Below, piece by piece: positions 1-55,372 of a stretch of 55,372 bases of DNA. The notes under the pieces were generated by a model, which saw only the letters and a program-made list of their open reading frames with translations, had not been told where the DNA came from and made no database searches. The translations under genes were made by a program, and so were the position numbers. Source of the stretch: a virus; IMG/VR virus record IMGVR_UViG_3300027978_000009, positions 1 through 55,372 of that record; one strand, written 5' to 3'. Positions within the stretch are counted from its first letter, which is position 1, and every line of letters begins with the position of its first letter.

Positions 1-297
1 GCGGAAAAACTCGGGCCGGTCATTCATAAACAGTTTGGTCCGGTCAATGCGAGCGCGCTGGATTGCGTTGTCAGGCACGAGACCGGCGGGAGTTTTGAAG
101 CGCTTCGAGCCCTTCGAGATTCCGCCACGTCCTGCAGTGTTGAGACATCCCGCGTGACATCCTGCCTGCTCCGCCATGGGGCAAACGTTGAACCCGGACA
201 TCTTGTACGGGGCGAGGTAGAGAACCGCAGTCAGGTAACCTTGTGCCTGACCTTTGACGGTCTTCGCGTTGGCGTCGATGTTAAGTAACTTTCTCAT
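1..297 (-). CDS. GP88-like phage protein (partial, runs off left edge)
   Basis: An open frame of 99 codons starts at ATG 297-295 and has no stop before the window edge, so the C-terminus is missing. The N-terminus reads NAKTVKGQAQGYLTAVLYLAP, followed by a Cys-rich stretch (VCPMAEQAGCHAGCLNTAGRG). This resembles the 'gene product 88' family found in mycobacteriophages and many environmental phages, whose function is unknown. The cysteines (about residues 40, 49 and 53) could bind a metal or Fe-S cluster; that is inference. The start overlaps the stop of the upstream gene (ATGA), so it is the third gene of the transcription unit driven by the promoter at 828-856. Confidence 0.7.
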   Translation of the reverse strand, partial: MRKLLNIDANAKTVKGQAQGYLTAVLYLAPYKMSGFNVCPMAEQAGCHAGCLNTAGRGGISKGSKRFKTPAGLVPDNAIQRARIDRTKLFMNDRPEFFR

Positions 298-485
298 GAC
301 ACCACCTCCACTTTGATCGAATGATCGATGGCTGATTTCGCAGCCCAGTTCGGCAAGGTCAATGCGCGCTGGCATCGCTGCGCATCTCCGACCGGTGACA
401 GGATCAGCTCGACATATCCGGGCTGGCTTCTGTGCTCGCGATCAACGCGCCACTCGCGGTCGATCAGGTCAATGATGGTTTTCAT
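294..485 (-). CDS. Hypothetical protein, 63 aa
   Basis: This start (ATG 485-483) is chosen because it is preceded by AAGGAGCACGAG, the extended ribosome-binding sequence shared by several early genes here. The product MKTIIDLIDREW... has no recognised domain. The same frame stays open to an ATG at 578 that overlaps the upstream stop (ATGA). That start would add about 31 residues with a hydrophobic, membrane-like segment (LIFIIYWGGAMLIPLF), so a longer membrane-anchored form is possible. Its stop overlaps the start of the GP88-like gene by 4 bases. Confidence 0.6.
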   Translation of the reverse strand: MKTIIDLIDREWRVDREHRSQPGYVELILSPVGDAQRCQRALTLPNWAAKSAIDHSIKVEVVS

Positions 486-574
486 AACTCGTGCTCCTTC
501 AGGTTTGAACAGTGGGATCAGCATCGCGCCGCCCCAATAGATAATGAAGATCAAAGCGCATACGTCGCAGGCGC

Positions 575-787
575 TCATGAGATGCTCATCAGTAATTCTT
601 CGGCACCGTAGACGGTGGCTTCGCCGCAGCTCTCGCAGGTGTACTCGCGGGCATCAGGTTCGACGCCGTCACACTCGTCACCGCACGTGATGCAGATGCC
701 GGGTGATGACATGCCGAACATTGATTCCTCGGCGAGGGCCGCGATGCGGTCGGGGTTCAGGGTTGCGCGTACTTTTGTGGATCTCAT
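575..787 (-). CDS. Small zinc-ribbon-like protein, 70 aa
   Basis: First gene after promoter 828-856. Start ATG 787-785 follows AAGGAGCACGAA. Upstream in-frame ATGs exist but would lie inside the promoter and 5' leader, so they are rejected. Cysteines at about 32, 35 and 39 (CITCGDEC) and at 51 and 54 (CESCG) form two C-x2-C knuckles typical of a small zinc ribbon. Such proteins often bind nucleic acid or act as adaptors; the specific role is unknown. The stop overlaps the next possible start (ATGA). Confidence 0.7.
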   Translation of the reverse strand: MRSTKVRATLNPDRIAALAEESMFGMSSPGICITCGDECDGVEPDAREYTCESCGEATVYGAEELLMSIS

Positions 788-827
788 TTCGTGCTCCTTT
801 TTGTGGGTGATTTCCCACTGTAAACCC

Positions 828-856
828 ATTATACCACGGGAGCGCTCTTGTGTCAA
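828..856 (-). promoter_or_regulatory. Strong sigma70 promoter P1 (minus strand)
   Basis: On the minus strand -35 TTGACA (856-851), a 17-base spacer and -10 TATAAT (833-828) are both perfect consensus. The spacer ends TGG just before the -10, giving an extended -10 (TGn). It contains the palindrome AGCGCT (841-846), shared with the other early promoters. Expected start is near 821. A 5-bp hairpin, GTGGG/CCCAC (803-818), begins about four bases into the transcript. Confidence 0.9.
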
Positions 857-863
857 ATCCGGT

Positions 864-904
864 GATTATGTTAAATAGACCCCTGCCTGGATTATGTTAA
901 ATAG
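864..904 (-). repeat. Two tandem copies of the early-promoter upstream box
   Basis: GATTATGTTAAATAG occurs at 864-878 and again, identical, at 890-904, a 26-bp period. On the transcribed strand this reads CTATTTAACATAATC and lies 7 bp upstream of the -35 hexamer. Single copies stand in the same place before three other early promoters (3096-3110, 4942-4956, 5914-5926). It could be an UP element or a binding site for a regulator. Confidence 0.85.
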
Positions 905-915
905 GACGATCAGGC

Positions 916-944
916 AAAAAGAGACCGCGACAGTGCGCGGCCTC
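916..944 (-). terminator. Rho-independent terminator after the helicase unit
   Basis: Minus-strand RNA forms a 9-bp stem, GAGGCCGCG/CGCGGUCUC, with a 6-base loop (CACUGU), followed by five U. One pair is G-U in this orientation, which fits minus-strand use. It lies 22 bases after the stop of the 54-aa gene and just before the upstream boxes of promoter P1. Confidence 0.88.
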
Positions 945-965
945 AGTTGCTGGTTTTTCAGCGGT

Positions 966-1130
966 TCATGATTCGCCCTCCTTCAGTTTGTTCAGGTCAT
1001 CCTGTAGCAGTCGCACGTAGTTGCTCGCGTGCGAGATCTCGGCCTGCGTTCCGTTCAGCTCCCGGAGATCTTCGAGCCATCCTTTGGCGTCGTCGATCTC
1101 AGCTTGCTTGCGTTTGATTGCGGTCGTCAC
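966..1130 (-). CDS. Hypothetical protein, 54 aa, GTG start
   Basis: GTG at 1130-1128 is preceded by AGGAG with six bases spacing; this Shine-Dalgarno lies inside the last codons of the helicase gene. The frame gives MTTAIKRKQAEIDDAKGW, then a charged, probably helical remainder ending KLKEGES. No family is recognised. It starts within the stop of the helicase gene, so it is translationally coupled, and it is the last gene before the terminator at 916-944. It could be a helicase partner, by position only. Confidence 0.65.
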   Translation of the reverse strand: MTTAIKRKQAEIDDAKGWLEDLRELNGTQAEISHASNYVRLLQDDLNKLKEGES

Positions 1131-1131
1131 A

Positions 1132-2628
1132 TTATACTCCTACGATTTCGATTGGCAGATAGACCAGAGTCTCAAGGGCTCGCGTGACTGCGACGTACTG
1201 CAGGTTGTGCTCCTGCTCCAGCTGCCACTCCTGCGTTGCCCAGCGTGATGGCATCAGGTCCGGGTTCAGGATGAACACTCGCGGTGCTTCCAATCCTTTC
1301 GCCTTGTGCACGGTAGCGAGCGTGGTGCCCCCGTGACTGTCGCTGAAGATATCCTCAATCGCTTTGATCAGCTCGGGCACCGTGTCGAGCCCAGCGCTCA
1401 GGATGTTGATGCAATCGACCTTGTCCTGTATCGCTGCGATCTTGCCCTCACTGCGCTCAGCCTTTTTGATCATGCGCTCGGACCACTTCACAAGCTTGGG
1501 CCTGAACTCTTCGAGATCCGTGGTCCGTTTGCCTGCAGCCTTTTTGACTACGTTGACCAGACCCTTGCCGATCTCGCGACCCATCACGTGTACGCGCTTG
1601 CCTTCGCTGATGCACTTGTACGCCAGCTCGATGAGCGGTGCGGTCGTGCGACAGACTACGAGGTCATCATCGCTGAATGATTCGATGTCCCAGTTGCTGG
1701 GCCTGAGCACCGCGCCAGCTTCAGCGGTCGGGCTCGCCTCGATGTGCGGCACGAATTGCTTTGCGATCTCGACGACCTTGGTCGGGCACCGGTAGCTGAT
1801 CGAGAGCGGTAACGTCTCGGCCTTGAACACTCGGCCAATGTTGTTGAGTGAGTTCGAGTCAGCGCCCCGGAATCCGTAGATCGCTTGGCGACTGTCACCG
1901 ACTGCAATCAGCCGTCCGTTGTGCTTCAGGAATTTGCGTAGCAATGTGCGCTGAACGTGCGACACATCCTGGGCCTCATCGATGATCACCCAGTCGTAAC
2001 CCCATGCGGCGAGGTCCAATGCGACCGGCATGTACAGCTGGTCATCGAAGTCGAAAACGTTCTGCTCTTCGAGCCCAGCTTTCAGCAGGATGTTGCACCA
2101 GTTGATGAACGTCGCGACGCCGACCTCAACCTCAGCCACGCTGGGATCGATGTCATATTTATCCATCAATTTGTCCCAGTGTTTGTCGGTCGCCTCGTAC
2201 GTGCCACGTGGCTGGCGCATGCCTCGCGGGATGAGCCCGTGAGACTTGGCCTTGCCGATGATGCTCAGCAGCTCAGCCATCACGCCTGACGCCTCCTCAG
2301 GCAGGAGCCTGTCGATCAGGTCGCGTGTCTTGTTGCGGTCCACTGTGATGTGCTTGCCAAGCCTGTAGCGGCAGACGCCCCAGCCCAGTGCGTTGAGTGT
2401 CTTCGACTCGACATGGTCAGGCAGCTTGTTGCCAAGCTCCGTTGCAATCGATTTGTTGAAGGCGAGGAACACTGCCTTGTGCGCTCGCGGGATCAGCTGC
2501 GCGGCCTGCACGATGGTGAAGGTCTTGCCGCTGCCTGCAACCGCTTCGACGATCAGCGCGCCTGCGGTCTCGATGTGCGCGGTCACCCAGTCGATGACCG
2601 CTTGCTGATATTTGGAAAGTGTAATCAT
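1132..2628 (-). CDS. UvrD/Rep-type superfamily 1 DNA helicase
   Basis: 498 aa. SF1A helicase motifs are visible in order: Q-motif (YQQ near residue 8), Walker A AVAGSGKT (about 29-36), Walker B DEAQD (217-221), motif III GDSRQAIYGFRGA (about 244-256), motif V TVHKAKGLEA and motif VI YVAVTRA near the C-terminus. The family unwinds DNA 3' to 5' using ATP in replication restart, repair or recombination. It is shorter than cellular UvrD (about 720 aa), so accessory 1B/2B subdomains are reduced, as is common in phages. It is the second gene of the unit from promoter 3060-3088, three bases after the preceding stop. Which phage process it serves is not shown. Confidence 0.92.
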   Translation of the reverse strand: MITLSKYQQAVIDWVTAHIETAGALIVEAVAGSGKTFTIVQAAQLIPRAHKAVFLAFNKSIATELGNKLPDHVESKTLNALGWGVCRYRLGKHITVDRNKTRDLIDRLLPEEASGVMAELLSIIGKAKSHGLIPRGMRQPRGTYEATDKHWDKLMDKYDIDPSVAEVEVGVATFINWCNILLKAGLEEQNVFDFDDQLYMPVALDLAAWGYDWVIIDEAQDVSHVQRTLLRKFLKHNGRLIAVGDSRQAIYGFRGADSNSLNNIGRVFKAETLPLSISYRCPTKVVEIAKQFVPHIEASPTAEAGAVLRPSNWDIESFSDDDLVVCRTTAPLIELAYKCISEGKRVHVMGREIGKGLVNVVKKAAGKRTTDLEEFRPKLVKWSERMIKKAERSEGKIAAIQDKVDCINILSAGLDTVPELIKAIEDIFSDSHGGTTLATVHKAKGLEAPRVFILNPDLMPSRWATQEWQLEQEHNLQYVAVTRALETLVYLPIEIVGV

Positions 2629-2631
2629 GAT

Positions 2632-3012
2632 TTACTCCGTGCTCGCTGTTAGAAGATCGAAGCCCATTCCGGCTACGACGTACGTTGCGCCATCCTTGCA
2701 GAAGACGTCACCGACAGATGTGCTGCGGTGCTCGCCCGGTAGCGGCTTGACGATTGCTGCCGGGGATTCGTGCCAGCTGGCTTCGATGTGATTGGTGTAC
2801 CGGAACCCGTCTTCGAGGTCATCGCTATCGACGACTGCGACGAGGTGGTACTCGCGGTTGAGCAGGCCGACTGCGACTGCGGGCAGGTTGCCCATCATGG
2901 TGATGTCAGCGTACCGCTTGAAGCGTGGCTCGCTGTCCCATCCTTTGTCGCTGCGGTTGAGTCGTTTGACCTCGGTGTCGGTCAAGCGGTTGTAGTGGAA
3001 GATCTGAATCAT
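2632..3012 (-). CDS. Hypothetical protein, 126 aa
   Basis: First gene of the helicase unit; start ATG 3012-3010 follows GAAAGGAGCACGAC. The sequence begins MIQIFHYNRLTDTEVKRLNR and is a mixed soluble protein with no signal peptide, membrane segment or catalytic motif that I recognise. The upstream leader carries a short hairpin, GCTGG/CCAGC (3036-3050). It ends three bases before the helicase start. Confidence 0.7.
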   Translation of the reverse strand: MIQIFHYNRLTDTEVKRLNRSDKGWDSEPRFKRYADITMMGNLPAVAVGLLNREYHLVAVVDSDDLEDGFRYTNHIEASWHESPAAIVKPLPGEHRSTSVGDVFCKDGATYVVAGMGFDLLTASTE

Positions 3013-3059
3013 GTCGTGCTCCTTTCGGTTTGTGAGCTGGAAATCCCAGCCGATAAGTC

Positions 3060-3110
3060 ATTATACCACAGGAGCGCTTCTATTGCAAATCCCCAGATTA
3101 TGTTAAATAG
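3060..3110 (-). promoter_or_regulatory. Sigma70 promoter P2 with upstream box (minus strand)
   Basis: -35 TTGCAA (3088-3083), 17-base spacer, -10 TATAAT (3065-3060), extended -10 TGG. The spacer contains AGCGCT (3073-3078) followed by CCTGTGG, nearly the same as in P1. The upstream box GATTATGTTAAATAG lies at 3096-3110, seven bases from the -35. It drives 2632-3012, the helicase and the 54-aa gene. Confidence 0.88.
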
Positions 3111-3122
3111 GCTTTCAGGGCC

Positions 3123-3151
3123 AAAAAAAAGGAGCGCGTGATCCGCGCCCC
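3123..3151 (-). terminator. Rho-independent terminator
   Basis: Minus-strand RNA GGGGCGCG / CGCGCUCC pairs over 8 bp (one G-U) around the loop GAUCA, followed by eight U (3130-3123). It lies 24 bases after the stop of the gene at 3176-3427 and 12 bases before the box of P2, ending the P3 unit. Confidence 0.9.
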
Positions 3152-3175
3152 TCATGTGTACACGTGCGATGTCGA

Positions 3176-3427
3176 TCAGTAGCCGTTGGCCTCCGCCCAT
3201 GACGTGATCGCGTTGCGCGTGCCTTGCGGGATGAGGATCTCGTCACCTGTGTTGTGATCCTCAAGCGTGTGGAATCCGTTGAGCATTTCCAGCGAGCCAC
3301 CGTACGTCGTGCCGTTAACATCCTTAGTCACTGCGCAGTCAGACCGCTCGTCGCCATTCTCTGTGAACAGCTCCAGCTCCACTTTGATTCCCATGATCGT
3401 CGTGCTCTTCGTTTTGTAGTCGTCCAT
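3176..3427 (-). CDS. Hypothetical protein, 83 aa, paralogue of the neighbouring gene's C-terminus
   Basis: The ORF starts at ATG 3427, one base after the upstream stop. An internal ATG at 3394 (MGIKVELELF) is preceded by a GAGCACGA element like other early genes and could be the true start. The C-terminal 65 residues align by eye with the end of the adjacent 222-aa protein: YGGSLEMLNGFHTLE versus YSSSLGVLEDFGTLE, and ITSWAEANGY versus IRRWAEKLGY. This indicates a tandem duplication. Function unknown. Last gene of the P3 unit. Confidence 0.7.
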   Translation of the reverse strand: MDDYKTKSTTIMGIKVELELFTENGDERSDCAVTKDVNGTTYGGSLEMLNGFHTLEDHNTGDEILIPQGTRNAITSWAEANGY

Positions 3428-3428
3428 C

Positions 3429-4097
3429 TCAGTACCCCAGTTTCTCTGCCCAGCGTCTGATCTTTTCGATCATGATTTTGGACACGTGAATGAACTCGCC
3501 GCGATCACTCTCAAGCGTACCGAAGTCTTCGAGCACTCCGAGTGATGACGAGTAGGTCTGGTGATCCTTGCGCCTCAGGATGAAGCAGCTGGTCACCCAG
3601 TCGTCACCGTCGTAATTGCCGTCGAACTCCAGCTCGTAGTGGCCGATGGTTTCCTTCTTGTTGATCGGCTTGCGTGCGAGCGTTGCGTCCGCCGGGATGG
3701 TGTCACCGTAGCCCTCACAGTGCTCGCACGATGGGGTGCTACCGTCAGGCCACTTCTCCAGCTTGTCGAGCCCAGTGCCCTCACAGTGCGGACACGGAGT
3801 AGGCTTGACTGCCTGCTCGATGTCGTCGGTCGGTTTCCAAGGGTGCTCCTTCTGCCACTCGCGCAGATCGTCGAGCGCCTCCTGTACTCCTGTGCGTGCA
3901 CCGTCGAGCAGCGGGTCAGCATCTTCCGGGACGCAGATGGGAATGTCATCGTTGTCGCCAGTGAAGAAGCCAGCGCTGAATATGCCCTCCTCCTCCGCCT
4001 TGTCTTGCGCGTCAACGACCAGCTCGGCCAGGGTTTGCTCGTGGTCTTCGAGCTGTTTGATGATGCCTGCGACTAGCGCTTCAGTTTTGATGCTCAT
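3429..4097 (-). CDS. Protein with DnaJ-type zinc repeats and a duplicated C-terminal domain, 222 aa
   Basis: The N-terminal half is acidic and probably helical. Around residues 110-145 it has two CxxCxGxG repeats (CPHCEGTG and CEHCEGYG), the pattern of the DnaJ zinc-finger domain; only two of the usual four repeats are present. The C-terminal 75 residues resemble the whole of the downstream 83-aa protein. No J-domain (HPD) is present, so it is not a full DnaJ. The start overlaps the upstream stop by four bases. A role in protein or RNA binding is inference. Confidence 0.72.
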   Translation of the reverse strand: MSIKTEALVAGIIKQLEDHEQTLAELVVDAQDKAEEEGIFSAGFFTGDNDDIPICVPEDADPLLDGARTGVQEALDDLREWQKEHPWKPTDDIEQAVKPTPCPHCEGTGLDKLEKWPDGSTPSCEHCEGYGDTIPADATLARKPINKKETIGHYELEFDGNYDGDDWVTSCFILRRKDHQTYSSSLGVLEDFGTLESDRGEFIHVSKIMIEKIRRWAEKLGY

Positions 4098-4561
4098 GAG
4101 ATGTACTCCTTCGTGCCGCGCAGAATGCCTGCGAGGTTGTCAGCGCTGATGGTCAGGTTCGGCCACTCAACGTAGGTCTGAGTTTCGAGGCAGCTGTCGT
4201 CATCGTAGCTGGGGTGAAAGCCTCCGTAGAAGTGTCCGCTGCCCTCGTTGAATTCATCCGGGCGTGGATCTTGCGGGCACCTGAGTGCGCCTATGTCACC
4301 TACGAGATCGCGCCCAGCCAGTTGCAGGTTGAGCCAGTTCTCGTGTGCGTCATCGAGAGTTTCCGCAGCCTCCTCCAGCAGCTCGCGGATGTTCATCTCG
4401 ATGTCGTCAAGTGAGATGTCAGGATTGCTCATGACTTCGTCAGCCATTTCGCGGAGCGCACCGGACAGGTGGTTGTCGCGTTTGGAGTACCCGCGAATCC
4501 ACGCGGGCTCCTTTCCATTGAGACGCTGGTCAAGCTTCTCGATCATTTCGAGGGATGCCAT
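4094..4561 (-). CDS. Hypothetical protein, 155 aa
   Basis: Second gene of the P3 unit, starting two bases after the preceding stop and ending with an ATGA overlap. The sequence MASLEMIEKLDQRLNGK is followed by a long acidic helical stretch (SLDDIEMNIRELLEEAAETL) and a more compact aromatic C-terminus. No family is recognised. Confidence 0.68.
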   Translation of the reverse strand: MASLEMIEKLDQRLNGKEPAWIRGYSKRDNHLSGALREMADEVMSNPDISLDDIEMNIRELLEEAAETLDDAHENWLNLQLAGRDLVGDIGALRCPQDPRPDEFNEGSGHFYGGFHPSYDDDSCLETQTYVEWPNLTISADNLAGILRGTKEYIS

Positions 4562-4563
4562 GA

Positions 4564-4863
4564 TTATGATCCCCTGCGTGCGTTGACACGGATGCTGATC
4601 ACTTCGCGCTCAGAGGTGTGAGCGGTGACCAGCTGGCGAGAAGGCTTCAGCTTGGCTGCGACCTCTTTCCAGTTGACCGTGGTGCGCATGCTCTCAACTA
4701 CGACTGCGCGGAACTGCTCGTCTTCCAGCGTGTGAACGCCTGCGTCGATCAGCGTGGTGCGAATGTCTTTCTCGCGATCTTTCAGGTCAGCCATCTGTGC
4801 CCGGATAATTCCCAGCTCGTCAGCGAGTCCCGTGAGGTTTGCTTCTGTCTTGGCGTTGCTCAT
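4564..4863 (-). CDS. Hypothetical protein, 99 aa (coiled-coil N-terminus)
   Basis: First gene of the P3 unit. ATG 4863-4861 follows AAGGAGCACGAA; a longer in-frame start lies inside the promoter and is rejected. Residues 5-40 (NLTGLADELGIIRAQMADLK onward) have heptad character. The rest resembles small phage proteins in which a helical hairpin is followed by a short beta region with a basic end (SIRVNARRGS). Function unknown. Confidence 0.7.
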   Translation of the reverse strand: MSNAKTEANLTGLADELGIIRAQMADLKDREKDIRTTLIDAGVHTLEDEQFRAVVVESMRTTVNWKEVAAKLKPSRQLVTAHTSEREVISIRVNARRGS

Positions 4864-4904
4864 TTCGTGCTCCTTATCGATGGGCGAATTCCCAACTTGC
4901 ACTC

Positions 4905-4956
4905 ATTATCTCATACACGGCAGCGCTTGTCAAGTACCCTATATTATGTTAAATAG
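4905..4956 (-). promoter_or_regulatory. Sigma70 promoter P3 with upstream box (minus strand)
   Basis: -35 TTGACA (4933-4928), 17-base spacer, -10 GATAAT (4910-4905) with an extended -10 TGA. AGCGCT (4922-4927) directly follows the -35, so it is shifted by four bases relative to the other promoters. The upstream box TATTATGTTAAATAG is at 4942-4956, eight bases from the -35. A short hairpin TGGG/CCCA (4881-4894) lies near +4. Confidence 0.87.
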
Positions 4957-4967
4957 GACCTCGGGCC

Positions 4968-5003
4968 AAAAAAAACCCCCGTCACCATTTCTGGATCGGG
5001 GGG
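4968..5003 (-). terminator. Rho-independent terminator
   Basis: Minus-strand RNA has the stem CCCCCG/CGGGGG with an inner CCA/UGG pairing closing a GAAA loop, followed by eight U (4975-4968). It lies 17 bases after the stop of the 17-codon peptide gene and 12 bases before the P3 box, ending the P4 unit. Confidence 0.88.
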
Positions 5004-5019
5004 CCGGAGCACTACTCGG

Positions 5020-5073
5020 TTATCCGTTGCTATTTTTGATCAGCTTGATGATCGCTTTGATGATTGCGCCCAT
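5020..5073 (-). CDS. 17-residue cationic amphipathic peptide
   Basis: ATG 5073-5071 follows AGGAG with seven bases spacing, and the Shine-Dalgarno overlaps the upstream stop codon (TAGGAG). It encodes MGAIIKAIIKLIKNSNG and ends in TAA. Lysines 6, 10 and 13 fall on one face of a helix and Ile/Leu on the other, the pattern of a membrane-binding amphipathic helix. The DNA shows a near-repeat (ATCATCAAAGCG, ATCATCAAGCTG). It is the last gene before a terminator, so it belongs to the P4 unit. Candidate roles (membrane-active effector, inhibitor) are inference; a non-functional ORF cannot be excluded. Confidence 0.55.
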   Translation of the reverse strand: MGAIIKAIIKLIKNSNG

Positions 5074-5083
5074 GGTCAGTCTC

Positions 5084-5833
5084 CTATGCGGCCAGTGCGA
5101 AGTCAGTTGCGTCAGCGATCAGGTTGTGCAGCTTCGCGCTGCGCTCGGTGTACGTGCTGATCGGTGATCCCTTGAACGCTTCGGTCGCTGCGTTGAACAA
5201 CGTCCAGTTGGTGCGTTCCCCATTTTCGTTCAGGTGCTCTACGTGCGAGGGCTCGTAGTACTCGTCAACGACCTTCTGCACCTTGCTGCTGACTATGATG
5301 TCTTTGCGCAGCATCTGGATGATGCAGTGGTTAGCGGTCGAGTCTTTCAGCTGGGCCTGCTTGTAGCGTGCCACCTGCTCAGCCCTGTGCTCGACAGAGC
5401 GCTCGAACTGAGTCATGAAGCCATCGACCAGCGTGCGCAGATCGAACATCACTTGCGATGTCTGCTTGCGTCGCAGGACGACAGAGCCGAAGAGGTCCAG
5501 GTTGGTGCAGATCGCGAGCGACTCGCCGCCGCACAACTGCCAGCTGAGTGACTTGTTGATTGAGCTGCGAACGCCGAAGCAGATCTTGCTCTCTTCGCTG
5601 GTGAAGTTGGTGACCTCGATCAGGCCGAACAACTGCGTGTCGTTGCGAGCGAGGACGTACTGCTCTTCGCCGAAGCGGAAGCCCTTGGCCTCGGCAACGT
5701 CTTGAATCAGATCGACGCCGCGAGAGAAAGGAACGGGCTTGTGTGAGCGTGTGTGCAGATCGAGTGCTGCTTGGTCGAAAGCCTTGAGGCCTTCCCGTGT
5801 GACAGTGTTGTCATCTTTGCTGAACATTAACAT
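5084..5833 (-). CDS. DUF932-like protein, 249 aa
   Basis: First gene of the P4 unit; ATG 5833 follows AGGAGTACGACC. The layout fits DUF932, a family common in phages and plasmids whose activity is unknown: a central basic region with R-S-S-I-N-K, then GGESLAICTNLDLFGS (G-x-x-v-C-T-N), and a C-terminal WTLFNAATEAFKGS resembling the family's N-A-x-T-E motif. There are no membrane segments or signal peptide. The gene ends where the Shine-Dalgarno of the 17-residue peptide begins, so the two are coupled. Confidence 0.7.
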   Translation of the reverse strand: MLMFSKDDNTVTREGLKAFDQAALDLHTRSHKPVPFSRGVDLIQDVAEAKGFRFGEEQYVLARNDTQLFGLIEVTNFTSEESKICFGVRSSINKSLSWQLCGGESLAICTNLDLFGSVVLRRKQTSQVMFDLRTLVDGFMTQFERSVEHRAEQVARYKQAQLKDSTANHCIIQMLRKDIIVSSKVQKVVDEYYEPSHVEHLNENGERTNWTLFNAATEAFKGSPISTYTERSAKLHNLIADATDFALAA

Positions 5834-5876
5834 GGTCGTACTCCTGTTTTGATCGAGTCAATCTCGACTTGCAATC

Positions 5877-5928
5877 ATTATTGCACACAAACGCTCCTGT
5901 GTCAACCTCGAGTTATTATGTTAAATCG
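5877..5928 (-). promoter_or_regulatory. Sigma70 promoter P4 with upstream box (minus strand)
   Basis: -35 TTGACA (5905-5900), 17-base spacer, -10 AATAAT (5882-5877), extended -10 TGC. The spacer box is AGCGTT (5890-5895), one base from AGCGCT. The upstream box TATTATGTTAAAT lies at 5914-5926 and contains the TAA stop codon (5918-5916) of the preceding gene. A 5-bp hairpin TCGAG/CTCGA (5853-5867) begins about +4. No terminator separates this unit from the one upstream. Confidence 0.87.
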
Positions 5929-6131
5929 TGGGTCAGGTCGTACGCTCGACGCCAGCTCCGGAAAGTAATGTTGTCCTGCCCCTCAGGTGTGATGCACGAG
6001 ACGAATGCTTTCAACGGCATGCGTTGGTTGTCTGCATCGAGGTAGCCTTCGGTAGGATTTGCGAGGTACCTCTCTGACAGGTACTTCAGCAAGTCCAGCG
6101 CTTCTGCAATCTCTTCAGGACTCAGGCGCAT
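5916..6131 (-). CDS. Hypothetical protein, 71 aa
   Basis: ATG 6131-6129 is preceded by GAGGAGGAGCCCG inside the upstream gene. The product MRLSPEEIAEALDLLKYLSE continues with a polar region and ends YDLTHDLT. The last codons and the stop lie inside the upstream box of promoter P4, so the coding end and a regulatory site share sequence. No domain is recognised. Last gene of the P5 unit. Confidence 0.68.
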   Translation of the reverse strand: MRLSPEEIAEALDLLKYLSERYLANPTEGYLDADNQRMPLKAFVSCITPEGQDNITFRSWRRAYDLTHDLT

Positions 6132-6444
6132 CGGGCTCCTCCTCACAGACGAAGCCGTTCAATGAACGATCCGCACGCACGTACGAGACGCCCAGACCAA
6201 TGCACAGCTCCTTGGTAGCGAAGCGGTGTGGCATGTCGATCAGATCATTGCCTTGCACAATGGTCAGCTCCCAGCGCATCTCAGGCGGCTTGGACTGGAC
6301 CTCATCACCCCAGTCATTCTTCTCGACCTCTTGCGCATGTGAGGTGAGGCACGCGAACGCGATGAAGATAATGACAAGCCAGAGCAGCCCCTTCATCTCA
6401 TCCACGAACGTGCGCCACCACCAGATCAATGTGTACTTATTCAT
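6115..6444 (-). CDS. Exported or membrane-anchored protein, 109 aa
   Basis: ATG 6444-6442 overlaps the upstream stop (ATGA) and follows AAGGATCGAGAGA. The N-terminus MNKYTLIWWWRTFVDEMKG leads into a hydrophobic segment (LLWLVIIFIAFACL, about residues 20-33) and then THE-like polar residues with a likely signal peptidase site near SHAQE. A Cys at the end of the segment makes a poor lipobox. The mature part has two further Cys (CIGLG, FVCEEE) that could form a disulphide in the periplasm. This may be an early envelope protein, for example for superinfection exclusion; that is inference. Confidence 0.65.
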   Translation of the reverse strand: MNKYTLIWWWRTFVDEMKGLLWLVIIFIAFACLTSHAQEVEKNDWGDEVQSKPPEMRWELTIVQGNDLIDMPHRFATKELCIGLGVSYVRADRSLNGFVCEEEPDAPES

Positions 6445-6610
6445 TCTCTCGATCCTTTTCTCGTTGAACTTGAATGCCGTCTCCGACACCGAGGTAGTAC
6501 GCTTTGCGTGCGACCTCTTTAATCTGCCGTGCTGTGTCATTGGTGACTCGCAGGCAGGCGTGGTCCACCATCTCTCGTAGTGGGTCGTGCTTTCTTCGTT
6601 CGTCGGTCAT
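6437..6610 (-). CDS. Hypothetical protein, 57 aa
   Basis: The start ATG 6610 is favoured over ATG 6616 because the GGGAG element then has seven bases spacing. The product MTDERRKHDPLREMVDHACL is charged and likely helical; no family is recognised. Its stop overlaps the start of the exported protein gene, in the middle of the seven-gene P5 unit. Confidence 0.6.
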   Translation of the reverse strand: MTDERRKHDPLREMVDHACLRVTNDTARQIKEVARKAYYLGVGDGIQVQREKDRENE

Positions 6611-6621
6611 AGCCATACTCC

Positions 6622-6870
6622 CTAGTAAATGACGGTGCCCATGCCCATGGAATCCCAAGTGAATCCCAGGTCGTCGGGGTTGAAATCGTCAGTCTCGGTG
6701 CAGACAAATGCCCATGCGACTGCGACATCGCACCAGCTGAACTCTCCGCTGATGGCTGCAGTCTCTTGACCATGCATGCCTCGGCCCGAGTAGCTGTCCC
6801 TGTACCTGACCTCGCACCCACAGTTTTCACCAAGGGAGGTCGCTAACGTTTTTGCCAGTGCCTTGTTCAT
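6622..6870 (-). CDS. Hypothetical protein, 82 aa
   Basis: ATG 6870 follows GAGGAGCACGAAAGAT, the shared early ribosome-binding element, and overlaps the upstream stop (ATGA). The product starts MNKALAKTLATSLGENCGCE, has three to four Cys (17, 19, about 47, 57) and a C-terminal aromatic, acidic region. No domain is recognised. Confidence 0.66.
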   Translation of the reverse strand: MNKALAKTLATSLGENCGCEVRYRDSYSGRGMHGQETAAISGEFSWCDVAVAWAFVCTETDDFNPDDLGFTWDSMGMGTVIY

Positions 6871-7043
6871 ATCTTTCGTGCTCCTCTTTTAACGTCGTGC
6901 CAGTCTTCGACAAACACCATGCCGTCGATCAGAATGTGCACGCGTGCCAGAATGGTTTTGGTGACCGTGCCGTAGAGCCAGCCCGCACCTCGCTGGATGC
7001 GGACCTTGTCACCTTTCTTGAATGGATTGTTGCTGGTGCTCAT
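6867..7043 (-). CDS. Small SH3/KOW-like protein, 58 aa
   Basis: ATG 7043-7041 overlaps the stop of the upstream gene (ATGA) and the TGA at 6869-6867 overlaps the next start, so it fits exactly into the operon. The product reads MSTSNNPFKKGDKVRIQRGA then GWLYGTVTKTILARVHILID. The pattern F-x-x-G-D-x-V followed by G-T-V strands is that of a small SH3-like beta-barrel (KOW or Hfq-size). Nucleic acid or protein binding is inferred from the fold pattern only. Confidence 0.68.
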   Translation of the reverse strand: MSTSNNPFKKGDKVRIQRGAGWLYGTVTKTILARVHILIDGMVFVEDWHDVKRGARKI

Positions 7044-7360
7044 GCCAGCTCCGTACCGTCTTTCGCAGTCACGTTGTAGATGTGCTGCAGCTGATACCTC
7101 AGTGGATCCCCGTGCTTGGCGTTGCCAAGTGCAAACGGATCATTAGCGAGAGTTGCTTCGACATCGACTCCATCGACCTTGGTGACCTCAGTCCAGATGC
7201 GTTCGCCGCCGATGTCACCATCGGTGATGCAAACCTTGGCGTACACTCCGGGCTCGACCACTTTCATCAGGTCACCAATCGATGTGACCTCGAACGTGTC
7301 GGGGTGCATCTGCGCCATACCTTGGGCGCTCTCGTACTGCCACTTCTTAGGCTTCTTCAT
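7040..7360 (-). CDS. DUF2314-like protein, 106 aa
   Basis: ATG 7360-7358 follows GGAGCACGAA within the upstream gene. The segment VYAKVCITDGDIGGERIWTE, followed by ATLANDPF, a GDPLRYQLQHIYNV stretch and a C-terminal acidic turn, matches the layout of DUF2314 (EhiW...G.laN.P......Gd.v.....I.D). That domain is found in phages and bacteria and its function is unknown. It is probably a compact beta-rich cytoplasmic protein. Confidence 0.6.
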   Translation of the reverse strand: MKKPKKWQYESAQGMAQMHPDTFEVTSIGDLMKVVEPGVYAKVCITDGDIGGERIWTEVTKVDGVDVEATLANDPFALGNAKHGDPLRYQLQHIYNVTAKDGTELA

Positions 7361-7745
7361 TTCGTGCTCCAGTTCTTTTGAGAATTACTTGGGGGGGTGA
7401 GATGCGAATGCCTGCTTTCACTTCATCGCGGATCTCGGTGAGTAACGCAATTGCTGCGTCGGTATCTTTCGCGTACTTTTCGATCTCTGCGTCAGTCGTG
7501 CTGGGTGTGATCGAGATCATAATGTCACCCCAGTCTTTTCCCTCTTCGTGAGTAACCTCTTCGCAGTGAATCATGCCGGAAGCCAGACGAGGGATGATGT
7601 ACTGCTCCATTGTCCAACCATGGTCATCGACACCTATGATGATGGTGCCGGTGTTGTCCAGTGTGCGACCGAGTACCCTGTAATTCGAGGGCAGGTACTT
7701 TGCCACTTCTTTGGACTTGCCAGTATTGGCGATTGCTACTCTCAT
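7347..7745 (-). CDS. Hypothetical protein, 132 aa
   Basis: First gene of the P5 unit. ATG 7745-7743 follows GGAGCAGAAAC; an ATG four codons plus upstream would leave no ribosome-binding site. The product MRVAIANTGKSKEVAKYLPS has a regular alternating hydrophobic pattern (TGTIIIGVDD) like a small alpha/beta domain. Its end overlaps the DUF2314-like gene by 14 bases. No catalytic motif is recognised. Confidence 0.66.
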   Translation of the reverse strand: MRVAIANTGKSKEVAKYLPSNYRVLGRTLDNTGTIIIGVDDHGWTMEQYIIPRLASGMIHCEEVTHEEGKDWGDIMISITPSTTDAEIEKYAKDTDAAIALLTEIRDEVKAGIRISPPQVILKRTGARNEEA

Positions 7746-7777
7746 GTTTCTGCTCCATTGCATTGACTACAATGTGC

Positions 7778-7806
7778 ATTGTATCACATGAGCGCTACTG
7801 TGTAAA
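7778..7806 (-). promoter_or_regulatory. Sigma70 promoter P5 (minus strand), no upstream box
   Basis: -35 TTTACA (7806-7801), 17-base spacer, -10 TACAAT (7783-7778), extended -10 TGA. The spacer has the shared AGCGCT (7791-7796) and ATGTGA. The ATTATGTTAAAT box seen before P1-P4 is absent; the sequence upstream of the -35 is C-rich on this strand. It drives the seven genes from 7745 down to 5916. Confidence 0.8.
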
Positions 7807-7831
7807 GGGGAGGTTTATCTTGGGGAATCAG

Positions 7832-9937
7832 CTACTTAGAGTAGATGGGAAAGTAGGTAATCTGATTATAGTTCGCATCAGTAGAACCAATGAGATCAGC
7901 TTCATGCAAGTCATCAATGATTTGATCGCGACGTCGTGCGTCGAGTCCTCGCGTGTTGCGGACAATAACCGTGTGCGGTACGAAGCCTGCTTTTAATGCA
8001 GCGCGTTGATTGTCTGTCGTTGCAGAACCCATGTACTTGTGCGGGGTGTTGATGATGCGCTCGATCTTAAATGAATCCTTCTCGGTGTAGTTGTCACCCG
8101 ATGCCGTGTGCCTGACTTTTTCTTCCCAACAGTTATTACTCCACGTCACAAGCTTGAGCGCCCATTCGCAGATGTCTATGTCGATGACAGGTCGATGAGA
8201 ATCTACGCCTATCGCTACGAGACCAGCGCAGATGAGTGCGTTCTGATTTGCACGACCCCACGTACTCTGTCCGCCCATCGTGCGACGACGGGAGACCTCT
8301 TCGAATTCTTGAAATGCAGTGAACGTTCGCGTGTCTGCAAATTTCACTTGCGTGAAGTCACCGTCCATAGGCTCATGATCGCGTAACAGTTTTGCATGCC
8401 TGTTTATTGCAGATGGGAATACATGACTGCGTCTAGCATTGACTGGGGTGTACTCAGTGCCAGTGTCGAACAGAATGAATCGATTCACGAAGCCCGTCTC
8501 GGAGGCAGCACTTGTTAAGGCCTCCATCAGCATGTCAGGCTGAGCAGTTGCCAACACAGTTAAGAAAGGGTTTTCGAGAGGCGGAATTGTCTGCTTACGA
8601 CCTGGGGATCCCGGCACCCATTTGTTGCCCGCACCGTACAGTGAGATGACGTGACTCAAGATTGCAAAGTCTGGTGAGTTAACTTTCTTCGCGCCTGACA
8701 TGTAACGAGCTGCTTCATCCCAAAGCCACGAGCCCATGCCGACCTCACCTAACACGTCGAGCATCGAGTAATACGATTGGAATCCTGCGAACACAGTGTC
8801 ATCGAGTTTTAGCTTGTGCCCAAACTTACTGACGGCACGCAACGCGGATTCCTTACCACCACCAGTTGGTGCAGTCACCATCAGGTACGGCTGCAGTGGA
8901 GTGTCCCAGCTTTCGATTGTGTAGTTGTTGCAGCTCGCCATCGCAGTGCACATGATTCCTGCGGCCAAGCCAAAGATCGGTTGATCGATAAAGTTTTCAC
9001 GATTAGCCCACTGGGTAATCTCACCAACCAGACCCGGAACCTCAAGCAACCCCACATCGAAACCTAGCTTGGCAGGGCTGGCTTTCATCTTCGGTGGATC
9101 CATCACCAACTTGCCTTCCATCTTGCCGCCTTGCGTCCACCTACGCAGTGCTGCAATCACCGGCATGCTCATCCAACCTTCGAGTGTTGAACTTCCCTTT
9201 GTGCGATCACCTGCCAGATGTTTTTCGATGGTGTTCCTGACCGTGTTCTTTCGATCAGTCATTTCGGTTTCTTCGAGCTGCACGACAGTGAGCACAGCTT
9301 CGATAACACGAACAATTTTATCGGTCGGCCACTCTGCGTGACACAACGTCCCCGTCATTGCATGCACGTAGTCGTGGCGTGAACCTGACTCGGGGTAGAA
9401 GTGAACAAAGACGGACGCAACTGCAATCTCATCGCAGTAACGTTCCATGTCCATTTTGGTTACTTGAGTAAAATCGACATCATCATGCGTGAAGTACATG
9501 CCACCTTCTGGATGTCTCGACGGTGGTATTACAGATTGTGCACCCGTGGATCTGATCTCGACGATGGTGCCCAGTTCCTGGGTCTGCCACTTCTTCGTCT
9601 GCGCGCCGATCACTCGGAAAATGTAGTGAGAGTATTCTTTGCCGGTTCGACCGTAAGTGAACGTCTCAGGGAGGAGGTGTTCGGCCACCCAGACAGCCTC
9701 TTCCATGTCCAGATCGATGTCGGTTGCGTGGTCAGAAGCGTCGCCCCATAGCGCACCGATGTTGTCGCCGAGGTGAAACGCTCCATTATCCAAATCTTCT
9801 TGGACGAGCCGTAAATGAGGCCAATCCTTTGCCTTGGGCCGTTTTGACCTGCTCCGGAGCGGAACTGTGTATACGTTTTTCTCTAACCAGTACTCTGCGG
9901 TTTGCGTTGGATCGAACCCTGCTTTATTCTGTGCCAT
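7832..9937 (-). CDS. Primase-polymerase (AEP) fused to DUF3987-like helicase
   Basis: 701 aa from ATG 9937, which follows AAAGGAACGAG. An upstream ATG at 9988 lacks a site and would run through an inverted repeat. The N-terminal 170 residues look like a bifunctional primase/polymerase domain: DNIGALWG, an acidic DIDLD motif (73-77), SHYIF (about 103-107) and IEIRS-like sequence. Residues 300-600 form a P-loop ATPase of DUF3987 type with TAPTGGGKES (355-364) and Walker B WLWDEAA (404-410). The K is followed by E-S rather than the usual S/T, as in several phage relatives. It probably primes and unwinds DNA at the fork. It diverges from the polymerase operon across a 160-bp gap. Confidence 0.85.
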   Translation of the reverse strand: MAQNKAGFDPTQTAEYWLEKNVYTVPLRSRSKRPKAKDWPHLRLVQEDLDNGAFHLGDNIGALWGDASDHATDIDLDMEEAVWVAEHLLPETFTYGRTGKEYSHYIFRVIGAQTKKWQTQELGTIVEIRSTGAQSVIPPSRHPEGGMYFTHDDVDFTQVTKMDMERYCDEIAVASVFVHFYPESGSRHDYVHAMTGTLCHAEWPTDKIVRVIEAVLTVVQLEETEMTDRKNTVRNTIEKHLAGDRTKGSSTLEGWMSMPVIAALRRWTQGGKMEGKLVMDPPKMKASPAKLGFDVGLLEVPGLVGEITQWANRENFIDQPIFGLAAGIMCTAMASCNNYTIESWDTPLQPYLMVTAPTGGGKESALRAVSKFGHKLKLDDTVFAGFQSYYSMLDVLGEVGMGSWLWDEAARYMSGAKKVNSPDFAILSHVISLYGAGNKWVPGSPGRKQTIPPLENPFLTVLATAQPDMLMEALTSAASETGFVNRFILFDTGTEYTPVNARRSHVFPSAINRHAKLLRDHEPMDGDFTQVKFADTRTFTAFQEFEEVSRRRTMGGQSTWGRANQNALICAGLVAIGVDSHRPVIDIDICEWALKLVTWSNNCWEEKVRHTASGDNYTEKDSFKIERIINTPHKYMGSATTDNQRAALKAGFVPHTVIVRNTRGLDARRRDQIIDDLHEADLIGSTDANYNQITYFPIYSK

Positions 9938-9962
9938 CTCGTTCCTTTGTTGGATGGGTACC

Positions 9963-10008
9963 GGAGAGGGAGTTGTAATCACCGTCACGGGACTTGCACT
10001 CCCTCTCC
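9963..10008. repeat. 11-bp inverted repeat with inner palindrome in the divergent intergenic region
   Basis: GGAGAGGGAGT (9963-9973) is perfectly repeated in inverse as ACTCCCTCTCC (9998-10008). The 24-base centre contains CCGTCACGG, a smaller palindrome. AT-rich sequence (AAATTTATT) follows on the right. It sits between the divergent PrimPol and UDG-polymerase genes. It could be an operator, a replication origin element or a bidirectional RNA hairpin; no clear promoter hexamers were found here. The function is undecided. Confidence 0.75.
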
Positions 10009-10073
10009 AAATTTATTGAGTCTTTATTCTGTGCTGGGTCGGTCATCCTAGCAGAGCCAACAGGAGACTGGAA

Positions 10074-10109
10074 ATGGTCTTGACTTTCGCAGACTCATGC
10101 CGAGTCTGA
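10074..10109 (+). promoter_or_regulatory. Translation-control leader: 11-aa ORF and hairpin enclosing the polymerase start codon
   Basis: CAGGAG then ATG 10074 opens a frame MVLTFADSCRV ending at TGA 10107-10109. Inside it, CAGACTC (10090-10096) and GAGTCTG (10102-10108) form a perfect 7-bp stem whose 5-base loop ATGCC (10097-10101) contains the start codon of the UDG-polymerase gene. No Shine-Dalgarno stands directly before that ATG, so expression may depend on ribosomes translating the leader, or on a protein that binds the hairpin. The sequence facts are direct; the mechanism is inference. Confidence 0.6.
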
Positions 10110-12595
10110 ACCCAAACTGTACCGAGTGTAAACTCCACACTAGCGCTAGCACCGTGTGTATGGCTGGTGATGGGCCGCGCAAAAACCCCAAAATTGTGGT
10201 GGTCGGTGACGCGCCCAAATCGTTAGATGACAAACGGGGCAAGCCTTTCATGGACGAAGGTGGCCGAATACTACGCGGTGAGTTTCAACGAAACGGCTTA
10301 CTCGAAGATGCTTACCTGACAACACTCATTAAGTGCCGCACTCCGAAAGATCGCGCACCTACCGCAGGAGAAATTAAAGCCTGCCGCCCCTACCTCGAAC
10401 AACAACTCGCAGATTTAGATCCCGCTTACGTCGTCACTGTCGGAGTGCCGCCGACGAAAACGCTCTTCCGAGGCAAGGCGAAGATCAACCAATTCCACGG
10501 AGAAGTCATAGAGAATCCCAAAGTCAGTTACGTCGGGATGCCCCTCTTCCATCCGGCTTATACGCTCCGCGATCCGTCGAAGCTTCCCGGATTTCAAGAC
10601 GACATTAGTAGGCTCGCCCGCCTCATGCAGGGTGGCTTGCGAAACGACACAGTTGAATGGAACGTTGTCCGGAAGGGTAACCTCGACACCTTCATTGCTG
10701 AGTTTGAGGAGGCAACCGAATTCGCATACGACTGCGAGACATCTGGGCTTTTCCCATTCGATAAAGACGGGTACGTCACCGCAGTGTGTATCGCGTTGGA
10801 ACACAGAACCTGGGTTATTCCCGGCTTTATGCATCCGGAGTTCCAGCGATTTTCCCACTCCCCGTTTGCCCACGGAAATGCTCTTCGCAAACTTATGCAG
10901 CTTCTGTTTTTTCTTGCTCATCGTGATGGTAAGAAAGCTTACGCGCAGAATGGGAAGTTCGATAACAAATGGATGCGCTGTAAGTTCGGTGGCTCCTTCA
11001 GGCTTGCCTTCGATAGTATGCTCGCACATCACGTCCTCGATGAAAACCTAGCCCACGATCTGACCAGTCTGTGTCGCACCTATCTCGACGAGCCTGAGTA
11101 CGACATCCCGCTCGAAGAAAAGCAGGGCAAATCCACCAAGCCCCTGCGCAACTACAAATACTGTGCAGCCGATGGTGCGTATACCTTCCGGCTCGTCAAG
11201 CTATTCAAGGAAATGCTACGCCTCGAACCAGAGCTGCACCGGCTGTTTTGGAAGCTCGTAATGCCAGGGGCTCGTGCGATGGAAGATGCCGAGATGGAAG
11301 GCATGAACATGAACGTAGCTGCGCGAAAAGAGATCGGCATGCAGCTGCTGTCCAAGAAGATCACACTGCAGCACGAGCTGAATGACATCGCTGGCTACGA
11401 GATGAACTGGGACTCACCAGCACAGATCGGCAAGCTGTTCTATGACGAGCTGGGCCTCAAGTGCACGGTCAAAACAAAGAAGGGTGCGAACTCAACATCG
11501 GAGGCCGCACTGCTCGATCTCAAAGGCAAGCACAAAGTTGTGGACATGCTCCTCGACTACCGTGGCACCGGCAAGATGTTCAACACGTACATCAAGGGCT
11601 GGCAGAAATATCGCGTCGGCAACAAGTACTACTTCGATTACAAACTGCACGGCACCAAGACGGGACGTTACTCGTCACCGCTGCATCCTATTCCACGGGA
11701 CGGGATGATCCGCAACCTGATGGAAGCGCCTGAGGGTTGGACATTCGTCGCCATGGATCTTTCCACGGCAGAGATGCGCATTGCCGCTCACCTGTCGCGT
11801 GATCCGGAAATGTCACGGTGCTTCAAGAAAGGCATTGATGTACACTGGCGCACCCTGATGGAGGTGCTCGCAACGAGTCCGCAAAGTGAGTTAACCGACC
11901 TCGTCTGGGTGACAGCTGAATTACTTGGTGGTGAATGCACCAGCTACTCGGACTGCCTCAACACGATGATGGAGGCAGGCCCGAAAGCCTGCATCAAAGT
12001 CGAGCCTTTCTGGTACGAGGGTAGAACGAGAGCGAAAGCAATCAACTTCGGATTCATCTACGGAATGCACGAAAACAAATTCATGGAAATGGCGAAGCAA
12101 GACTATGGTTGGGACGCGTCAATGGAGGAGGCAAAGAATGCACGTCGTGCGTACTTCCGACTCTACAATCGTCTCGACCCATGGCACACCAAAGTCAAAC
12201 GCCTCGCTCGATCACAAGAACATGTGCGTTGTCTCACCGGCAGACTGCGCAGACTCCCAGGAATTCGAGCCAAGGATCGCTTCGTGAAATCTGAAGCAGA
12301 ACGCCAAGCGCTCAACTCAGGCGTGCAAGCTTTGATCGGCGACTACAAAGCCATGCTGGTTGTCGAGATCCACCAAACATTTTCGCGTAAGAAAGTACGC
12401 CTCGTCGGTGAACACCACGATGCCGTACTGACCATTGTAAAGAACGAACACCTCGACGAATGCGTCCCGCAAATGCTGGAAATGGCAAAACGTCCCAAAC
12501 TTATGGACACATTTAAGATACACTTGAGCGTTCCGATGGAAGGCGAAGCAGAACTAGGCCCATGGGGCAAAGGAGAGAAGTATGTCGTCGCTTGA
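10097..12595 (+). CDS. Uracil-DNA glycosylase-DNA polymerase I (family A) fusion
   Basis: 832 aa. Residues 1-180 match family 4-type UDG: cluster cysteines C8-x2-C11 and C80-x15-C96, GDAPKSLDDKRGKPF (37-51) and HPAY (152-155). Residues 205-375 are a 3'-5' exonuclease with D212-x-E214, N285GKFD289 and Y355-x3-D359. The polymerase follows: TKTGRYSS (520-527), motif A DLSTAEMR (554-561) and O-helix R643-x3-K647-x3-F651-x3-Y655. Motif C reads HDA (774-776) where most Pol I enzymes have HDE. It is the phage replicase; the UDG domain may remove or sense uracil. F651 corresponds to E. coli F762. Fusion of UDG to PolA is known in SPO1-type phages. Start chosen as the only ATG before the first cluster Cys. 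Confidence 0.92.
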   Translation: MPSLNPNCTECKLHTSASTVCMAGDGPRKNPKIVVVGDAPKSLDDKRGKPFMDEGGRILRGEFQRNGLLEDAYLTTLIKCRTPKDRAPTAGEIKACRPYLEQQLADLDPAYVVTVGVPPTKTLFRGKAKINQFHGEVIENPKVSYVGMPLFHPAYTLRDPSKLPGFQDDISRLARLMQGGLRNDTVEWNVVRKGNLDTFIAEFEEATEFAYDCETSGLFPFDKDGYVTAVCIALEHRTWVIPGFMHPEFQRFSHSPFAHGNALRKLMQLLFFLAHRDGKKAYAQNGKFDNKWMRCKFGGSFRLAFDSMLAHHVLDENLAHDLTSLCRTYLDEPEYDIPLEEKQGKSTKPLRNYKYCAADGAYTFRLVKLFKEMLRLEPELHRLFWKLVMPGARAMEDAEMEGMNMNVAARKEIGMQLLSKKITLQHELNDIAGYEMNWDSPAQIGKLFYDELGLKCTVKTKKGANSTSEAALLDLKGKHKVVDMLLDYRGTGKMFNTYIKGWQKYRVGNKYYFDYKLHGTKTGRYSSPLHPIPRDGMIRNLMEAPEGWTFVAMDLSTAEMRIAAHLSRDPEMSRCFKKGIDVHWRTLMEVLATSPQSELTDLVWVTAELLGGECTSYSDCLNTMMEAGPKACIKVEPFWYEGRTRAKAINFGFIYGMHENKFMEMAKQDYGWDASMEEAKNARRAYFRLYNRLDPWHTKVKRLARSQEHVRCLTGRLRRLPGIRAKDRFVKSEAERQALNSGVQALIGDYKAMLVVEIHQTFSRKKVRLVGEHHDAVLTIVKNEHLDECVPQMLEMAKRPKLMDTFKIHLSVPMEGEAELGPWGKGEKYVVA

Positions 12596-12833
12596 AGAGA
12601 TGGTGACTAAGCAAAAAGAGCTGGTCAACAAAGGCTATCAGATCGACAGCATCACATGCGCGGCACACATGTTGGTTGCTGAGAGGTTAGGTGAGATTTC
12701 CGAACAATTAAAAGTCTTGACCACGCCGACAATCACGCACGATCCTCGCATTCCGATGCCGAAGATTGGTCCGCTACCAACCATTGAGGAAACGATTGAA
12801 AAGGAGCTGGAGGAAACTGATGGAGACAATTAG
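12582..12833 (+). CDS. Hypothetical protein, 83 aa
   Basis: ATG 12582 lies in the last codons of the polymerase gene and follows AAAGGAGAGAAGT. The product MSSLEEMVTKQKELVNKGYQ is helical in its first half and Pro-rich, acidic in its second half (PTIEETIEKELEE). It overlaps the nuclease gene by 14 bases. It may be an accessory factor of the polymerase or nuclease, judged by position only. Confidence 0.68.
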   Translation: MSSLEEMVTKQKELVNKGYQIDSITCAAHMLVAERLGEISEQLKVLTTPTITHDPRIPMPKIGPLPTIEETIEKELEETDGDN

Positions 12834-13821
12834 TTACAGCGAAGTCAGCGCATACAGACGCTGCCCGAAATCTTGGGATTACAAGTACAAGCAACGCATC
12901 AAACGCAAGCGCAAAGGCGTACGTCTCCTGATCGGATCCATCCTGCACGAAATGCTCAACGCTTACATCGAGCGCAAAATCGATTCGAGTTACGACGGGC
13001 CTGACCCGTGGGACGTGCTCGAAGAGTACAACGAAACGTACTCAGCCTATTTCGAAGAAGAGCGTGACAAGTACGGTGACATTGTGGGGAATTGTGGGCA
13101 GATCTTCGAGGGTTACCTTCGCAAGTACCGCAAAGATACGCTGACCTACGAAGCAAGTGAGATCAAGATTGAACTCGATCTCAGCGAGCTAGGGAGCAAT
13201 GCCATCCCGGTCATCTTCATCGGCTTCGTCGATAAGATTGCAGTCGATCAACAGAAGCGTCGCTGGATCATGGATCATAAATTCATGAAGAGCATCCCAG
13301 ATGGCGAAGCTAGGTTCTCTGAGCTGCAGTTGCTCCTCTACGTGTGGACGTACGGCATGCAAGCACCATCTGAAAAGATCGATGGTGTCTGTTGGGATTA
13401 CGCTCGTTCGAAGCCGCCCACTGTGCCCGAGGTGCTGAAGAGTGGTGAGCTGAGCAAGCGTAAGAACCTGGACTGCGACCCGTACACGTACCTCAAAACG
13501 GTTCGCAAGCACGGGCTCGATGACAAGAACTACGTTGACATGCTCGAACACTTGGCCGGGAAGGAAGACACCTTCTTCGAACGCGTGTTCCTTCCGCTCC
13601 CGAACACCGACATGGTTGTGGAGGTGGTGAGTGATTTCCTGCAAACCACCGCAGAGATTCAGGCCAAGCGTGAAGACGGTCGATGTGCTCGCAGCATGTC
13701 TCCATTCAACTGCGCAACGTGTGACTTTCGTCCGCTGTGTGAAGCCGAGGTCCGAGGCCTCGACGCTGACTTCATTCGCAAGAGCGAGTACGAAGAGAGA
13801 GGTAGCCACGATGGCTCTTAA
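12820..13821 (+). CDS. PD-(D/E)XK exonuclease with Fe-S cysteines (Cas4/AddB-like)
   Basis: 333 aa from ATG 12820, which follows GGAGG inside the preceding gene; the longer upstream frame has no site. The start SYSEVSAYRRCPKSWDYKY is the S-x-S...C-P signature of the RecB/AddB/Cas4 group. G39-S-I-L-H43 and the catalytic pair in GFVDKI...WIMDHK (D...D-x-K) follow. Three C-terminal cysteines in CATCDFRPLC, with C15, can hold a 4Fe-4S cluster. The expected role is single-strand exonuclease action in recombination or end processing, next to Sak4 and SSB-like genes. No CRISPR genes are present. Confidence 0.85.
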   Translation: METISYSEVSAYRRCPKSWDYKYKQRIKRKRKGVRLLIGSILHEMLNAYIERKIDSSYDGPDPWDVLEEYNETYSAYFEEERDKYGDIVGNCGQIFEGYLRKYRKDTLTYEASEIKIELDLSELGSNAIPVIFIGFVDKIAVDQQKRRWIMDHKFMKSIPDGEARFSELQLLLYVWTYGMQAPSEKIDGVCWDYARSKPPTVPEVLKSGELSKRKNLDCDPYTYLKTVRKHGLDDKNYVDMLEHLAGKEDTFFERVFLPLPNTDMVVEVVSDFLQTTAEIQAKREDGRCARSMSPFNCATCDFRPLCEAEVRGLDADFIRKSEYEERGSHDGS

Positions 13822-14683
13822 AAAGAAAACACTGGGCAAGAAAGTTGCTCGCAAGAAGCTGGGCAAAAAGAAACCAGCACCGAAGCCCACAAGCTCGATC
13901 CTCGACAAGATCAAGCCAGTCACGCAGCTCAAAACCAATACCGTGATGATGGTGTACGGTCGCTCCGGCACGGGTAAGACGCACTTCGGTTCGACGTTCC
14001 CCAAGCCGATCCTGTTCATCGACACTAACGAGCGCGGCACCGAGACGATTGCCCAAGAAGAAGACATTGATGTCGTGCGCGTTACCGAGTGGACTGAGAT
14101 CGACGAGCTGTACTGGGCGTTGCTCAACAAAGAGACCGAGGTTGATTACAAGTCTATCGTCATCGATCAGGTGAGCAATCTCCAGGATATCGGCATGGCT
14201 GAGGTGCTGCGTAAAGGTCGCAAGGGACGTGACGAGACTTTCACGCAACGCAACTGGGGACAATTGTCCGGAATGCTGAAGCAGTTCATCAGCGACTTCC
14301 GTGACCTGTCTGATCATTACAATTTACTTTTGATTGCGCACGAGCGTGTCAACGACGGAGGCGATGAGGATGAAGATTCCATCGAGCCAAGCATCGGTGC
14401 ACGCGTAATGCCATCAGTAAGCTCTTTCCTCGATGGCGCAGTAGACGCTATCGGTTCCACGTTTATTAAGGAGCGCTGGGAAACGGAAGATAAAGAAGAA
14501 GTACGGCATGTGGACTACTGTATGCGAATCGGCCCACACGCATTCTACTCGACAAAGATTCGCAGACCAGTAGCCGCTGGTGCGATCCCTGAACTGATCG
14601 TCAATCCGACGTTCAAGAAAATCAAGGATCTGACCCTCGGCAAATCCAAACCGAAACGAAAAGTAGTTAGGAGAAAAAGCTAA
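13811..14683 (+). CDS. Sak4-like RecA-fold ATPase (AAA_24 family)
   Basis: 290 aa from ATG 13811 after GAGAGGTAGCCACG, overlapping the nuclease stop. A Lys-rich N-terminus (about residues 3-22) precedes Walker A YGRSGTGKT (49-57), Walker B-like SIVIDQ (115-120) and a helical C-terminal half with a basic tail. The layout is that of Sak4-type phage recombinases that promote strand annealing or exchange with an SSB-like partner. The DUF669-like gene directly downstream is the usual partner. The basic N-terminus resembles that of the next protein, perhaps for DNA binding. Confidence 0.82.
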   Translation: MALKKKTLGKKVARKKLGKKKPAPKPTSSILDKIKPVTQLKTNTVMMVYGRSGTGKTHFGSTFPKPILFIDTNERGTETIAQEEDIDVVRVTEWTEIDELYWALLNKETEVDYKSIVIDQVSNLQDIGMAEVLRKGRKGRDETFTQRNWGQLSGMLKQFISDFRDLSDHYNLLLIAHERVNDGGDEDEDSIEPSIGARVMPSVSSFLDGAVDAIGSTFIKERWETEDKEEVRHVDYCMRIGPHAFYSTKIRRPVAAGAIPELIVNPTFKKIKDLTLGKSKPKRKVVRRKS

Positions 14684-15468
14684 TGGCAACGAGAAAGAAG
14701 CGTCCTGCAAAGAAGGCCGCAAAAAAGAAAGCAACACGTGGGCGACGGGGCAAGAGCGCCAATGTAGTCTCCGTTGATTTTACTGATGTGGAGGCCGGGG
14801 GTGGTATGCCCACGCCTGACGGTTACTACGTCGCTGAGTGCATGAGTGCTGAAATGGAAGCCAGCCAAGCAGGCAACGACATGATCGTTGTCAGATGGAA
14901 AACGAACATCGGTTCGACAGTGTTTGACCGGTTCGTTCTAGTGCCACAGGCTCTCTGGGTGCTGCGTACAGCGCTCAATTGCATGGGGTACGACACACCT
15001 GATGGTCCATTCGAGTTCGACCCTACTGATCTGGTCGGCAACACACTCGGTTTGGAGATCGTTAACGAGGAGTACGAAGAGAAGGACCAGCCTCGTGTTA
15101 CTGGCTACCTCACTGAGGAAGTGGCGAAGCAGTACGTCGAAGAAGGTGGTGGCAGCGTAGACGAAGAAGAGGAAGAAGAGCCCGAAGAAGAAGAGGAAGA
15201 GCCTGAAGAGGAAGAAGAAGACGAGGGCGAAGAAGAAGAAGAAGAGGCTCCACCTCCGAAGAAGAAAGCTGCGAAGAAGAAAGCATCCAAGAAAAAGGCA
15301 CCGCGCAAATCCAGCGCCTTGCGTCCGGGTGCCCGTGTCAGCTTCGAAGATGAAGATGGCAACGACATCGAGGGTGTTATTGAAGGCCTCGAAGACGACA
15401 TTGCAGTAGTCGTCGATGACGAGGAGGGTGAGTGGGAAATTCCGGTCGGTGAGTTGAAGAAAGCTTAG
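14683..15468 (+). CDS. DUF669/SSB-like protein with acidic and basic tracts, 261 aa
   Basis: Residues 28-150 (DFTDVEAGGGMPTPDGYYVA onward, with NDMIVVRWK and the F-D-R-F pattern) match DUF669, the family often paired with Sak4 and thought to act as single-strand binding proteins. Unusual additions are a Lys/Arg-rich N-terminus (residues 3-24), an almost pure Glu/Asp tract (about 160-190), a histone H1-like Pro/Lys/Ala tract (PPPKKKAAKKKASKKKAPRK) and a C-terminal SH3-like segment (RPGARVSFEDEDG...IEGVIEG). The acidic tract may work like an SSB C-tail. It overlaps both neighbours. Confidence 0.78.
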   Translation: MATRKKRPAKKAAKKKATRGRRGKSANVVSVDFTDVEAGGGMPTPDGYYVAECMSAEMEASQAGNDMIVVRWKTNIGSTVFDRFVLVPQALWVLRTALNCMGYDTPDGPFEFDPTDLVGNTLGLEIVNEEYEEKDQPRVTGYLTEEVAKQYVEEGGGSVDEEEEEEPEEEEEEPEEEEEDEGEEEEEEAPPPKKKAAKKKASKKKAPRKSSALRPGARVSFEDEDGNDIEGVIEGLEDDIAVVVDDEEGEWEIPVGELKKA

Positions 15469-16886
15469 TGATCAGGACGACCCTTCGTCCGTACCAGAGC
15501 AAAGCCGTCGCTGCAGCACGACAACACGATGGCTTTGCTCTTTTTCCGGAGCAGCGCACTGGAAAGTGTCTGATCTCGTTGGCTATCGTTGATGAGCGTA
15601 AGCCTGACGTGTTGATCATCCTGTGCCCAAAGAAAGCACTCAAGACCTGGGATGAACAGATCGACTTACACCTCGATCTCGACTGGGACTGTGAGATTTA
15701 CATCATCACGTACCAAGAGCCTGTCAAGAACATGGAGCTGCGCAAGCAGTGGTACAAGGAAACTCTGAAGTGGCAGAAAGACGGCGTCGATATGATGATC
15801 ATCGGCGACGAGATTCACTTCATTAAGAAACCGGGAGCTGCCCAGTCTCGGTTTGCACGCACGCTGGCTAAGCGTTGCAAATCTAAGCTAGCACTCAGCG
15901 GCACACCTGTCGATGAAGGTTACGAGCAGTACTGGGCAATCTTCGACTTCGTCGGCAAGAACGAAATCTTTGGCACGTACACGCAGTTCAAAGAGGATCA
16001 CTGCATCTACGAGATACGTGAGCGCAAAGATAAACGACAGTATCCCGTGCTCGTGGGTTACCGCTTCGAGGAAGAAGTCCTCAAGCTGGTGCACGAGTAC
16101 AGCTACCGCATCACGTTCAACGAGGCGCGTGTAGCCATGGGCAAGAGCCCAGTGAAGGTCCGTCGCAAGAAAGTGAAGTTCGACCTAACACGCAAGAGCC
16201 GTCATATTTATGACGAGCTGGAGAAGGATTTAGAAACCACCATCGGCGACATGACTGTTGACGTCCCGTTGCCCGTCACCCTGACGCAAAAACTGCAGCA
16301 GGTGTGCGGTGGTTTCCTGCTTTACCAAGAACGAATACCGGGCCAACGCAAGCGTAAGCGTACGGTCATACCGGTCGGCACGGAGAAGCTAGACAAATTG
16401 ATGCAACTGCTATCTGGTTTCGGAGACGAGAAGGCTGTCATTTGTTGTAGGTTTACGCACGAGATCGAGGCAATCGCGGAGCAGTTCGATGCCTTTCACT
16501 GGACGTACAAGATTATCTCAGGCAAGCACGAGTGGGATATGAAATTCGATGTGGACTTTGTCATCTTGCAGGTGAAGAGTGGTCTCGGTTTCGATCTGGC
16601 TGACGCGAACACGTACGTGCTCTACAGCTGGGACCATAGCCACATCACATTTGAGCAGGCGCGGTTCCGAATCATGAACATGGAGAACACCGTCTGGGTG
16701 AAGTACTACTTCCTCATGGCGAACGACACAATTGAAGGTGAGTATTATGAAGCGATTGCGAAAAAGAAGAGTTTCAACGACATCGTCCTCGACAAGTACC
16801 GGAGCAAAGAGGAAACAGCGAAGCGTGAAGGAACAGCTCGCAAAGGTGCGCGAAGAATTCGAAAAACCCGTGCTCTCCTTGCGTGA
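15468..16886 (+). CDS. SNF2/DEAD-type superfamily 2 helicase
   Basis: 472 aa with a GTG start that shares its G with the upstream stop (TAGTG); GAAGAAAG upstream is the ribosome site. Motifs: Q-region LRPYQ (6-10), Walker A EQRTGKC (28-34), DEIH (114-117), LSGTP (motif III), GLGFDLADANTYVLYSWDHS (motif V) and QARFRIMNMEN (motif VI). Domain order is that of SNF2-like phage translocases. DEIH instead of DEAH, and MNMEN instead of HRIGQ, are variants. The C-terminus is basic. It probably remodels DNA or protein-DNA complexes during replication or recombination. Confidence 0.88.
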   Translation: MIRTTLRPYQSKAVAAARQHDGFALFPEQRTGKCLISLAIVDERKPDVLIILCPKKALKTWDEQIDLHLDLDWDCEIYIITYQEPVKNMELRKQWYKETLKWQKDGVDMMIIGDEIHFIKKPGAAQSRFARTLAKRCKSKLALSGTPVDEGYEQYWAIFDFVGKNEIFGTYTQFKEDHCIYEIRERKDKRQYPVLVGYRFEEEVLKLVHEYSYRITFNEARVAMGKSPVKVRRKKVKFDLTRKSRHIYDELEKDLETTIGDMTVDVPLPVTLTQKLQQVCGGFLLYQERIPGQRKRKRTVIPVGTEKLDKLMQLLSGFGDEKAVICCRFTHEIEAIAEQFDAFHWTYKIISGKHEWDMKFDVDFVILQVKSGLGFDLADANTYVLYSWDHSHITFEQARFRIMNMENTVWVKYYFLMANDTIEGEYYEAIAKKKSFNDIVLDKYRSKEETAKREGTARKGARRIRKTRALLA

Positions 16887-16943
16887 ACGCCTATAGGTGA
16901 ATCTCAGAAAATCAGTCCAATATTTTGACGGGAAATACGTTTT

Positions 16944-17402
16944 ATGAAGGAATCGAATTTATGGGAGTGGCTGCGCGACATTGCGCTACCTCACGGGAGT
17001 TACTCACGTATCGAATCTCCAGATACTGCGCCAGGATTTCCTGACGTCCACTACCAAGTTGGAGACAAAGGTTGCGGCACCATAGAACTAAAAGCTAACC
17101 ATCGTGCAGCTAACGTACCCTTCCCAGACGAAGAGAAGGGGCTGCATACATCCCAGAAAAAATGGATCAAGCAGAACGTCAAGGAGGGAGGTGTCTGCTG
17201 GATCATTGCAGAAGTTCCCGGCATCATTTACATTATCCACGGGAAGGATGCCGAGAATTTCAATGGTGCCACCCATCTGGAACTGGAAGAGATGGCATGG
17301 AACGTGATGTCAAGAGACGATCCCAAAGGTGCCGTCGTCATTTTGGACGGGGCTCTAAGCGCATCAACTAACTACAGACTCTTCGGAGATTTTTATGGCT
17401 GA
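16944..17402 (+). CDS. PD-(D/E)XK nuclease, resolvase/VRR-NUC-like
   Basis: 152 aa. The catalytic core reads GFPDV (31-35), then GTIELKA (45-51), giving P-D...E-x-K, followed by HTSQKKW (68-74), where Gln is typical of VRR-NUC/Hjc-like enzymes. Such proteins cut Holliday junctions or flap structures. It starts 57 bases after the helicase stop, the only sizeable gap in the operon, with no strong Shine-Dalgarno. Its end overlaps the MazG-like gene by 8 bases. Confidence 0.8.
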   Translation: MKESNLWEWLRDIALPHGSYSRIESPDTAPGFPDVHYQVGDKGCGTIELKANHRAANVPFPDEEKGLHTSQKKWIKQNVKEGGVCWIIAEVPGIIYIIHGKDAENFNGATHLELEEMAWNVMSRDDPKGAVVILDGALSASTNYRLFGDFYG

Positions 17403-17817
17403 CCGAACATGCACGTACCGTAACCCCCACGGCACTCTTTGCTGCACCGAATGCAACAGCGGCATCGAACTGTGTCAGTGCGTCAACCCAGAGGGTGCGG
17501 CGTACGAGAGAATGACCAGCGTTGATGGTTTGTTCTTCATCATGGTGCGCGATGAGTTGAAGGCAGCTCGCTCGGCATTTCCTGGGACCACGCACATGCT
17601 TTGTGCCTTCATGGAGGAGGTTGGTGAGTTAGCCCAAGCCCTCATGGAACACGACCGCAGCCAAGGGACCAGCGTGCAGGAAGTGATGCGCGAAGCAGTC
17701 CAGTGTGCAGCGATGGCAATCCGCTTGGGTACCGAGGGTGATGAGAATTTCATGTACGAGTTCCCAGTCCTCGAAGATAAGATGCCGACTGGACCTGTCG
17801 GTAGGCAGTACGACTGA
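17395..17817 (+). CDS. MazG-like protein with N-terminal Cys-rich segment, 140 aa
   Basis: The N-terminal 30 residues have seven Cys (CTYRNPHGTLCCTEC, then LCQC), like a zinc-binding knuckle. Residues 70-115 contain EEVGELAQAL (74-83) and REAVQCAAMAIRL, the EExxE...E pattern of the all-alpha NTP pyrophosphohydrolase (MazG) fold. The Asp of the second metal motif (ExxD) appears to be Gln103, so activity is uncertain. MazG enzymes lower NTP or ppGpp-type signals in infected cells. Start ATG 17395 follows CGGAGATTTTT. Confidence 0.7.
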   Translation: MADRTCTYRNPHGTLCCTECNSGIELCQCVNPEGAAYERMTSVDGLFFIMVRDELKAARSAFPGTTHMLCAFMEEVGELAQALMEHDRSQGTSVQEVMREAVQCAAMAIRLGTEGDENFMYEFPVLEDKMPTGPVGRQYD

Positions 17818-18083
17818 TGACTATTCGATACGATAGAGAGCGCGTGATCACGATCATCGACCGGATGCTTGAAGACGCTAAGCGTCGAGGCATCTATCAA
17901 ACAGACGAGTGCATCGACGACCTGGAAAAATTACTAGGTTCTGTACGTGCTGAAGCAGTAGCGACCACATGGACTGAAGCGTGTTCGCAATACGATAGAG
18001 GGATGGACCCCCGAAACATAACGATCCCATTACTAGTTGAGAAAGTCATCGGCGAACTCAACCCGGAGCGGGGCAAGGGGTGA
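17817..18083 (+). CDS. Hypothetical protein, 88 aa
   Basis: Starts in the stop of the MazG-like gene (TGATGA). The product MTIRYDRERVITIIDRMLED continues as charged helices with a C-terminal ELNPERGKG. No family is recognised. Short spacing suggests co-translation with its neighbours. Confidence 0.66.
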   Translation: MTIRYDRERVITIIDRMLEDAKRRGIYQTDECIDDLEKLLGSVRAEAVATTWTEACSQYDRGMDPRNITIPLLVEKVIGELNPERGKG

Positions 18084-18086
18084 ATC

Positions 18087-18248
18087 ATGGTTGCATGGTG
18101 GTGGATCCCGGTCTGTCTTATGATCGGCGCAACGTTAGGAATTTTTATCATTGGGCTGTTCGCAGCCAACAGTCACAGGGAAATTAATTATGACTCAAGA
18201 CCAGAACGGCGAAGACGCAAACGCGCCAGAGACAAGCGAAATAACTGA
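18087..18248 (+). CDS. Small single-pass membrane protein, 53 aa
   Basis: ATG 18087 follows AAGGGG with six to seven bases spacing, four bases after the previous stop. The product MVAWWWIPVCLMIGATLGIF continues hydrophobic (IIGLFAAN) to about residue 28, then becomes strongly basic (RPERRRKRARDKR), giving an N-out/C-in single-span topology. It overlaps the next gene by 59 bases in another frame. Its basic cytoplasmic tail could bind nucleic acid or acidic partners. It could be a cryptic lysis or membrane-tether protein; this is speculation. Confidence 0.6.
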   Translation: MVAWWWIPVCLMIGATLGIFIIGLFAANSHREINYDSRPERRRRKRARDKRNN

Positions 18249-18465
18249 CGGGGTTGCAGTAGCTCCTGTTAAACCACCGCTCAGCATTCAAGTAGGAGTT
18301 GAGAACGGCAGAGTCATTGTCGTATTCTCGGAAGCGCTGACCACATTCAGCCTGCCACACGAGGAGGCGTACAAGATGGGTGGTGCTATGATCTTGCACG
18401 CGGACGAGGCCAAAGCTCTCGTTGAAGGTGAAGCGCCTGAAGATTCTGGCCTCATCCTCCCGTAG
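18190..18465 (+). CDS. Hypothetical protein, 91 aa
   Basis: ATG 18190 follows CACAGGGAAATTAATT, inside the membrane protein gene. The first 35 residues are polar and Pro-rich, followed by a small beta-rich region (PLSIQVGVENGRVIVVFS) and an acidic end. No domain is recognised. Last gene of the replication operon before promoter P6. Confidence 0.68.
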   Translation: MTQDQNGEDANAPETSEITDGVAVAPVKPPLSIQVGVENGRVIVVFSEALTTFSLPHEEAYKMGGAMILHADEAKALVEGEAPEDSGLILP

Positions 18466-18472
18466 CAGTTCC

Positions 18473-18500
18473 TTTACACGCAAGCGGATGTGTGTATACT
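18473..18500 (+). promoter_or_regulatory. Sigma70 promoter P6 (plus strand)
   Basis: -35 TTTACA (18473-18478), 16-base spacer, -10 TATACT (18495-18500). The spacer AAGCGGATGTGTG resembles the AGCGCTnnTGTG spacer of the minus-strand early promoters. It begins eight bases after the preceding stop; TSS is expected near 18507, and AAGGAG plus ATG 18530 follow. It drives the small genes 18530-19701. Confidence 0.8.
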
Positions 18501-18529
18501 AAGGGTTAAATAAACCTAAGGAGAACACA

Positions 18530-18712
18530 ATGGCAGGTGCAGTAAGGGCTCCAACTGATAGTATCGGTGCGCAGATGGCAATGCAGCGCAAGCGTAGCAA
18601 GAAAAAGTGTGCGAACCCGGAGTGTAAGAAGAGCTTCGAGGGTCTCACGATCACGCAGTACTGTTCCGACGAGTGTCGGTTCCGGGCTGCTTACTTACGT
18701 CGTAAAAAATAG
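18530..18712 (+). CDS. Small treble-clef/zinc-ribbon-like protein, 60 aa
   Basis: First gene after P6 with AAGGAG and seven bases spacing. A basic N-terminus (RKRSKKK) precedes CANPEC (C-x4-C) and YCSDEC (C-x3-C), a four-Cys zinc site like those in phage and bacterial CxxxxC/CxxxC knuckles. It ends YLRRKK. Likely a nucleic-acid-binding regulator or accessory factor; the specific target is unknown. Confidence 0.72.
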   Translation: MAGAVRAPTDSIGAQMAMQRKRSKKKCANPECKKSFEGLTITQYCSDECRFRAAYLRRKK

Positions 18713-18723
18713 GAAGCAAGACT

Positions 18724-18966
18724 ATGTACCTGAAGCAACACCGCAAAGCTAACCTGCAACTGGAAGGTCGCAAGCTCATCGGTAACTTCGAACTGAGCCT
18801 GACCAACCAGGGTGACCGCGAAGTCATGATGGAATTCATGTCTGAGATGCGTAAGCAACTCCGAGAATTTGATCGTGCCCGTGACAAAGCTGCCAAGAAG
18901 AAAGCGAAGAAGACGGCACGCAAAAAAGTCACCAAGAAGAAGCGTAAGGTTCGCCGCACCCGATGA
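18724..18966 (+). CDS. Basic protein with Lys-rich tail, 80 aa
   Basis: MYLKQHRKANLQLEGRKLIG begins a small alpha/beta region, then a helical region (EVMMEFMSEMRKQLREFDRA), then a Lys/Arg tail of about 25 residues (AKKKAKKTARKKVTKKKRK). Such tails neutralise DNA phosphates, so it may be a DNA-binding or condensing protein. Twelve bases separate it from the previous stop. It overlaps the HAD gene by 4 bases. Confidence 0.68.
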   Translation: MYLKQHRKANLQLEGRKLIGNFELSLTNQGDREVMMEFMSEMRKQLREFDRARDKAAKKKAKKTARKKVTKKKRKVRRTR

Positions 18967-19448
18967 TCATGATCGATCTGGAGGGTACGCTCAGTGATCA
19001 CACTGAACGCTTAGCTATCCTTCAGCGCAAGACCAAAGATGATGTGCGTCATCGACCGTCTTGGAAAGAATATTACAAGGGTCTCATCCACGATGAACCG
19101 CGCCCGCACATGATGGAGCTGGTTCGTGAATGGATTGAGAATGACTTCCGTCCCCTTGTCTACAGCACACGCTTCGTTAACAAATACAACCACGAAGAAC
19201 AGTGGCTCAAGATCCACGAGCTATGGGGCAAAGTCGATCTCATTCAGAGACACCCAACGCAGACCAAGATCAAAGGTCCGGACCTCGTTGTCCAATGGGT
19301 GAAAGAAAAACATCCAGAGATCATCGTCGATGACAGGGACGAGGTCCGCAACAAGGTTAGGGGTATCGGACTCCCCGGACTGCTTGTCTACGGACCTGAC
19401 TCGTTCCTTCCGGATGCAGGAGATTTACATGGACATTCGCTGCGCTAG
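18963..19448 (+). CDS. HAD-superfamily phosphatase (polynucleotide 3'-phosphatase or nucleotidase-like)
   Basis: 161 aa. Motif I is MIDLEGTLSD (D5-x-E7-G-T), motif II VYSTR (S68-T69), a likely motif III Lys follows near residue 102-104, and motif IV is IVDDRDEV (D123, D124). The second acid of motif I is Glu instead of the usual Asp. The layout is like the phosphatase half of T4 Pnkp and related phage enzymes that act on nucleotides or nucleic acid 3' ends. The first ATG 18963 overlaps the upstream stop; a second ATG two codons later is possible. Confidence 0.78.
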   Translation: MIMIDLEGTLSDHTERLAILQRKTKDDVRHRPSWKEYYKGLIHDEPRPHMMELVREWIENDFRPLVYSTRFVNKYNHEEQWLKIHELWGKVDLIQRHPTQTKIKGPDLVVQWVKEKHPEIIVDDRDEVRNKVRGIGLPGLLVYGPDSFLPDAGDLHGHSLR

Positions 19449-19701
19449 AGGCTGGCTCTTTCACGAGTGGGGTACCGATGGCAAGTGCGTACGCTGTCCC
19501 GCTATCGGTTTCCGGGGAACCCAGAACGCCGCGACATTGGCGGGCGACCTGTCCCACGCTGTAGTGCCCTTGCGAGTCCACCCTGCTGGTCTTGCTGCCC
19601 GACACGATTCCCCGGTGGCCCACCGGCTCCGGCTGGTCCCGGTACACCCCGACGAGGACGATCCATCATTCTCCTCTTCTGCAGATGACCCTGCATGCTA
19701 G
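19429..19701 (+). CDS. Putative Cys-containing small protein overlapping the convergent gene
   Basis: ATG 19429 follows CAGGAG with six bases spacing, inside the HAD gene end. The first 30 residues (MDIRCARGWLFHEWGTDGKC then VRCP) look like a small zinc site (C5, C24, C27). The remainder to the stop at 19701 lies antisense over the last 200 bases of the minus-strand gene 19502-21361, so its C-terminus is poorly constrained and may not be functional. Evidence is the ribosome-binding site and the Cys pattern only. Confidence 0.4.
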   Translation: MDIRCARGWLFHEWGTDGKCVRCPAIGFRGTQNAATLAGDLSHAVVPLRVHPAGLAARHDSPVAHRLRLVPVHPDEDDPSFSSSADDPAC

Positions 19702-21361
19702 GCGGAATCCTGGGACCACCTGTAAAACCTTCGTTCGGATCTTCACCACCACCCGCGTAAGGATTCGCACGTATAGGCATCGTCCTGCCCATAGGTCTCG
19801 GACGCATCATAGGCTTGCCCGGTCCACCGGTCGTCTGCTGGATAGGACCTCCCGGCATAGGTGGACGAGGCGGCATCATGCGTCCCGGCGGAGCCATCGC
19901 AGCGAGGCCACCAACAGCGTAGTTAACTCGACCACCACGTGACTGCTCCATCTCTTCCAGCTCCCGCTCGGTGCGAGTTTCGGACGCTTCCTTGTTGCCC
20001 ATCAACTTCTCAAGCCAGCTGAGTTCTTCTGGCTCCGCAGCTGGAGGAGGAGGTGGCGCAGGATCCTGATGATGCTTGCGCTCCCACATCTTGTAGCGAG
20101 CACTATCTACAGGGTACGGGTTGGCACCTTCAGCGTGACCGGGCCTAACCTCACCACCCTCAGCGTAACCACCTAGCATTTCTTTGATGCGTGCGTTGTG
20201 ATCGGCGAGTTGCTGTGAGTACCGAGACTCTCTGGCCGGTGACGGAGGTAACATCACTGGAGGGGGAGCACCACCTGCAGGAGGATCCAATGGATCACCC
20301 GTTATCGGATCAATTCCTGGTGGGATAACTCTGGGCGGAGGCGTACGACCACCACCACCACCACCGCGACCTCCACCACCTCCACGCCCGCCTCTGCCTC
20401 CACCACGTCCACCGCGACGGGGACCTCGCATGACAGGTACCTGATCGTACGACCCCTCACTGGTGTCGGTGGCTTCTATGCCTGTTGGCTCACGCATGTA
20501 GATGAGTTCCGTGTTCGGGTCCTTGATGTAAGTCCCGTCCTCCAATCCACGCACGATGCGAAAGACACCACCGATGCCACCGTCCAGATGTTTGACAAGC
20601 TCCTTGAACGTGTAGCCTCCGTCCACGGAGCCACCGTTCGCATAACCTCTGTCGGCATTCATGAATTCTCTTCCTACTGCTTGCGATGGACCTCCGCCTC
20701 CCGGCTTCTTCCAGCCATGTGCAGCAGCTCGCATTAGTCGTGCTTGTGCTGGTGATTTACTAGGCATCATCCTTCCCTTGTTTGTCATTTGTGCGAGACC
20801 ACCTTGAGCTAAGGTCCTCACTTGAGGCACGTAGAGTCCACTCGGTGCTGCAACATACGACGTGTCGATGTCGATTACATCTTCAAGTGGATCAAGTTCT
20901 TCGTCAGCTGCAGACGCGCCTGCACCGACTACTCCAGCAGCAGCCCCTTGTGAAATAGGTACGCTTGCAGGTGCAGCTGCGGCACCCGCACCACCGGCAT
21001 ACCAAGATGCAATCGCAGCAGCCACCTGATGAGCACCGGCACTCGGACTAACATCAATTCCCTTTTCAGCAGCGTCAGCGTAAGACCCTGACGACGGACC
21101 CCCCAGCTGATTTTGTATGGGCTCGTAATCTTTCCCGACAATTTCACCCCACATCTTCGAACTGAAGGGCTCCAAAGCACCAATGAACGCACGTTCAGGG
21201 TCAGCTCTGAGTGCGTCCCACATGTACTTCAGGTTGTTCTTCTCGAACGCCAGCATGTCATCCAGCCCCATCTTCTTAGCTGCACGACTAAGCTCCTTCT
21301 TGGTCTTCTTCTGGTGACCAAAAGGATCATGTACTTTCTTTAGAAAACTGCCAATGCCCAT
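19502..21361 (-). CDS. Gly/Pro-rich virion-associated protein, 619 aa
   Basis: Last gene of the minus-strand structural cluster. The N-terminal 70 residues (MGIGSFLKKVHDPFGHQKKT, then a helical region) are ordered. The remainder is low complexity with GGRGGGRGG stretches (about 310-345) and repeated GG motifs: YANGGSVDGG, YAEGGEVRPGHAEG and AVGGLAAM. The same kind of motif occurs in the proteins at 25791-27056, 27056-28954 and 40003-40599. A flexible ejected or internal protein is likely. It overlaps the TerS-like gene by one base. No homologous enzyme is recognised. Confidence 0.7.
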   Translation of the reverse strand: MGIGSFLKKVHDPFGHQKKTKKELSRAAKKMGLDDMLAFEKNNLKYMWDALRADPERAFIGALEPFSSKMWGEIVGKDYEPIQNQLGGPSSGSYADAAEKGIDVSPSAGAHQVAAAIASWYAGGAGAAAAPASVPISQGAAAGVVGAGASAADEELDPLEDVIDIDTSYVAAPSGLYVPQVRTLAQGGLAQMTNKGRMMPSKSPAQARLMRAAAHGWKKPGGGGPSQAVGREFMNADRGYANGGSVDGGYTFKELVKHLDGGIGGVFRIVRGLEDGTYIKDPNTELIYMREPTGIEATDTSEGSYDQVPVMRGPRRGGRGGGRGGRGGGGGRGGGGGGRTPPPRVIPPGIDPITGDPLDPPAGGAPPPVMLPPSPARESRYSQQLADHNARIKEMLGGYAEGGEVRPGHAEGANPYPVDSARYKMWERKHHQDPAPPPPPAAEPEELSWLEKLMGNKEASETRTERELEEMEQSRGGRVNYAVGGLAAMAPPGRMMPPRPPMPGGPIQQTTGGPGKPMMRPRPMGRTMPIRANPYAGGGEDPNEGFTGGPRIPPSMQGHLQKRRMMDRPRRGVPGPAGAGGPPGNRVGQQDQQGGLARALQRGTGRPPMSRRSGFPGNR

Positions 21362-21936
21362 TACTCTTCCACCTCTCCGGTGCGACCGTCGATGGTCACG
21401 TTGTCGGACTTTGGTTTGATCAATGCAAGGATACTGGACATGACTTCCATCTTAGTCTCGTCACGAATACCTATGGGAGATAGATCGTCTTTACCCGACA
21501 CGTTGTTGTGCTGACGATCCTTCCAGTTTTCTTTCTGCCTGTTCGTTAGCCACAACTTGATGGCTGCAACGTCAGGCTTGTAATGTTTGGTTGTCTCGGC
21601 GCGTACGATCTCACCGTCCCACTGGAAGATCTTTTCTTCGTCGTGTTGGTAACCAACTGCACTCTGGTACAACGCAGCAAGCACTGCAGCATCTGCATCG
21701 GTGTAGCCTGCTTCGAGTGCGTCTTTGAACAAGGGGTACTGCGCTTTCCACCTGCCCATCTGTCGGGCACTGATGTCGAAGATGTCACACATCTGTGACT
21801 CGGGGATACCTCGCATTGCAATCGCACGTACCTGTTCGAGATGATCAGGCAAGAAGAGACGATGCCCTTCAGCACGCAGAGCGCCCGCTTGATTGCGGAC
21901 GTACTTCTTCCTTCTTACGATTCGTTTAGCTGGCAT
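21361..21936 (-). CDS. Terminase small subunit-like protein
   Basis: 191 aa. A basic N-terminus is followed by a helix-turn-helix-like region (MRGIPESQMCDIFDISARQM, about residues 42-61) and then the typical small-terminase segment GYQHDEEKIFQWDGEIV...KPDVAAIKLWLTNR (about 113-152). Such proteins recognise the phage packaging site and regulate the large subunit. Its place is unusual: it lies about 31 kb downstream of the large terminase (52713-54305) at the far end of the same strand. Confidence 0.75.
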   Translation of the reverse strand: MPAKRIVRRKKYVRNQAGALRAEGHRLFLPDHLEQVRAIAMRGIPESQMCDIFDISARQMGRWKAQYPLFKDALEAGYTDADAAVLAALYQSAVGYQHDEEKIFQWDGEIVRAETTKHYKPDVAAIKLWLTNRQKENWKDRQHNNVSGKDDLSPIGIRDETKMEVMSSILALIKPKSDNVTIDGRTGEVEE

Positions 21937-24485
21937 TACTCTTCGGGCTCCTCGTCACCACCCATGCCCAACATCTGCATGAGTCGATCTGTTAGTCCAA
22001 GCTCTTCACCTTCCGCCCCGGCCTCCATACCAGTGGCATTTCTCAGCTGCTGCATAGTCTGATCCATGACGCCACCCTGCCCAGAGCCCTCTTGAATCTC
22101 GGCCCACTCGTCGGACACGTACACAGTATCCTGGGGATCATCTGCAAACCACTCCTGACCTTGCTGTCGTCCCAGACCCATGAGCACGCCGGTCAGCTCT
22201 TTCATGACAGCGTCCTTCATGCGCGGGTCACTCTTCACATGATACAGGCGGAGCAAAAGGTTACGTGCGGGTTGACTCTGATAGGCGTGACCAAGCAGGC
22301 CTGCGACACCCAGAGTAACCAAGTTCACTGCACTGGCACCTATCTGACCGATGCCACCTGAAGCAGCCATGCCGACACCCTTGCCGGTCTCTCCTGCTGC
22401 AGCTGTCATGCGGAGGTACTCCAGCATGCCACCCAGTTCTTGTTGTGCTCTCTCGCCCGGAAAGAAGGTGCGCAGCTGAGCTTCAACAGGCTCACTCTCC
22501 ATCCAGTTCAAAACTTTCTTCGGATCTACGACAGCCTCGATGGCTTCGCTTCGACGCCAGCCACCAACACGCATTGCATTACGCAGGATCATTTGCTGAG
22601 CTTGCCGTCTACCTGACGCAGTTAAATTCTCTCGGAGAAGGGTAAGCTGTGTAGGATCCGCTGACTTCAACACACGTCGGATGACTTGGTCGTCAACCTC
22701 ACCGGCCTCGATCAAACCCTGCAACGTACGTCGTTCGGAACCGCTGACCAGAGTGTTTATCTCTCGGGTTCCTTGCAGCCATCGAGCACCTGCTTCACCA
22801 CCATCTTCAGCAGCGTGCCGTGCAAGATCTCGTTGCAATGCATCTGCTGCCTGCTCTATAGATTCCCGTGCAGCTGGAGGTGCTCTGCCAGCTTCCATGT
22901 AAAGGCGTTCAACCCAATCGTTGAGGCTACCGAAGTCACGTGGAAGTTTTCCTGGCTGTGGTTTGCCGCCGACCCACACTGTCGTGCGTACTTTGTTGAG
23001 CAAGCTGATGAGACTCTGGTTAGCAAGGTCACCGTACTTCTCTTCGTCTGCGATGATGTCTCGAATCGTTAGACGGAAGTCACGCAAGACAACGTCGTTG
23101 CCTGCCATCGCTTCGATGCCTTCATCAACACTGGCACGAGCAGCGTTCAAACGTGCGCCACCTGCTTGGTTGATGTTGTCCAAAACTCGAGCACCGTAGT
23201 TGGTGTTCGGATTCAAATTATAACGATCAGCCAAGTTAGCCAGCACTTCAACACGCTGTTGCTGCTGTGCTTTACGCAATCCACCAGTACCTGTCAGTGG
23301 CATACGCTCGACCATCTTCAAAAGGATCTGACGGAACGGAGTGTGTGCTTCCGGGACTGCGTCCTGCGTGGTGATGATTGCATTACGACCAGACTGCAGG
23401 TACTCCTTCGCGTTCTTTGCAAAGGTCAACATCTGTGCCTTGGCTGCAGGAATCGCTTGGTCAAGACCAGTTGCTGCACCCATGCGTGCACCCCAATCCT
23501 CAGGGATGTAACTGCCGATGAATCGACCAGTACGTTGCACGGCACCCATCAATGGACGTGCCAGTTCGATAACAGGACCTGCGGCTGCACTGATTGCAAC
23601 GTCAGTCTTGTCGAACTGCCCACCTGCTGCTTCTTGCCCTGCTTGGATTGCCGCTTCGGTAGCGCCCGCTGTTGTGGCACCAACTGCGATACGACCAGCG
23701 GTGCCTGTCATGGCACCAGTAGCTCGACCTGCTGGCGTGAACATCGCACCAACACCCAAGGCTTGCGCAGCATCCATCGCGCTCATGCCCGGACGATTGA
23801 TAACTGCTCTCGCACCGTTGATGTTGTTGTTCATGATGACTGTGCCATCAGGCGCGTGCGTCATACCAAACTGCGGCCACTTACGCTCGCCCGTTTCCGG
23901 ATCCACCTGCAGTAGCATCTGTGCAACCTCGGACGGATCAAACATGGTCAGTGCCGCTGCTGATATCAGTGCTGCGTCTTTGCCAGACAACCCTGCACCC
24001 ATGCCGGAGCCATAACGCTTGGTCGTCTCACCGTGCTCCGCCATGTCTTTGAGTTCCATCATCAAACCCGTGCGCTCAAAGAAAGTAAGGTCTGGATTAT
24101 CTAGACGTTTAGATAGCTCCTCGTAGCGAGGATTCATCTCTAACTTGCCCGTGAACATCTCAGGCAATTCTTTCGCTGCACGTGACTCACCGGGCTCCAT
24201 AGGGAAGTCGGTCATCACGTTACCTTGGTTTCGAATGTCATCGAGACTGACACCCCCCAGCTCACCCGTGCGAAGAAGTTCCTGCGCAGCGTCTTGACCT
24301 GTACCAACCGGATCCTGGGCAGCATCACCCAACCAAGTTGCGTCATACGCACGCCCTAGCTCAGCGTCAGGACCTTGTAGAGCCTGCCCTTGCACGACGT
24401 CGCCCCAGTCGTTGTATTGCAACGCTGCAGGAGGAGGTGCTTGTGTTTCAACAACCTCTTCTTCGATGACTTCTTCGTCTGCCAT
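21936..24485 (-). CDS. Large internal virion/ejection protein, 849 aa
   Basis: Acidic N-terminus (MADEEVIEEEVVE), an Ala/Gly-rich central region with transmembrane-like stretches (AGRATGAMTGTAGRIAVGAT, about 240-300) and long helical C-terminal parts. This composition fits phage ejection proteins that pass through the short tail and form a channel in the envelope. Starts and stops overlap neighbours by one base. No lysozyme motif was seen. The exact counterpart (P22 gp16/gp20 or T7 gp15/gp16) cannot be assigned. Confidence 0.62.
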   Translation of the reverse strand: MADEEVIEEEVVETQAPPPAALQYNDWGDVVQGQALQGPDAELGRAYDATWLGDAAQDPVGTGQDAAQELLRTGELGGVSLDDIRNQGNVMTDFPMEPGESRAAKELPEMFTGKLEMNPRYEELSKRLDNPDLTFFERTGLMMELKDMAEHGETTKRYGSGMGAGLSGKDAALISAAALTMFDPSEVAQMLLQVDPETGERKWPQFGMTHAPDGTVIMNNNINGARAVINRPGMSAMDAAQALGVGAMFTPAGRATGAMTGTAGRIAVGATTAGATEAAIQAGQEAAGGQFDKTDVAISAAAGPVIELARPLMGAVQRTGRFIGSYIPEDWGARMGAATGLDQAIPAAKAQMLTFAKNAKEYLQSGRNAIITTQDAVPEAHTPFRQILLKMVERMPLTGTGGLRKAQQQQRVEVLANLADRYNLNPNTNYGARVLDNINQAGGARLNAARASVDEGIEAMAGNDVVLRDFRLTIRDIIADEEKYGDLANQSLISLLNKVRTTVWVGGKPQPGKLPRDFGSLNDWVERLYMEAGRAPPAARESIEQAADALQRDLARHAAEDGGEAGARWLQGTREINTLVSGSERRTLQGLIEAGEVDDQVIRRVLKSADPTQLTLLRENLTASGRRQAQQMILRNAMRVGGWRRSEAIEAVVDPKKVLNWMESEPVEAQLRTFFPGERAQQELGGMLEYLRMTAAAGETGKGVGMAASGGIGQIGASAVNLVTLGVAGLLGHAYQSQPARNLLLRLYHVKSDPRMKDAVMKELTGVLMGLGRQQGQEWFADDPQDTVYVSDEWAEIQEGSGQGGVMDQTMQQLRNATGMEAGAEGEELGLTDRLMQMLGMGGDEEPEE

Positions 24486-25786
24486 TACTCGTCCTCAGGC
24501 TCGGGAGCTTTCACTTGGTAAGGAGATCCCCACTCACCGACACGGTAATACTTTGTGCCGGGTTCTAATTTGTCACGATCTGCTTTCGTTTTAACGAAGA
24601 CAGCGTCAGGTGCAAACGGGAATCCAGACACACCTTCCCACAAATCTTCAACCGAACTCATGTACTGACGTCGTCCTGCCGAAGACGTTGTGGTCTGAGC
24701 AGAGTTATAGGCCTCGCGAATACCTCGTGAGAGTGCAGTCGCGTAGATGTCTTCCATCCGTTTCAACTGACGGTAGTTGGTAGTGGTGTTTGTTCCCAGT
24801 CCAACAGAGACACCCTTCATCTCGGCAAGGTCTTTGTCAGATGCAGGACCTTTCAAGTCACGAAGCTTGGCGAGAAAATCTTCCGCGATTAGTTTCTGCA
24901 GGTCAGACAGTTCCGTCGTATCACCGAGGTCCACACCTACCCAGTTAGCAACACGATTCTTGAGTGCTTGGAATCCACTGGTCTCAATTTCGATCTCAGC
25001 ATTTTCCAGGATTCTATTCGCTGCCCGAATGTTGGCGAGCGGAGCCTTACGTTCGTACGCTGCATTGATGAAGTCTTCACTTCTAGCTGTCGTGGACTCT
25101 GCCATTTCAGCTGCGCGAATAAGAGCAGCTGCTCGTGCAGGATCAAGACGTGACGCTGCTTCGAACATCGTGCCATCGGCACCCTTCAAAGGTGTCAACT
25201 TCAGACCTAACTCAGGCGCTTCCGGATCCACCATCATGGATCCAAAGACGATGCGTTGATTCTCGACAGCCTTACCCATGTCATCAGGATGAACCATGGT
25301 CTGGATGGAACCGTGAATGCTCTTGCCCGATGCTGAATTACCAGACAGTTCAAGCATCTTGTCGATGGCTTCACTCTCCATCGCAATCTCAGCGTTCATG
25401 TTGTCTTCGAGTTGCCGGTTGAATTCAGCCTCGTGCTGCCCACGCAGTTCGTTCTCTTGACGTAACAGGCCTGCGCTTCTGCCCATGCCCTCGCCAAAAC
25501 TTCCGGTAGGTCCGGAACTCAGCATGCCCTGCGCGAGAGCAAGCCATCTGGATTGTTCGTCACGCTTAGCTTGTGCAGCTCGTTGCTCGCTGATGCGTTC
25601 ACGACCAACTGCCAAACGATCCAAAGCATTCTGCTTCTGATCCAAGATCATAGAACTCAGACTTTGCCCTGCTGCTGGGTTGGTTGTGCGCTCAACAATA
25701 TCAGCCACGTCGATAGCGGCATCAGGTGTATCCACCTGTTCCTCGACGTCTGTTACTGCTGCTAATCCACCTTGTGGTTCAGCCAT
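24485..25786 (-). CDS. Probable internal virion protein, 433 aa
   Basis: A mostly helical, Ala-rich protein: MAEPQGGLAAVTDVEEQVDT, then a long coiled region (RLAVGRERISEQRAAQAKRD), a central DPARAAALIRAAEMAEST segment and a C-terminal aromatic region (KYYRVGEWGSPYQV). It has no signal peptide. It lies between two proteins of ejection type and is spaced four bases from the next upstream gene, so it is likely another ejected virion protein. No family is recognised. Confidence 0.6.
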   Translation of the reverse strand: MAEPQGGLAAVTDVEEQVDTPDAAIDVADIVERTTNPAAGQSLSSMILDQKQNALDRLAVGRERISEQRAAQAKRDEQSRWLALAQGMLSSGPTGSFGEGMGRSAGLLRQENELRGQHEAEFNRQLEDNMNAEIAMESEAIDKMLELSGNSASGKSIHGSIQTMVHPDDMGKAVENQRIVFGSMMVDPEAPELGLKLTPLKGADGTMFEAASRLDPARAAALIRAAEMAESTTARSEDFINAAYERKAPLANIRAANRILENAEIEIETSGFQALKNRVANWVGVDLGDTTELSDLQKLIAEDFLAKLRDLKGPASDKDLAEMKGVSVGLGTNTTTNYRQLKRMEDIYATALSRGIREAYNSAQTTTSSAGRRQYMSSVEDLWEGVSGFPFAPDAVFVKTKADRDKLEPGTKYYRVGEWGSPYQVKAPEPEDE

Positions 25787-25790
25787 TTTC

Positions 25791-27056
25791 TCAGTCCTGT
25801 TTGTGATCCAATTTCAAAAGCTTGCCACCACCTACACCAAGGGTCCGTGCAAAGTCAGGATATAACGAGCGCGCCCATGCACTAAGCGCGCCCGTTGCCC
25901 GTTTTCCCATACCCACTAGCTTTGCTCCCGCCGCACGGGCGAGTCCTCCTAGTCCGAACTCCTGTTCGGGTATGTAATAGTCGTACTCGGTCTCGTCTTC
26001 GACGTAGCCACCGTTGGCATACTTGTTAGGTTCGATGTAACCACCTTCAGCTTCGGTCAGTCCACGGTACGTTCCGTAAGCACCCACGATCTGCGACAGT
26101 GGAGATGGACCGTAAGATTCTGCCGGTCCCGTGTCCGTGCGATCAGTCACTCGGGTGTAGGGCAAACCTCGAATCATCTGGTTCATGAAACCGAGTCGGT
26201 CGAACGGCAAGTCACGCTGCTCGATGAAGTCGTTGTACGCAGTGTCGAGACTCCGCTGATTCAGATCTTGCTGCTGCCGACCGATGCCTTCGAGTGCTGC
26301 TGCGTCGGTGTAACCCATGCGTTGAGATTCTGAACCCAGTCTGCCCATGCCTTCTGCACCTGCGTACAGACCTTGTGCCTCAGCTTCGGCAAGTGCACCA
26401 CGCATGCGGCCCAGCTCGCTGTAACGACCACGCTCTGCTTCGTAGCCCGTGCGAGCATTCTCGTAAGCTCCGCCCAGTGTTGCCAGCTGCTGACCTTGCA
26501 ATCCTTCAGCGATGTCGCGGAAGCCTCTGGTACCGATGTCTTGCATCGAGCCTCGACCACCACGAGATCCGTACGTGCCTGCCGACGTGAACATTCCCTG
26601 GAGTTCAGGGATGTACGTGTCCCGGAGATGCCTGCCAGACTCTTCTGCCTGACGCGCCATCACCTGTTCCATGTACGGGTTCATGTACTGACCGGCCACA
26701 CCGGGATCAGAGAAGCTACCCTCGGCCTGCGTCAGGTAAGGATCCGCTGCCGACTGGATGTTACCAGCCGCCTCCAGACCTCCCTGATAGCCCGACGCTG
26801 CTGCACCCATGTAAGGTTGCCACGAGCCTACGTTCTCCTGAGCTAGGCCAAATGCGTCCTGCTGATCCTCAGTGAAGCCAGCGATCCTGGGTCCACCGTA
26901 GGGGATGTACGGCTCCGCTGCCGCTGAGTTGGCTCTTGCGAGCAGACCCTGCGTGTAGTCGGACATCCATTTTGGGATCCCCTCGACGGTCTGCCCGTAA
27001 GTCGTAACCGACTGTGGGATTGTGCCCTCGAAGAGAAAGTTAGTAGTGCTCGGCAT
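25791..27056 (-). CDS. Probable internal virion protein with GG motifs, 421 aa
   Basis: The N-terminal 300 residues are Ala/Gly/Tyr-rich and helical with repeated E-A-x-G-x-Y elements (for example AEAQGLYAGAEGMGRLGSES). The C-terminal 90 residues contain EAEGGYIEPNKYANGGYVED and FGLGGLARAAGAKLVG, the GG-hydrophobic motif shared with other virion proteins of this cluster. Overlaps the preceding gene by one base. The role is inferred from position next to the ejection proteins. Confidence 0.62.
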   Translation of the reverse strand: MPSTTNFLFEGTIPQSVTTYGQTVEGIPKWMSDYTQGLLARANSAAAEPYIPYGGPRIAGFTEDQQDAFGLAQENVGSWQPYMGAAASGYQGGLEAAGNIQSAADPYLTQAEGSFSDPGVAGQYMNPYMEQVMARQAEESGRHLRDTYIPELQGMFTSAGTYGSRGGRGSMQDIGTRGFRDIAEGLQGQQLATLGGAYENARTGYEAERGRYSELGRMRGALAEAEAQGLYAGAEGMGRLGSESQRMGYTDAAALEGIGRQQQDLNQRSLDTAYNDFIEQRDLPFDRLGFMNQMIRGLPYTRVTDRTDTGPAESYGPSPLSQIVGAYGTYRGLTEAEGGYIEPNKYANGGYVEDETEYDYYIPEQEFGLGGLARAAGAKLVGMGKRATGALSAWARSLYPDFARTLGVGGGKLLKLDHKQD

Positions 27057-28954
27057 TACGTTCTCCCTGCGGTCGCGGCACGAAGACGAGCCATCCCGCC
27101 TCCGCTCATGTAGTTGGCCGGTGCCTTGGCTTTATGGCTGAAGCCACCCTTGCTCAGGTTCTTTCCCTTGTGCTTGCGAAGGTTCGTACGCATCTCATCG
27201 AGGCGTTTCGCTCCGGCACTGCCCGATCCGTCGCCCAAGAGTGCCACGGATTCAGCGTCTATGACGTACTCACCGTCGCTCAGGCGAGCCGGGATGTCGT
27301 CAGACCTACCAGTGCCCTCACCACTTACGAATCGATCTCCGCCCTCCTGATAGCCTCCCATGGCTTGTCCGGGCATGCCCTGACCAAGCTCTGGAGGAGG
27401 TGGCATCCACGATCCCGAGTTAGGATCCTTGGTGTAGCCCGCCTGCACGAGTCGATTACCTCTGCCTCGCACGAGCTGGAAGGGGACCGGAGCACCTTGT
27501 TCGATCAGCGCACCGATCTGGTCAACGCCCTGCCCTTGCATGCCCAAACCTCCAGTCGGACCCGCTGAGGGACTGCTGAAAGGTGCGGGATCAAGGAACA
27601 GGTTCTGACCTGACTGCGTAGCTCCGGGCTGTCCGTACGTGTAGTACGCGTTGGGATCGATGCCTCGGAACTGTCGGTTCATTGGATCCAGCTGTGGCAG
27701 AGACTCGTTGAAGTTGCCCCCTTGGTAAGGACCGATTGGCTCAGACTCACCACCACCACTGGTAGCTCCCATCGCTGTCATCAGCGGGAGCCCGTACTTG
27801 ATCAGCGCGTCCATGTTGCCCGGTTTTGCAGCAGGAGCTGGAGCAGTAGCAGCAGGTGTCGCTGCCGCAGGTGTGCCTGCCGGGTTGCCGAACACGGTGA
27901 GCTGATCTTGCGCTGCAGGATCTACCGGTATCGGACTGTTCGGAAGACTCTCACCTGCTTGCGGACCAAGGCTGATCAAATCTGTTCCGGCAGGAGTCGT
28001 AATGGGTGACGCAGAACCTGGGGCAACTTTCTTCTGCGCCAAGATGCCGGGACCAGCTTCAATACCCAACGCGTCCTGCGCGCCGGAAGCCATGTTGTCC
28101 AGCGTGGGCTGCATCATTTCACCGAGGCCACCCATGACAGCACCCTCCATGAAGTCACCACCCGTGACAGACGACGCAGCACCACCGGCCAGACTGGATC
28201 CGATGACGTTCGCTGTGTTTTCTGAAATTCCTGGAGCGAACTTGCTGACTTGAGAGCCTGCAACCTTACCCAGACCACCACCGATGGCTCCCGAGAGAGC
28301 ACCGGTCATGAAATCACCACCACCGGCAGCGCTCAGTCCGCCCTGCACGAGGGCACCACCAATTATTGGAGCGGCAGTTGCGCCCGCTCCCAAAGCGCTA
28401 CCGATAGCGGTGCCGAGGCCCGGTGCAAAAATACTCAGTGCAATTGGAGCAAGCGTCTGGAAGATCTTGGATTTGAAAATCTTTTTGACGGCGCTCTTCA
28501 CCTTCTTCCAGATCTTGGAGAGGAAACCGTACTCACCAATGCCAGTGTTCGGATTGATTTCAGCAGGACCCCACATAGCCTCGATGGCTTGGTATTCCTC
28601 GGGGCTCATGTGCAGCATCATCGAGTCATCACCTCGACCAGCGTTCTGTGTCTTCGCTGCCTCAGCCAACACGTGACCACCCTTAGCGAACGCACGCTCA
28701 ACAGGACCACCGTAGCAGTAGAGGCGTACCTTCTTGGCATCCTTCGGTGAGCCACCCGCTTTCTTTACGAGTGCCTCGCCTGCCATGGTGTACAACAGCT
28801 CCATACCTCCCGGCATAGACTCGACCATCTCGGCAGCTTTGATGATCGCGGGATCACCACCAGCTTCTGCCAGCATCGCAGCCAAACCACCTTTAACCGG
28901 GCCGATGTTGCCCAGTATCTTCTGCTCGTGTTTGTTAGGTTTCTTTCCTGCCAT
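27056..28954 (-). CDS. Virion protein with hydrophobic Gly/Ala core, 632 aa
   Basis: Residues about 165-290 are a long Gly/Ala/Ile hydrophobic region (APGLGTAIGSALGAGATAAP onward, GGDFMTGALSGAIGGGLGKV), repeated twice around GGDFM. This could insert in membranes during DNA ejection. The C-terminal part holds PARLSDGEYVIDAESVALLG and KNLSKGGFSHKAKAPANYMS, a segment I associate with environmental phage virion proteins. The N-terminus has the motif YGGPVERAFAKGGHV. An injection protein is the best guess. Confidence 0.65.
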   Translation of the reverse strand: MAGKKPNKHEQKILGNIGPVKGGLAAMLAEAGGDPAIIKAAEMVESMPGGMELLYTMAGEALVKKAGGSPKDAKKVRLYCYGGPVERAFAKGGHVLAEAAKTQNAGRGDDSMMLHMSPEEYQAIEAMWGPAEINPNTGIGEYGFLSKIWKKVKSAVKKIFKSKIFQTLAPIALSIFAPGLGTAIGSALGAGATAAPIIGGALVQGGLSAAGGGDFMTGALSGAIGGGLGKVAGSQVSKFAPGISENTANVIGSSLAGGAASSVTGGDFMEGAVMGGLGEMMQPTLDNMASGAQDALGIEAGPGILAQKKVAPGSASPITTPAGTDLISLGPQAGESLPNSPIPVDPAAQDQLTVFGNPAGTPAAATPAATAPAPAAKPGNMDALIKYGLPLMTAMGATSGGGESEPIGPYQGGNFNESLPQLDPMNRQFRGIDPNAYYTYGQPGATQSGQNLFLDPAPFSSPSAGPTGGLGMQGQGVDQIGALIEQGAPVPFQLVRGRGNRLVQAGYTKDPNSGSWMPPPPELGQGMPGQAMGGYQEGGDRFVSGEGTGRSDDIPARLSDGEYVIDAESVALLGDGSGSAGAKRLDEMRTNLRKHKGKNLSKGGFSHKAKAPANYMSGGGMARLRAATAGRT

Positions 28955-28958
28955 GGTC

Positions 28959-29222
28959 CTACCCCGAAAAGTTTGATGTCGCGAAGAGACGGTCTGCCCA
29001 CTCTCGCCAGTTGTCGTAGTCGCGTGGATCTGGAGCGTCCTGACCCAAGGGGTCTACGCCTCCGAAGATACCTTCTGCCCAGTCCTGCCATTTGTCAGGA
29101 TCATCTAAGCGTTCGTAGTTCTGTTCCGTGCCGTTGGTAGGGTCTGACAAGAAACCCAGCGCCCCGGTCATGACGTCTGCCCACTCGATTACATTCGTGA
29201 AGCCATCCGGATTCAGGATCAT
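28959..29222 (-). CDS. Hypothetical protein, 87 aa, Asp/Trp-rich
   Basis: MILNPDGFTNVIEWADVMTG, then repeated elements DPDKWQDWAEGIFGGVDP and DPRDYDNWREWADRLF, which look like an internal duplication (D-x-W-x-x-W-A-[ED]-x-[IL]-F). It overlaps the gp10-like gene stop by four bases and ends five bases before the 632-aa gene. Possibly a small virion or adaptor protein; function unknown. Confidence 0.66.
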   Translation of the reverse strand: MILNPDGFTNVIEWADVMTGALGFLSDPTNGTEQNYERLDDPDKWQDWAEGIFGGVDPLGQDAPDPRDYDNWREWADRLFATSNFSG

Positions 29223-30781
29223 GACTCAACCCTTCCGTCTGACGGTTCGATGTGTGCAAACGATTTGCCTAATTCGTAGTTGCCACCTACGACATTCGAT
29301 TCAAACTTGAAGCTCATCAGTCGCTTGACCTCTTTGAACTTCACAGTCTCTTCGTCTGGAGTGGCTGGAGCAGCGAAGATTGTTTCGGTTGCCCCGTCCA
29401 CCACAGTAGCTTTCGCGTTGGCTCTGCCTCTGATTGTAAGGCTCATGTCGCCTGCTTGCACGAGGTCAGCCTCGACCCTGGCACAGTGAATGGACTGCGT
29501 GCTCTGCCCGGTATCGAGCAGGTTGTATTCACTCGTCTCGAAGAACGACTGGACTGCAGATGCTGACGACAGTCGAATCTTGTCGAACGCAGTCTCGTGT
29601 TGCCACAGTGTGCGACCGTTCGCAGTGACTTCGTTGTCCACCATGAAGGGACGCTTGTACACGTCGGCAAAGATGCCAGCGGTGCGTCCTTGGTTGAAGT
29701 CGTCACTGTCAGGCAGAGGTGTGTCGTACCACGAGCCTTCGCGAACGTTGTAAACAATCGCGTGCGTGCACTCAACTGCATTACCTCTTGGATAACACCA
29801 CCAGATCTCACCGTAGCGAGGGATTTTGATTCCAAAAACCTTTTGCCGCTGCGTGAAGTTGAGGTTATCGAAGAAGAAATTCTGATTCATGTCGTTCTGC
29901 ATCTCGCGAACAACACCGTTGAACATCAGGAAGCGATCCACTCCCGGCCAATAGTAAATGCCGTCCATCTCGATCATGCCTTGCGAACTCAGTACCGTGA
30001 TGCCACGCGCAATAATATCGAATGCAAAGGGTGCACCGGCACCCGGAAGGAAGGTGCCACGAATGAGAGAGTCGAGCGCCCACATTAAAACTGCAGGACC
30101 CGTACCGGATCCTCGAAGTGGGAATCCCTTGACGATCTTTTGCGTGCCCAAGTTGAACTCAACCGGAGCTGCACCAACATCGTTAACGGCAGAGATTCGG
30201 ATGAGCCCACGGCTACCGTATGCAAACAGGTAGGTACCACTGACCACGACGCCACCGCTGACCGGACCCAGTACACCAGTGTTCCAACCGGTGGTGGCAT
30301 CGACACTCAAACCAGCAATGCTCAAAGGAGTTAGGGCTTCGATGGTGTCAATGTAAATGTTGCCACCGATGCTGTTGTCAATGTTCGCAGCGTTCGGTGC
30401 AGCATGTGCGACCAGGAGGTGATTACCGGTGCCTGCAGTGTCGGCAAAGATATCGAACTGCCACAGGTTATCGACGTTTGCAGCAAACGCTGCCGGTGTG
30501 CGATCAGTGAACAGACCTAGCGTACCGTTCGACACTTGGTACTGACCTACCGTCAGCGGATGACCAAGGTGCAGGTACTGGATGTCATCTTGCGAGTAGC
30601 TGTGCATGCCGCGAGTGATCTCGGGCACGGTGTCAGTGACCTGTTGGTAGCCGCCCATCTTCTTTGGCTTGCCGCGTTGGAAACGACACCACCGTCCATC
30701 GCTGTAGAACTCGTTGTCAAAACGAGTCCCATCCCGTTTGATTCCGGGATTGGAGAGCAGAGGTGCGGGAGCTACTGGCAT
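29219..30781 (-). CDS. P22 gp10-like tail accessory/DNA-stabilisation protein, 520 aa
   Basis: The start MPVAPAPLLSNPGIKRDGTR, followed by FDNEFYSDGRWCRFQRGKPK and a beta-propeller-like body (repeats such as GDMSLTIRGRANA), matches the phage stabilisation family of P22 gp10. That family closes the portal after packaging and links gp4 to the tail needle. A gp4-like adaptor occurs at 38831-39889 in the same cluster. Its ATG overlaps the stop of the fibre gene (TGATG). Confidence 0.78.
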   Translation of the reverse strand: MPVAPAPLLSNPGIKRDGTRFDNEFYSDGRWCRFQRGKPKKMGGYQQVTDTVPEITRGMHSYSQDDIQYLHLGHPLTVGQYQVSNGTLGLFTDRTPAAFAANVDNLWQFDIFADTAGTGNHLLVAHAAPNAANIDNSIGGNIYIDTIEALTPLSIAGLSVDATTGWNTGVLGPVSGGVVVSGTYLFAYGSRGLIRISAVNDVGAAPVEFNLGTQKIVKGFPLRGSGTGPAVLMWALDSLIRGTFLPGAGAPFAFDIIARGITVLSSQGMIEMDGIYYWPGVDRFLMFNGVVREMQNDMNQNFFFDNLNFTQRQKVFGIKIPRYGEIWWCYPRGNAVECTHAIVYNVREGSWYDTPLPDSDDFNQGRTAGIFADVYKRPFMVDNEVTANGRTLWQHETAFDKIRLSSASAVQSFFETSEYNLLDTGQSTQSIHCARVEADLVQAGDMSLTIRGRANAKATVVDGATETIFAAPATPDEETVKFKEVKRLMSFKFESNVVGGNYELGKSFAHIEPSDGRVES

Positions 30782-33081
30782 CAGACACCTATCTCAATTG
30801 GACTAACCGTCATCCAACTACCACGCATACGACTCACAGTATCTAGCTGACTCACTGTTGGCCTCCACCGGAATCCGAAGGTGCCTGTAGCACTCATTCG
30901 GAACCGACCTGTGATGCGCACCATGACTTCTTCAGATGCTCCACCGAGAGTAATGGCAGAATTCGTAGTCTTGTCATCAGCAGCACCGTTACCTGCTGGG
31001 GCACCGTCTTCTGTGTCGTAGTCAAAGAGGTAATTACATTCTGAAATGTTAGCATCAGAATCGAAATCAAATTCGATGTTGGCTGTGCCTCCGGTGCGAC
31101 GGAAGTAAGCAAAGATCTCAAACTTCCAATAGCCTTGCCGACAAGGTCTGCCACTAAACAGACGGTTATCATCAGCCATCGTGTTAGTCAGGCTTCGGTC
31201 ATCCTGCAAGCCACCCGTCATCATGTGATCTGTGTAGGTAAGGATTCGCTCGTTCGCACCGGTACCTGTCGTGTTGTTGTTGAGCAGAGCGCCACCGCTA
31301 GTACCCTCATAAGGATACGGAGCACCAGATACCGGAGCAGTTCTCAGTACGCCAACACCCCCGTAGTGGACCCAAACTTCACCTGCAGCAGCAAACCCTT
31401 TGACGTAAGTTCTGACGAAGGCTCCAGTCCCCTGAACGACATCATTGATTTCCATGTCGCCAGTGCCTGCCTCGATCTGTATCGCAACACCACCATTGAA
31501 GTTCATCAATGCAAACTGATGTGTGACCGCAGCGTTCTCATAAACGAAGATGTCTTCGCCACCACCGATGATGAAGTTCGTGCCGTCAAAGTCCATCGTG
31601 ACATCTGTACCGGTGCCGAATTGAATCTGTTCGTTGTCAAGCAGGACTACAGGGATGGGCGTGGTGATCGTGATCGTCTTCGTTGCACCTGCACCTGAGG
31701 CTACGACACCAGAACCAACAAAGTTTAGCGTGCCACCCAGGTTTGCAAGAGGTACGCCTTCATCTTCCACGAAGACACCTGCAATGGTTGCGATAGGCGT
31801 CTTACGCATCGCACCCGCATCGTCGTCGTAGAAAGCGATGGTGTCTGCAACCACATCGACAGTCAGCTCGGTCGTCAGGTTGTCAGTGTCCAGCACAAGA
31901 GGTCGGTTAGCAGTGAGATCACCACCACCGCTCAGACCAGAGAGTGCAGCTGTCTGAATTTCAATTGCACTCGCCGCTGCTCCGAGATTTAAAAGGGCAT
32001 TCGGCGCAGTTGTCGCACTAGTACCACCTTGTGCGATGAGAACCGGAAGAGCAATCGCTGCAGTGTTAACCGCATTGATAACGTCAACCGCATCGCAATA
32101 AAAGATGACAGTGTCACCTTGATTCACAGTCGGGGGACCTACTTGAGCAGCCGTCGAAATGGCGAGGGTGAATGCGCCAGTTGTTTGGTTGTCTACCCAA
32201 TACTGCTGGGTGGTATTTGGCACGACAATGCGCCGATTGCCTGTCAGGGCACCCGTAAAGCGGTAAGCGATACGGTTCAGGTTTGCACCTGAAAGAACGA
32301 AGTCACCAGAACCTGGGACTGGAAGCGACACAAAGTCGAATGCAATCGTCGAGGCTACGGTGAGTCCGATGGTGAAAAAGTTAACCCCATCCGTGAAGAT
32401 GAATGTGCTGCCACCGGGGTCCAGGTTGATGTCTGCAGCGCCATCAATGAGGCCTGCAGGTGGAACGATATTCAGTGTTCCGGAACCAGAGTTCCGAAGC
32501 ATGAAGAACCAATCGTTACCGACAGCACCTGCACCGGGGAGGTTGCAAGTACCGGCACCAGCAGTGTAGATCTGACACGACGCTCGATCACCATCAACGA
32601 TAGTGAAAGGAGTAGCAGCCTGCACGTCAGAATCGATTTTCTGGTTAAGCAGAACACCGATTGCTTTGATACCAGCACCAGCCAGAGCTGACGCAGATGC
32701 AACTGCTACCGATGCACCCAACTGGAACGTAGACCACGTGCCTGCGTCCGTGGTGTTGTCGGTCAGACTAAGAACCCACTGCTCACCGGGCTGCACCGTT
32801 TGAATCGTGCCACCAGTAATGTCACGCACGAGATAGGCATTCGCACCCACGTTGTTGAACGTGACTTTGTTACCTGTCGATGCGATCTGTGCATCAGGCA
32901 TGTCGATGGTGAGCCCAACAGCCGTGGCATCGACATCAATGATATCGGCAACGACGTTCTGCCCTGTGATTTGCTGTTCGGTCGGCCACTGCAACGCGAC
33001 ATCAACTGCTGTCTGCAACATGAGGTAGCTAACTCGGGACGGAAAGATTAAGTTCCCGCCAAAGACGTCGGTATATGACAT
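30781..33081 (-). CDS. Tail fibre/spike-like protein, 766 aa
   Basis: The protein is rich in short beta strands, Gly, Asn and Thr, with turn-rich repeats typical of trimeric phage fibres (for example GNDWFFMLRNSGSGTLNIVP). Around residues 435-480 it has a module VEDEGVPLANLGGTLNFVGS then ASGAGATKTITI that is repeated in the fibre at 41422-43905. The C-terminal 150 residues are aromatic and may form the receptor-binding head. No lyase or chaperone catalytic motif is recognised. Confidence 0.72.
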   Translation of the reverse strand: MSYTDVFGGNLIFPSRVSYLMLQTAVDVALQWPTEQQITGQNVVADIIDVDATAVGLTIDMPDAQIASTGNKVTFNNVGANAYLVRDITGGTIQTVQPGEQWVLSLTDNTTDAGTWSTFQLGASVAVASASALAGAGIKAIGVLLNQKIDSDVQAATPFTIVDGDRASCQIYTAGAGTCNLPGAGAVGNDWFFMLRNSGSGTLNIVPPAGLIDGAADINLDPGGSTFIFTDGVNFFTIGLTVASTIAFDFVSLPVPGSGDFVLSGANLNRIAYRFTGALTGNRRIVVPNTTQQYWVDNQTTGAFTLAISTAAQVGPPTVNQGDTVIFYCDAVDVINAVNTAAIALPVLIAQGGTSATTAPNALLNLGAAASAIEIQTAALSGLSGGGDLTANRPLVLDTDNLTTELTVDVVADTIAFYDDDAGAMRKTPIATIAGVFVEDEGVPLANLGGTLNFVGSGVVASGAGATKTITITTPIPVVLLDNEQIQFGTGTDVTMDFDGTNFIIGGGEDIFVYENAAVTHQFALMNFNGGVAIQIEAGTGDMEINDVVQGTGAFVRTYVKGFAAAGEVWVHYGGVGVLRTAPVSGAPYPYEGTSGGALLNNNTTGTGANERILTYTDHMMTGGLQDDRSLTNTMADDNRLFSGRPCRQGYWKFEIFAYFRRTGGTANIEFDFDSDANISECNYLFDYDTEDGAPAGNGAADDKTTNSAITLGGASEEVMVRITGRFRMSATGTFGFRWRPTVSQLDTVSRMRGSWMTVSPIEIGV

Positions 33082-33725
33082 CAGACGTTCTCCCTCGTTA
33101 CGTTTCTATCAATGATGCGCTGCAGATCCTGCTGCTGCAGAGTCTCCAAGTCCCTGTCGTAAATTGCCTGCCACGTCGGGATGCGTTCATCGTTCTTTAA
33201 AAATGGAGTTGCCTGCAACAGCGCACCATGAAGAAGGGCGTTCGGGGCAAAGTCCGTCGTCCAGTTCGTTTGATTTACTGCGTCTAACAGAGCAGGCAAC
33301 TCCCAATAGTTAACCTCGAATGGGTAAGCAAAATCTGCTGAAGGTCCTATCAACCAGTTGTAATAATCGTAGTCCGCGTAAAACTTAGGCTGTGCAGTCA
33401 GGTCCTCATCAGGCCAATAGCGCCGGATGTATTCGTAAGAGCGAGCGAACAAAGGCGTGCGTACCTGTGTCACTCCCACACCGAAGTTGATCGAGATCGT
33501 TTTGCGCCATCGATCAGGCTTCGGTATGACTGACTGCCCAATTGCCATGGTGTCCGTGACATTCTGAACGAAACCGAGGATCTTTAACTCGTTCGCCAGT
33601 TGTCGCTCAGCAAGATTGATCAAGCTGGGCAGCTGCTCGAACACAGTAGTGTCCACAACCGTGCCTCGCTCCAAGTACGCACGGAGATCTTTAAGAAGCG
33701 AGTTGTATGTCATCGAGACAGCCAT
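33081..33725 (-). CDS. Probable tail/adaptor protein, 214 aa
   Basis: MAVSMTYNSLLKDLRAYLER begins a helical domain (SLINLAERQLANELKILGFV), followed by an aromatic beta region (YWPDEDLTAQPKFYADYDYY). The layout resembles small head-tail or tail adaptor proteins found beside gp10-like genes in environmental podoviruses. It follows the EP-repeat gene and precedes the 766-aa fibre by a one-base overlap. The assignment is inference. Confidence 0.6.
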   Translation of the reverse strand: MAVSMTYNSLLKDLRAYLERGTVVDTTVFEQLPSLINLAERQLANELKILGFVQNVTDTMAIGQSVIPKPDRWRKTISINFGVGVTQVRTPLFARSYEYIRRYWPDEDLTAQPKFYADYDYYNWLIGPSADFAYPFEVNYWELPALLDAVNQTNWTTDFAPNALLHGALLQATPFLKNDERIPTWQAIYDRDLETLQQQDLQRIIDRNVTRENV

Positions 33726-33735
33726 GGCTTATTCC

Positions 33736-34185
33736 TTACTGAGGAGGTTCTACAACCGGATCATCGTCATCCGGCAATGTGTCAACCGCAGGTGTTGGTT
33801 CCGGCTCGGGAGTCGGTTCTGGTTCTGGCTCTGGTTCTGGTGTTGGCTCGGGCTCTGGCTCGGGAGTGGGCTCTGGTTCTTCTTCCGCCAGTAGCTCATC
33901 CTTCGCAGCCTGCAAACGTGCATGCGCGTCGTCCGATCTACCTCGCAAGATGTCCCACTCATCCGGTGTCGGTTCACGACCCTGCTTCGCCATCGCTTCG
34001 ATGGTTTCAGTAAATTCTTTCAGGTCGTCGTACGCATCATCACCCTGTTCGAGCAGAGTGCCCAGAATGCCCAGCAACTCGGACGCTTGATCGAGGCGCA
34101 CGCTACTGCCACCTCCCAGTGCGGGGTTAGCCATCACTGTTCGTAGTCCGCTGACTGCCAGCAAAATCATTTCAACAATACCCAT
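33736..34185 (-). CDS. Protein with hydrophobic N-terminus and Glu-Pro repeat tail, 149 aa
   Basis: A short hydrophobic N-terminus (MGIVEMILLAVSGLRTVMAN) and a helical middle (residues 30-95) lead to a Glu-Pro-Thr repeat tail (EPEPTPEPEPEPTPEPEPEP, about 100-132), encoded by repetitive DNA around 33790-33890. EP-repeat linkers are extended rods able to span the periplasm, as in TonB. Its place next to the lipoprotein and holin suggests a lysis or envelope role, which is inference. Confidence 0.62.
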   Translation of the reverse strand: MGIVEMILLAVSGLRTVMANPALGGGSSVRLDQASELLGILGTLLEQGDDAYDDLKEFTETIEAMAKQGREPTPDEWDILRGRSDDAHARLQAAKDELLAEEEPEPTPEPEPEPTPEPEPEPEPTPEPEPTPAVDTLPDDDDPVVEPPQ

Positions 34186-34186
34186 G

Positions 34187-34597
34187 TTATTCCGTCTCCT
34201 TTATTGTTCTCAGGAGTTCGCTCACTAACGGTGCGAGTCGAGTGACCCAATCATCTAACCTAGTAGAGGCAGTGATCAGTTTGTCTTGACTCGTGTTGCC
34301 AGCTTGGAACTCAGCTTTGACCCGGATGAATTCCACGTACGCTTCAAGGAGACTATCGGCCACCGGTTTGGCCCTCTCCTCTGCTTTTACGATTGCCAGC
34401 TTTGCGTTGCGTGGAATAGTAGGTTGCTCGACCAAGTCCGCTGCCTTCTCCTGGAAGATGACAAACGTACCGTAAGCAGCGTATGCACGTTGCTCACTGG
34501 TTTCTGCAGCCTTGATAGGGTTCGCTGACTGACACCCAGCCAGCGCCGTTAGGCACAGGATCAACCATGCCACTCGGAAATCTAATTGCCGTTTCAT
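34187..34597 (-). CDS. Lipoprotein, possible outer-membrane lysis factor, 136 aa
   Basis: MKRQLDFRVAWLILCLTALAGC has a basic n-region, a hydrophobic core and a lipobox L-A-G-C with the modified Cys at residue 22; it is exported and lipid-anchored. The mature part is helical and charged. Next to holin and muramidase genes, the position suggests an outer-membrane spanin subunit, but it is longer than most Rz1-type proteins and lacks their Pro-rich sequence. It overlaps the holin gene by four bases (ATGA). Confidence 0.7.
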   Translation of the reverse strand: MKRQLDFRVAWLILCLTALAGCQSANPIKAAETSEQRAYAAYGTFVIFQEKAADLVEQPTIPRNAKLAIVKAEERAKPVADSLLEAYVEFIRVKAEFQAGNTSQDKLITASTRLDDWVTRLAPLVSELLRTIKETE

Positions 34598-34830
34598 AAA
34601 ACTCCGCCTCCGTCACCGCTTCCGGTGATCTTATTAACAAGTCGGCGCGTTGAGATCGCTTGATAGTCTTTCAAAAAGCTCACCAATGAACCAACCCCCA
34701 GAACGATCCACGGAATCTGACCGATGTCTGAGATGGACTCCACGCCTTCCGTCTGTAGCAACGCAAGCATGCCCGTGAAGAATAAAATCAACGCTGCAAT
34801 GACAGCACCTACGAGAGTATTAAGATTCAT
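34594..34830 (-). CDS. Holin-like protein with two membrane segments, 78 aa
   Basis: ATG 34830-34828 follows GGAGAAAGGCAC. Segment 1 is about residues 4-26 (NTLVGAVIAALILFFTGMLA) and segment 2 about 36-52 (IGQIPWIVLGVGSLVSFLKD), with a short polar loop and a basic then Gly-rich tail (STRRLVNKITGSGDGGG). Size, topology and place directly after the muramidase-like gene fit a class II holin that times lysis. Confidence 0.72.
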   Translation of the reverse strand: MNLNTLVGAVIAALILFFTGMLALLQTEGVESISDIGQIPWIVLGVGSLVSFLKDYQAISTRRLVNKITGSGDGGGVL

Positions 34831-35278
34831 GTGCCTTTCTCCAATTAGAAATGTACTCTTCCGTCGTTCCACGCCCAAGATCGGTGTTGTAATGATCCTT
34901 CCAATACTGAGCCTGTCCCTTCAGATCACCGGCTTGCGGTAACGGAAATCTGACACGTCTGTAGTGGACTCGGCACATAGCAACCGAGTACCTCAAGTTC
35001 CAAATCATCTCACGTGAATCTTCTCCCCCGATTCTCAAGACTGCTTCTGCAAGCCCGTCCCGATAAGTCAAGTAGTTGTTCCAGATGTCGTCGTGAGTGT
35101 TCGGTTCCATCTGACAAACGCCAAGCGCAGGACCTGTGCCCAGTTGCTTGATGTAAGTCAAACGCGATTCTTGAATAGCCGTGCCCAACACCAGCTCACT
35201 AGCTGCTGCTGAAAACATTCCCAGCTCCTCAAGAGTCGGTTCGATAATCAGATCGATAAATTGTTCGCGATCAATCAC
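34820..35278 (-). CDS. Muramidase/lytic transglycosylase-like endolysin, 152 aa
   Basis: The lysozyme-like core reads GTAIQESRLTYIKQLG (32-47, catalytic Glu37) and PALGVCQMEP (50-59), the Q-E-S...G-x-x-Q-M pattern of SLT-type enzymes. There is no signal peptide, so it would depend on the holin for release. The start overlaps the stop of the membrane/coiled-coil protein gene (ATGA) and its end overlaps the holin start. It cleaves peptidoglycan glycan strands. Confidence 0.75.
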   Translation of the reverse strand: MIDREQFIDLIIEPTLEELGMFSAAASELVLGTAIQESRLTYIKQLGTGPALGVCQMEPNTHDDIWNNYLTYRDGLAEAVLRIGGEDSREMIWNLRYSVAMCRVHYRRVRFPLPQAGDLKGQAQYWKDHYNTDLGRGTTEEYISNWRKAHES

Positions 35279-35619
35279 TCTTCTTCGTCCTTCAGTTCTT
35301 CTTTTGCATCCTGCAGCGCCTCCAGCTCGATCTCTAGATCGGCTAGGTACTCTGCGTCATCTTCTGTCCAGTCCGTAGCTGCTCGCTGTCGGAACTTCAA
35401 CGCTGCAATCTCTTTACGCAACGAGTTGATGTCTCGTGTCAGGAGCACCGAGAACGCAGACTTGATCGGTTGTGCCTGCTGTTGTGCGATGTCCTTGAAG
35501 TCATCAGCCAAGGCCTCAGAGAGAAGAGGCTTGCCGACGTACCACAGAACGGGAATTACGACCGCAAGAGTCGTGACGGTACTAAAAATTGTACTGACTG
35601 AAATTTCTCTTGCGGCCAT
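35275..35619 (-). CDS. N-terminal membrane segment plus coiled coil, possible inner-membrane spanin
   Basis: 114 aa. A hydrophobic segment at about 8-28 (STIFSTVTTLAVVIPVLWYV) follows a short polar N-terminus; residues 55-114 are an unbroken charged coiled coil (NSLRKEIAALKFRQRAATDW, then EALQDAKEELKDEEE). This is the shape of an Rz-like i-spanin, and a lipoprotein gene lies three genes downstream. The alternative is a generic membrane scaffold. Confidence 0.6.
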   Translation of the reverse strand: MAAREISVSTIFSTVTTLAVVIPVLWYVGKPLLSEALADDFKDIAQQQAQPIKSAFSVLLTRDINSLRKEIAALKFRQRAATDWTEDDAEYLADLEIELEALQDAKEELKDEEE

Positions 35620-35630
35620 AACCTTATCCC

Positions 35631-35936
35631 TTATGCAGGATCGTCTGCGGGGGCTTCAGCGTTTCCGCTTGCGCTTGCGTCGTCGTTTGCCCCATCGCTT
35701 GGGTTTTCCACGGGAGCAATTGCCGGAGCTGGCGCGTTTCCCAAATTATTTTCCGGCTGTGGCTGTGCGAGCACGACTTCACCGTTCGCTATCGCCTGCA
35801 ACATGCCATCCAGGATTCCGAGTGCGCCAGATTTTGCAACGCTCAACGGGACGGGTAGATCTTCAACCTGCAACAGCTTTACACCTGCCGCTGCAGCCAT
35901 CTGAACTTGTTGTGCTGATACTTCTTGCTTTGCCAT
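35631..35936 (-). CDS. Hypothetical protein, 101 aa, Ala/Pro-rich tail
   Basis: ATG 35936 follows AAGGAGAAGAAG. The first 55 residues look folded (QQVQMAAAAGVKLLQVEDLP); the rest is Ala/Pro/Asn/Asp-rich and disordered. It lies between the tail protein and the lysis block. A GAAA-loop hairpin stands just upstream. Function unknown. Confidence 0.64.
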   Translation of the reverse strand: MAKQEVSAQQVQMAAAAGVKLLQVEDLPVPLSVAKSGALGILDGMLQAIANGEVVLAQPQPENNLGNAPAPAIAPVENPSDGANDDASASGNAEAPADDPA

Positions 35937-35954
35937 TCTTCTTCTCCTTGGTTA

Positions 35955-35966
35955 GGGCTTTCGCCC
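35955..35966 (-). other. Tetraloop hairpin between genes
   Basis: Minus-strand RNA GGGC-GAAA-GCCC is a four-pair stem with an extra-stable GNRA loop, 19 bases upstream of the lysis-adjacent gene start. No U-tract follows, so it is not a terminator; it may protect or punctuate the mRNA. Confidence 0.5.
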
Positions 35967-35974
35967 ACGTAAAC

Positions 35975-36418
35975 TTACGGTGTTGATTCTGCGTTTAGTG
36001 TAGCAGTGGCTGTGTCGATATCCGCACCACCTCCTGCGGGTCGAATATGTATTACTCCAGTAGCTATAAATGTTCCTGCGCCCGTCTCCTCCGCGCCCCA
36101 CACAATAGTTCCTCCCCCATTAACCCAAGACGGGCTGATTGGATCACTCGGACCCCAGTTTGGATTGTTCCCTGTCGTAACCCACTGGAAGTCGTAGTCG
36201 TTCGCATCGAATCCTGAGCCAGTCACCCATGAGCCGATCACACCGTCTGCGCCATTCAGACGTTGAGCCCAAACATCTCCATTAGCACGAATCTGAATCT
36301 CCGCTCGCGCATCACCTGGAAAAAACCCAATGTCGAATATACTGTACGAAGCTTGGTTGAACCCAACCGCGAACGAGGCTTTCTGCGCCATTGCTTGATA
36401 CATTTGCTGAAGTGACAT
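35975..36418 (-). CDS. Probable tail tip/receptor-associated protein, 147 aa
   Basis: ATG 36418-36416 shares bases with the fibre stop (TAATG). The product MSLQQMYQAMAQKASFAVGF is followed by a beta-rich region with D-A-R-A-E-I-Q-I-R-A and repeated W/G elements (DYDFQWVTTGNNPNWGPSDP). It resembles a small beta-sandwich placed after a fibre, perhaps a fibre tip or assembly factor. No family is recognised. Confidence 0.6.
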   Translation of the reverse strand: MSLQQMYQAMAQKASFAVGFNQASYSIFDIGFFPGDARAEIQIRANGDVWAQRLNGADGVIGSWVTGSGFDANDYDFQWVTTGNNPNWGPSDPISPSWVNGGGTIVWGAEETGAGTFIATGVIHIRPAGGGADIDTATATLNAESTP

Positions 36419-38469
36419 TAGCTCAGCCCCGCTCCTGCAATCTTCCAAGTAGTAGCACCAACTTTCTGAGCGACAGCATGTCCACCAGCAGCCAGCGTTC
36501 GTGTACCGGTCGAGTTGTCATCTGCGAAGATCAACGTATCCGTTGTGATTGCGATGCTGATGCTGACCGAACCACTATTGTCCCAAGCTAGGAACGTTCC
36601 TATCTGGTATGGGACCGAACCGTTCGCAGGTATCGTCATTGTCTGGGCTGCAGTGCCACCCGTGAAACCTACCGTCTTGCCCTTGTCCGTCAGGATACCT
36701 ACGCGACTGGCGACAACCGAAATGATCTCAGAGATCGATGGATCCAACAGTTGGTTAACGTCAGTGTCATCTCGGAACTCTGGACGACAAGGGGATGCCG
36801 ACCGAACCCAGTACTGTCCGTAACCAGCGTTATTAACTCCGGGTGCTGCCGACTCTTCCAATTGAATGGAGAGTGCGTCCATCGTTACCTTCTCCGTCCC
36901 TCCTGTACCTGCGACAAGAGACACTTGACCATTTGGATTTGAAAGAAGAAGTATTCCAAGAACGTCACCGACAGTGCTCAGAACAGTTCCAACCTGATCA
37001 GTGAAATTTAGACTTACATTCGCAGCAGATCCTGTCGAGTTACCGTCACGCAGATCCAAGCACGCTCCACCGAGACCGTTGTTGATACGGAGTGTGGTTC
37101 CTGTGTAGAAGAGATGAGGTTGACCAGCGAGTGTCGCTCCGGTGCTATCCCAGACAGCTACTTCACCAGAAGCAGGGGTTGGAGTTGCTACGATTCCACC
37201 AGAAGCACTCAGGTCGATATCAACGCCAGTGTCGGTTGTGAACATCGGAGTGTTCGGTGCATCGTTGCGCACCCAGAACTGACCGCGAGCAGTAATGTCT
37301 CCTGCTGCCGCTGCCTTTTCAGTCATGTACATCGAGCCTTGCGGAAGCCAGATGCCTCCCGTTATTGTCTCCATGACATTCAGTGACGATGCACCGTGTT
37401 GCAGCCTTACTGCAACGCCAAACTCGATTTCGATGTTGGCACTATTGAGTCCGCCGATGATCGTATCGGAGCCTGACGTACCCGCACCGTTGATGTTGAC
37501 GAACAGAGTCGAGTTGTAGCTGAATGCGCTGGGCTTCGTCTGAATGTTCTGTCTCGCAAACTGCGTCATGCCCTGAGTACCTATCAGGTTCGCGCCAATA
37601 TTGATCGGGACGTTGAGGTACGGAGTGCCGAGAGATGCCACAGATAAGGAACTGGTCAGGTTGATCGAACCAATGATCAATGGATCCGGGACTGCTCCTG
37701 CCGGAGGGACAGAGTACGCGCCAGTCTCGTCAAGGTAATTAGTAGCTGCTCCCGCTGTTGTAAGCGTAACCCCATCGACGCTGACACCTGTGATCGCGGC
37801 ATCAAGATTAATAGTAGGGTTGACTGGATCCCCAGCGTTGACACTGATGTTCGTACCACCAATGACAGAATCAACTTGACCACCACCCGATGGAGGGACT
37901 GAGTAAGCACCCGTCTCGTCGAGATAGTTAGTTGCGACACCTCCCGAGGTAAGTACAACTCCGTTCGTCGGAGAATTGTAAGCACCCGTCTCATTGAGGT
38001 AGTCGGTAGCAAGCCCTCCGGTATTGAGAACTACACCATTGACCGTCATGCCTGTGATTGCAGCAGGCATATTGACGATGGGGTTTATAGGATCCGTAGC
38101 ATCGACGTCGATGTTCAAACCACCGACGACTGAGTCCACTTGTCCACTTCCTGACGGCACAGAGTAGACACCCGTCTCATTAAGAAAGGCAGTTGCCGCT
38201 CCCCCATCGTTCAGAGTTACACCGTTGACACTCAATCCTGCGATTGCCACCGGCATGTTGACGATTGGGTTGAGTGGGTCCGTGTTATCGACGTTAATGT
38301 TCACGCCTGAGTTGACAGAGATAACGCTGCCGCCAATGCCCAAGTCAGACGCTGAAACTTTTCGGCTTACTTGTAGGCCACCCTCAACTGCCTGCGACTC
38401 GAAGAACGTTGTTGCTGGATCAAGCGGCAAAGTAATCGGTGCCATGTCGGAGATTGTGAAGTTACTCAT
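36418..38469 (-). CDS. Tail fibre with tandem repeats, 683 aa
   Basis: A beta-rich fibre. Its N-terminal third has about three copies of a 50-60-residue repeat with V-[DN]-G-V-x-L-x-x-G-G-x-A-T-x-[FY]-L-[ND]-E-T-G-x-Y and the linker V-[DN]-S-V-x-G-G. The middle contains strand-turn repeats and a C-terminal beta segment (GSVSISIAITTDTLIFADDN). Repeats of this kind form long trimeric shafts. It ends with an overlap (TAATG) with the tail tip gene. Confidence 0.75.
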   Translation of the reverse strand: MSNFTISDMAPITLPLDPATTFFESQAVEGGLQVSRKVSASDLGIGGSVISVNSGVNINVDNTDPLNPIVNMPVAIAGLSVNGVTLNDGGAATAFLNETGVYSVPSGSGQVDSVVGGLNIDVDATDPINPIVNMPAAITGMTVNGVVLNTGGLATDYLNETGAYNSPTNGVVLTSGGVATNYLDETGAYSVPPSGGGQVDSVIGGTNISVNAGDPVNPTINLDAAITGVSVDGVTLTTAGAATNYLDETGAYSVPPAGAVPDPLIIGSINLTSSLSVASLGTPYLNVPINIGANLIGTQGMTQFARQNIQTKPSAFSYNSTLFVNINGAGTSGSDTIIGGLNSANIEIEFGVAVRLQHGASSLNVMETITGGIWLPQGSMYMTEKAAAAGDITARGQFWVRNDAPNTPMFTTDTGVDIDLSASGGIVATPTPASGEVAVWDSTGATLAGQPHLFYTGTTLRINNGLGGACLDLRDGNSTGSAANVSLNFTDQVGTVLSTVGDVLGILLLSNPNGQVSLVAGTGGTEKVTMDALSIQLEESAAPGVNNAGYGQYWVRSASPCRPEFRDDTDVNQLLDPSISEIISVVASRVGILTDKGKTVGFTGGTAAQTMTIPANGSVPYQIGTFLAWDNSGSVSISIAITTDTLIFADDNSTGTRTLAAGGHAVAQKVGATTWKIAGAGLS
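37680..38330 (-). repeat. Tandem coding repeats in the fibre gene
   Basis: The DNA encodes at least three imperfect repeats (NETGVYSVP / NETGAYNSP / DETGAYSVPP elements, each followed by VDSV..G...I.V). They are roughly 150-180 bp apart, with a shortened copy in the middle. This suggests expansion or recombination of shaft modules. Confidence 0.7.
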
Positions 38470-38828
38470 TAGGGCAAGTCCTCATTGAATAGCACTGTCG
38501 CGCCTTCGAACACGCGAAGGTCTCCACCAGCTGTCACGCGTGGATTGCCTCCAACTGTTGCACGCACACCAGCCAACTGCGTCGTGTTAGGGATAGGTCC
38601 TCCCGGAGTCAGATCCTGGTCGGGACGATAGAAAGGTAACGTGATGCGATCCGGTTGACGAGGTGGCAGACGATACGGATCGTACTCATCCAAATCATCG
38701 ATGCACACTTTCAGCCCCGGACTATTCGGGTCCGAGTACAACTCGCTCAAGAACATTTTCTTCTGGCACCGGGCACAGACGCCCAGTCCGAAGGTTGATT
38801 GTCCTGTTGGGTTTAAGAAAATCGGCAT
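38469..38828 (-). CDS. Zinc-knuckle tail-associated protein, 119 aa
   Basis: MPIFLNPTGQSTFGLGVCAR, then C18-x2-C21 (CARCQKK), FLSELYSDPNSPGLKVCIDD with a third Cys near 42. The arrangement C-x2-C...L-x-V-C recalls a small zinc-binding protein common beside gp4-like adaptor genes in environmental podoviruses. The Pro-rich remainder is probably extended. Role unknown; it may brace the adaptor-fibre junction. Confidence 0.64.
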   Translation of the reverse strand: MPIFLNPTGQSTFGLGVCARCQKKMFLSELYSDPNSPGLKVCIDDLDEYDPYRLPPRQPDRITLPFYRPDQDLTPGGPIPNTTQLAGVRATVGGNPRVTAGGDLRVFEGATVLFNEDLP

Positions 38829-38830
38829 AG

Positions 38831-39889
38831 TTATCTCGTGTACGGTGCAATCGCAGGACGCAAGTAAGCTTCCGACTCATCGGTCTCACCAGTCCACGCG
38901 TCACTCAAATACTTTTCAGCATCGAGGTCGAGTCGAGGAATGATTACCTCCTCAACTTCTTTCAATTCTCTGCCCAGCTCTGCAGCTAGGTTGCATACGA
39001 TAGCCAAGTACCACCTATCCGGCACTTCCAGTTCATCTGACATAGCACCAACATCCTGCAACTGTCGTTGCACGAAGCCAGTAACTTGAGAGAACGTAAA
39101 CTGGAACTGCGGGCTCGGCCACAACTCCATCTGAGGTTGGGTACGCTGCTTGTCGTACCAAAACTGTGTTGGCCTGCCAGTGCTCACCTTGTCTGGCAGG
39201 TTTGCGTAGTCATTACGGTTGAGCTTGTACATCGGGATCTCGCTCGGAGTGTCCTGATACACCAGCTCCAGCACGTTAAGAATCGTCGCGCCCGTTGCAC
39301 GCAATCGATAGTACTGGTACGCCGTCACGCCTTGCACATCTGCCCAGAGCCATTCGCCTGCAGTTACTTCCTGATCAACCTGCGTGATCAACGGAATCGA
39401 CGTCACGAAGTTATCGTTCGACGCCTCGATGACGTAGCTCCACAAACCTGTAGCGTTGGGCAAGATCCCAAACGTAGATGCTGCCGCAGGAGACGGCAAC
39501 GTCATCGTGATTGTACCCAGCGGTACAGTCTGGATACACGCTGTCGATACATTGCCATCGAATGCGTTGTCTGCATTACCTTCACTGGCACTCGCGGTAC
39601 CCGTGATTCGTTGCAGCGTACGCAAGTTCATGGTGAAGGTATCCACCGTGCCCACGGGGAGGGGGAGAGTTTGCTCGCGTTCGTAAAGAGGCAAGATAAC
39701 AGGGACCACGTTCCAGAGTTTGATGCCCTTGTTAACCAGCGTCTGCGTGAACAGCCACAGCAAGTCGAGCGCAATCTCCAGGTGCTCCCCAGTGATCTGC
39801 TGCTCAACCATTTTGCACCGACGAAAAGCATGATCAATGATCTGCTGATTCGTGAAGATCGTGCTTCCAACTGTTCCTGACGTAGGCAT
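38831..39889 (-). CDS. P22 gp4-like head-tail adaptor with inserted discoidin-like domain, 352 aa
   Basis: The N-terminal helical part (IIDHAFRRCKMVEQQITGEH, then LDLLWLFTQTLVNKGIKLWN) and the C-terminal part (PTQFWYDKQRTQPQMELWPS and the helix VCNLAAELGRELKEVEEVII) fit the gp4-type tail accessory factor that binds the portal. Residues about 97-212 are an insertion with A-D-N-A-F-D-G-N-x-S-T, I-E-A-S-N-D-N and Y-Y-R-L-R-A, the layout of an F5/8-type C (discoidin) carbohydrate-binding domain. The adaptor role is well supported; the insert identity is by eye. Confidence 0.72.
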   Translation of the reverse strand: MPTSGTVGSTIFTNQQIIDHAFRRCKMVEQQITGEHLEIALDLLWLFTQTLVNKGIKLWNVVPVILPLYEREQTLPLPVGTVDTFTMNLRTLQRITGTASASEGNADNAFDGNVSTACIQTVPLGTITMTLPSPAAASTFGILPNATGLWSYVIEASNDNFVTSIPLITQVDQEVTAGEWLWADVQGVTAYQYYRLRATGATILNVLELVYQDTPSEIPMYKLNRNDYANLPDKVSTGRPTQFWYDKQRTQPQMELWPSPQFQFTFSQVTGFVQRQLQDVGAMSDELEVPDRWYLAIVCNLAAELGRELKEVEEVIIPRLDLDAEKYLSDAWTGETDESEAYLRPAIAPYTR

Positions 39890-39979
39890 CTATCTTCCTC
39901 CGCGTACCCGACTGCCCCGACCACCGCGAGGACGCTGATTGTGACCGCGAGGGTGAGGAGTCTTGATGTGCTTATCCAT
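39890..39979 (-). CDS. Arg/Gly-rich peptide, 29 aa
   Basis: ATG 39979-39977 follows GGAGG with five bases spacing. It encodes MDKHIKTPHPRGHNQRPRGG then RGSRVRGGR and ends TAG directly before the ATG of the adaptor gene. It fills the only gap between two virion genes in this operon. RG-rich peptides bind RNA/DNA, but here it may only be a translational coupler. Confidence 0.5.
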   Translation of the reverse strand: MDKHIKTPHPRGHNQRPRGGRGSRVRGGR

Positions 39980-40002
39980 GACGTCCTCCGCCACTCGCGT
40001 TG

Positions 40003-40599
40003 CTATTTTTTTACGCTGCCACCTCGGGCTTTATTTACTGTGCCCCCGCAAGCTTTCACGTTTTTCGGCATGCCCTTCTTCGAAGCAGCGGTGCCTGCCT
40101 TCTCAGGCTTCTTCAGCACAGTCTTCTTACGCAACGCCTGCTTGGCTTTTTTGAGAGCTGCATCAGCCAGTGCACCACCACCACTTGAAGCAACTCCACG
40201 AATGGAATGCACCTTGCCACCCTTCTTGTAACCGGCCTTCATACGCTTGGTGCCACCGGCCTCAATCTCGGCTTGGTTGCAACCCTTACGTGCAGGCATG
40301 TTGCCGTGGTCCATGGTGGCTTGTGGACCACGCGCTGTAGGCATGCCCATCTTCTTGACCTGACCACCACGCTTGAAGCCCAACGTCATGCCGTCGTCGT
40401 AAAGCTTGCTGTGCATGTCACGACCGTCACGCATTGTCGTGCCACCCTTCGCTTTCTTCACAGGCGCTTTCTTAACTGCACCACCGCGCATGTAGCCTTT
40501 CACTTCGTTCCGACCGGCGGAACCAGAAAAGCCTTGTGCAGATGGGAAGGAAAAATCCTTCACGTAAGTCAGTCCTGCAGGTGTAGTTACTTTACTCAT
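40003..40599 (-). CDS. Basic Lys/Gly-rich protein with repeated GG motifs, 198 aa
   Basis: A strongly basic protein with repeated [RK]-G-G-x-V-K/x elements: RGGAVKK, RGGQVKK, KKGGKVH, CGGTVNK, RGGSVKK. The N-terminus (SKVTTPAGLTYVKDFSFPSA) is short and polar. It lies between tail-adaptor genes, so it is probably in the virion or packaged with DNA. The same motif class appears in the ejection proteins. Confidence 0.66.
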   Translation of the reverse strand: MSKVTTPAGLTYVKDFSFPSAQGFSGSAGRNEVKGYMRGGAVKKAPVKKAKGGTTMRDGRDMHSKLYDDGMTLGFKRGGQVKKMGMPTARGPQATMDHGNMPARKGCNQAEIEAGGTKRMKAGYKKGGKVHSIRGVASSGGGALADAALKKAKQALRKKTVLKKPEKAGTAASKKGMPKNVKACGGTVNKARGGSVKK

Positions 40600-40620
40600 G
40601 ACTCTGGATCTCCTATAAAT

Positions 40621-41118
40621 TTATAAGCTGTCGGGGTCACCCGTGATGTCTCTGATTTCTGATCGTACCTGTTCTTTCCGTAGTCGCAGAGCATCGACTC
40701 CAATATCAAGTGCGTCCTTTACTTGTTTCGTCTGACCCGGCTTGAAGCCCTGCATAGTAACTATGCTGGTATTAACCTCGTCACGTTCGATACGCAAGTC
40801 CATCAGGTTTATATCTTCTCGAACCTGTGGGGTAGTAGGCAACAAGGTGATGGACGCTTCCAGACCGGCAAACACATCCATAGCCAATGGCTTTCCGTCA
40901 CTGATGATGTTGGATCGGAAGTTGGCCCACGTTGGATTGTTGATGATGTCCAGTCGTTCATAGTCACCGACCAACTCCGTGACCCACGCATCCGCATCAG
41001 CATTGTTGAGGGTGGTAACGAGTGCTTGGATAGCATTCTCGAATCCATTCTTGCTGATGGTATTGTCTGCGATTACCGCATCGACACCAGCTTCATAAGC
41101 GTCATTAAGAGTTGTCAT
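40621..41118 (-). CDS. Hypothetical protein, 165 aa, helical
   Basis: ATG 41118-41116 overlaps the preceding stop (ATGA). A longer frame upstream would replace the neighbouring gene and is rejected. The product MTTLNDAYEAGVDAVIADNT continues as mixed alpha-helices (VREDINLMDLRIERDEVNTS) with an acidic end. No domain is recognised; its position suggests a tail or virion component. Confidence 0.65.
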   Translation of the reverse strand: MTTLNDAYEAGVDAVIADNTISKNGFENAIQALVTTLNNADADAWVTELVGDYERLDIINNPTWANFRSNIISDGKPLAMDVFAGLEASITLLPTTPQVREDINLMDLRIERDEVNTSIVTMQGFKPGQTKQVKDALDIGVDALRLRKEQVRSEIRDITGDPDSL

Positions 41119-41429
41119 ACCACCACCGCTAGTTCTGAGTTTGCAATCCCGGTTACGACTCTCCAATCAATCGATGCCGGATCAATCGCTCCCGCTGTCG
41201 GGTTGAATAACGTGAAGCGTATTACATTTGTCACCGGCACGAAAACTTGAATGACCAGATCGTCCAGACTGGTCGCGTCCGTGATCGGTGCGAAAGAGAT
41301 CACTTCTGTTCCTTGAGCAGCCGTAACAGCCACGTCAAAGAATACACTTCCGTTCGACGGGACGGACGGGAAGTCAATCGTCGTCTCGAAGACCTGAATG
41401 TTCTGGAAGACTGTGTCGAATCTACGCAC
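41115..41429 (-). CDS. Probable fibre-associated beta protein, 104 aa, GTG start
   Basis: A GTG at 41429-41427 follows GGAGG with six bases, five bases before the fibre stop, and is preferred to an ATG further upstream that lies inside the fibre gene. The product MRRFDTVFQNIQVFETTIDF continues with strand repeats (FAPITDATSLDDLVIQVFVP). It is beta-rich and may bind the fibre C-terminus or act as a small baseplate protein. Function is inferred from position. Confidence 0.62.
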   Translation of the reverse strand: MRRFDTVFQNIQVFETTIDFPSVPSNGSVFFDVAVTAAQGTEVISFAPITDATSLDDLVIQVFVPVTNVIRFTLFNPTAGAIDPASIDWRVVTGIANSELAVVV

Positions 41430-43905
41430 CTGTACCCTCCAGCATTCTCCAGCGTGCCGTGCCGGTGTCATCGTACCAGAGCCAGACGCACTCGTTAGGT
41501 CCAAGGACGTAGCCTACGCCTGTCGAGGTAATGATGCGATTCGCTGCCAGACTGAGCACGTCCTGGTTGGTGATCGTGATGGCAAACGCGCCTGTGTTGT
41601 AAAGGCAGATACGATCACCGGTTTGGGCAAAGCCAAACGACGAATCGATACCCGTCAGATTAACCGCGAGGCTAGCCGAAAGGAGGTTCATCGTGCGCCC
41701 AGCGTTGTTAGGCCCAAGCTGAAGATCATTTTGGTTAGCACCGAAGATAGCCTCGGTCTGACTGCCGTTGTTCATTGCTCCGTCGATACGTGCACGACCA
41801 AGAACACGCAGCGCTTGTGTACGCGTAGCACCAAACGAGGGCATTGCCTGCACGAACAGATTCGAGATGTCTTGAATCGTGCCACCGTTCAGTAGGACCG
41901 CTGGCGAGTTGATCTTGAACGCTTGCAAGTCAGAGACAGCTTGACCGTTGACGTCTATGCTGCCGCTTGCAGTCCACAGTACGTCTGAGTACTCGCCACC
42001 AATCTGTACCTGTCGCAAGTTAGGACCAGCGAACATGACGAACCAGTTATTCGAGTTCGGTACTGGATCAATGACACCAAATGAAACTGCGTTGACGTTG
42101 AAGCCGAGACCGATGTCCTGTGTCCCAAGATTACTTTGTTGGAAGGTCCAAGTGTCTGTAGCTGCGGGTCGTAGGAATAGCGGGTTGCTACCAATGTTTC
42201 CGATGGTTGACCAGATCATTGCAGCTTGTGATGTGAACCAGCCATTCCAGATATCAGCTATAGCAATCGAGCCACCATACTTGACGTAGGTGTTGTCATC
42301 GAGGTGAATATCACCTGCACCGAATTCAGACTCTGCCGTGCTGTTGTTCAGCAGGAAGAAGTTGGATGCGTTAGCGACCAGCGCTGACCGAACAACTGCT
42401 CGAACACCCGTGACAGGGATGTTGATGTTGTTCATGTCGAGGCCGATGTAATTCGCAGCGCGCTCAGTACCAAGAGACTGTCCGAAGAGAGCCTGTGCAG
42501 GATTGAGCATTTGAACGCCACGGATGGTTCCGAAGTCAGCGATGGCTGCTGCGTTGTTCGTATTCCACAGAGGGCCGACTGAGAGACCAGTGACGTTGCT
42601 GATCGTTAGATTGTCGCCAGCATTCCGCACCCGGATAATCGGAGCGAAACTCAACGCCCGATAGTTCGTGACTGATATTGCGCCAGCACCTTGAATGTCA
42701 TATGCGCATTGGGCTGCATAGACGAAGGTCTGAGCCGGAGCGATGCCAGGAGTGAGCGATCTGTAAGTCTGACGAGCAAAGAATAGGGTTGTAACTGAGA
42801 ATCCTGGATTCACAGTCCATGTAAGAATGGAGTTGTCATCCAATGCCGACATGATGAACAGAGCATTATTGACAGTGATGGTGTTCGCTAAGAAGATGCT
42901 CGCTGATACCAGACCACCTGACGCCGGAATGGTATTCGCAAATCGAATGCCACCTGCTGTGATTGCATCAGTCGTCCAATCCCAATCGATGTCCACGCCG
43001 CCATGAATCTCAACACGTCCACGGTTAGCAGCCTGAGATCCCTGAAGGGGAAGTATTCCACCTGCGGCGACACTTCCGTACACAAATTGATCAGAGCCCA
43101 AGAGCAGAGCTAAGTTAGCAATGTTCGAGCCATCAGGAACCGTGAAGAACGCCAACTCAGCCGGAGATGATGTCGAACTGATGGTTCCCGTGGGAGCCAT
43201 GCGAGCATCAATCACCGCGCCGAAGTCGTAGCCGGAAGCGCCAGTCCATGCCGTGAAGATGATGGACCCGATAGTCTGACCAAGAGTGACCGCAGTGTGA
43301 GCCGATGTATTGTCGTTGGACAGAGCGAACGTCATGATCGGTGGCGCTACTGTCGAATGTCTGTGAAGGATCATCGTGGCGTCAAGAACACCACCGATGT
43401 CATTGACCTTCATGTGAGCATTGTAGTTCGCACCATTGACAAGGATGCCACCTTGCTCAGTACCCGGAGGACCGAACCCGACGTTCTGAGTGAGCATCAT
43501 CGGAACCGTAAGGTCACCCATGACGACAGTGTCAACATCGAAGTTGGAACCGTCATCTTGGTAGAGAGTGTTGGCTGCTACTACGCCGGGATTGACGGCT
43601 TGAGATACGAACTCAAGCCAATCGGTTGAGGCAGGTCCACCTCCACCGGGAATCGTTATCGTTTTGGTTGTGCCTGCACCTGAAGCGGTGACACCTGCGC
43701 CAACGAAGTCAAGGGTGTCGGCTGGAACACCAACCGGGGCACCCTCGTCCTCGACAATGATGGTGCTTGCACCACCTCCACCAGGAAGCCAATCGTAGTC
43801 ATAGTTATCGGCAGTGATCTTGGTAAGAACTGTACCAGGAGCACCATCGTCAGGAATTTGTATCGCTACAATTCCTGAGAAACCCAGACCTGATTGCGCA
43901 GTCAT
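41422..43905 (-). CDS. Large tail fibre protein, 827 aa
   Basis: A long Asn/Gly/Thr-rich beta protein. Residues about 48-90 carry the module VEDEGAPVGVPADTLDFVGA then ASGAGTTKTITIPGG, shared with the 766-aa fibre. The middle has repeated strand motifs (NNINIPVTGVRAVVRSALVA) and the C-terminus ends with a small domain that reads GPNECVWLWYDDTGTARWRM. It probably carries a receptor-binding tip. No enzyme motif is recognised. Confidence 0.72.
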   Translation of the reverse strand: MTAQSGLGFSGIVAIQIPDDGAPGTVLTKITADNYDYDWLPGGGGASTIIVEDEGAPVGVPADTLDFVGAGVTASGAGTTKTITIPGGGGPASTDWLEFVSQAVNPGVVAANTLYQDDGSNFDVDTVVMGDLTVPMMLTQNVGFGPPGTEQGGILVNGANYNAHMKVNDIGGVLDATMILHRHSTVAPPIMTFALSNDNTSAHTAVTLGQTIGSIIFTAWTGASGYDFGAVIDARMAPTGTISSTSSPAELAFFTVPDGSNIANLALLLGSDQFVYGSVAAGGILPLQGSQAANRGRVEIHGGVDIDWDWTTDAITAGGIRFANTIPASGGLVSASIFLANTITVNNALFIMSALDDNSILTWTVNPGFSVTTLFFARQTYRSLTPGIAPAQTFVYAAQCAYDIQGAGAISVTNYRALSFAPIIRVRNAGDNLTISNVTGLSVGPLWNTNNAAAIADFGTIRGVQMLNPAQALFGQSLGTERAANYIGLDMNNINIPVTGVRAVVRSALVANASNFFLLNNSTAESEFGAGDIHLDDNTYVKYGGSIAIADIWNGWFTSQAAMIWSTIGNIGSNPLFLRPAATDTWTFQQSNLGTQDIGLGFNVNAVSFGVIDPVPNSNNWFVMFAGPNLRQVQIGGEYSDVLWTASGSIDVNGQAVSDLQAFKINSPAVLLNGGTIQDISNLFVQAMPSFGATRTQALRVLGRARIDGAMNNGSQTEAIFGANQNDLQLGPNNAGRTMNLLSASLAVNLTGIDSSFGFAQTGDRICLYNTGAFAITITNQDVLSLAANRIITSTGVGYVLGPNECVWLWYDDTGTARWRMLEGTGA

Positions 43906-43913
43906 GAGCTACC

Positions 43914-44468
43914 TCAGACTACGGTGTTGATCAACTCGCGCACCTTCACGAGTTGCTCTTCTTTCCCTTTAAGCTCTTCTGCTCTCGCGTCGAGTGCATC
44001 AGCTTTCTGCTGGAGTGTTTCAGACATGCCGTTGAGCTGACTAACCTTCTCAGCGACTTCTCTCTTAGTTGATTCCACGGCAGCCATAGCGGCTTCTGCC
44101 TCATCCGCTAATTTTTTTGCGCCAGCAATCGTGTTATCAGCCTGTTCACGAGCTGCATCTGATTCTTCCTTGGCTCTTTCACGCAGGAAGACAGCATCGC
44201 TGTTGGCTTTGTCCAGGATTTCATTGGCATCATCACGCGCACCAGCCAGCGTGACTTCTGCCAGCTCTTTCAAGCCATCGATCTCTGAACGTATTTGAAG
44301 GATCTCACCAGCGGGACCAGCGAGGTTGATCTGCTCACGTGCGGATTCCTCCGCAGCCTTCAGTTGGTCGATCTTGTTCTGAAGACGCGTTGGATCCGCG
44401 AGCAGTTCCAAGGCAGCAAAAGATGAGTCGCCTTGGCCTCCGGCAATACCGGCTCCTGCATTACTCAT
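43914..44468 (-). CDS. Coiled-coil protein, 184 aa
   Basis: From residue 25 on, nearly all of the sequence has heptad, charged character (AAEESAREQINLAGPAGEIL, then KLADEAEAAMAAVESTKREV and LQQKADALDARAEELKGKEE). The Gly-rich N-terminus is short. Such proteins are often fibre-trimerisation or virion scaffold factors; it sits directly before the largest fibre gene and overlaps its neighbour by 4 bases. Confidence 0.66.
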   Translation of the reverse strand: MSNAGAGIAGGQGDSSFAALELLADPTRLQNKIDQLKAAEESAREQINLAGPAGEILQIRSEIDGLKELAEVTLAGARDDANEILDKANSDAVFLRERAKEESDAAREQADNTIAGAKKLADEAEAAMAAVESTKREVAEKVSQLNGMSETLQQKADALDARAEELKGKEEQLVKVRELINTVV

Positions 44469-44788
44469 GATGTTGCTCCTGCTTGGATCAGGTTAAGGAC
44501 TGCCGACCCGGCACCTGCTGTCTGGTTCAAACGAACACCAGTAGGAGGGAACGCATAGTTACCGTCTGCATCAATGAGCAGACCGGCTAAGGTCGGGTGA
44601 GGGAACCAGACTGCTGTCGCTGGGTTGAACGTCTCGGCGAACACGTCGTCAAACGTGTGCTCAACCGTGTACGTCGCTACTCCCGTTACATCAACACCCA
44701 ACCCGATGTTAGTCGGGTTCAGGTATTGATCAATCGGGATCACTGGCGAAACACTGACTCCTGATGTCGATACTCGTACTGGTCTCAT
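44465..44788 (-). CDS. Hypothetical virion-region protein, 107 aa
   Basis: ATG 44788 follows AGGAGAAGCGTC. The product MRPVRVSTSGVSVSPVIPID continues with beta-rich sequence (TVEHTFDDVFAETFNPATAV) and ends GSAVLNLIQAGATS. It fits the small beta-sandwich proteins that occur between capsid and tail genes. No family is named. Confidence 0.62.
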   Translation of the reverse strand: MRPVRVSTSGVSVSPVIPIDQYLNPTNIGLGVDVTGVATYTVEHTFDDVFAETFNPATAVWFPHPTLAGLLIDADGNYAFPPTGVRLNQTAGAGSAVLNLIQAGATS

Positions 44789-44810
44789 GACGCTTCTCCT
44801 CTAGTGGGTT

Positions 44811-45524
44811 TTACCGTCCACCACCAAAGGCGAGCATGTCAACGTCGAACGTTGTCGCTCCACCAGCACCCTCGACCATTGTGAGAGTGGCGTTGAGTCC
44901 AACTGCGGGAATGTTTGCCGCATTCGGAATGAACGATCCACCACCACCGGGGAACTGTGCGGCGGCAACGATGCCGTCCCAGAACAATGCGATGTCGATC
45001 ATGCCTGTCGGACCTGCAGCGAGAGTACCAACCAGCTGCGATTCTTGTGCAGCACCGTTGTTCTCAATGATCAGGTTAACGTCACCAGATCCCGCAACAG
45101 AGACAAGGTACAAACCATCTGCCGGAGCAAGAGCGGAAGCACCCGGAACAAAGCCGAGAATGAACGCGTTCGCAACTGGGTCAGCAATGTCGAGCCTTGC
45201 CGTGATCCACGATGCAATACCAGCCGAGACCAGTACACCGTCAACGTGCGATGTCGCACCGTTACCTTCGAGAGCACTACCCTGCGTAGCAACGCCAGGA
45301 GTTGTGAACCGAACGACGCCGTTTGCATTCGCCAGAACAGAAGCTACTGCAGCGCCGCCAATGGCAACGTTCGAATAGTGAGTAAGGTAGTTCTCGCCAC
45401 CGCTGAAATCTTCAATGGCTATAGAACCGTTGTTCGGCAGGGGTGAGCCCACGCCTCTGAGGACAGAGCCGTCGCCTGACGTACCGATACCGTTTGGAAA
45501 TTGTGTTACTTCGATGTTCAACAT
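44811..45524 (-). CDS. Beta-rich protein with lectin-like layout, 237 aa
   Basis: The body has repeated strand/turn elements (NYLTHYSNVAIGGAAVASVL, SWITARLDIADPVANAFILG, LNATLTMVEGAGGATTFDVD) resembling a concanavalin-like jelly roll used in phage surface proteins. ATG 45524 follows CGGAGAAAGATA. A strong terminator hairpin separates it from the capsid gene, so it is expressed less than the capsid protein or from read-through. It may be a head decoration or a carbohydrate-binding tail protein. Confidence 0.62.
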   Translation of the reverse strand: MLNIEVTQFPNGIGTSGDGSVLRGVGSPLPNNGSIAIEDFSGGENYLTHYSNVAIGGAAVASVLANANGVVRFTTPGVATQGSALEGNGATSHVDGVLVSAGIASWITARLDIADPVANAFILGFVPGASALAPADGLYLVSVAGSGDVNLIIENNGAAQESQLVGTLAAGPTGMIDIALFWDGIVAAAQFPGGGGSFIPNAANIPAVGLNATLTMVEGAGGATTFDVDMLAFGGGR

Positions 45525-45562
45525 TATCTTTCTCCGAGTGAGACGTCGCTGCGCCTCGGGTG

Positions 45563-45592
45563 AAAAGGAAGGAGGGGGTCACTGCCCCCTCC
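45563..45592 (-). terminator. Rho-independent terminator after the major capsid gene
   Basis: Minus-strand RNA GGAGGGGG/CCCCCUCC pairs over 8 bp around CAGUGA, followed by UUCCUUUU. It lies 14 bases after the capsid stop. It would limit transcription of downstream fibre genes relative to capsid, a common layout in phages. No promoter was found between it and the next gene, so read-through is needed. Confidence 0.82.
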
Positions 45593-45605
45593 CTCGCTAC
45601 AGATC

Positions 45606-46535
45606 TTAGAGACCTGGGGTTCCGAACACCGCACGCGGATCCGTCCAGCCCGGAATGTAACGCTCCGTGGACTTGTACCGCATGGAATCCGTTTCGAAGT
45701 CGCCTTCCATTGACTTCTCAAGCCCGCGACGTTTCATCATCGCCAAACCACGGGATGCGTCCGTCTGGACCCACCATGCAGTAGTCGATGTGATTCGCGA
45801 CAGGTTCGCCTGACCTTGAGACAAGAGCCCCATAGACAGGATCGGATTGATGTCGTTGTTTGCCGTACCGGCTCGAAGGACGCTCTTCAACAGAACTTCT
45901 GCTTGGAACACCTGACTCGGACCAGTGACAATCTTCAGCGGAGTCAACCGGATCCGCTTACCGTTATTGTCCACGGCATTACGAATCTGAATGAGCATCT
46001 GCTCAAGTGACGTTTGCGACAGAGCCGCAGCAGTCGTCAGAAGGTTCGAGAACACACCACCAGCTGCACCACCGGGTGCAATCGGATGGTTAGTCGCGTT
46101 CAGAGCTACTCCGTCACCACCGACGAACGCGCCATTAAATGCACGGTTCAGGATGTTGGCACAGAGTGTTTCCTTCGTTTCGATCATCGACTGAGCGAGA
46201 TGCTCAGAGTAGATCCGACCGATACGAATGTGGTCGCCGTCTTCGACCAAGACTTTGGTAAGCGCGAACGCCAGACCGAAGACCTTGTAGACGTAACGCT
46301 GAATGAACAGCACGCCGCCTGCGTCGAATGTCACCGGGGTGCCGTCAGGCATTTCCGGTGCAGCATTGAAACCGAACAGGACCGGCTCTTCATGGTACGA
46401 ACGGGGGGTACCCGTACGCTCGGTGAAGACGCCTTTCCATTCATCGGCACGTTGTTTGTAGATTCCGTCAAAAGTCTCGTTAAGGATCGGCTCAACGATT
46501 GATCGGAAGTCGGTACTTCTCATTGGGACTGCCAT
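45606..46535 (-). CDS. Major capsid protein
   Basis: 309 aa. The beginning MAVPMRSTDFRSIVEPILNE and the following body (GFNAAPEMPDGTPVTFDAGG, FGLAFALTKVLVEDGDHIRI, SMIETKETLCANILNRAFNG and SLEQMLIQIRNAVDNNGKRI) fit a HK97-fold Mu-F/P22-like capsid subunit, though no family was verified. Its place downstream of portal, scaffold and a decoration-like gene, and the strong terminator after it, support the assignment. The length is typical. No prohead protease gene is visible in this window. Confidence 0.82.
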   Translation of the reverse strand: MAVPMRSTDFRSIVEPILNETFDGIYKQRADEWKGVFTERTGTPRSYHEEPVLFGFNAAPEMPDGTPVTFDAGGVLFIQRYVYKVFGLAFALTKVLVEDGDHIRIGRIYSEHLAQSMIETKETLCANILNRAFNGAFVGGDGVALNATNHPIAPGGAAGGVFSNLLTTAAALSQTSLEQMLIQIRNAVDNNGKRIRLTPLKIVTGPSQVFQAEVLLKSVLRAGTANNDINPILSMGLLSQGQANLSRITSTTAWWVQTDASRGLAMMKRRGLEKSMEGDFETDSMRYKSTERYIPGWTDPRAVFGTPGL

Positions 46536-46584
46536 GAGTGTGACTCCAGGTAATGACTACTCGAACTTCATTACCAATCAGGGA

Positions 46585-47133
46585 TCAGATAGCGGCTCGA
46601 ACAGCCGTGTACTGATGATCAGAGAGCTGGACCTGAACGATGGTGAACGCGTCACCAAAGATATTATCAGGGGCGGGATTTACACCGATGACGCGGCAGT
46701 CTGTACCAGCGCCACCAGCCGTATCGAGCGACACGTTCGAAAGACCGGTCACAGCGTTGCCGCCGAGAGCCGAGAAGTCGAATTGTGCGCCAACACTAGC
46801 CAGAGCTACTGATCCATTGGCCTGGATCTCATAGATCATTGTCTGATCTTCGGTGTAGTAGGCAACAATTTCTGTCCCTACCGTGTTCGCTTCCCAGCGA
46901 TTGCTAACGCGACGACGCCCGTCAACACCGGTCCACTCGACACCCATAAAGGAGCCGATGATCGGGTTGCCTGGAGCTACGGTACCGAGGGCACCGCTCG
47001 CCAGAATAGCAACTGGAGAGAATTGAAAGATATCCGTGGGGTGACCGGAGACAATCGTAGACTGGAGTTGTCGAATAACTCCAGAAGGATGGAACGCCGG
47101 TTTTAACCCGAACGGAGAGGCAACATTACTCAT
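46585..47133 (-). CDS. Probable capsid decoration/stabilisation protein, 182 aa
   Basis: MSNVASPFGLKPAFHPSGVI continues with a beta-barrel-like sequence (SPVAILASGALGTVAPGNPI, GSFMGVEWTGVDGRRRVSNR). It lies directly upstream of the capsid gene, as decoration or head-fibre proteins often do. It contains a single Cys (about residue 155). Role inferred from context. Confidence 0.66.
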   Translation of the reverse strand: MSNVASPFGLKPAFHPSGVIRQLQSTIVSGHPTDIFQFSPVAILASGALGTVAPGNPIIGSFMGVEWTGVDGRRRVSNRWEANTVGTEIVAYYTEDQTMIYEIQANGSVALASVGAQFDFSALGGNAVTGLSNVSLDTAGGAGTDCRVIGVNPAPDNIFGDAFTIVQVQLSDHQYTAVRAAI

Positions 47134-47154
47134 GAGGAATTACTCCGTGAAAGA

Positions 47155-47739
47155 TTAATAGTCTTCCGAAGATTCCCCAGTTTGCAGCGCAAACGGAGGA
47201 GGCTTCGGTGCCACTCCCAATGCTGCTGTGCCGTCCTCAAGTTCGAGACTAACCACACCGCGCTTTGATGCTGCGGTCATTTCGGCTTCCATCTCACGGA
47301 GTTGGCTGCTGAGCTTTTCTTCCTCGCTAAGAGGTTGCTCGTGGTGATTGATGCTCATGTACTGTTCGTACAACTGGAGAGGAAGCTTGAAAGCAATCAT
47401 CTCGTTAACACCAATGCAGCCTTCCCACTCGCCCGTTTTCAGTTGCGCATGTTCCCAGCCAGGAATGTCCGAGGCCTTGATCGGCTCGTAGCCCAGTCGG
47501 ATGCGTGAATGAATCGGATCGCGTGGATTTTCCGTGGTCAGCCAACAAACATGGTAACCATCGATCTTCGGAATATCTGGCAATGCAGATTGAAAATACT
47601 GTTGGCGAAACTCATCCACTCGTTGATCGTCTGACAGTGCTCTGTCTTGCGTCACATTGCGGTCTTCCATGCGACGGTCGGTTCGCTCTCTCGAATCTTC
47701 GGAGTTCAGTCTCGTGTCTGTTCTACGCTTTGCTACCAT
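47155..47739 (-). CDS. Hypothetical protein between scaffold and capsid genes, 194 aa
   Basis: The N-terminus is highly charged (MVAKRRTDTRLNSEDSRERT), the central region compact (IPKIDGYHVCWLTTENPRDP, then ASDIPGWEHAQLKTGEWEGC) and the C-terminus helical and acidic. It has no membrane segment. The gene is part of the head-morphogenesis operon and may assist scaffold or capsid; no family recognised. Confidence 0.66.
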   Translation of the reverse strand: MVAKRRTDTRLNSEDSRERTDRRMEDRNVTQDRALSDDQRVDEFRQQYFQSALPDIPKIDGYHVCWLTTENPRDPIHSRIRLGYEPIKASDIPGWEHAQLKTGEWEGCIGVNEMIAFKLPLQLYEQYMSINHHEQPLSEEEKLSSQLREMEAEMTAASKRGVVSLELEDGTAALGVAPKPPPFALQTGESSEDY

Positions 47740-47741
47740 GA

Positions 47742-48767
47742 TTATGCTCCCCCCGCAGAAGCCTGTTGATCGTAATCGGAATACGACTTCAGGTACTTGT
47801 TGCGGAGCACTGGATCATCCCAAACACCAGCCTCGATCATTGCTTCTTTTCGCTCGGGGCTGATATAAACTTCGTTCTTCTTCAATGGACGTTCCCGTCC
47901 ACCAGTTCTGAACTGAGGTCCCTTGTTACCGGTCTTCTTCTTTCCTGGACCGGCTCCGTTACCTCGCCCACCGGTACGCGAATCAAAGCGTCCCGGTAAT
48001 GCTTCTGCGGTACGAGTACGCAACTCGTCCCAATACTGTTTCTGCGTCGGGTCAAAGCCTTCCTCGACCAGTGATCGATCAATCGCCAGAACTGTCTGCG
48101 AATCCTGATCGCCACCTTGAGGATCCCACCACGAGTTCTCGACCATAAACGACTGGGCGTGAGCTACGTGTCGGGGATCTAACGGACGTTCCTGTTGTGC
48201 AGGAGCCTGCCGTTGAGGATTGGATGCCAAGTAATTTTTGGCACCCTCCAACTCACGGAGGTTATCGCGAATAGCATCGCGATGGTTAAGGGCTTCGGCT
48301 AGGTTAGCGCCATCGTTGTTGTCAGCTGCTTGCGCAATGACTTGATTCGCTAGCGCGAGATCTGATTTGGCTTTATTGATCGCACCGTCAACATTCGCGA
48401 TTTCACTGCCGGTGACGCGAGCGTGAGTCTCCTGCTCGAAATGACTGAAGCGTCGCTCCAGCTCTTCATTTCGGCCTTGCAGGAATTTTAGTTCGCGCTC
48501 TGTGCGCTCACGAGCCTCTTTTTGGCGTGCACGTCGTGACTTGTTTTCTTTGCGACGACGCTCTCGCTTATCGTCTTCGTCATCGTCCTCACGTCCACCA
48601 CCAAGGCGAGTCTCTTGATCGTCGCCTTCGTCGTCTTCATCTTCTCCGTCGTCGTCTCCAGCACCTTCGCCTTCGTCTTCGACTTGCCCTTGCTCAGTTT
48701 CTTCTTCGTCCGTTACTGCAACGAATTCTTCCTCTTGCTCTTCTTCAGCTGTCTTTGCCTCAGCCAT
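47742..48767 (-). CDS. Scaffolding protein
   Basis: 341 aa with an acidic N-terminus (EEEQEEEFVAVTDEEETEQG), an Asp/Glu tract, a basic stretch (KRERRRKENKSRRARQKEAR), a coiled coil (about 95-180, ERRFSHFEQETHARVTGSEI) and a basic C-terminal end (RPLKKNEVYISPERKEAMIE). This charge pattern and its place between portal and capsid are characteristic of phage scaffolds that guide procapsid assembly. Confidence 0.78.
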   Translation of the reverse strand: MAEAKTAEEEQEEEFVAVTDEEETEQGQVEDEGEGAGDDDGEDEDDEGDDQETRLGGGREDDDEDDKRERRRKENKSRRARQKEARERTERELKFLQGRNEELERRFSHFEQETHARVTGSEIANVDGAINKAKSDLALANQVIAQAADNNDGANLAEALNHRDAIRDNLRELEGAKNYLASNPQRQAPAQQERPLDPRHVAHAQSFMVENSWWDPQGGDQDSQTVLAIDRSLVEEGFDPTQKQYWDELRTRTAEALPGRFDSRTGGRGNGAGPGKKKTGNKGPQFRTGGRERPLKKNEVYISPERKEAMIEAGVWDDPVLRNKYLKSYSDYDQQASAGGA

Positions 48768-48778
48768 GCGTTATCTCC

Positions 48779-49237
48779 TTACAGATAAGCGACGACCTCT
48801 AACGGGTCGCATGTTATTTGACCAATAAGGTCCAGATCGTTAAACAGAACGAAGCATGCCTTGTCGGCACCTGTCTGTGCACGCACTTCATCAGAAACTT
48901 CTACAAACCATGTGTCGCCGCCATACTTCGGCACGCGTACATAGGATCCGGCTTCACACCATTCACCTTCCGGCCAGACATTCAGAGTGTCGCGATTCTT
49001 AAAAGCACCGGGACCAAGCGTGATGACTTTAGCAACCTGAGTGTTCCAAAACTCAGTATCCTGGGTATCATGTGGAACAATGATCCCACCCTTCGTGACC
49101 TCACGCGGTGACCTCTTCTGAACTAGGATTCGCGAACCAAACGGTACCAAGCCAGGATCGGCTTCCGGAAATGCTTGATCGATTGACGAATAGCCCAGAT
49201 CGGGTCGTGATTTGCGTATGCTTGTAATCTCAGTCAT
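48779..49237 (-). CDS. GroES-like co-chaperonin
   Basis: 152 aa. Residues about 30-60 read LVPFGSRILVQKRSPREVTK and GGIIVPHDT, matching the GroES start (PLxDRVLVK...TxGGIxxP) including the mobile-loop sequence that binds GroEL. The end CFVLFNDLDLIGQITC corresponds to the last strands and ILAI-like tail. It is longer than GroES (97 aa) with an extra N-terminal extension and a Trp-rich middle (FWNTQVAKVITLGPG, WPEGEWCEAGSYVRV). It probably replaces host GroES for folding of a large capsid subunit. Confidence 0.85.
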   Translation of the reverse strand: MTEITSIRKSRPDLGYSSIDQAFPEADPGLVPFGSRILVQKRSPREVTKGGIIVPHDTQDTEFWNTQVAKVITLGPGAFKNRDTLNVWPEGEWCEAGSYVRVPKYGGDTWFVEVSDEVRAQTGADKACFVLFNDLDLIGQITCDPLEVVAYL

Positions 49238-49435
49238 TCAGGTCCTGTCCTCTTCTTCACCCACTACTTCTTCGAACAGCCGCTCGGCGCGACACAAGCC
49301 TTGATAGGTACCGCTCGCTTGACCGTAACCGAACGCTGTTTTGTCGTTCGGTGTCGCCAGCAATGCAATGCACCCGGCTTGCTCCTCCTTCAGCCTTTGC
49401 AGAAACTTCTGCAAAATCACAGTTTCGGTGGACAT
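49238..49435 (-). CDS. Hypothetical protein, 65 aa
   Basis: MSTETVILQKFLQRLKEEQA is a charged helical N-terminus, followed by a compact region (GCIALLATPNDKTAFGYGQA). It immediately precedes the co-chaperonin start with no gap. It may be a head assembly co-factor, as many phages put small proteins here; unknown. Confidence 0.62.
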   Translation of the reverse strand: MSTETVILQKFLQRLKEEQAGCIALLATPNDKTAFGYGQASGTYQGLCRAERLFEEVVGEEEDRT

Positions 49436-49460
49436 CTTAGCCCCAAAGGTTATGTAAAGT

Positions 49461-49667
49461 CTAAGCTGGGGTCATGTTTGACGACGGCACCTTGCCACAT
49501 TTTGGGCCTCCCGTGTCGCCGCTAGACGATACAGAACTTGCCGGAGTGTGACCGGAACCAGCGTCAAAGCCCCCACCCTTCTTGGATGCGTTAACTTTCG
49601 GCAACGGTTTGCCGGTTGCTAATGCCTTGTGCTGGTTGATCGCACCAGCTGGATATTTTTTACTCAT
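49461..49667 (-). CDS. Small Gly/Ser/Lys-rich protein, 68 aa
   Basis: ATG 49667 follows CAGGAGAGAACGATC. The product MSKKYPAGAINQHKALATGK is basic and followed by a Ser/Gly-rich low-complexity region with KKGGGFDAGSGH, loosely like the GG motif proteins elsewhere in the cluster. It fills the gap between portal and the small genes upstream of scaffold. Role unknown. Confidence 0.62.
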   Translation of the reverse strand: MSKKYPAGAINQHKALATGKPLPKVNASKKGGGFDAGSGHTPASSVSSSGDTGGPKCGKVPSSNMTPA

Positions 49668-49748
49668 GATCGTTCTCTCCTGTGGAAATTATGGAGCCCT
49701 TGCGGGACAACTAGTCAGTTTTCAATCTGCGTATCGAATCAACCTACC

Positions 49749-52367
49749 TTAGGTATCCGTGCGAGGCCGGGGGTTCGTAGACCCTGTTCCGGTCTTGATT
49801 TTCTGCCGATCAGTAGTTGCCTTGACGCCTGCGATGTCCAATGCTGTAGCGTTATCTTCAGCGTTCATGGCTTCGCGTGAGGATGTTTCCATCACAGTGC
49901 GCTCGTCTTCAGCCTGCTCGCGCTTTATCAACTCTTGGAGACGAGCGGCGTGCTCCTGAGCTTTCAGCGCGTCAGCGTTGGCTGCGTCTAAAGCCTTCTG
50001 CCTTTCTTCAGCATCAAGCTCCATAAAGGTCATTTCCCGTTCGTGTTCACGCGCTTCACGCTTGTCCACTAAGGTCAACTCAACCCGCTCTCGCTCCCGA
50101 GTATCTCTGGCCTGATCAGCCTCACGTTCCTGCTCAATTGCAGCCATTGCATTCGGATCAACAGGCGGCGCAGGTTCTTCTGGTTGCAGCGACTGCATAA
50201 CTTCTTGCAGCTGCTGAATTACTGGCAACACACCGGCTAAAACTTGATCCACAGCAGGAACAACATCCTGCGATTGCAATGCAAGGTTCTTATCCAGTTC
50301 CTTGCGCACTTCAGGGTCACGCAACTTCATCATTTGTTCGAGCGCATCATCGTCCATACCAGTAGAAGCCTGCAACAAATCCACGTTGTAGGTCACGTAG
50401 TAAAACGCGATGTGCTCGATGATGTGACCCATGAGCATCGGGATGAAACGCGGAGCGATGAGCGGATTCATTCCAAGAGCCGCCGATTGCGCGTAATCCA
50501 AGTGAACCTGGAGATGCGCTAATTGATCTTGCTCTGGGAATGCGGAGACAGGTCTCCCCATCGTCATCGCTGCGTTTTCATTGACGGCATTCTGTTCCTG
50601 CGGTGTGTCATCTGGAAGCAGTAGCTCGTCGGGGTTGGGAATCTTTGTGCGTTCGAGAATACGTTTCTCGACTGCTTTAACGTTGTAGACCTCAGGCATC
50701 TGCGCAGCACGATCAGCAATAACCTGGAGCTGAGCCATGCGCTGTACGTCAGAGAAAATCTCGGGATCTGCAACGGGCAAGATGTCGTGCGGCGGATCAA
50801 AGTCACTCCGCTTCGCCAACGTCTCACCAACATCGTTCTTCATCTCTTCGTCATCGGCGTACATGCGGTCGATGCGAGTAAGGATCTTGAGTACGTGGTT
50901 CATGGCACCGAACAGACGCAAGTGAATTGCGCTGAAGACAGTCATGCCTTCTTCGATCAGTGCGAGTGTCGTGCCAACAGGCATCTGAGTGCTCTGCTCG
51001 CCCAACTTCTCGAACGTTGTCTGAACGAGACCTCTGCCCAGTTCGGTGACTACGCCAAGCAGTTCGAGCAGAACATTCGACGGTGGGTTGAACGGTACCG
51101 GCATAATGAGCTTGCGAATGTCATCACCGGCAATACCACCCTCGATCTCAGTAACTGCAGCGACCTTGAGTTCTTTACTCTGTCCGCTGAAGTTTGCCCC
51201 CTTGAGTCGAATCAAGGTAGGTAGGTTGTTCATGTGAGCCGAATCTAAAAGGGCTCGGAGCGCACCAGTCGCGGCACCCGAGAGGCTACCTATCATCTGG
51301 CCGAGACCTATAGAGCACGCTCCGCGCCACGGTATGAACGGGAACTCAACTGCCCAGTACAGAGGCTGCTGCGTGTCGTCTTCCTCTTCCCAGTTGCGAT
51401 TGATTGCAACGATTTTGTGGGAAGCCCCGTCTATTGTGATTCGGTAGGGAGCGTAATCGTACTTCTCTTCCAGCTCATCGCTGTAGCACATGACTTCGTA
51501 TTCGTTACGGAGTCCGTCTTCATTGTAAGCATCGACTGGTTCTTTACCTTCGACGGCATCGGTAGCTTCTTGAGGTTTGCTTGCCTCTTCAGTGCCGACC
51601 ATCTTGGCAACGTCTGGTCCCAGATCGGTGTACATGCCGCTTTTAACGCGCTGCCCAAACTCGAACTCGGTGATGTGATCAACGAAGGTGAGTCGGTCGG
51701 CTGTGTAAAAGTTGGATGCTGCGTAAGGGACGTAAACGTCATCGCTCGGCCAATAGGTTGGGACCGGGCGTTTCTTTCTCTGGTCATAGACGATTCGCAT
51801 GTACTGCGATCCGCCGAGGGGGAGTTGGGTCAGAAGCTGCTCCAGCTCCGTGCGGAACTCAGGCATCTGCACTAAGAATTGCCAGTTCATGTAATTCTTA
51901 ACGCGGTCGCCTTTCTTGAGCCGATCTCGCTCTGGGTTATCTCCGGGGACGTACGTCTTCACAGGTCCGTTCGGCGGCATCAGCTCCTTAATGGCTCTGG
52001 ATGCAAAATCGACCGTCGCTTCTGTGAGCATGGGATGCACCGCTTTGGATGCACCTTCGAAGTCTGCGCCACCCGGAGATTCTTTGCCCAGGCCTGTACG
52101 CTTGATCGCCTCTTCGTAATCTTTCTCGCGTCGCTCACGTGCTTTCTTGTCACGCTCTAAGTCTTCGAGCAGTCGCGTTGCAATTGTGTTTTTTACTGCA
52201 TCATCGAAATCGTCTGCGATGTTGTCGAACCATTCCTTATTCGGTTTTTCATCATCGTCATCTCCGCCCATTGAAACGATGGCACCACCATCATCAGTCT
52301 CAGTGACGTCACTAGTCGGTGTGGCAAATGTCTCTACTGCACCTTCTTCTACGATTTCTTCTGCCAT
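49749..52367 (-). CDS. Portal protein
   Basis: 872 aa. An acidic N-terminus precedes the region DDAVKNTIATRLLEDLERDK. The following parts (TVDFASRAIKELMPPNGPVK, QYMRIVYDQRKKRPVPTYWP, DDVYVPYAASNFYTADRLTF and YRITIDGASHKIVAINRNWE) match the P22/podovirus portal layout. The C-terminal 170 residues are a long charged helical barrel (ERVELTLVDKREAREHEREM). It forms the dodecameric DNA entry/exit channel. It is longer than P22 gp1 (725 aa), mainly in the helical tail. Confidence 0.85.
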   Translation of the reverse strand: MAEEIVEEGAVETFATPTSDVTETDDGGAIVSMGGDDDDEKPNKEWFDNIADDFDDAVKNTIATRLLEDLERDKKARERREKDYEEAIKRTGLGKESPGGADFEGASKAVHPMLTEATVDFASRAIKELMPPNGPVKTYVPGDNPERDRLKKGDRVKNYMNWQFLVQMPEFRTELEQLLTQLPLGGSQYMRIVYDQRKKRPVPTYWPSDDVYVPYAASNFYTADRLTFVDHITEFEFGQRVKSGMYTDLGPDVAKMVGTEEASKPQEATDAVEGKEPVDAYNEDGLRNEYEVMCYSDELEEKYDYAPYRITIDGASHKIVAINRNWEEEDDTQQPLYWAVEFPFIPWRGACSIGLGQMIGSLSGAATGALRALLDSAHMNNLPTLIRLKGANFSGQSKELKVAAVTEIEGGIAGDDIRKLIMPVPFNPPSNVLLELLGVVTELGRGLVQTTFEKLGEQSTQMPVGTTLALIEEGMTVFSAIHLRLFGAMNHVLKILTRIDRMYADDEEMKNDVGETLAKRSDFDPPHDILPVADPEIFSDVQRMAQLQVIADRAAQMPEVYNVKAVEKRILERTKIPNPDELLLPDDTPQEQNAVNENAAMTMGRPVSAFPEQDQLAHLQVHLDYAQSAALGMNPLIAPRFIPMLMGHIIEHIAFYYVTYNVDLLQASTGMDDDALEQMMKLRDPEVRKELDKNLALQSQDVVPAVDQVLAGVLPVIQQLQEVMQSLQPEEPAPPVDPNAMAAIEQEREADQARDTRERERVELTLVDKREAREHEREMTFMELDAEERQKALDAANADALKAQEHAARLQELIKREQAEDERTVMETSSREAMNAEDNATALDIAGVKATTDRQKIKTGTGSTNPRPRTDT

Positions 52368-52720
52368 CAGTTGGTGCTCCGATATTTAGCTGCCATGACG
52401 TCACTCATGTGGTGCGTTATGTTTGCAAACGCACAAACAGGACACCCTGCGTTTGAATTGACAACAACTTCAGGTCCAAAGCATTCGAGCGCCCCCATGT
52501 TGATGAGGTTGCACGCTTCCCAGCAAGGATCCATCTCGCCAGCGGCGAGTTTCGCAGTCAGTGCTTCTGGAGTTTCTGAGATTTGATCGTCAAGACCGCG
52601 CTCCCGTAGCGCAAAAAGAAGTTCCTGCCAGTGACCATCGCACCACTTGATCGCGTGCGTGCCTTCAATAGCTGGATCGAGTGCAGGTTGGGGGATGTCA
52701 AGGTTGACGGGCTCAGTCAT
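52367..52720 (-). CDS. Hypothetical protein between terminase and portal, 117 aa
   Basis: MTEPVNLDIPQPALDPAIEG leads to a Trp/Cys segment (KWCDGHWQELLFALRERGLD), a helical part and a Cys-rich end (CWEACNLINMGALECFG, then NAGCPVCAFA) with a C-x2-C pair. Seven or so Cys suggest a zinc site. It overlaps both neighbours slightly. It may assist packaging motor assembly, by position only. Confidence 0.66.
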   Translation of the reverse strand: MTEPVNLDIPQPALDPAIEGTHAIKWCDGHWQELLFALRERGLDDQISETPEALTAKLAAGEMDPCWEACNLINMGALECFGPEVVVNSNAGCPVCAFANITHHMSDVMAAKYRSTN

Positions 52721-54305
52721 AAGGATTTTCCTTTTTAGCGAGCCGTCTCTCTGCGATTTCGCGTGCGCGGGCTCTCTCGCGATCTTCGGTGGAGTCTACC
52801 ACGGTGAATGGTCCGAAGAATTTGTCCATGATAAGACGGAGCCCTTGTGTGGAACTGTCCAGCAAGTCATCGCGTTCTACCGACCCAGGGCCAACATAGG
52901 AACAGACCTGAGAGACCAGTGGATCTGCCCAAGTCTTGAAGTTTCCCGGATTTACGTCGGATTCAACTGCCCATACCCTGCCTGCCGCGAACATTGGTGA
53001 AACGTAATGAAGTCTAGATAGTTTGTCTTCATTACCCGGATTGTAGCCGTGAGTCAAGATGTTCTCTTCCGCCAACTGCTGTCTGATAGAGATACCGGAG
53101 GCTTTCTCTTCGATCAAAATGATGTCGGGCCTGCGTCCTTGGTGACCGGCCCGCTGACTTTTGGGCAGTATTATGGGCTTGATCGCAGGCTCATCTGCGT
53201 CACCGTACGTGTACTTCTTCTCTTTCTTGATGCGACGCACGAGGTTCGGGAACCCTAGCCAATCTTCCCAAGCATCGAGCAGCATGACATTCGGAAGAGG
53301 TGGTTTACCCTGCCGTGGGATGTCAAACACACCCCAAACGCTAAGCGCTGTAGGGTCGTTTTCCTGACGTCTTTTGTCGTAGTTGCGCTCCGTGAATGCG
53401 GGGTCAATGGACATGACGACGTATTTGAACTTTGGCAGTCTGCGATCAGCGGGCCAAGTGCGCCACTGACTACGTTGCACGAACCCTTCCTCCTCCGGAT
53501 CCAACACCTCACCGTGAATCTCTTGGCGACCGACACGTGTGCCTTCGTACTTCTTGATTGAATCGAAGAAGTAGGCAGTTAGGTTTTCGCTGTTCTCGTA
53601 AGTCGCGCCGACGACATCCACAACGCGCTTATCTTTTTGCAATCTGCGCACGAAGGGGGTCGGCTTCGGAGTACCCGTCACGCAGAGGCGTGGAGTGTCA
53701 CCGAGACGCAAACCGAACAACATGTTGTCCCAAGCTTCCTGTGGGTATTTCCAGGATGCAATCTCATCACACCAGATGGCTGCATGCTGCGGACCACGTA
53801 ATCGTTCCGGAGTGTCACCGGCAAAGCCACGAATGATCGAACCGTTCTTCAGCGTGAGAGATGGCAGCGCTTGGTTACGATCATGGATAAGCTGCGGAGG
53901 AATGACAGAGAGCAGTCCAGTCGGTCCCTCGAAACAAGTGTACCGAACGTCATCGTGCGTAGGAGAGACTACTGCATAGAAGCTCGGGAGCATCCACGCC
54001 TGCTCGCCGATCCAGTTTGCTCCTGTAAGAGTTTTGCCAAAGCCACGACCTGATCTGATCAGCCAGATGAACTTCTCCATCGAGAGGAACTCTTCCGGAG
54101 GTAGTTGCTTTGCTCGTGCCATTCGCTGCCAGCAGATACGCCAGCGCAAGAAGTGGAGGTCCTCCTCAGAGAACGACTGCAAGACTTCAACAGTGCCCTC
54201 CGGGAGTTGCTCTTTTATCTCGTCATCGAGATCATCGAAGTCGAAGTCATACTCGAATTGGGCAGGCTGGTGGACGAGCCCAAAGTTGAGCGAGATGAGA
54301 GCCAA
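52713..54305 (-). CDS. Terminase large subunit
   Basis: 530 aa from a TTG start (54305) with AGGAAG eight bases upstream. ATPase: Walker A RSGRGFGKT (84-92), Walker B IWCDE (177-181), motif C VTGTPKP (about 209-215). Nuclease: D301 in MSIDPAF, LIEEKASG and D-D-L-L-D-S-S-T-Q near the C-terminus, the RNase H-like acidic triad region. It packages DNA and cuts the concatemer. The TTG start is unusual for a virion gene. The small subunit partner is 31 kb downstream. Confidence 0.92.
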   Translation of the reverse strand: MALISLNFGLVHQPAQFEYDFDFDDLDDEIKEQLPEGTVEVLQSFSEEDLHFLRWRICWQRMARAKQLPPEEFLSMEKFIWLIRSGRGFGKTLTGANWIGEQAWMLPSFYAVVSPTHDDVRYTCFEGPTGLLSVIPPQLIHDRNQALPSLTLKNGSIIRGFAGDTPERLRGPQHAAIWCDEIASWKYPQEAWDNMLFGLRLGDTPRLCVTGTPKPTPFVRRLQKDKRVVDVVGATYENSENLTAYFFDSIKKYEGTRVGRQEIHGEVLDPEEEGFVQRSQWRTWPADRRLPKFKYVVMSIDPAFTERNYDKRRQENDPTALSVWGVFDIPRQGKPPLPNVMLLDAWEDWLGFPNLVRRIKKEKKYTYGDADEPAIKPIILPKSQRAGHQGRRPDIILIEEKASGISIRQQLAEENILTHGYNPGNEDKLSRLHYVSPMFAAGRVWAVESDVNPGNFKTWADPLVSQVCSYVGPGSVERDDLLDSSTQGLRLIMDKFFGPFTVVDSTEDRERARAREIAERRLAKKENPYD

Positions 54306-54356
54306 TGCGGTAACTTCCTATACGGTTGACCAAGTTATTCCGCGCCAGCTTAGCTG

Positions 54357-54385
54357 AAAAAGAAGGGGCTCGTCTAGGAGCCCCT
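54357..54385 (-). terminator. Rho-independent terminator
   Basis: Minus-strand RNA GGGGCUC/GAGCCCC (7 bp, one extra A-U) around CUAGAC, followed by UUCUUUUU. The TAG stop of the 180-aa gene lies in the loop, so the gene ends within the terminator. It separates this gene from the TerL operon. Confidence 0.82.
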
Positions 54386-54916
54386 CTCTGCAAGTACCTT
54401 ATCGTAGTACCGTTTCTTCGTCTTGAGCTTCTTCAATGCGTTGGTCGCCCGCTTCAGTTTTGCTTCCCAGCGCTTGATGTTCGCGTCCACTCGCGCAGCT
54501 CGTATTGCGACTTTGTCTTCCTTCTTCTTGGGCTCCACGTAGGGTTCGTCGCGCAGGAACCGGCGGCAGATGAGGGCCGCACCGTCTCGCTCGAACCTCA
54601 ACTGCTGGTCGGAGTGCGCCTCCCCCGTCAGCCTGCGTTCGAGCCAATGGCTCATGTCGTGGTTGATGTCGTGCCACCCCTGATCCGGGTTGACAGTGAA
54701 TGTTCCGTATTGCGCCCAGGTGCGTCGGTTCCCAGTTCCGATGTGGAATCGGTACGGGAACTTCTTCTTAAACACCTCTCGGTAGCGCGCCCGGATGTAG
54801 TTCATCGCAAGGTTAGGGTGCACGTTACGTCTTTGTGCAACGGTAGACTGCTCGTTCCAGATCTTCTCAACGACTCGGTTGTAATCTTCTGGTGTCGGCA
54901 CTTTCTTGATGTACAT
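54374..54916 (-). CDS. Putative HDxSH metallopeptidase-like protein, 180 aa
   Basis: ATG 54916 follows AGAAGGAACGAAG. Around residues 87-95 it has WHDINHDMSHWL, an H-D-x-x-H arrangement, followed by EAHSDQQLRFERD with another His and acidic residues. I associate this with uncharacterised phage proteins that look like zinc metallopeptidases (HExxH-type with Asp instead of Glu). The C-terminal 60 residues are a basic helix (KLKRATNALKKLKTKKRYYD). It is a single-gene unit between an extended -10 promoter and a terminator. The enzymatic role is inference. Confidence 0.6.
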   Translation of the reverse strand: MYIKKVPTPEDYNRVVEKIWNEQSTVAQRRNVHPNLAMNYIRARYREVFKKKFPYRFHIGTGNRRTWAQYGTFTVNPDQGWHDINHDMSHWLERRLTGEAHSDQQLRFERDGAALICRRFLRDEPYVEPKKKEDKVAIRAARVDANIKRWEAKLKRATNALKKLKTKKRYYDKVLAERGS

Positions 54917-54919
54917 CTT

Positions 54920-54955
54920 CGTTCCTTCTCTTTACACAGGAACGTTAGTATAGCA
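54920..54955 (-). promoter_or_regulatory. Extended -10 promoter P7 with overlapping inverted repeat
   Basis: Minus strand TGC-TATACT (54955-54947) is an extended -10; the -35 region is poor (CTGCAA at best). Inverted repeat CGTTCC (54920-54925)/GGAACG (54939-54944) spans the expected start near 54940 and the Shine-Dalgarno of the gene at 54374-54916, so it may act as operator or RNA hairpin that hides the ribosome site. Confidence 0.6.
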
Positions 54956-54958
54956 CAT

Positions 54959-55114
54959 CTAGATATTTTTTGCAGGACGCAGTTTTCCCTTCGCGTGTCG
55001 TTTTTCGACTCCGTTAGGTTTTAGCGGCTTTGATTCGAGAGTTTTCTTTTCAGTCCATCGATACTTTTTCGCTAGCGGATATTGCCTCAGCTCATCGGAA
55101 GAGGGCACATCCAC
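54959..55114 (-). CDS. Small basic protein, 51 aa, GTG start (tentative)
   Basis: A GTG at 55114-55112 follows GGAG with five bases spacing, 21 bases after the preceding stop. The frame gives MDVPSSDELRQYPLAKKYRW then a Lys-rich end (KTLESKPLKPNGVEKRHAKG). The stop lies four bases upstream of the TG of promoter P7. Composition and site support a real gene, but it is short and unrecognised. Confidence 0.42.
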   Translation of the reverse strand: MDVPSSDELRQYPLAKKYRWTEKKTLESKPLKPNGVEKRHAKGKLRPAKNI

Positions 55115-55135
55115 CCCTTCTCCGAGGAGGAGGTC

Positions 55136-55372
55136 TTACTGCAGCACAAAAACGGGCGGCTTGGGATTGGCTAGCGTTACAGTAAAAGGGACGACGTTAC
55201 TAGGACCGCTCTCCCGACCTCCTGTATCAACGGTCGTTGCATGACAGCTGTGACTGCCAAGAGCGAAAGAACCTGCGGGCGCTTCCCACCTTTCGTCTGC
55301 ACCGGGTTGATTGGTCTGTTCCCAGATCGCAGTAGCACCACCGTCGCAATAAATTTTGTAGCTTGCGATCTC
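55136..55372 (-). CDS. C-terminal fibronectin III-like domain (partial, runs off right edge)
   Basis: Seventy-eight codons are open from the window edge to TAA 55138-55136. The sequence SYKIYCDGGATAIWEQTNQP continues with AGSFALGSHSCHATTVDTGG and RESGPSNVVPFTV. This Y-K-I-Y...G-x-H...A-x-D-x-G-x-E-S...S-N-x-V pattern is that of a fibronectin type III (Fn3/Ig-like) domain, common on phage tail and head proteins. The upstream part, and thus the full protein, lie outside the window. Confidence 0.7.
   Translation of the reverse strand, partial: EIASYKIYCDGGATAIWEQTNQPGADERWEAPAGSFALGSHSCHATTVDTGGRESGPSNVVPFTVTLANPKPPVFVLQ

Follow-up and report, generated by a model that had tools for sequence, protein, structure and literature searches.

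Short leader ORFs overlapping the start of a replication gene are known from SGI1 (S004-repA), plasmid R1 (tap-repA) and IncB (rep). In SGI1 a stem-loop lies over the start and translation of the leader in cis is required (PMC7826253); the Shine-Dalgarno (SD) sequence of repA is there sequestered by a long inverted repeat. The R1 leader is the target of an antisense RNA. The ORF-11 of class 1 integrons consists of 11 codons, has a GGAG SD 8 bp before its ATG and feeds a downstream gene that has no SD, its peptide sequence being nearly irrelevant (PMC8876359); it sits in the recombination site and serves whichever cassette comes first. In the coat-lysis coupling of the RNA phages MS2 and GA, ribosomes terminating nearby open or reach the downstream start, and the UAAUG of GA has been examined with the downstream gene lacking an SD (PMC9955659; PMC12548453). 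Two models of coupling, unfolding and reinitiation, are both current (PMC12548453), and upstream ORFs of fewer than 5 codons inhibit downstream reading (PMC9955659). A different type of control is that of the T4 gp43 operator, which comprises a hairpin some 40 nt 5' of the start together with sequence overlapping the ribosome site, and whose top 10 bases are identical in T4 and RB69 (PMC3014915).

The locus analyzed here lies in IMG/VR record IMGVR_UViG_3300027978_000009, of which positions 1 to 55,372 (55,372 nucleotides) are referred to as the window, and its features are collected in Table 1. The fusion gene gave Pfam matches to UDG (1.4e-22), DNA_pol_A_exo1 (1.2e-14) and DNA_pol_A (1.7e-60), and its UDG part was nearest to family 4 (NCBIfam UDG_fam4, 1.9e-33, under the curated cut-off of that model). 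The first-pass annotation had placed the polymerase ATG in a 5-nt loop closed by seven perfect base pairs, without an SD of its own, and had described a leader ORF with a good ribosome site that begins 23 nt upstream and ends within the stem. All of this was confirmed, coordinates and pairing included. The predicted anti-SD pairing of the polymerase was +0.3 kcal/mol, that of the leader −7.4, and the 35 other genes of the window had a median of −6.6; 34 of these have a better SD than the polymerase and one an equally weak one. Among the 883 plus-strand ATGs of the window, that of the polymerase was the only one flanked by arms that form 7 or more Watson-Crick pairs and leave a loop no longer than 9 nt; the minus strand had one such ATG in 906. 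Given that the 101-nt region by itself is not unusually stable (z = −0.89), the case rests on the comparison with relatives.

Table 1. Features of the polymerase start and its upstream region in the window.
Feature	Coordinates	Strand	Basis and remarks
Conserved motif TGAGTSTTTATT	10017..10028	+	Upstream of leader ribosome site, spacing variable; most relatives
Candidate leader ribosome-site element	10041..10079	+	Conserved; consensus fold of the alignment, only −1.29 kcal/mol
Leader SD, AGGAG	10062..10066	+	Sequence; 7 nt 5' of leader ATG; anti-SD duplex −7.4 kcal/mol
Leader mini-ORF, 11 codons (MVLTFADSCRV, stop)	10074..10109	+	ATG 10074-10076, TGA 10107-10109; −1 frame relative to polymerase; stop overlaps 3' arm of stem
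Hairpin 5' arm, CAGACTC	10090..10096	+	Inside leader ORF; base opposite third base of Ser codon is A or G, matching AGT or AGC
Hairpin loop, ATGCC	10097..10101	+	Polymerase start codon plus 2 nt; NTG in loop in 20/20
Hairpin 3' arm, GAGTCTG	10102..10108	+	Polymerase codons 2-4
UDG (family 4 type)-3'-5' exonuclease-family A DNA polymerase fusion, 832 aa	10097..12595	+	Pfam, NCBIfam

Relatives were found by scanning viral contigs with the polymerase, with its alignment and with divergent members, and one contig from a bacterial bin (L041) was added. Nineteen of them, in which the polymerases are about 65-75% identical and the upstream region is intact, were usable and gave 20 sequences together with the window; L016 was left out of the count, its upstream sequence being the same as that of L006. 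An exact DNA pattern scan for the leader region gave no contigs beyond these relatives. L041 (LJVB01000145.1), which carries a close relative of the polymerase region, belongs to an Acidithiobacillales bin; possibly a phage contig was here assigned to a bacterial bin, and L041 is the sole hint of a host. The assignment of the polymerase start is secure: in all relatives the motif S-L/I-NPxCxxC follows it immediately, and there is no in-frame start upstream.

The leader is retained in all 20 sequences. Its start lies 23 nt before that of the polymerase (17 nt in L007 and L011), its frame is constant, and its stop occupies position +4 or +13, either as a TGA overlapping the polymerase start (NTGA, 7/20) or beginning 10 nt after it (13/20). 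The peptides, from MTCIGS to MVLTFADSCRV, are conserved only in their first residues, and with 6-11 codons every leader is longer than the inhibitory class of fewer than 5 codons (PMC9955659). Predicted SD pairing ranges from −3.2 to −7.4 kcal/mol for the leaders and from +0.4 to −4.2 kcal/mol for the polymerases, the latter being the weaker in 20/20, although a weak SD-like stretch precedes the polymerase start in some relatives (L006, L008). The polymerase start codons are ATG in 13 sequences, GTG in six and TTG in one. Coupling calls for an upstream ORF with its own ribosome site that ends at or near the downstream start, which was found in 20/20, and for a downstream start that is poorly initiated alone, which the weak SD and the hairpin loop suggest for the polymerase.

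Two readings give the leader another role. In the first, the hairpin merely presents the start codon to the 30S subunit directly and the leader ORF is a bystander. Where the stem is strong, the start codon is indeed predicted to be unpaired in most sequences, and ribosomes are capable of initiation without an SD; nevertheless, this is quite unlikely, since a bystander would not be expected to keep start, frame and stop position in 20/20 and a better SD than the polymerase, and in more distant relatives, too, an upstream ORF ends at the polymerase start. In the second, translation truly starts at the leader, and an N-terminally extended polymerase results from a −1 frameshift. The leader does lie in the −1 frame with the better ribosome site, but no slippery heptamer is seen in the overlap, the leader stop itself overlaps the start in the seven NTGA sequences, and an NTG start that a fusion would not need is retained in 20/20, so that frameshifting is extremely unlikely.

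The hairpin around the polymerase ATG is more than a product of chance. A stem of 4-7 bp with the NTG start in its loop was present in 20/20; when the upstream bases were shuffled, about 5% per sequence reached at least 4 bp (0.99 of 19 expected, maximum 5 in 2000 shuffles). In five sequences the 5' arm is shifted by 1-2 nt with a larger loop and the stem is still present. The loops vary in sequence (ATGCC, ATGGC, ATGAG, GTGAC, ATGTC, CCATGGC and others) and in length (5-7 nt). Every one of the 20 sequences has the trinucleotide GAG immediately 3' of the 5-nt start segment, and codon 2 is nonetheless Pro, Ala, Arg, Thr or Ser. The arms of each sequence pair better with each other than with those of other sequences (sum 108, against a mean of 91.8 and a maximum of 105 in 5000 swaps, with no correction for relatedness). 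Compensatory changes, a check proposed in the first-pass annotation, were found in the relatives: the pair opposite the third base of the Ser codon alternates on the polymerase tree, being A-U in 7 sequences, G-C in 12 and G-U in one (shifted arms included; a separate per-column pairing count took only sequences with the arms in register). The Ser-codon base and its partner each changed about five times on this tree, and in four supported independent contrasts the partner was concordant in 3-4 and discordant in none, which in a sign test corresponds to p = 0.125, significance being out of reach at this number. It must be considered that two-sided covariation concerns mainly this one pair, and that several branches of the polymerase tree are weak. 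The change is synonymous in the polymerase (AGT/AGC) and non-synonymous in the leader (GAC/GGC, Asp to Gly); it is therefore the pairing, and not the leader peptide, that appears to be kept.

Since the G-U pairs fall on the mRNA strand, a structure at the RNA level is indicated. In this regard, a DNA-level palindrome, operator or cruciform, that surrounds the start codon by accident is very unlikely. An inverted repeat with a 5-nt spacer within a divergent promoter region would suit it, but its sequence is not kept as a binding site would be, G-T pairs occur on the coding strand, and the start codon is at the centre in every relative, those with GTG and TTG starts included. A transcription terminator or attenuator was ruled out, as there is no U-tract 3' of the stem.

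From these observations we propose that the polymerase is probably translated mainly or only by ribosomes coming from the leader mini-ORF. A ribosome would load on the strong leader SD, read the 6-11 codons and melt the small stem on entering it. Termination would follow at the stop overlapping the polymerase start (NTGA) or 10 nt past it. Initiation at the polymerase NTG would then be by that ribosome, by its 30S subunit, or by a neighbouring ribosome on the briefly opened RNA. The stem may block independent use of the SD-less start, may present the start in its loop beside the terminating ribosome, or both. The anatomy of the locus, its conservation, the compensatory change and the different upstream gene are observed, whereas translation of the leader, the coupling itself and the role of the stem as gate or positioner are what we infer. 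Because the local folding probability of the stem is at most 0.12 in 6/20 sequences and the stem has only 4 bp in 7/20, it may not block strongly in such sequences. The data are compatible with reinitiation and with local unfolding alike; of the two, reinitiation fits better with a start that has no SD.

Eleven more distant phages, including annotated ones of Pseudomonas and Serratia, were examined, and in each the polymerase start either overlaps an upstream ORF at its end or directly adjoins it. By Pfam this ORF is a dCMP deaminase in ten (L013-L015, L021, L070-L072, L081, L082 and L085), while in L084 it is a different long ORF that ends 3 nt before the polymerase start. The deposited polymerase starts of L070-L072 (MW202455, OM982619, OK499995) appear questionable; in Almagne (L071) the annotated start is at 2582, homology can be traced from 2501, and at 2486 there is an ATG lying within the deaminase gene's end. 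A dCMP deaminase match was present in both outgroup contigs searched and in neither the window nor nine contigs of its clade (38-52 kb); the gene is thus likely missing from the clade, the contigs being fragments of uncertain completeness. In the clade, the region 5' of the leader faces a divergent primase gene instead. The simplest history, whose direction we infer, is that the deaminase gene was lost and coupling was retained through the mini-ORF, which would substitute for the deaminase gene ending over the polymerase start. The leader is not recognizable as a remnant of the deaminase C terminus, to which it bears no resemblance by eye.

The divergent neighbour (7832-9937, minus strand) encodes a Prim-Pol/DUF3987-like protein, whose likely start is the ATG at 9937 (SD AAAGGA) rather than the GTG at 9988 of the longest ORF. 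Between the primase and polymerase genes there is a perfect 11-bp inverted repeat (GGAGAGGGAGT/ACTCCCTCTCC, 24-nt spacer, 9963-10008). Many relatives have a G-rich/C-rich inverted repeat in the same place with other arms (e.g., GGGGGTGGG/CCCACCCCC in L041), and TGTTGGGA or a similar sequence within the spacer is common to many of them; possibly the repeat is a primase 5' leader, an operator or an origin element. Additionally, a 13-nt exact direct repeat, CTTTATTCTGTGC, occurs at 9922-9934 (primase N terminus) and at 10022-10034 (conserved upstream motif), and most relatives share it only in part. The upstream motifs, TGAGTSTTTATT included, recur elsewhere in the window no more than by chance. 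A scan of 9600-10400 for sigma-70-type promoters found none, and Rfam gave one meaningless match (E = 0.5).

Within the conserved element at the leader ribosome site, a candidate helix GGTCA/TGGTC pairs 10041-10045 with 10075-10079 and encloses the leader AUG, and a candidate inner mini-hairpin, CAG-GAGA-CTG (10061-10070), holds most of the leader SD in its loop. In the alignment of the element, 92.6% and 96.7% of cells are paired and three pairs change on both sides. A helix between GACCAT and the leader ATGGTC is considered a candidate only, because in most members 2-20% of shuffles reach an equal length by chance and because it is absent in some. Judging by these sequences, the leader ribosome site would be a better place for regulation than the start-codon hairpin. 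We suggest, as a doubtful extension, that it might act as an operator or a sensor that sets the translation of the leader, perhaps through binding of the polymerase or another replication protein, with the mini-ORF and hairpin relaying its state to the polymerase; if so, a tailed phage would have acquired replication control of a plasmid-like kind after loss of the overlapping dCMP deaminase gene.

The first-pass annotation had judged autogenous or coupled control plausible by analogy with T4. The coupled alternative is upheld by the retained leader ORF, frame and stop position, by the strong SD of the leader and the weak or absent one of the polymerase, and by the compensatory stem changes. 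The other alternative, in which the UDG-polymerase binds the start-codon hairpin or the conserved leader ribosome site and represses its own synthesis as gp43 does, is unlikely. The gene does encode a replicative polymerase, the leader ribosome site is conserved in sequence, maybe structured, and located where an operator would be expected, and such repression would be compatible with coupling. However, the enzyme is a family A polymerase with a UDG domain, outside the gp43 family, and stem sequence, stem length and loop all vary, unlike the T4/RB69 operator. The likeness is that of a hairpin near the start of a DNA polymerase mRNA; in T4 and RB69 it lies upstream, with a conserved loop and adjoining sequence over the ribosome site, whereas here it surrounds the start codon, its loop is variable and there is no polymerase SD. 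T4-like autogenous repression through the start-codon hairpin is therefore not supported by the sequences, and polymerase autorepression, if any, would be likelier to target the leader ribosome site.

The arrangement of hairpin and leader, which is shared by a set of uncultured phages, suggests that coupling can outlast the loss of an overlapping upstream gene, with selection retaining it through the smallest ORF able to deliver ribosomes. It further suggests that a start codon can lie in the loop of a hairpin that co-evolves and constrains both the leader and the first codons of the polymerase. For annotation, the leader ORF accounts for the possible expression of a polymerase gene without an SD. 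Given that the downstream gene is SD-less and the leader stop is at one of two fixed places, this compact natural system is suited to separating unfolding from reinitiation. A search of the open-access literature did not find such a leader reported ahead of a phage polymerase.

Of the systems described, integron ORF-11, the S004-repA leader of SGI1 and the coat-lysis coupling of RNA phages are the nearest functional parallels. The locus shares with R1, IncB and SGI1 a leader ORF that runs over the start of a replication gene, and with R1 and SGI1 a stem-loop at this overlap. It differs in that the leader of SGI1 is longer than the 6-11 codons found here, that the polymerase has no SD that could be masked, that the phage stem is tiny and holds the start codon in its loop, and that no antisense RNA is known for the phage leader. 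The integron ORF-11 is comparable in length, in its ribosome site and in feeding a gene without an SD, and the phage leader peptide is likewise not conserved; the phage leader, though, is dedicated to one gene, and it carries a co-evolving start-codon hairpin of a kind not described for ORF-11 in PMC8876359. In MS2 and GA the upstream cistron is a full coat gene of an RNA virus, and here it is a mini-ORF. On the sequence evidence, the coupling proposed for the polymerase is a variant of known mini-ORF coupling, in which the new elements are the phage replicative polymerase that it serves and the hairpin co-evolving around its start codon.
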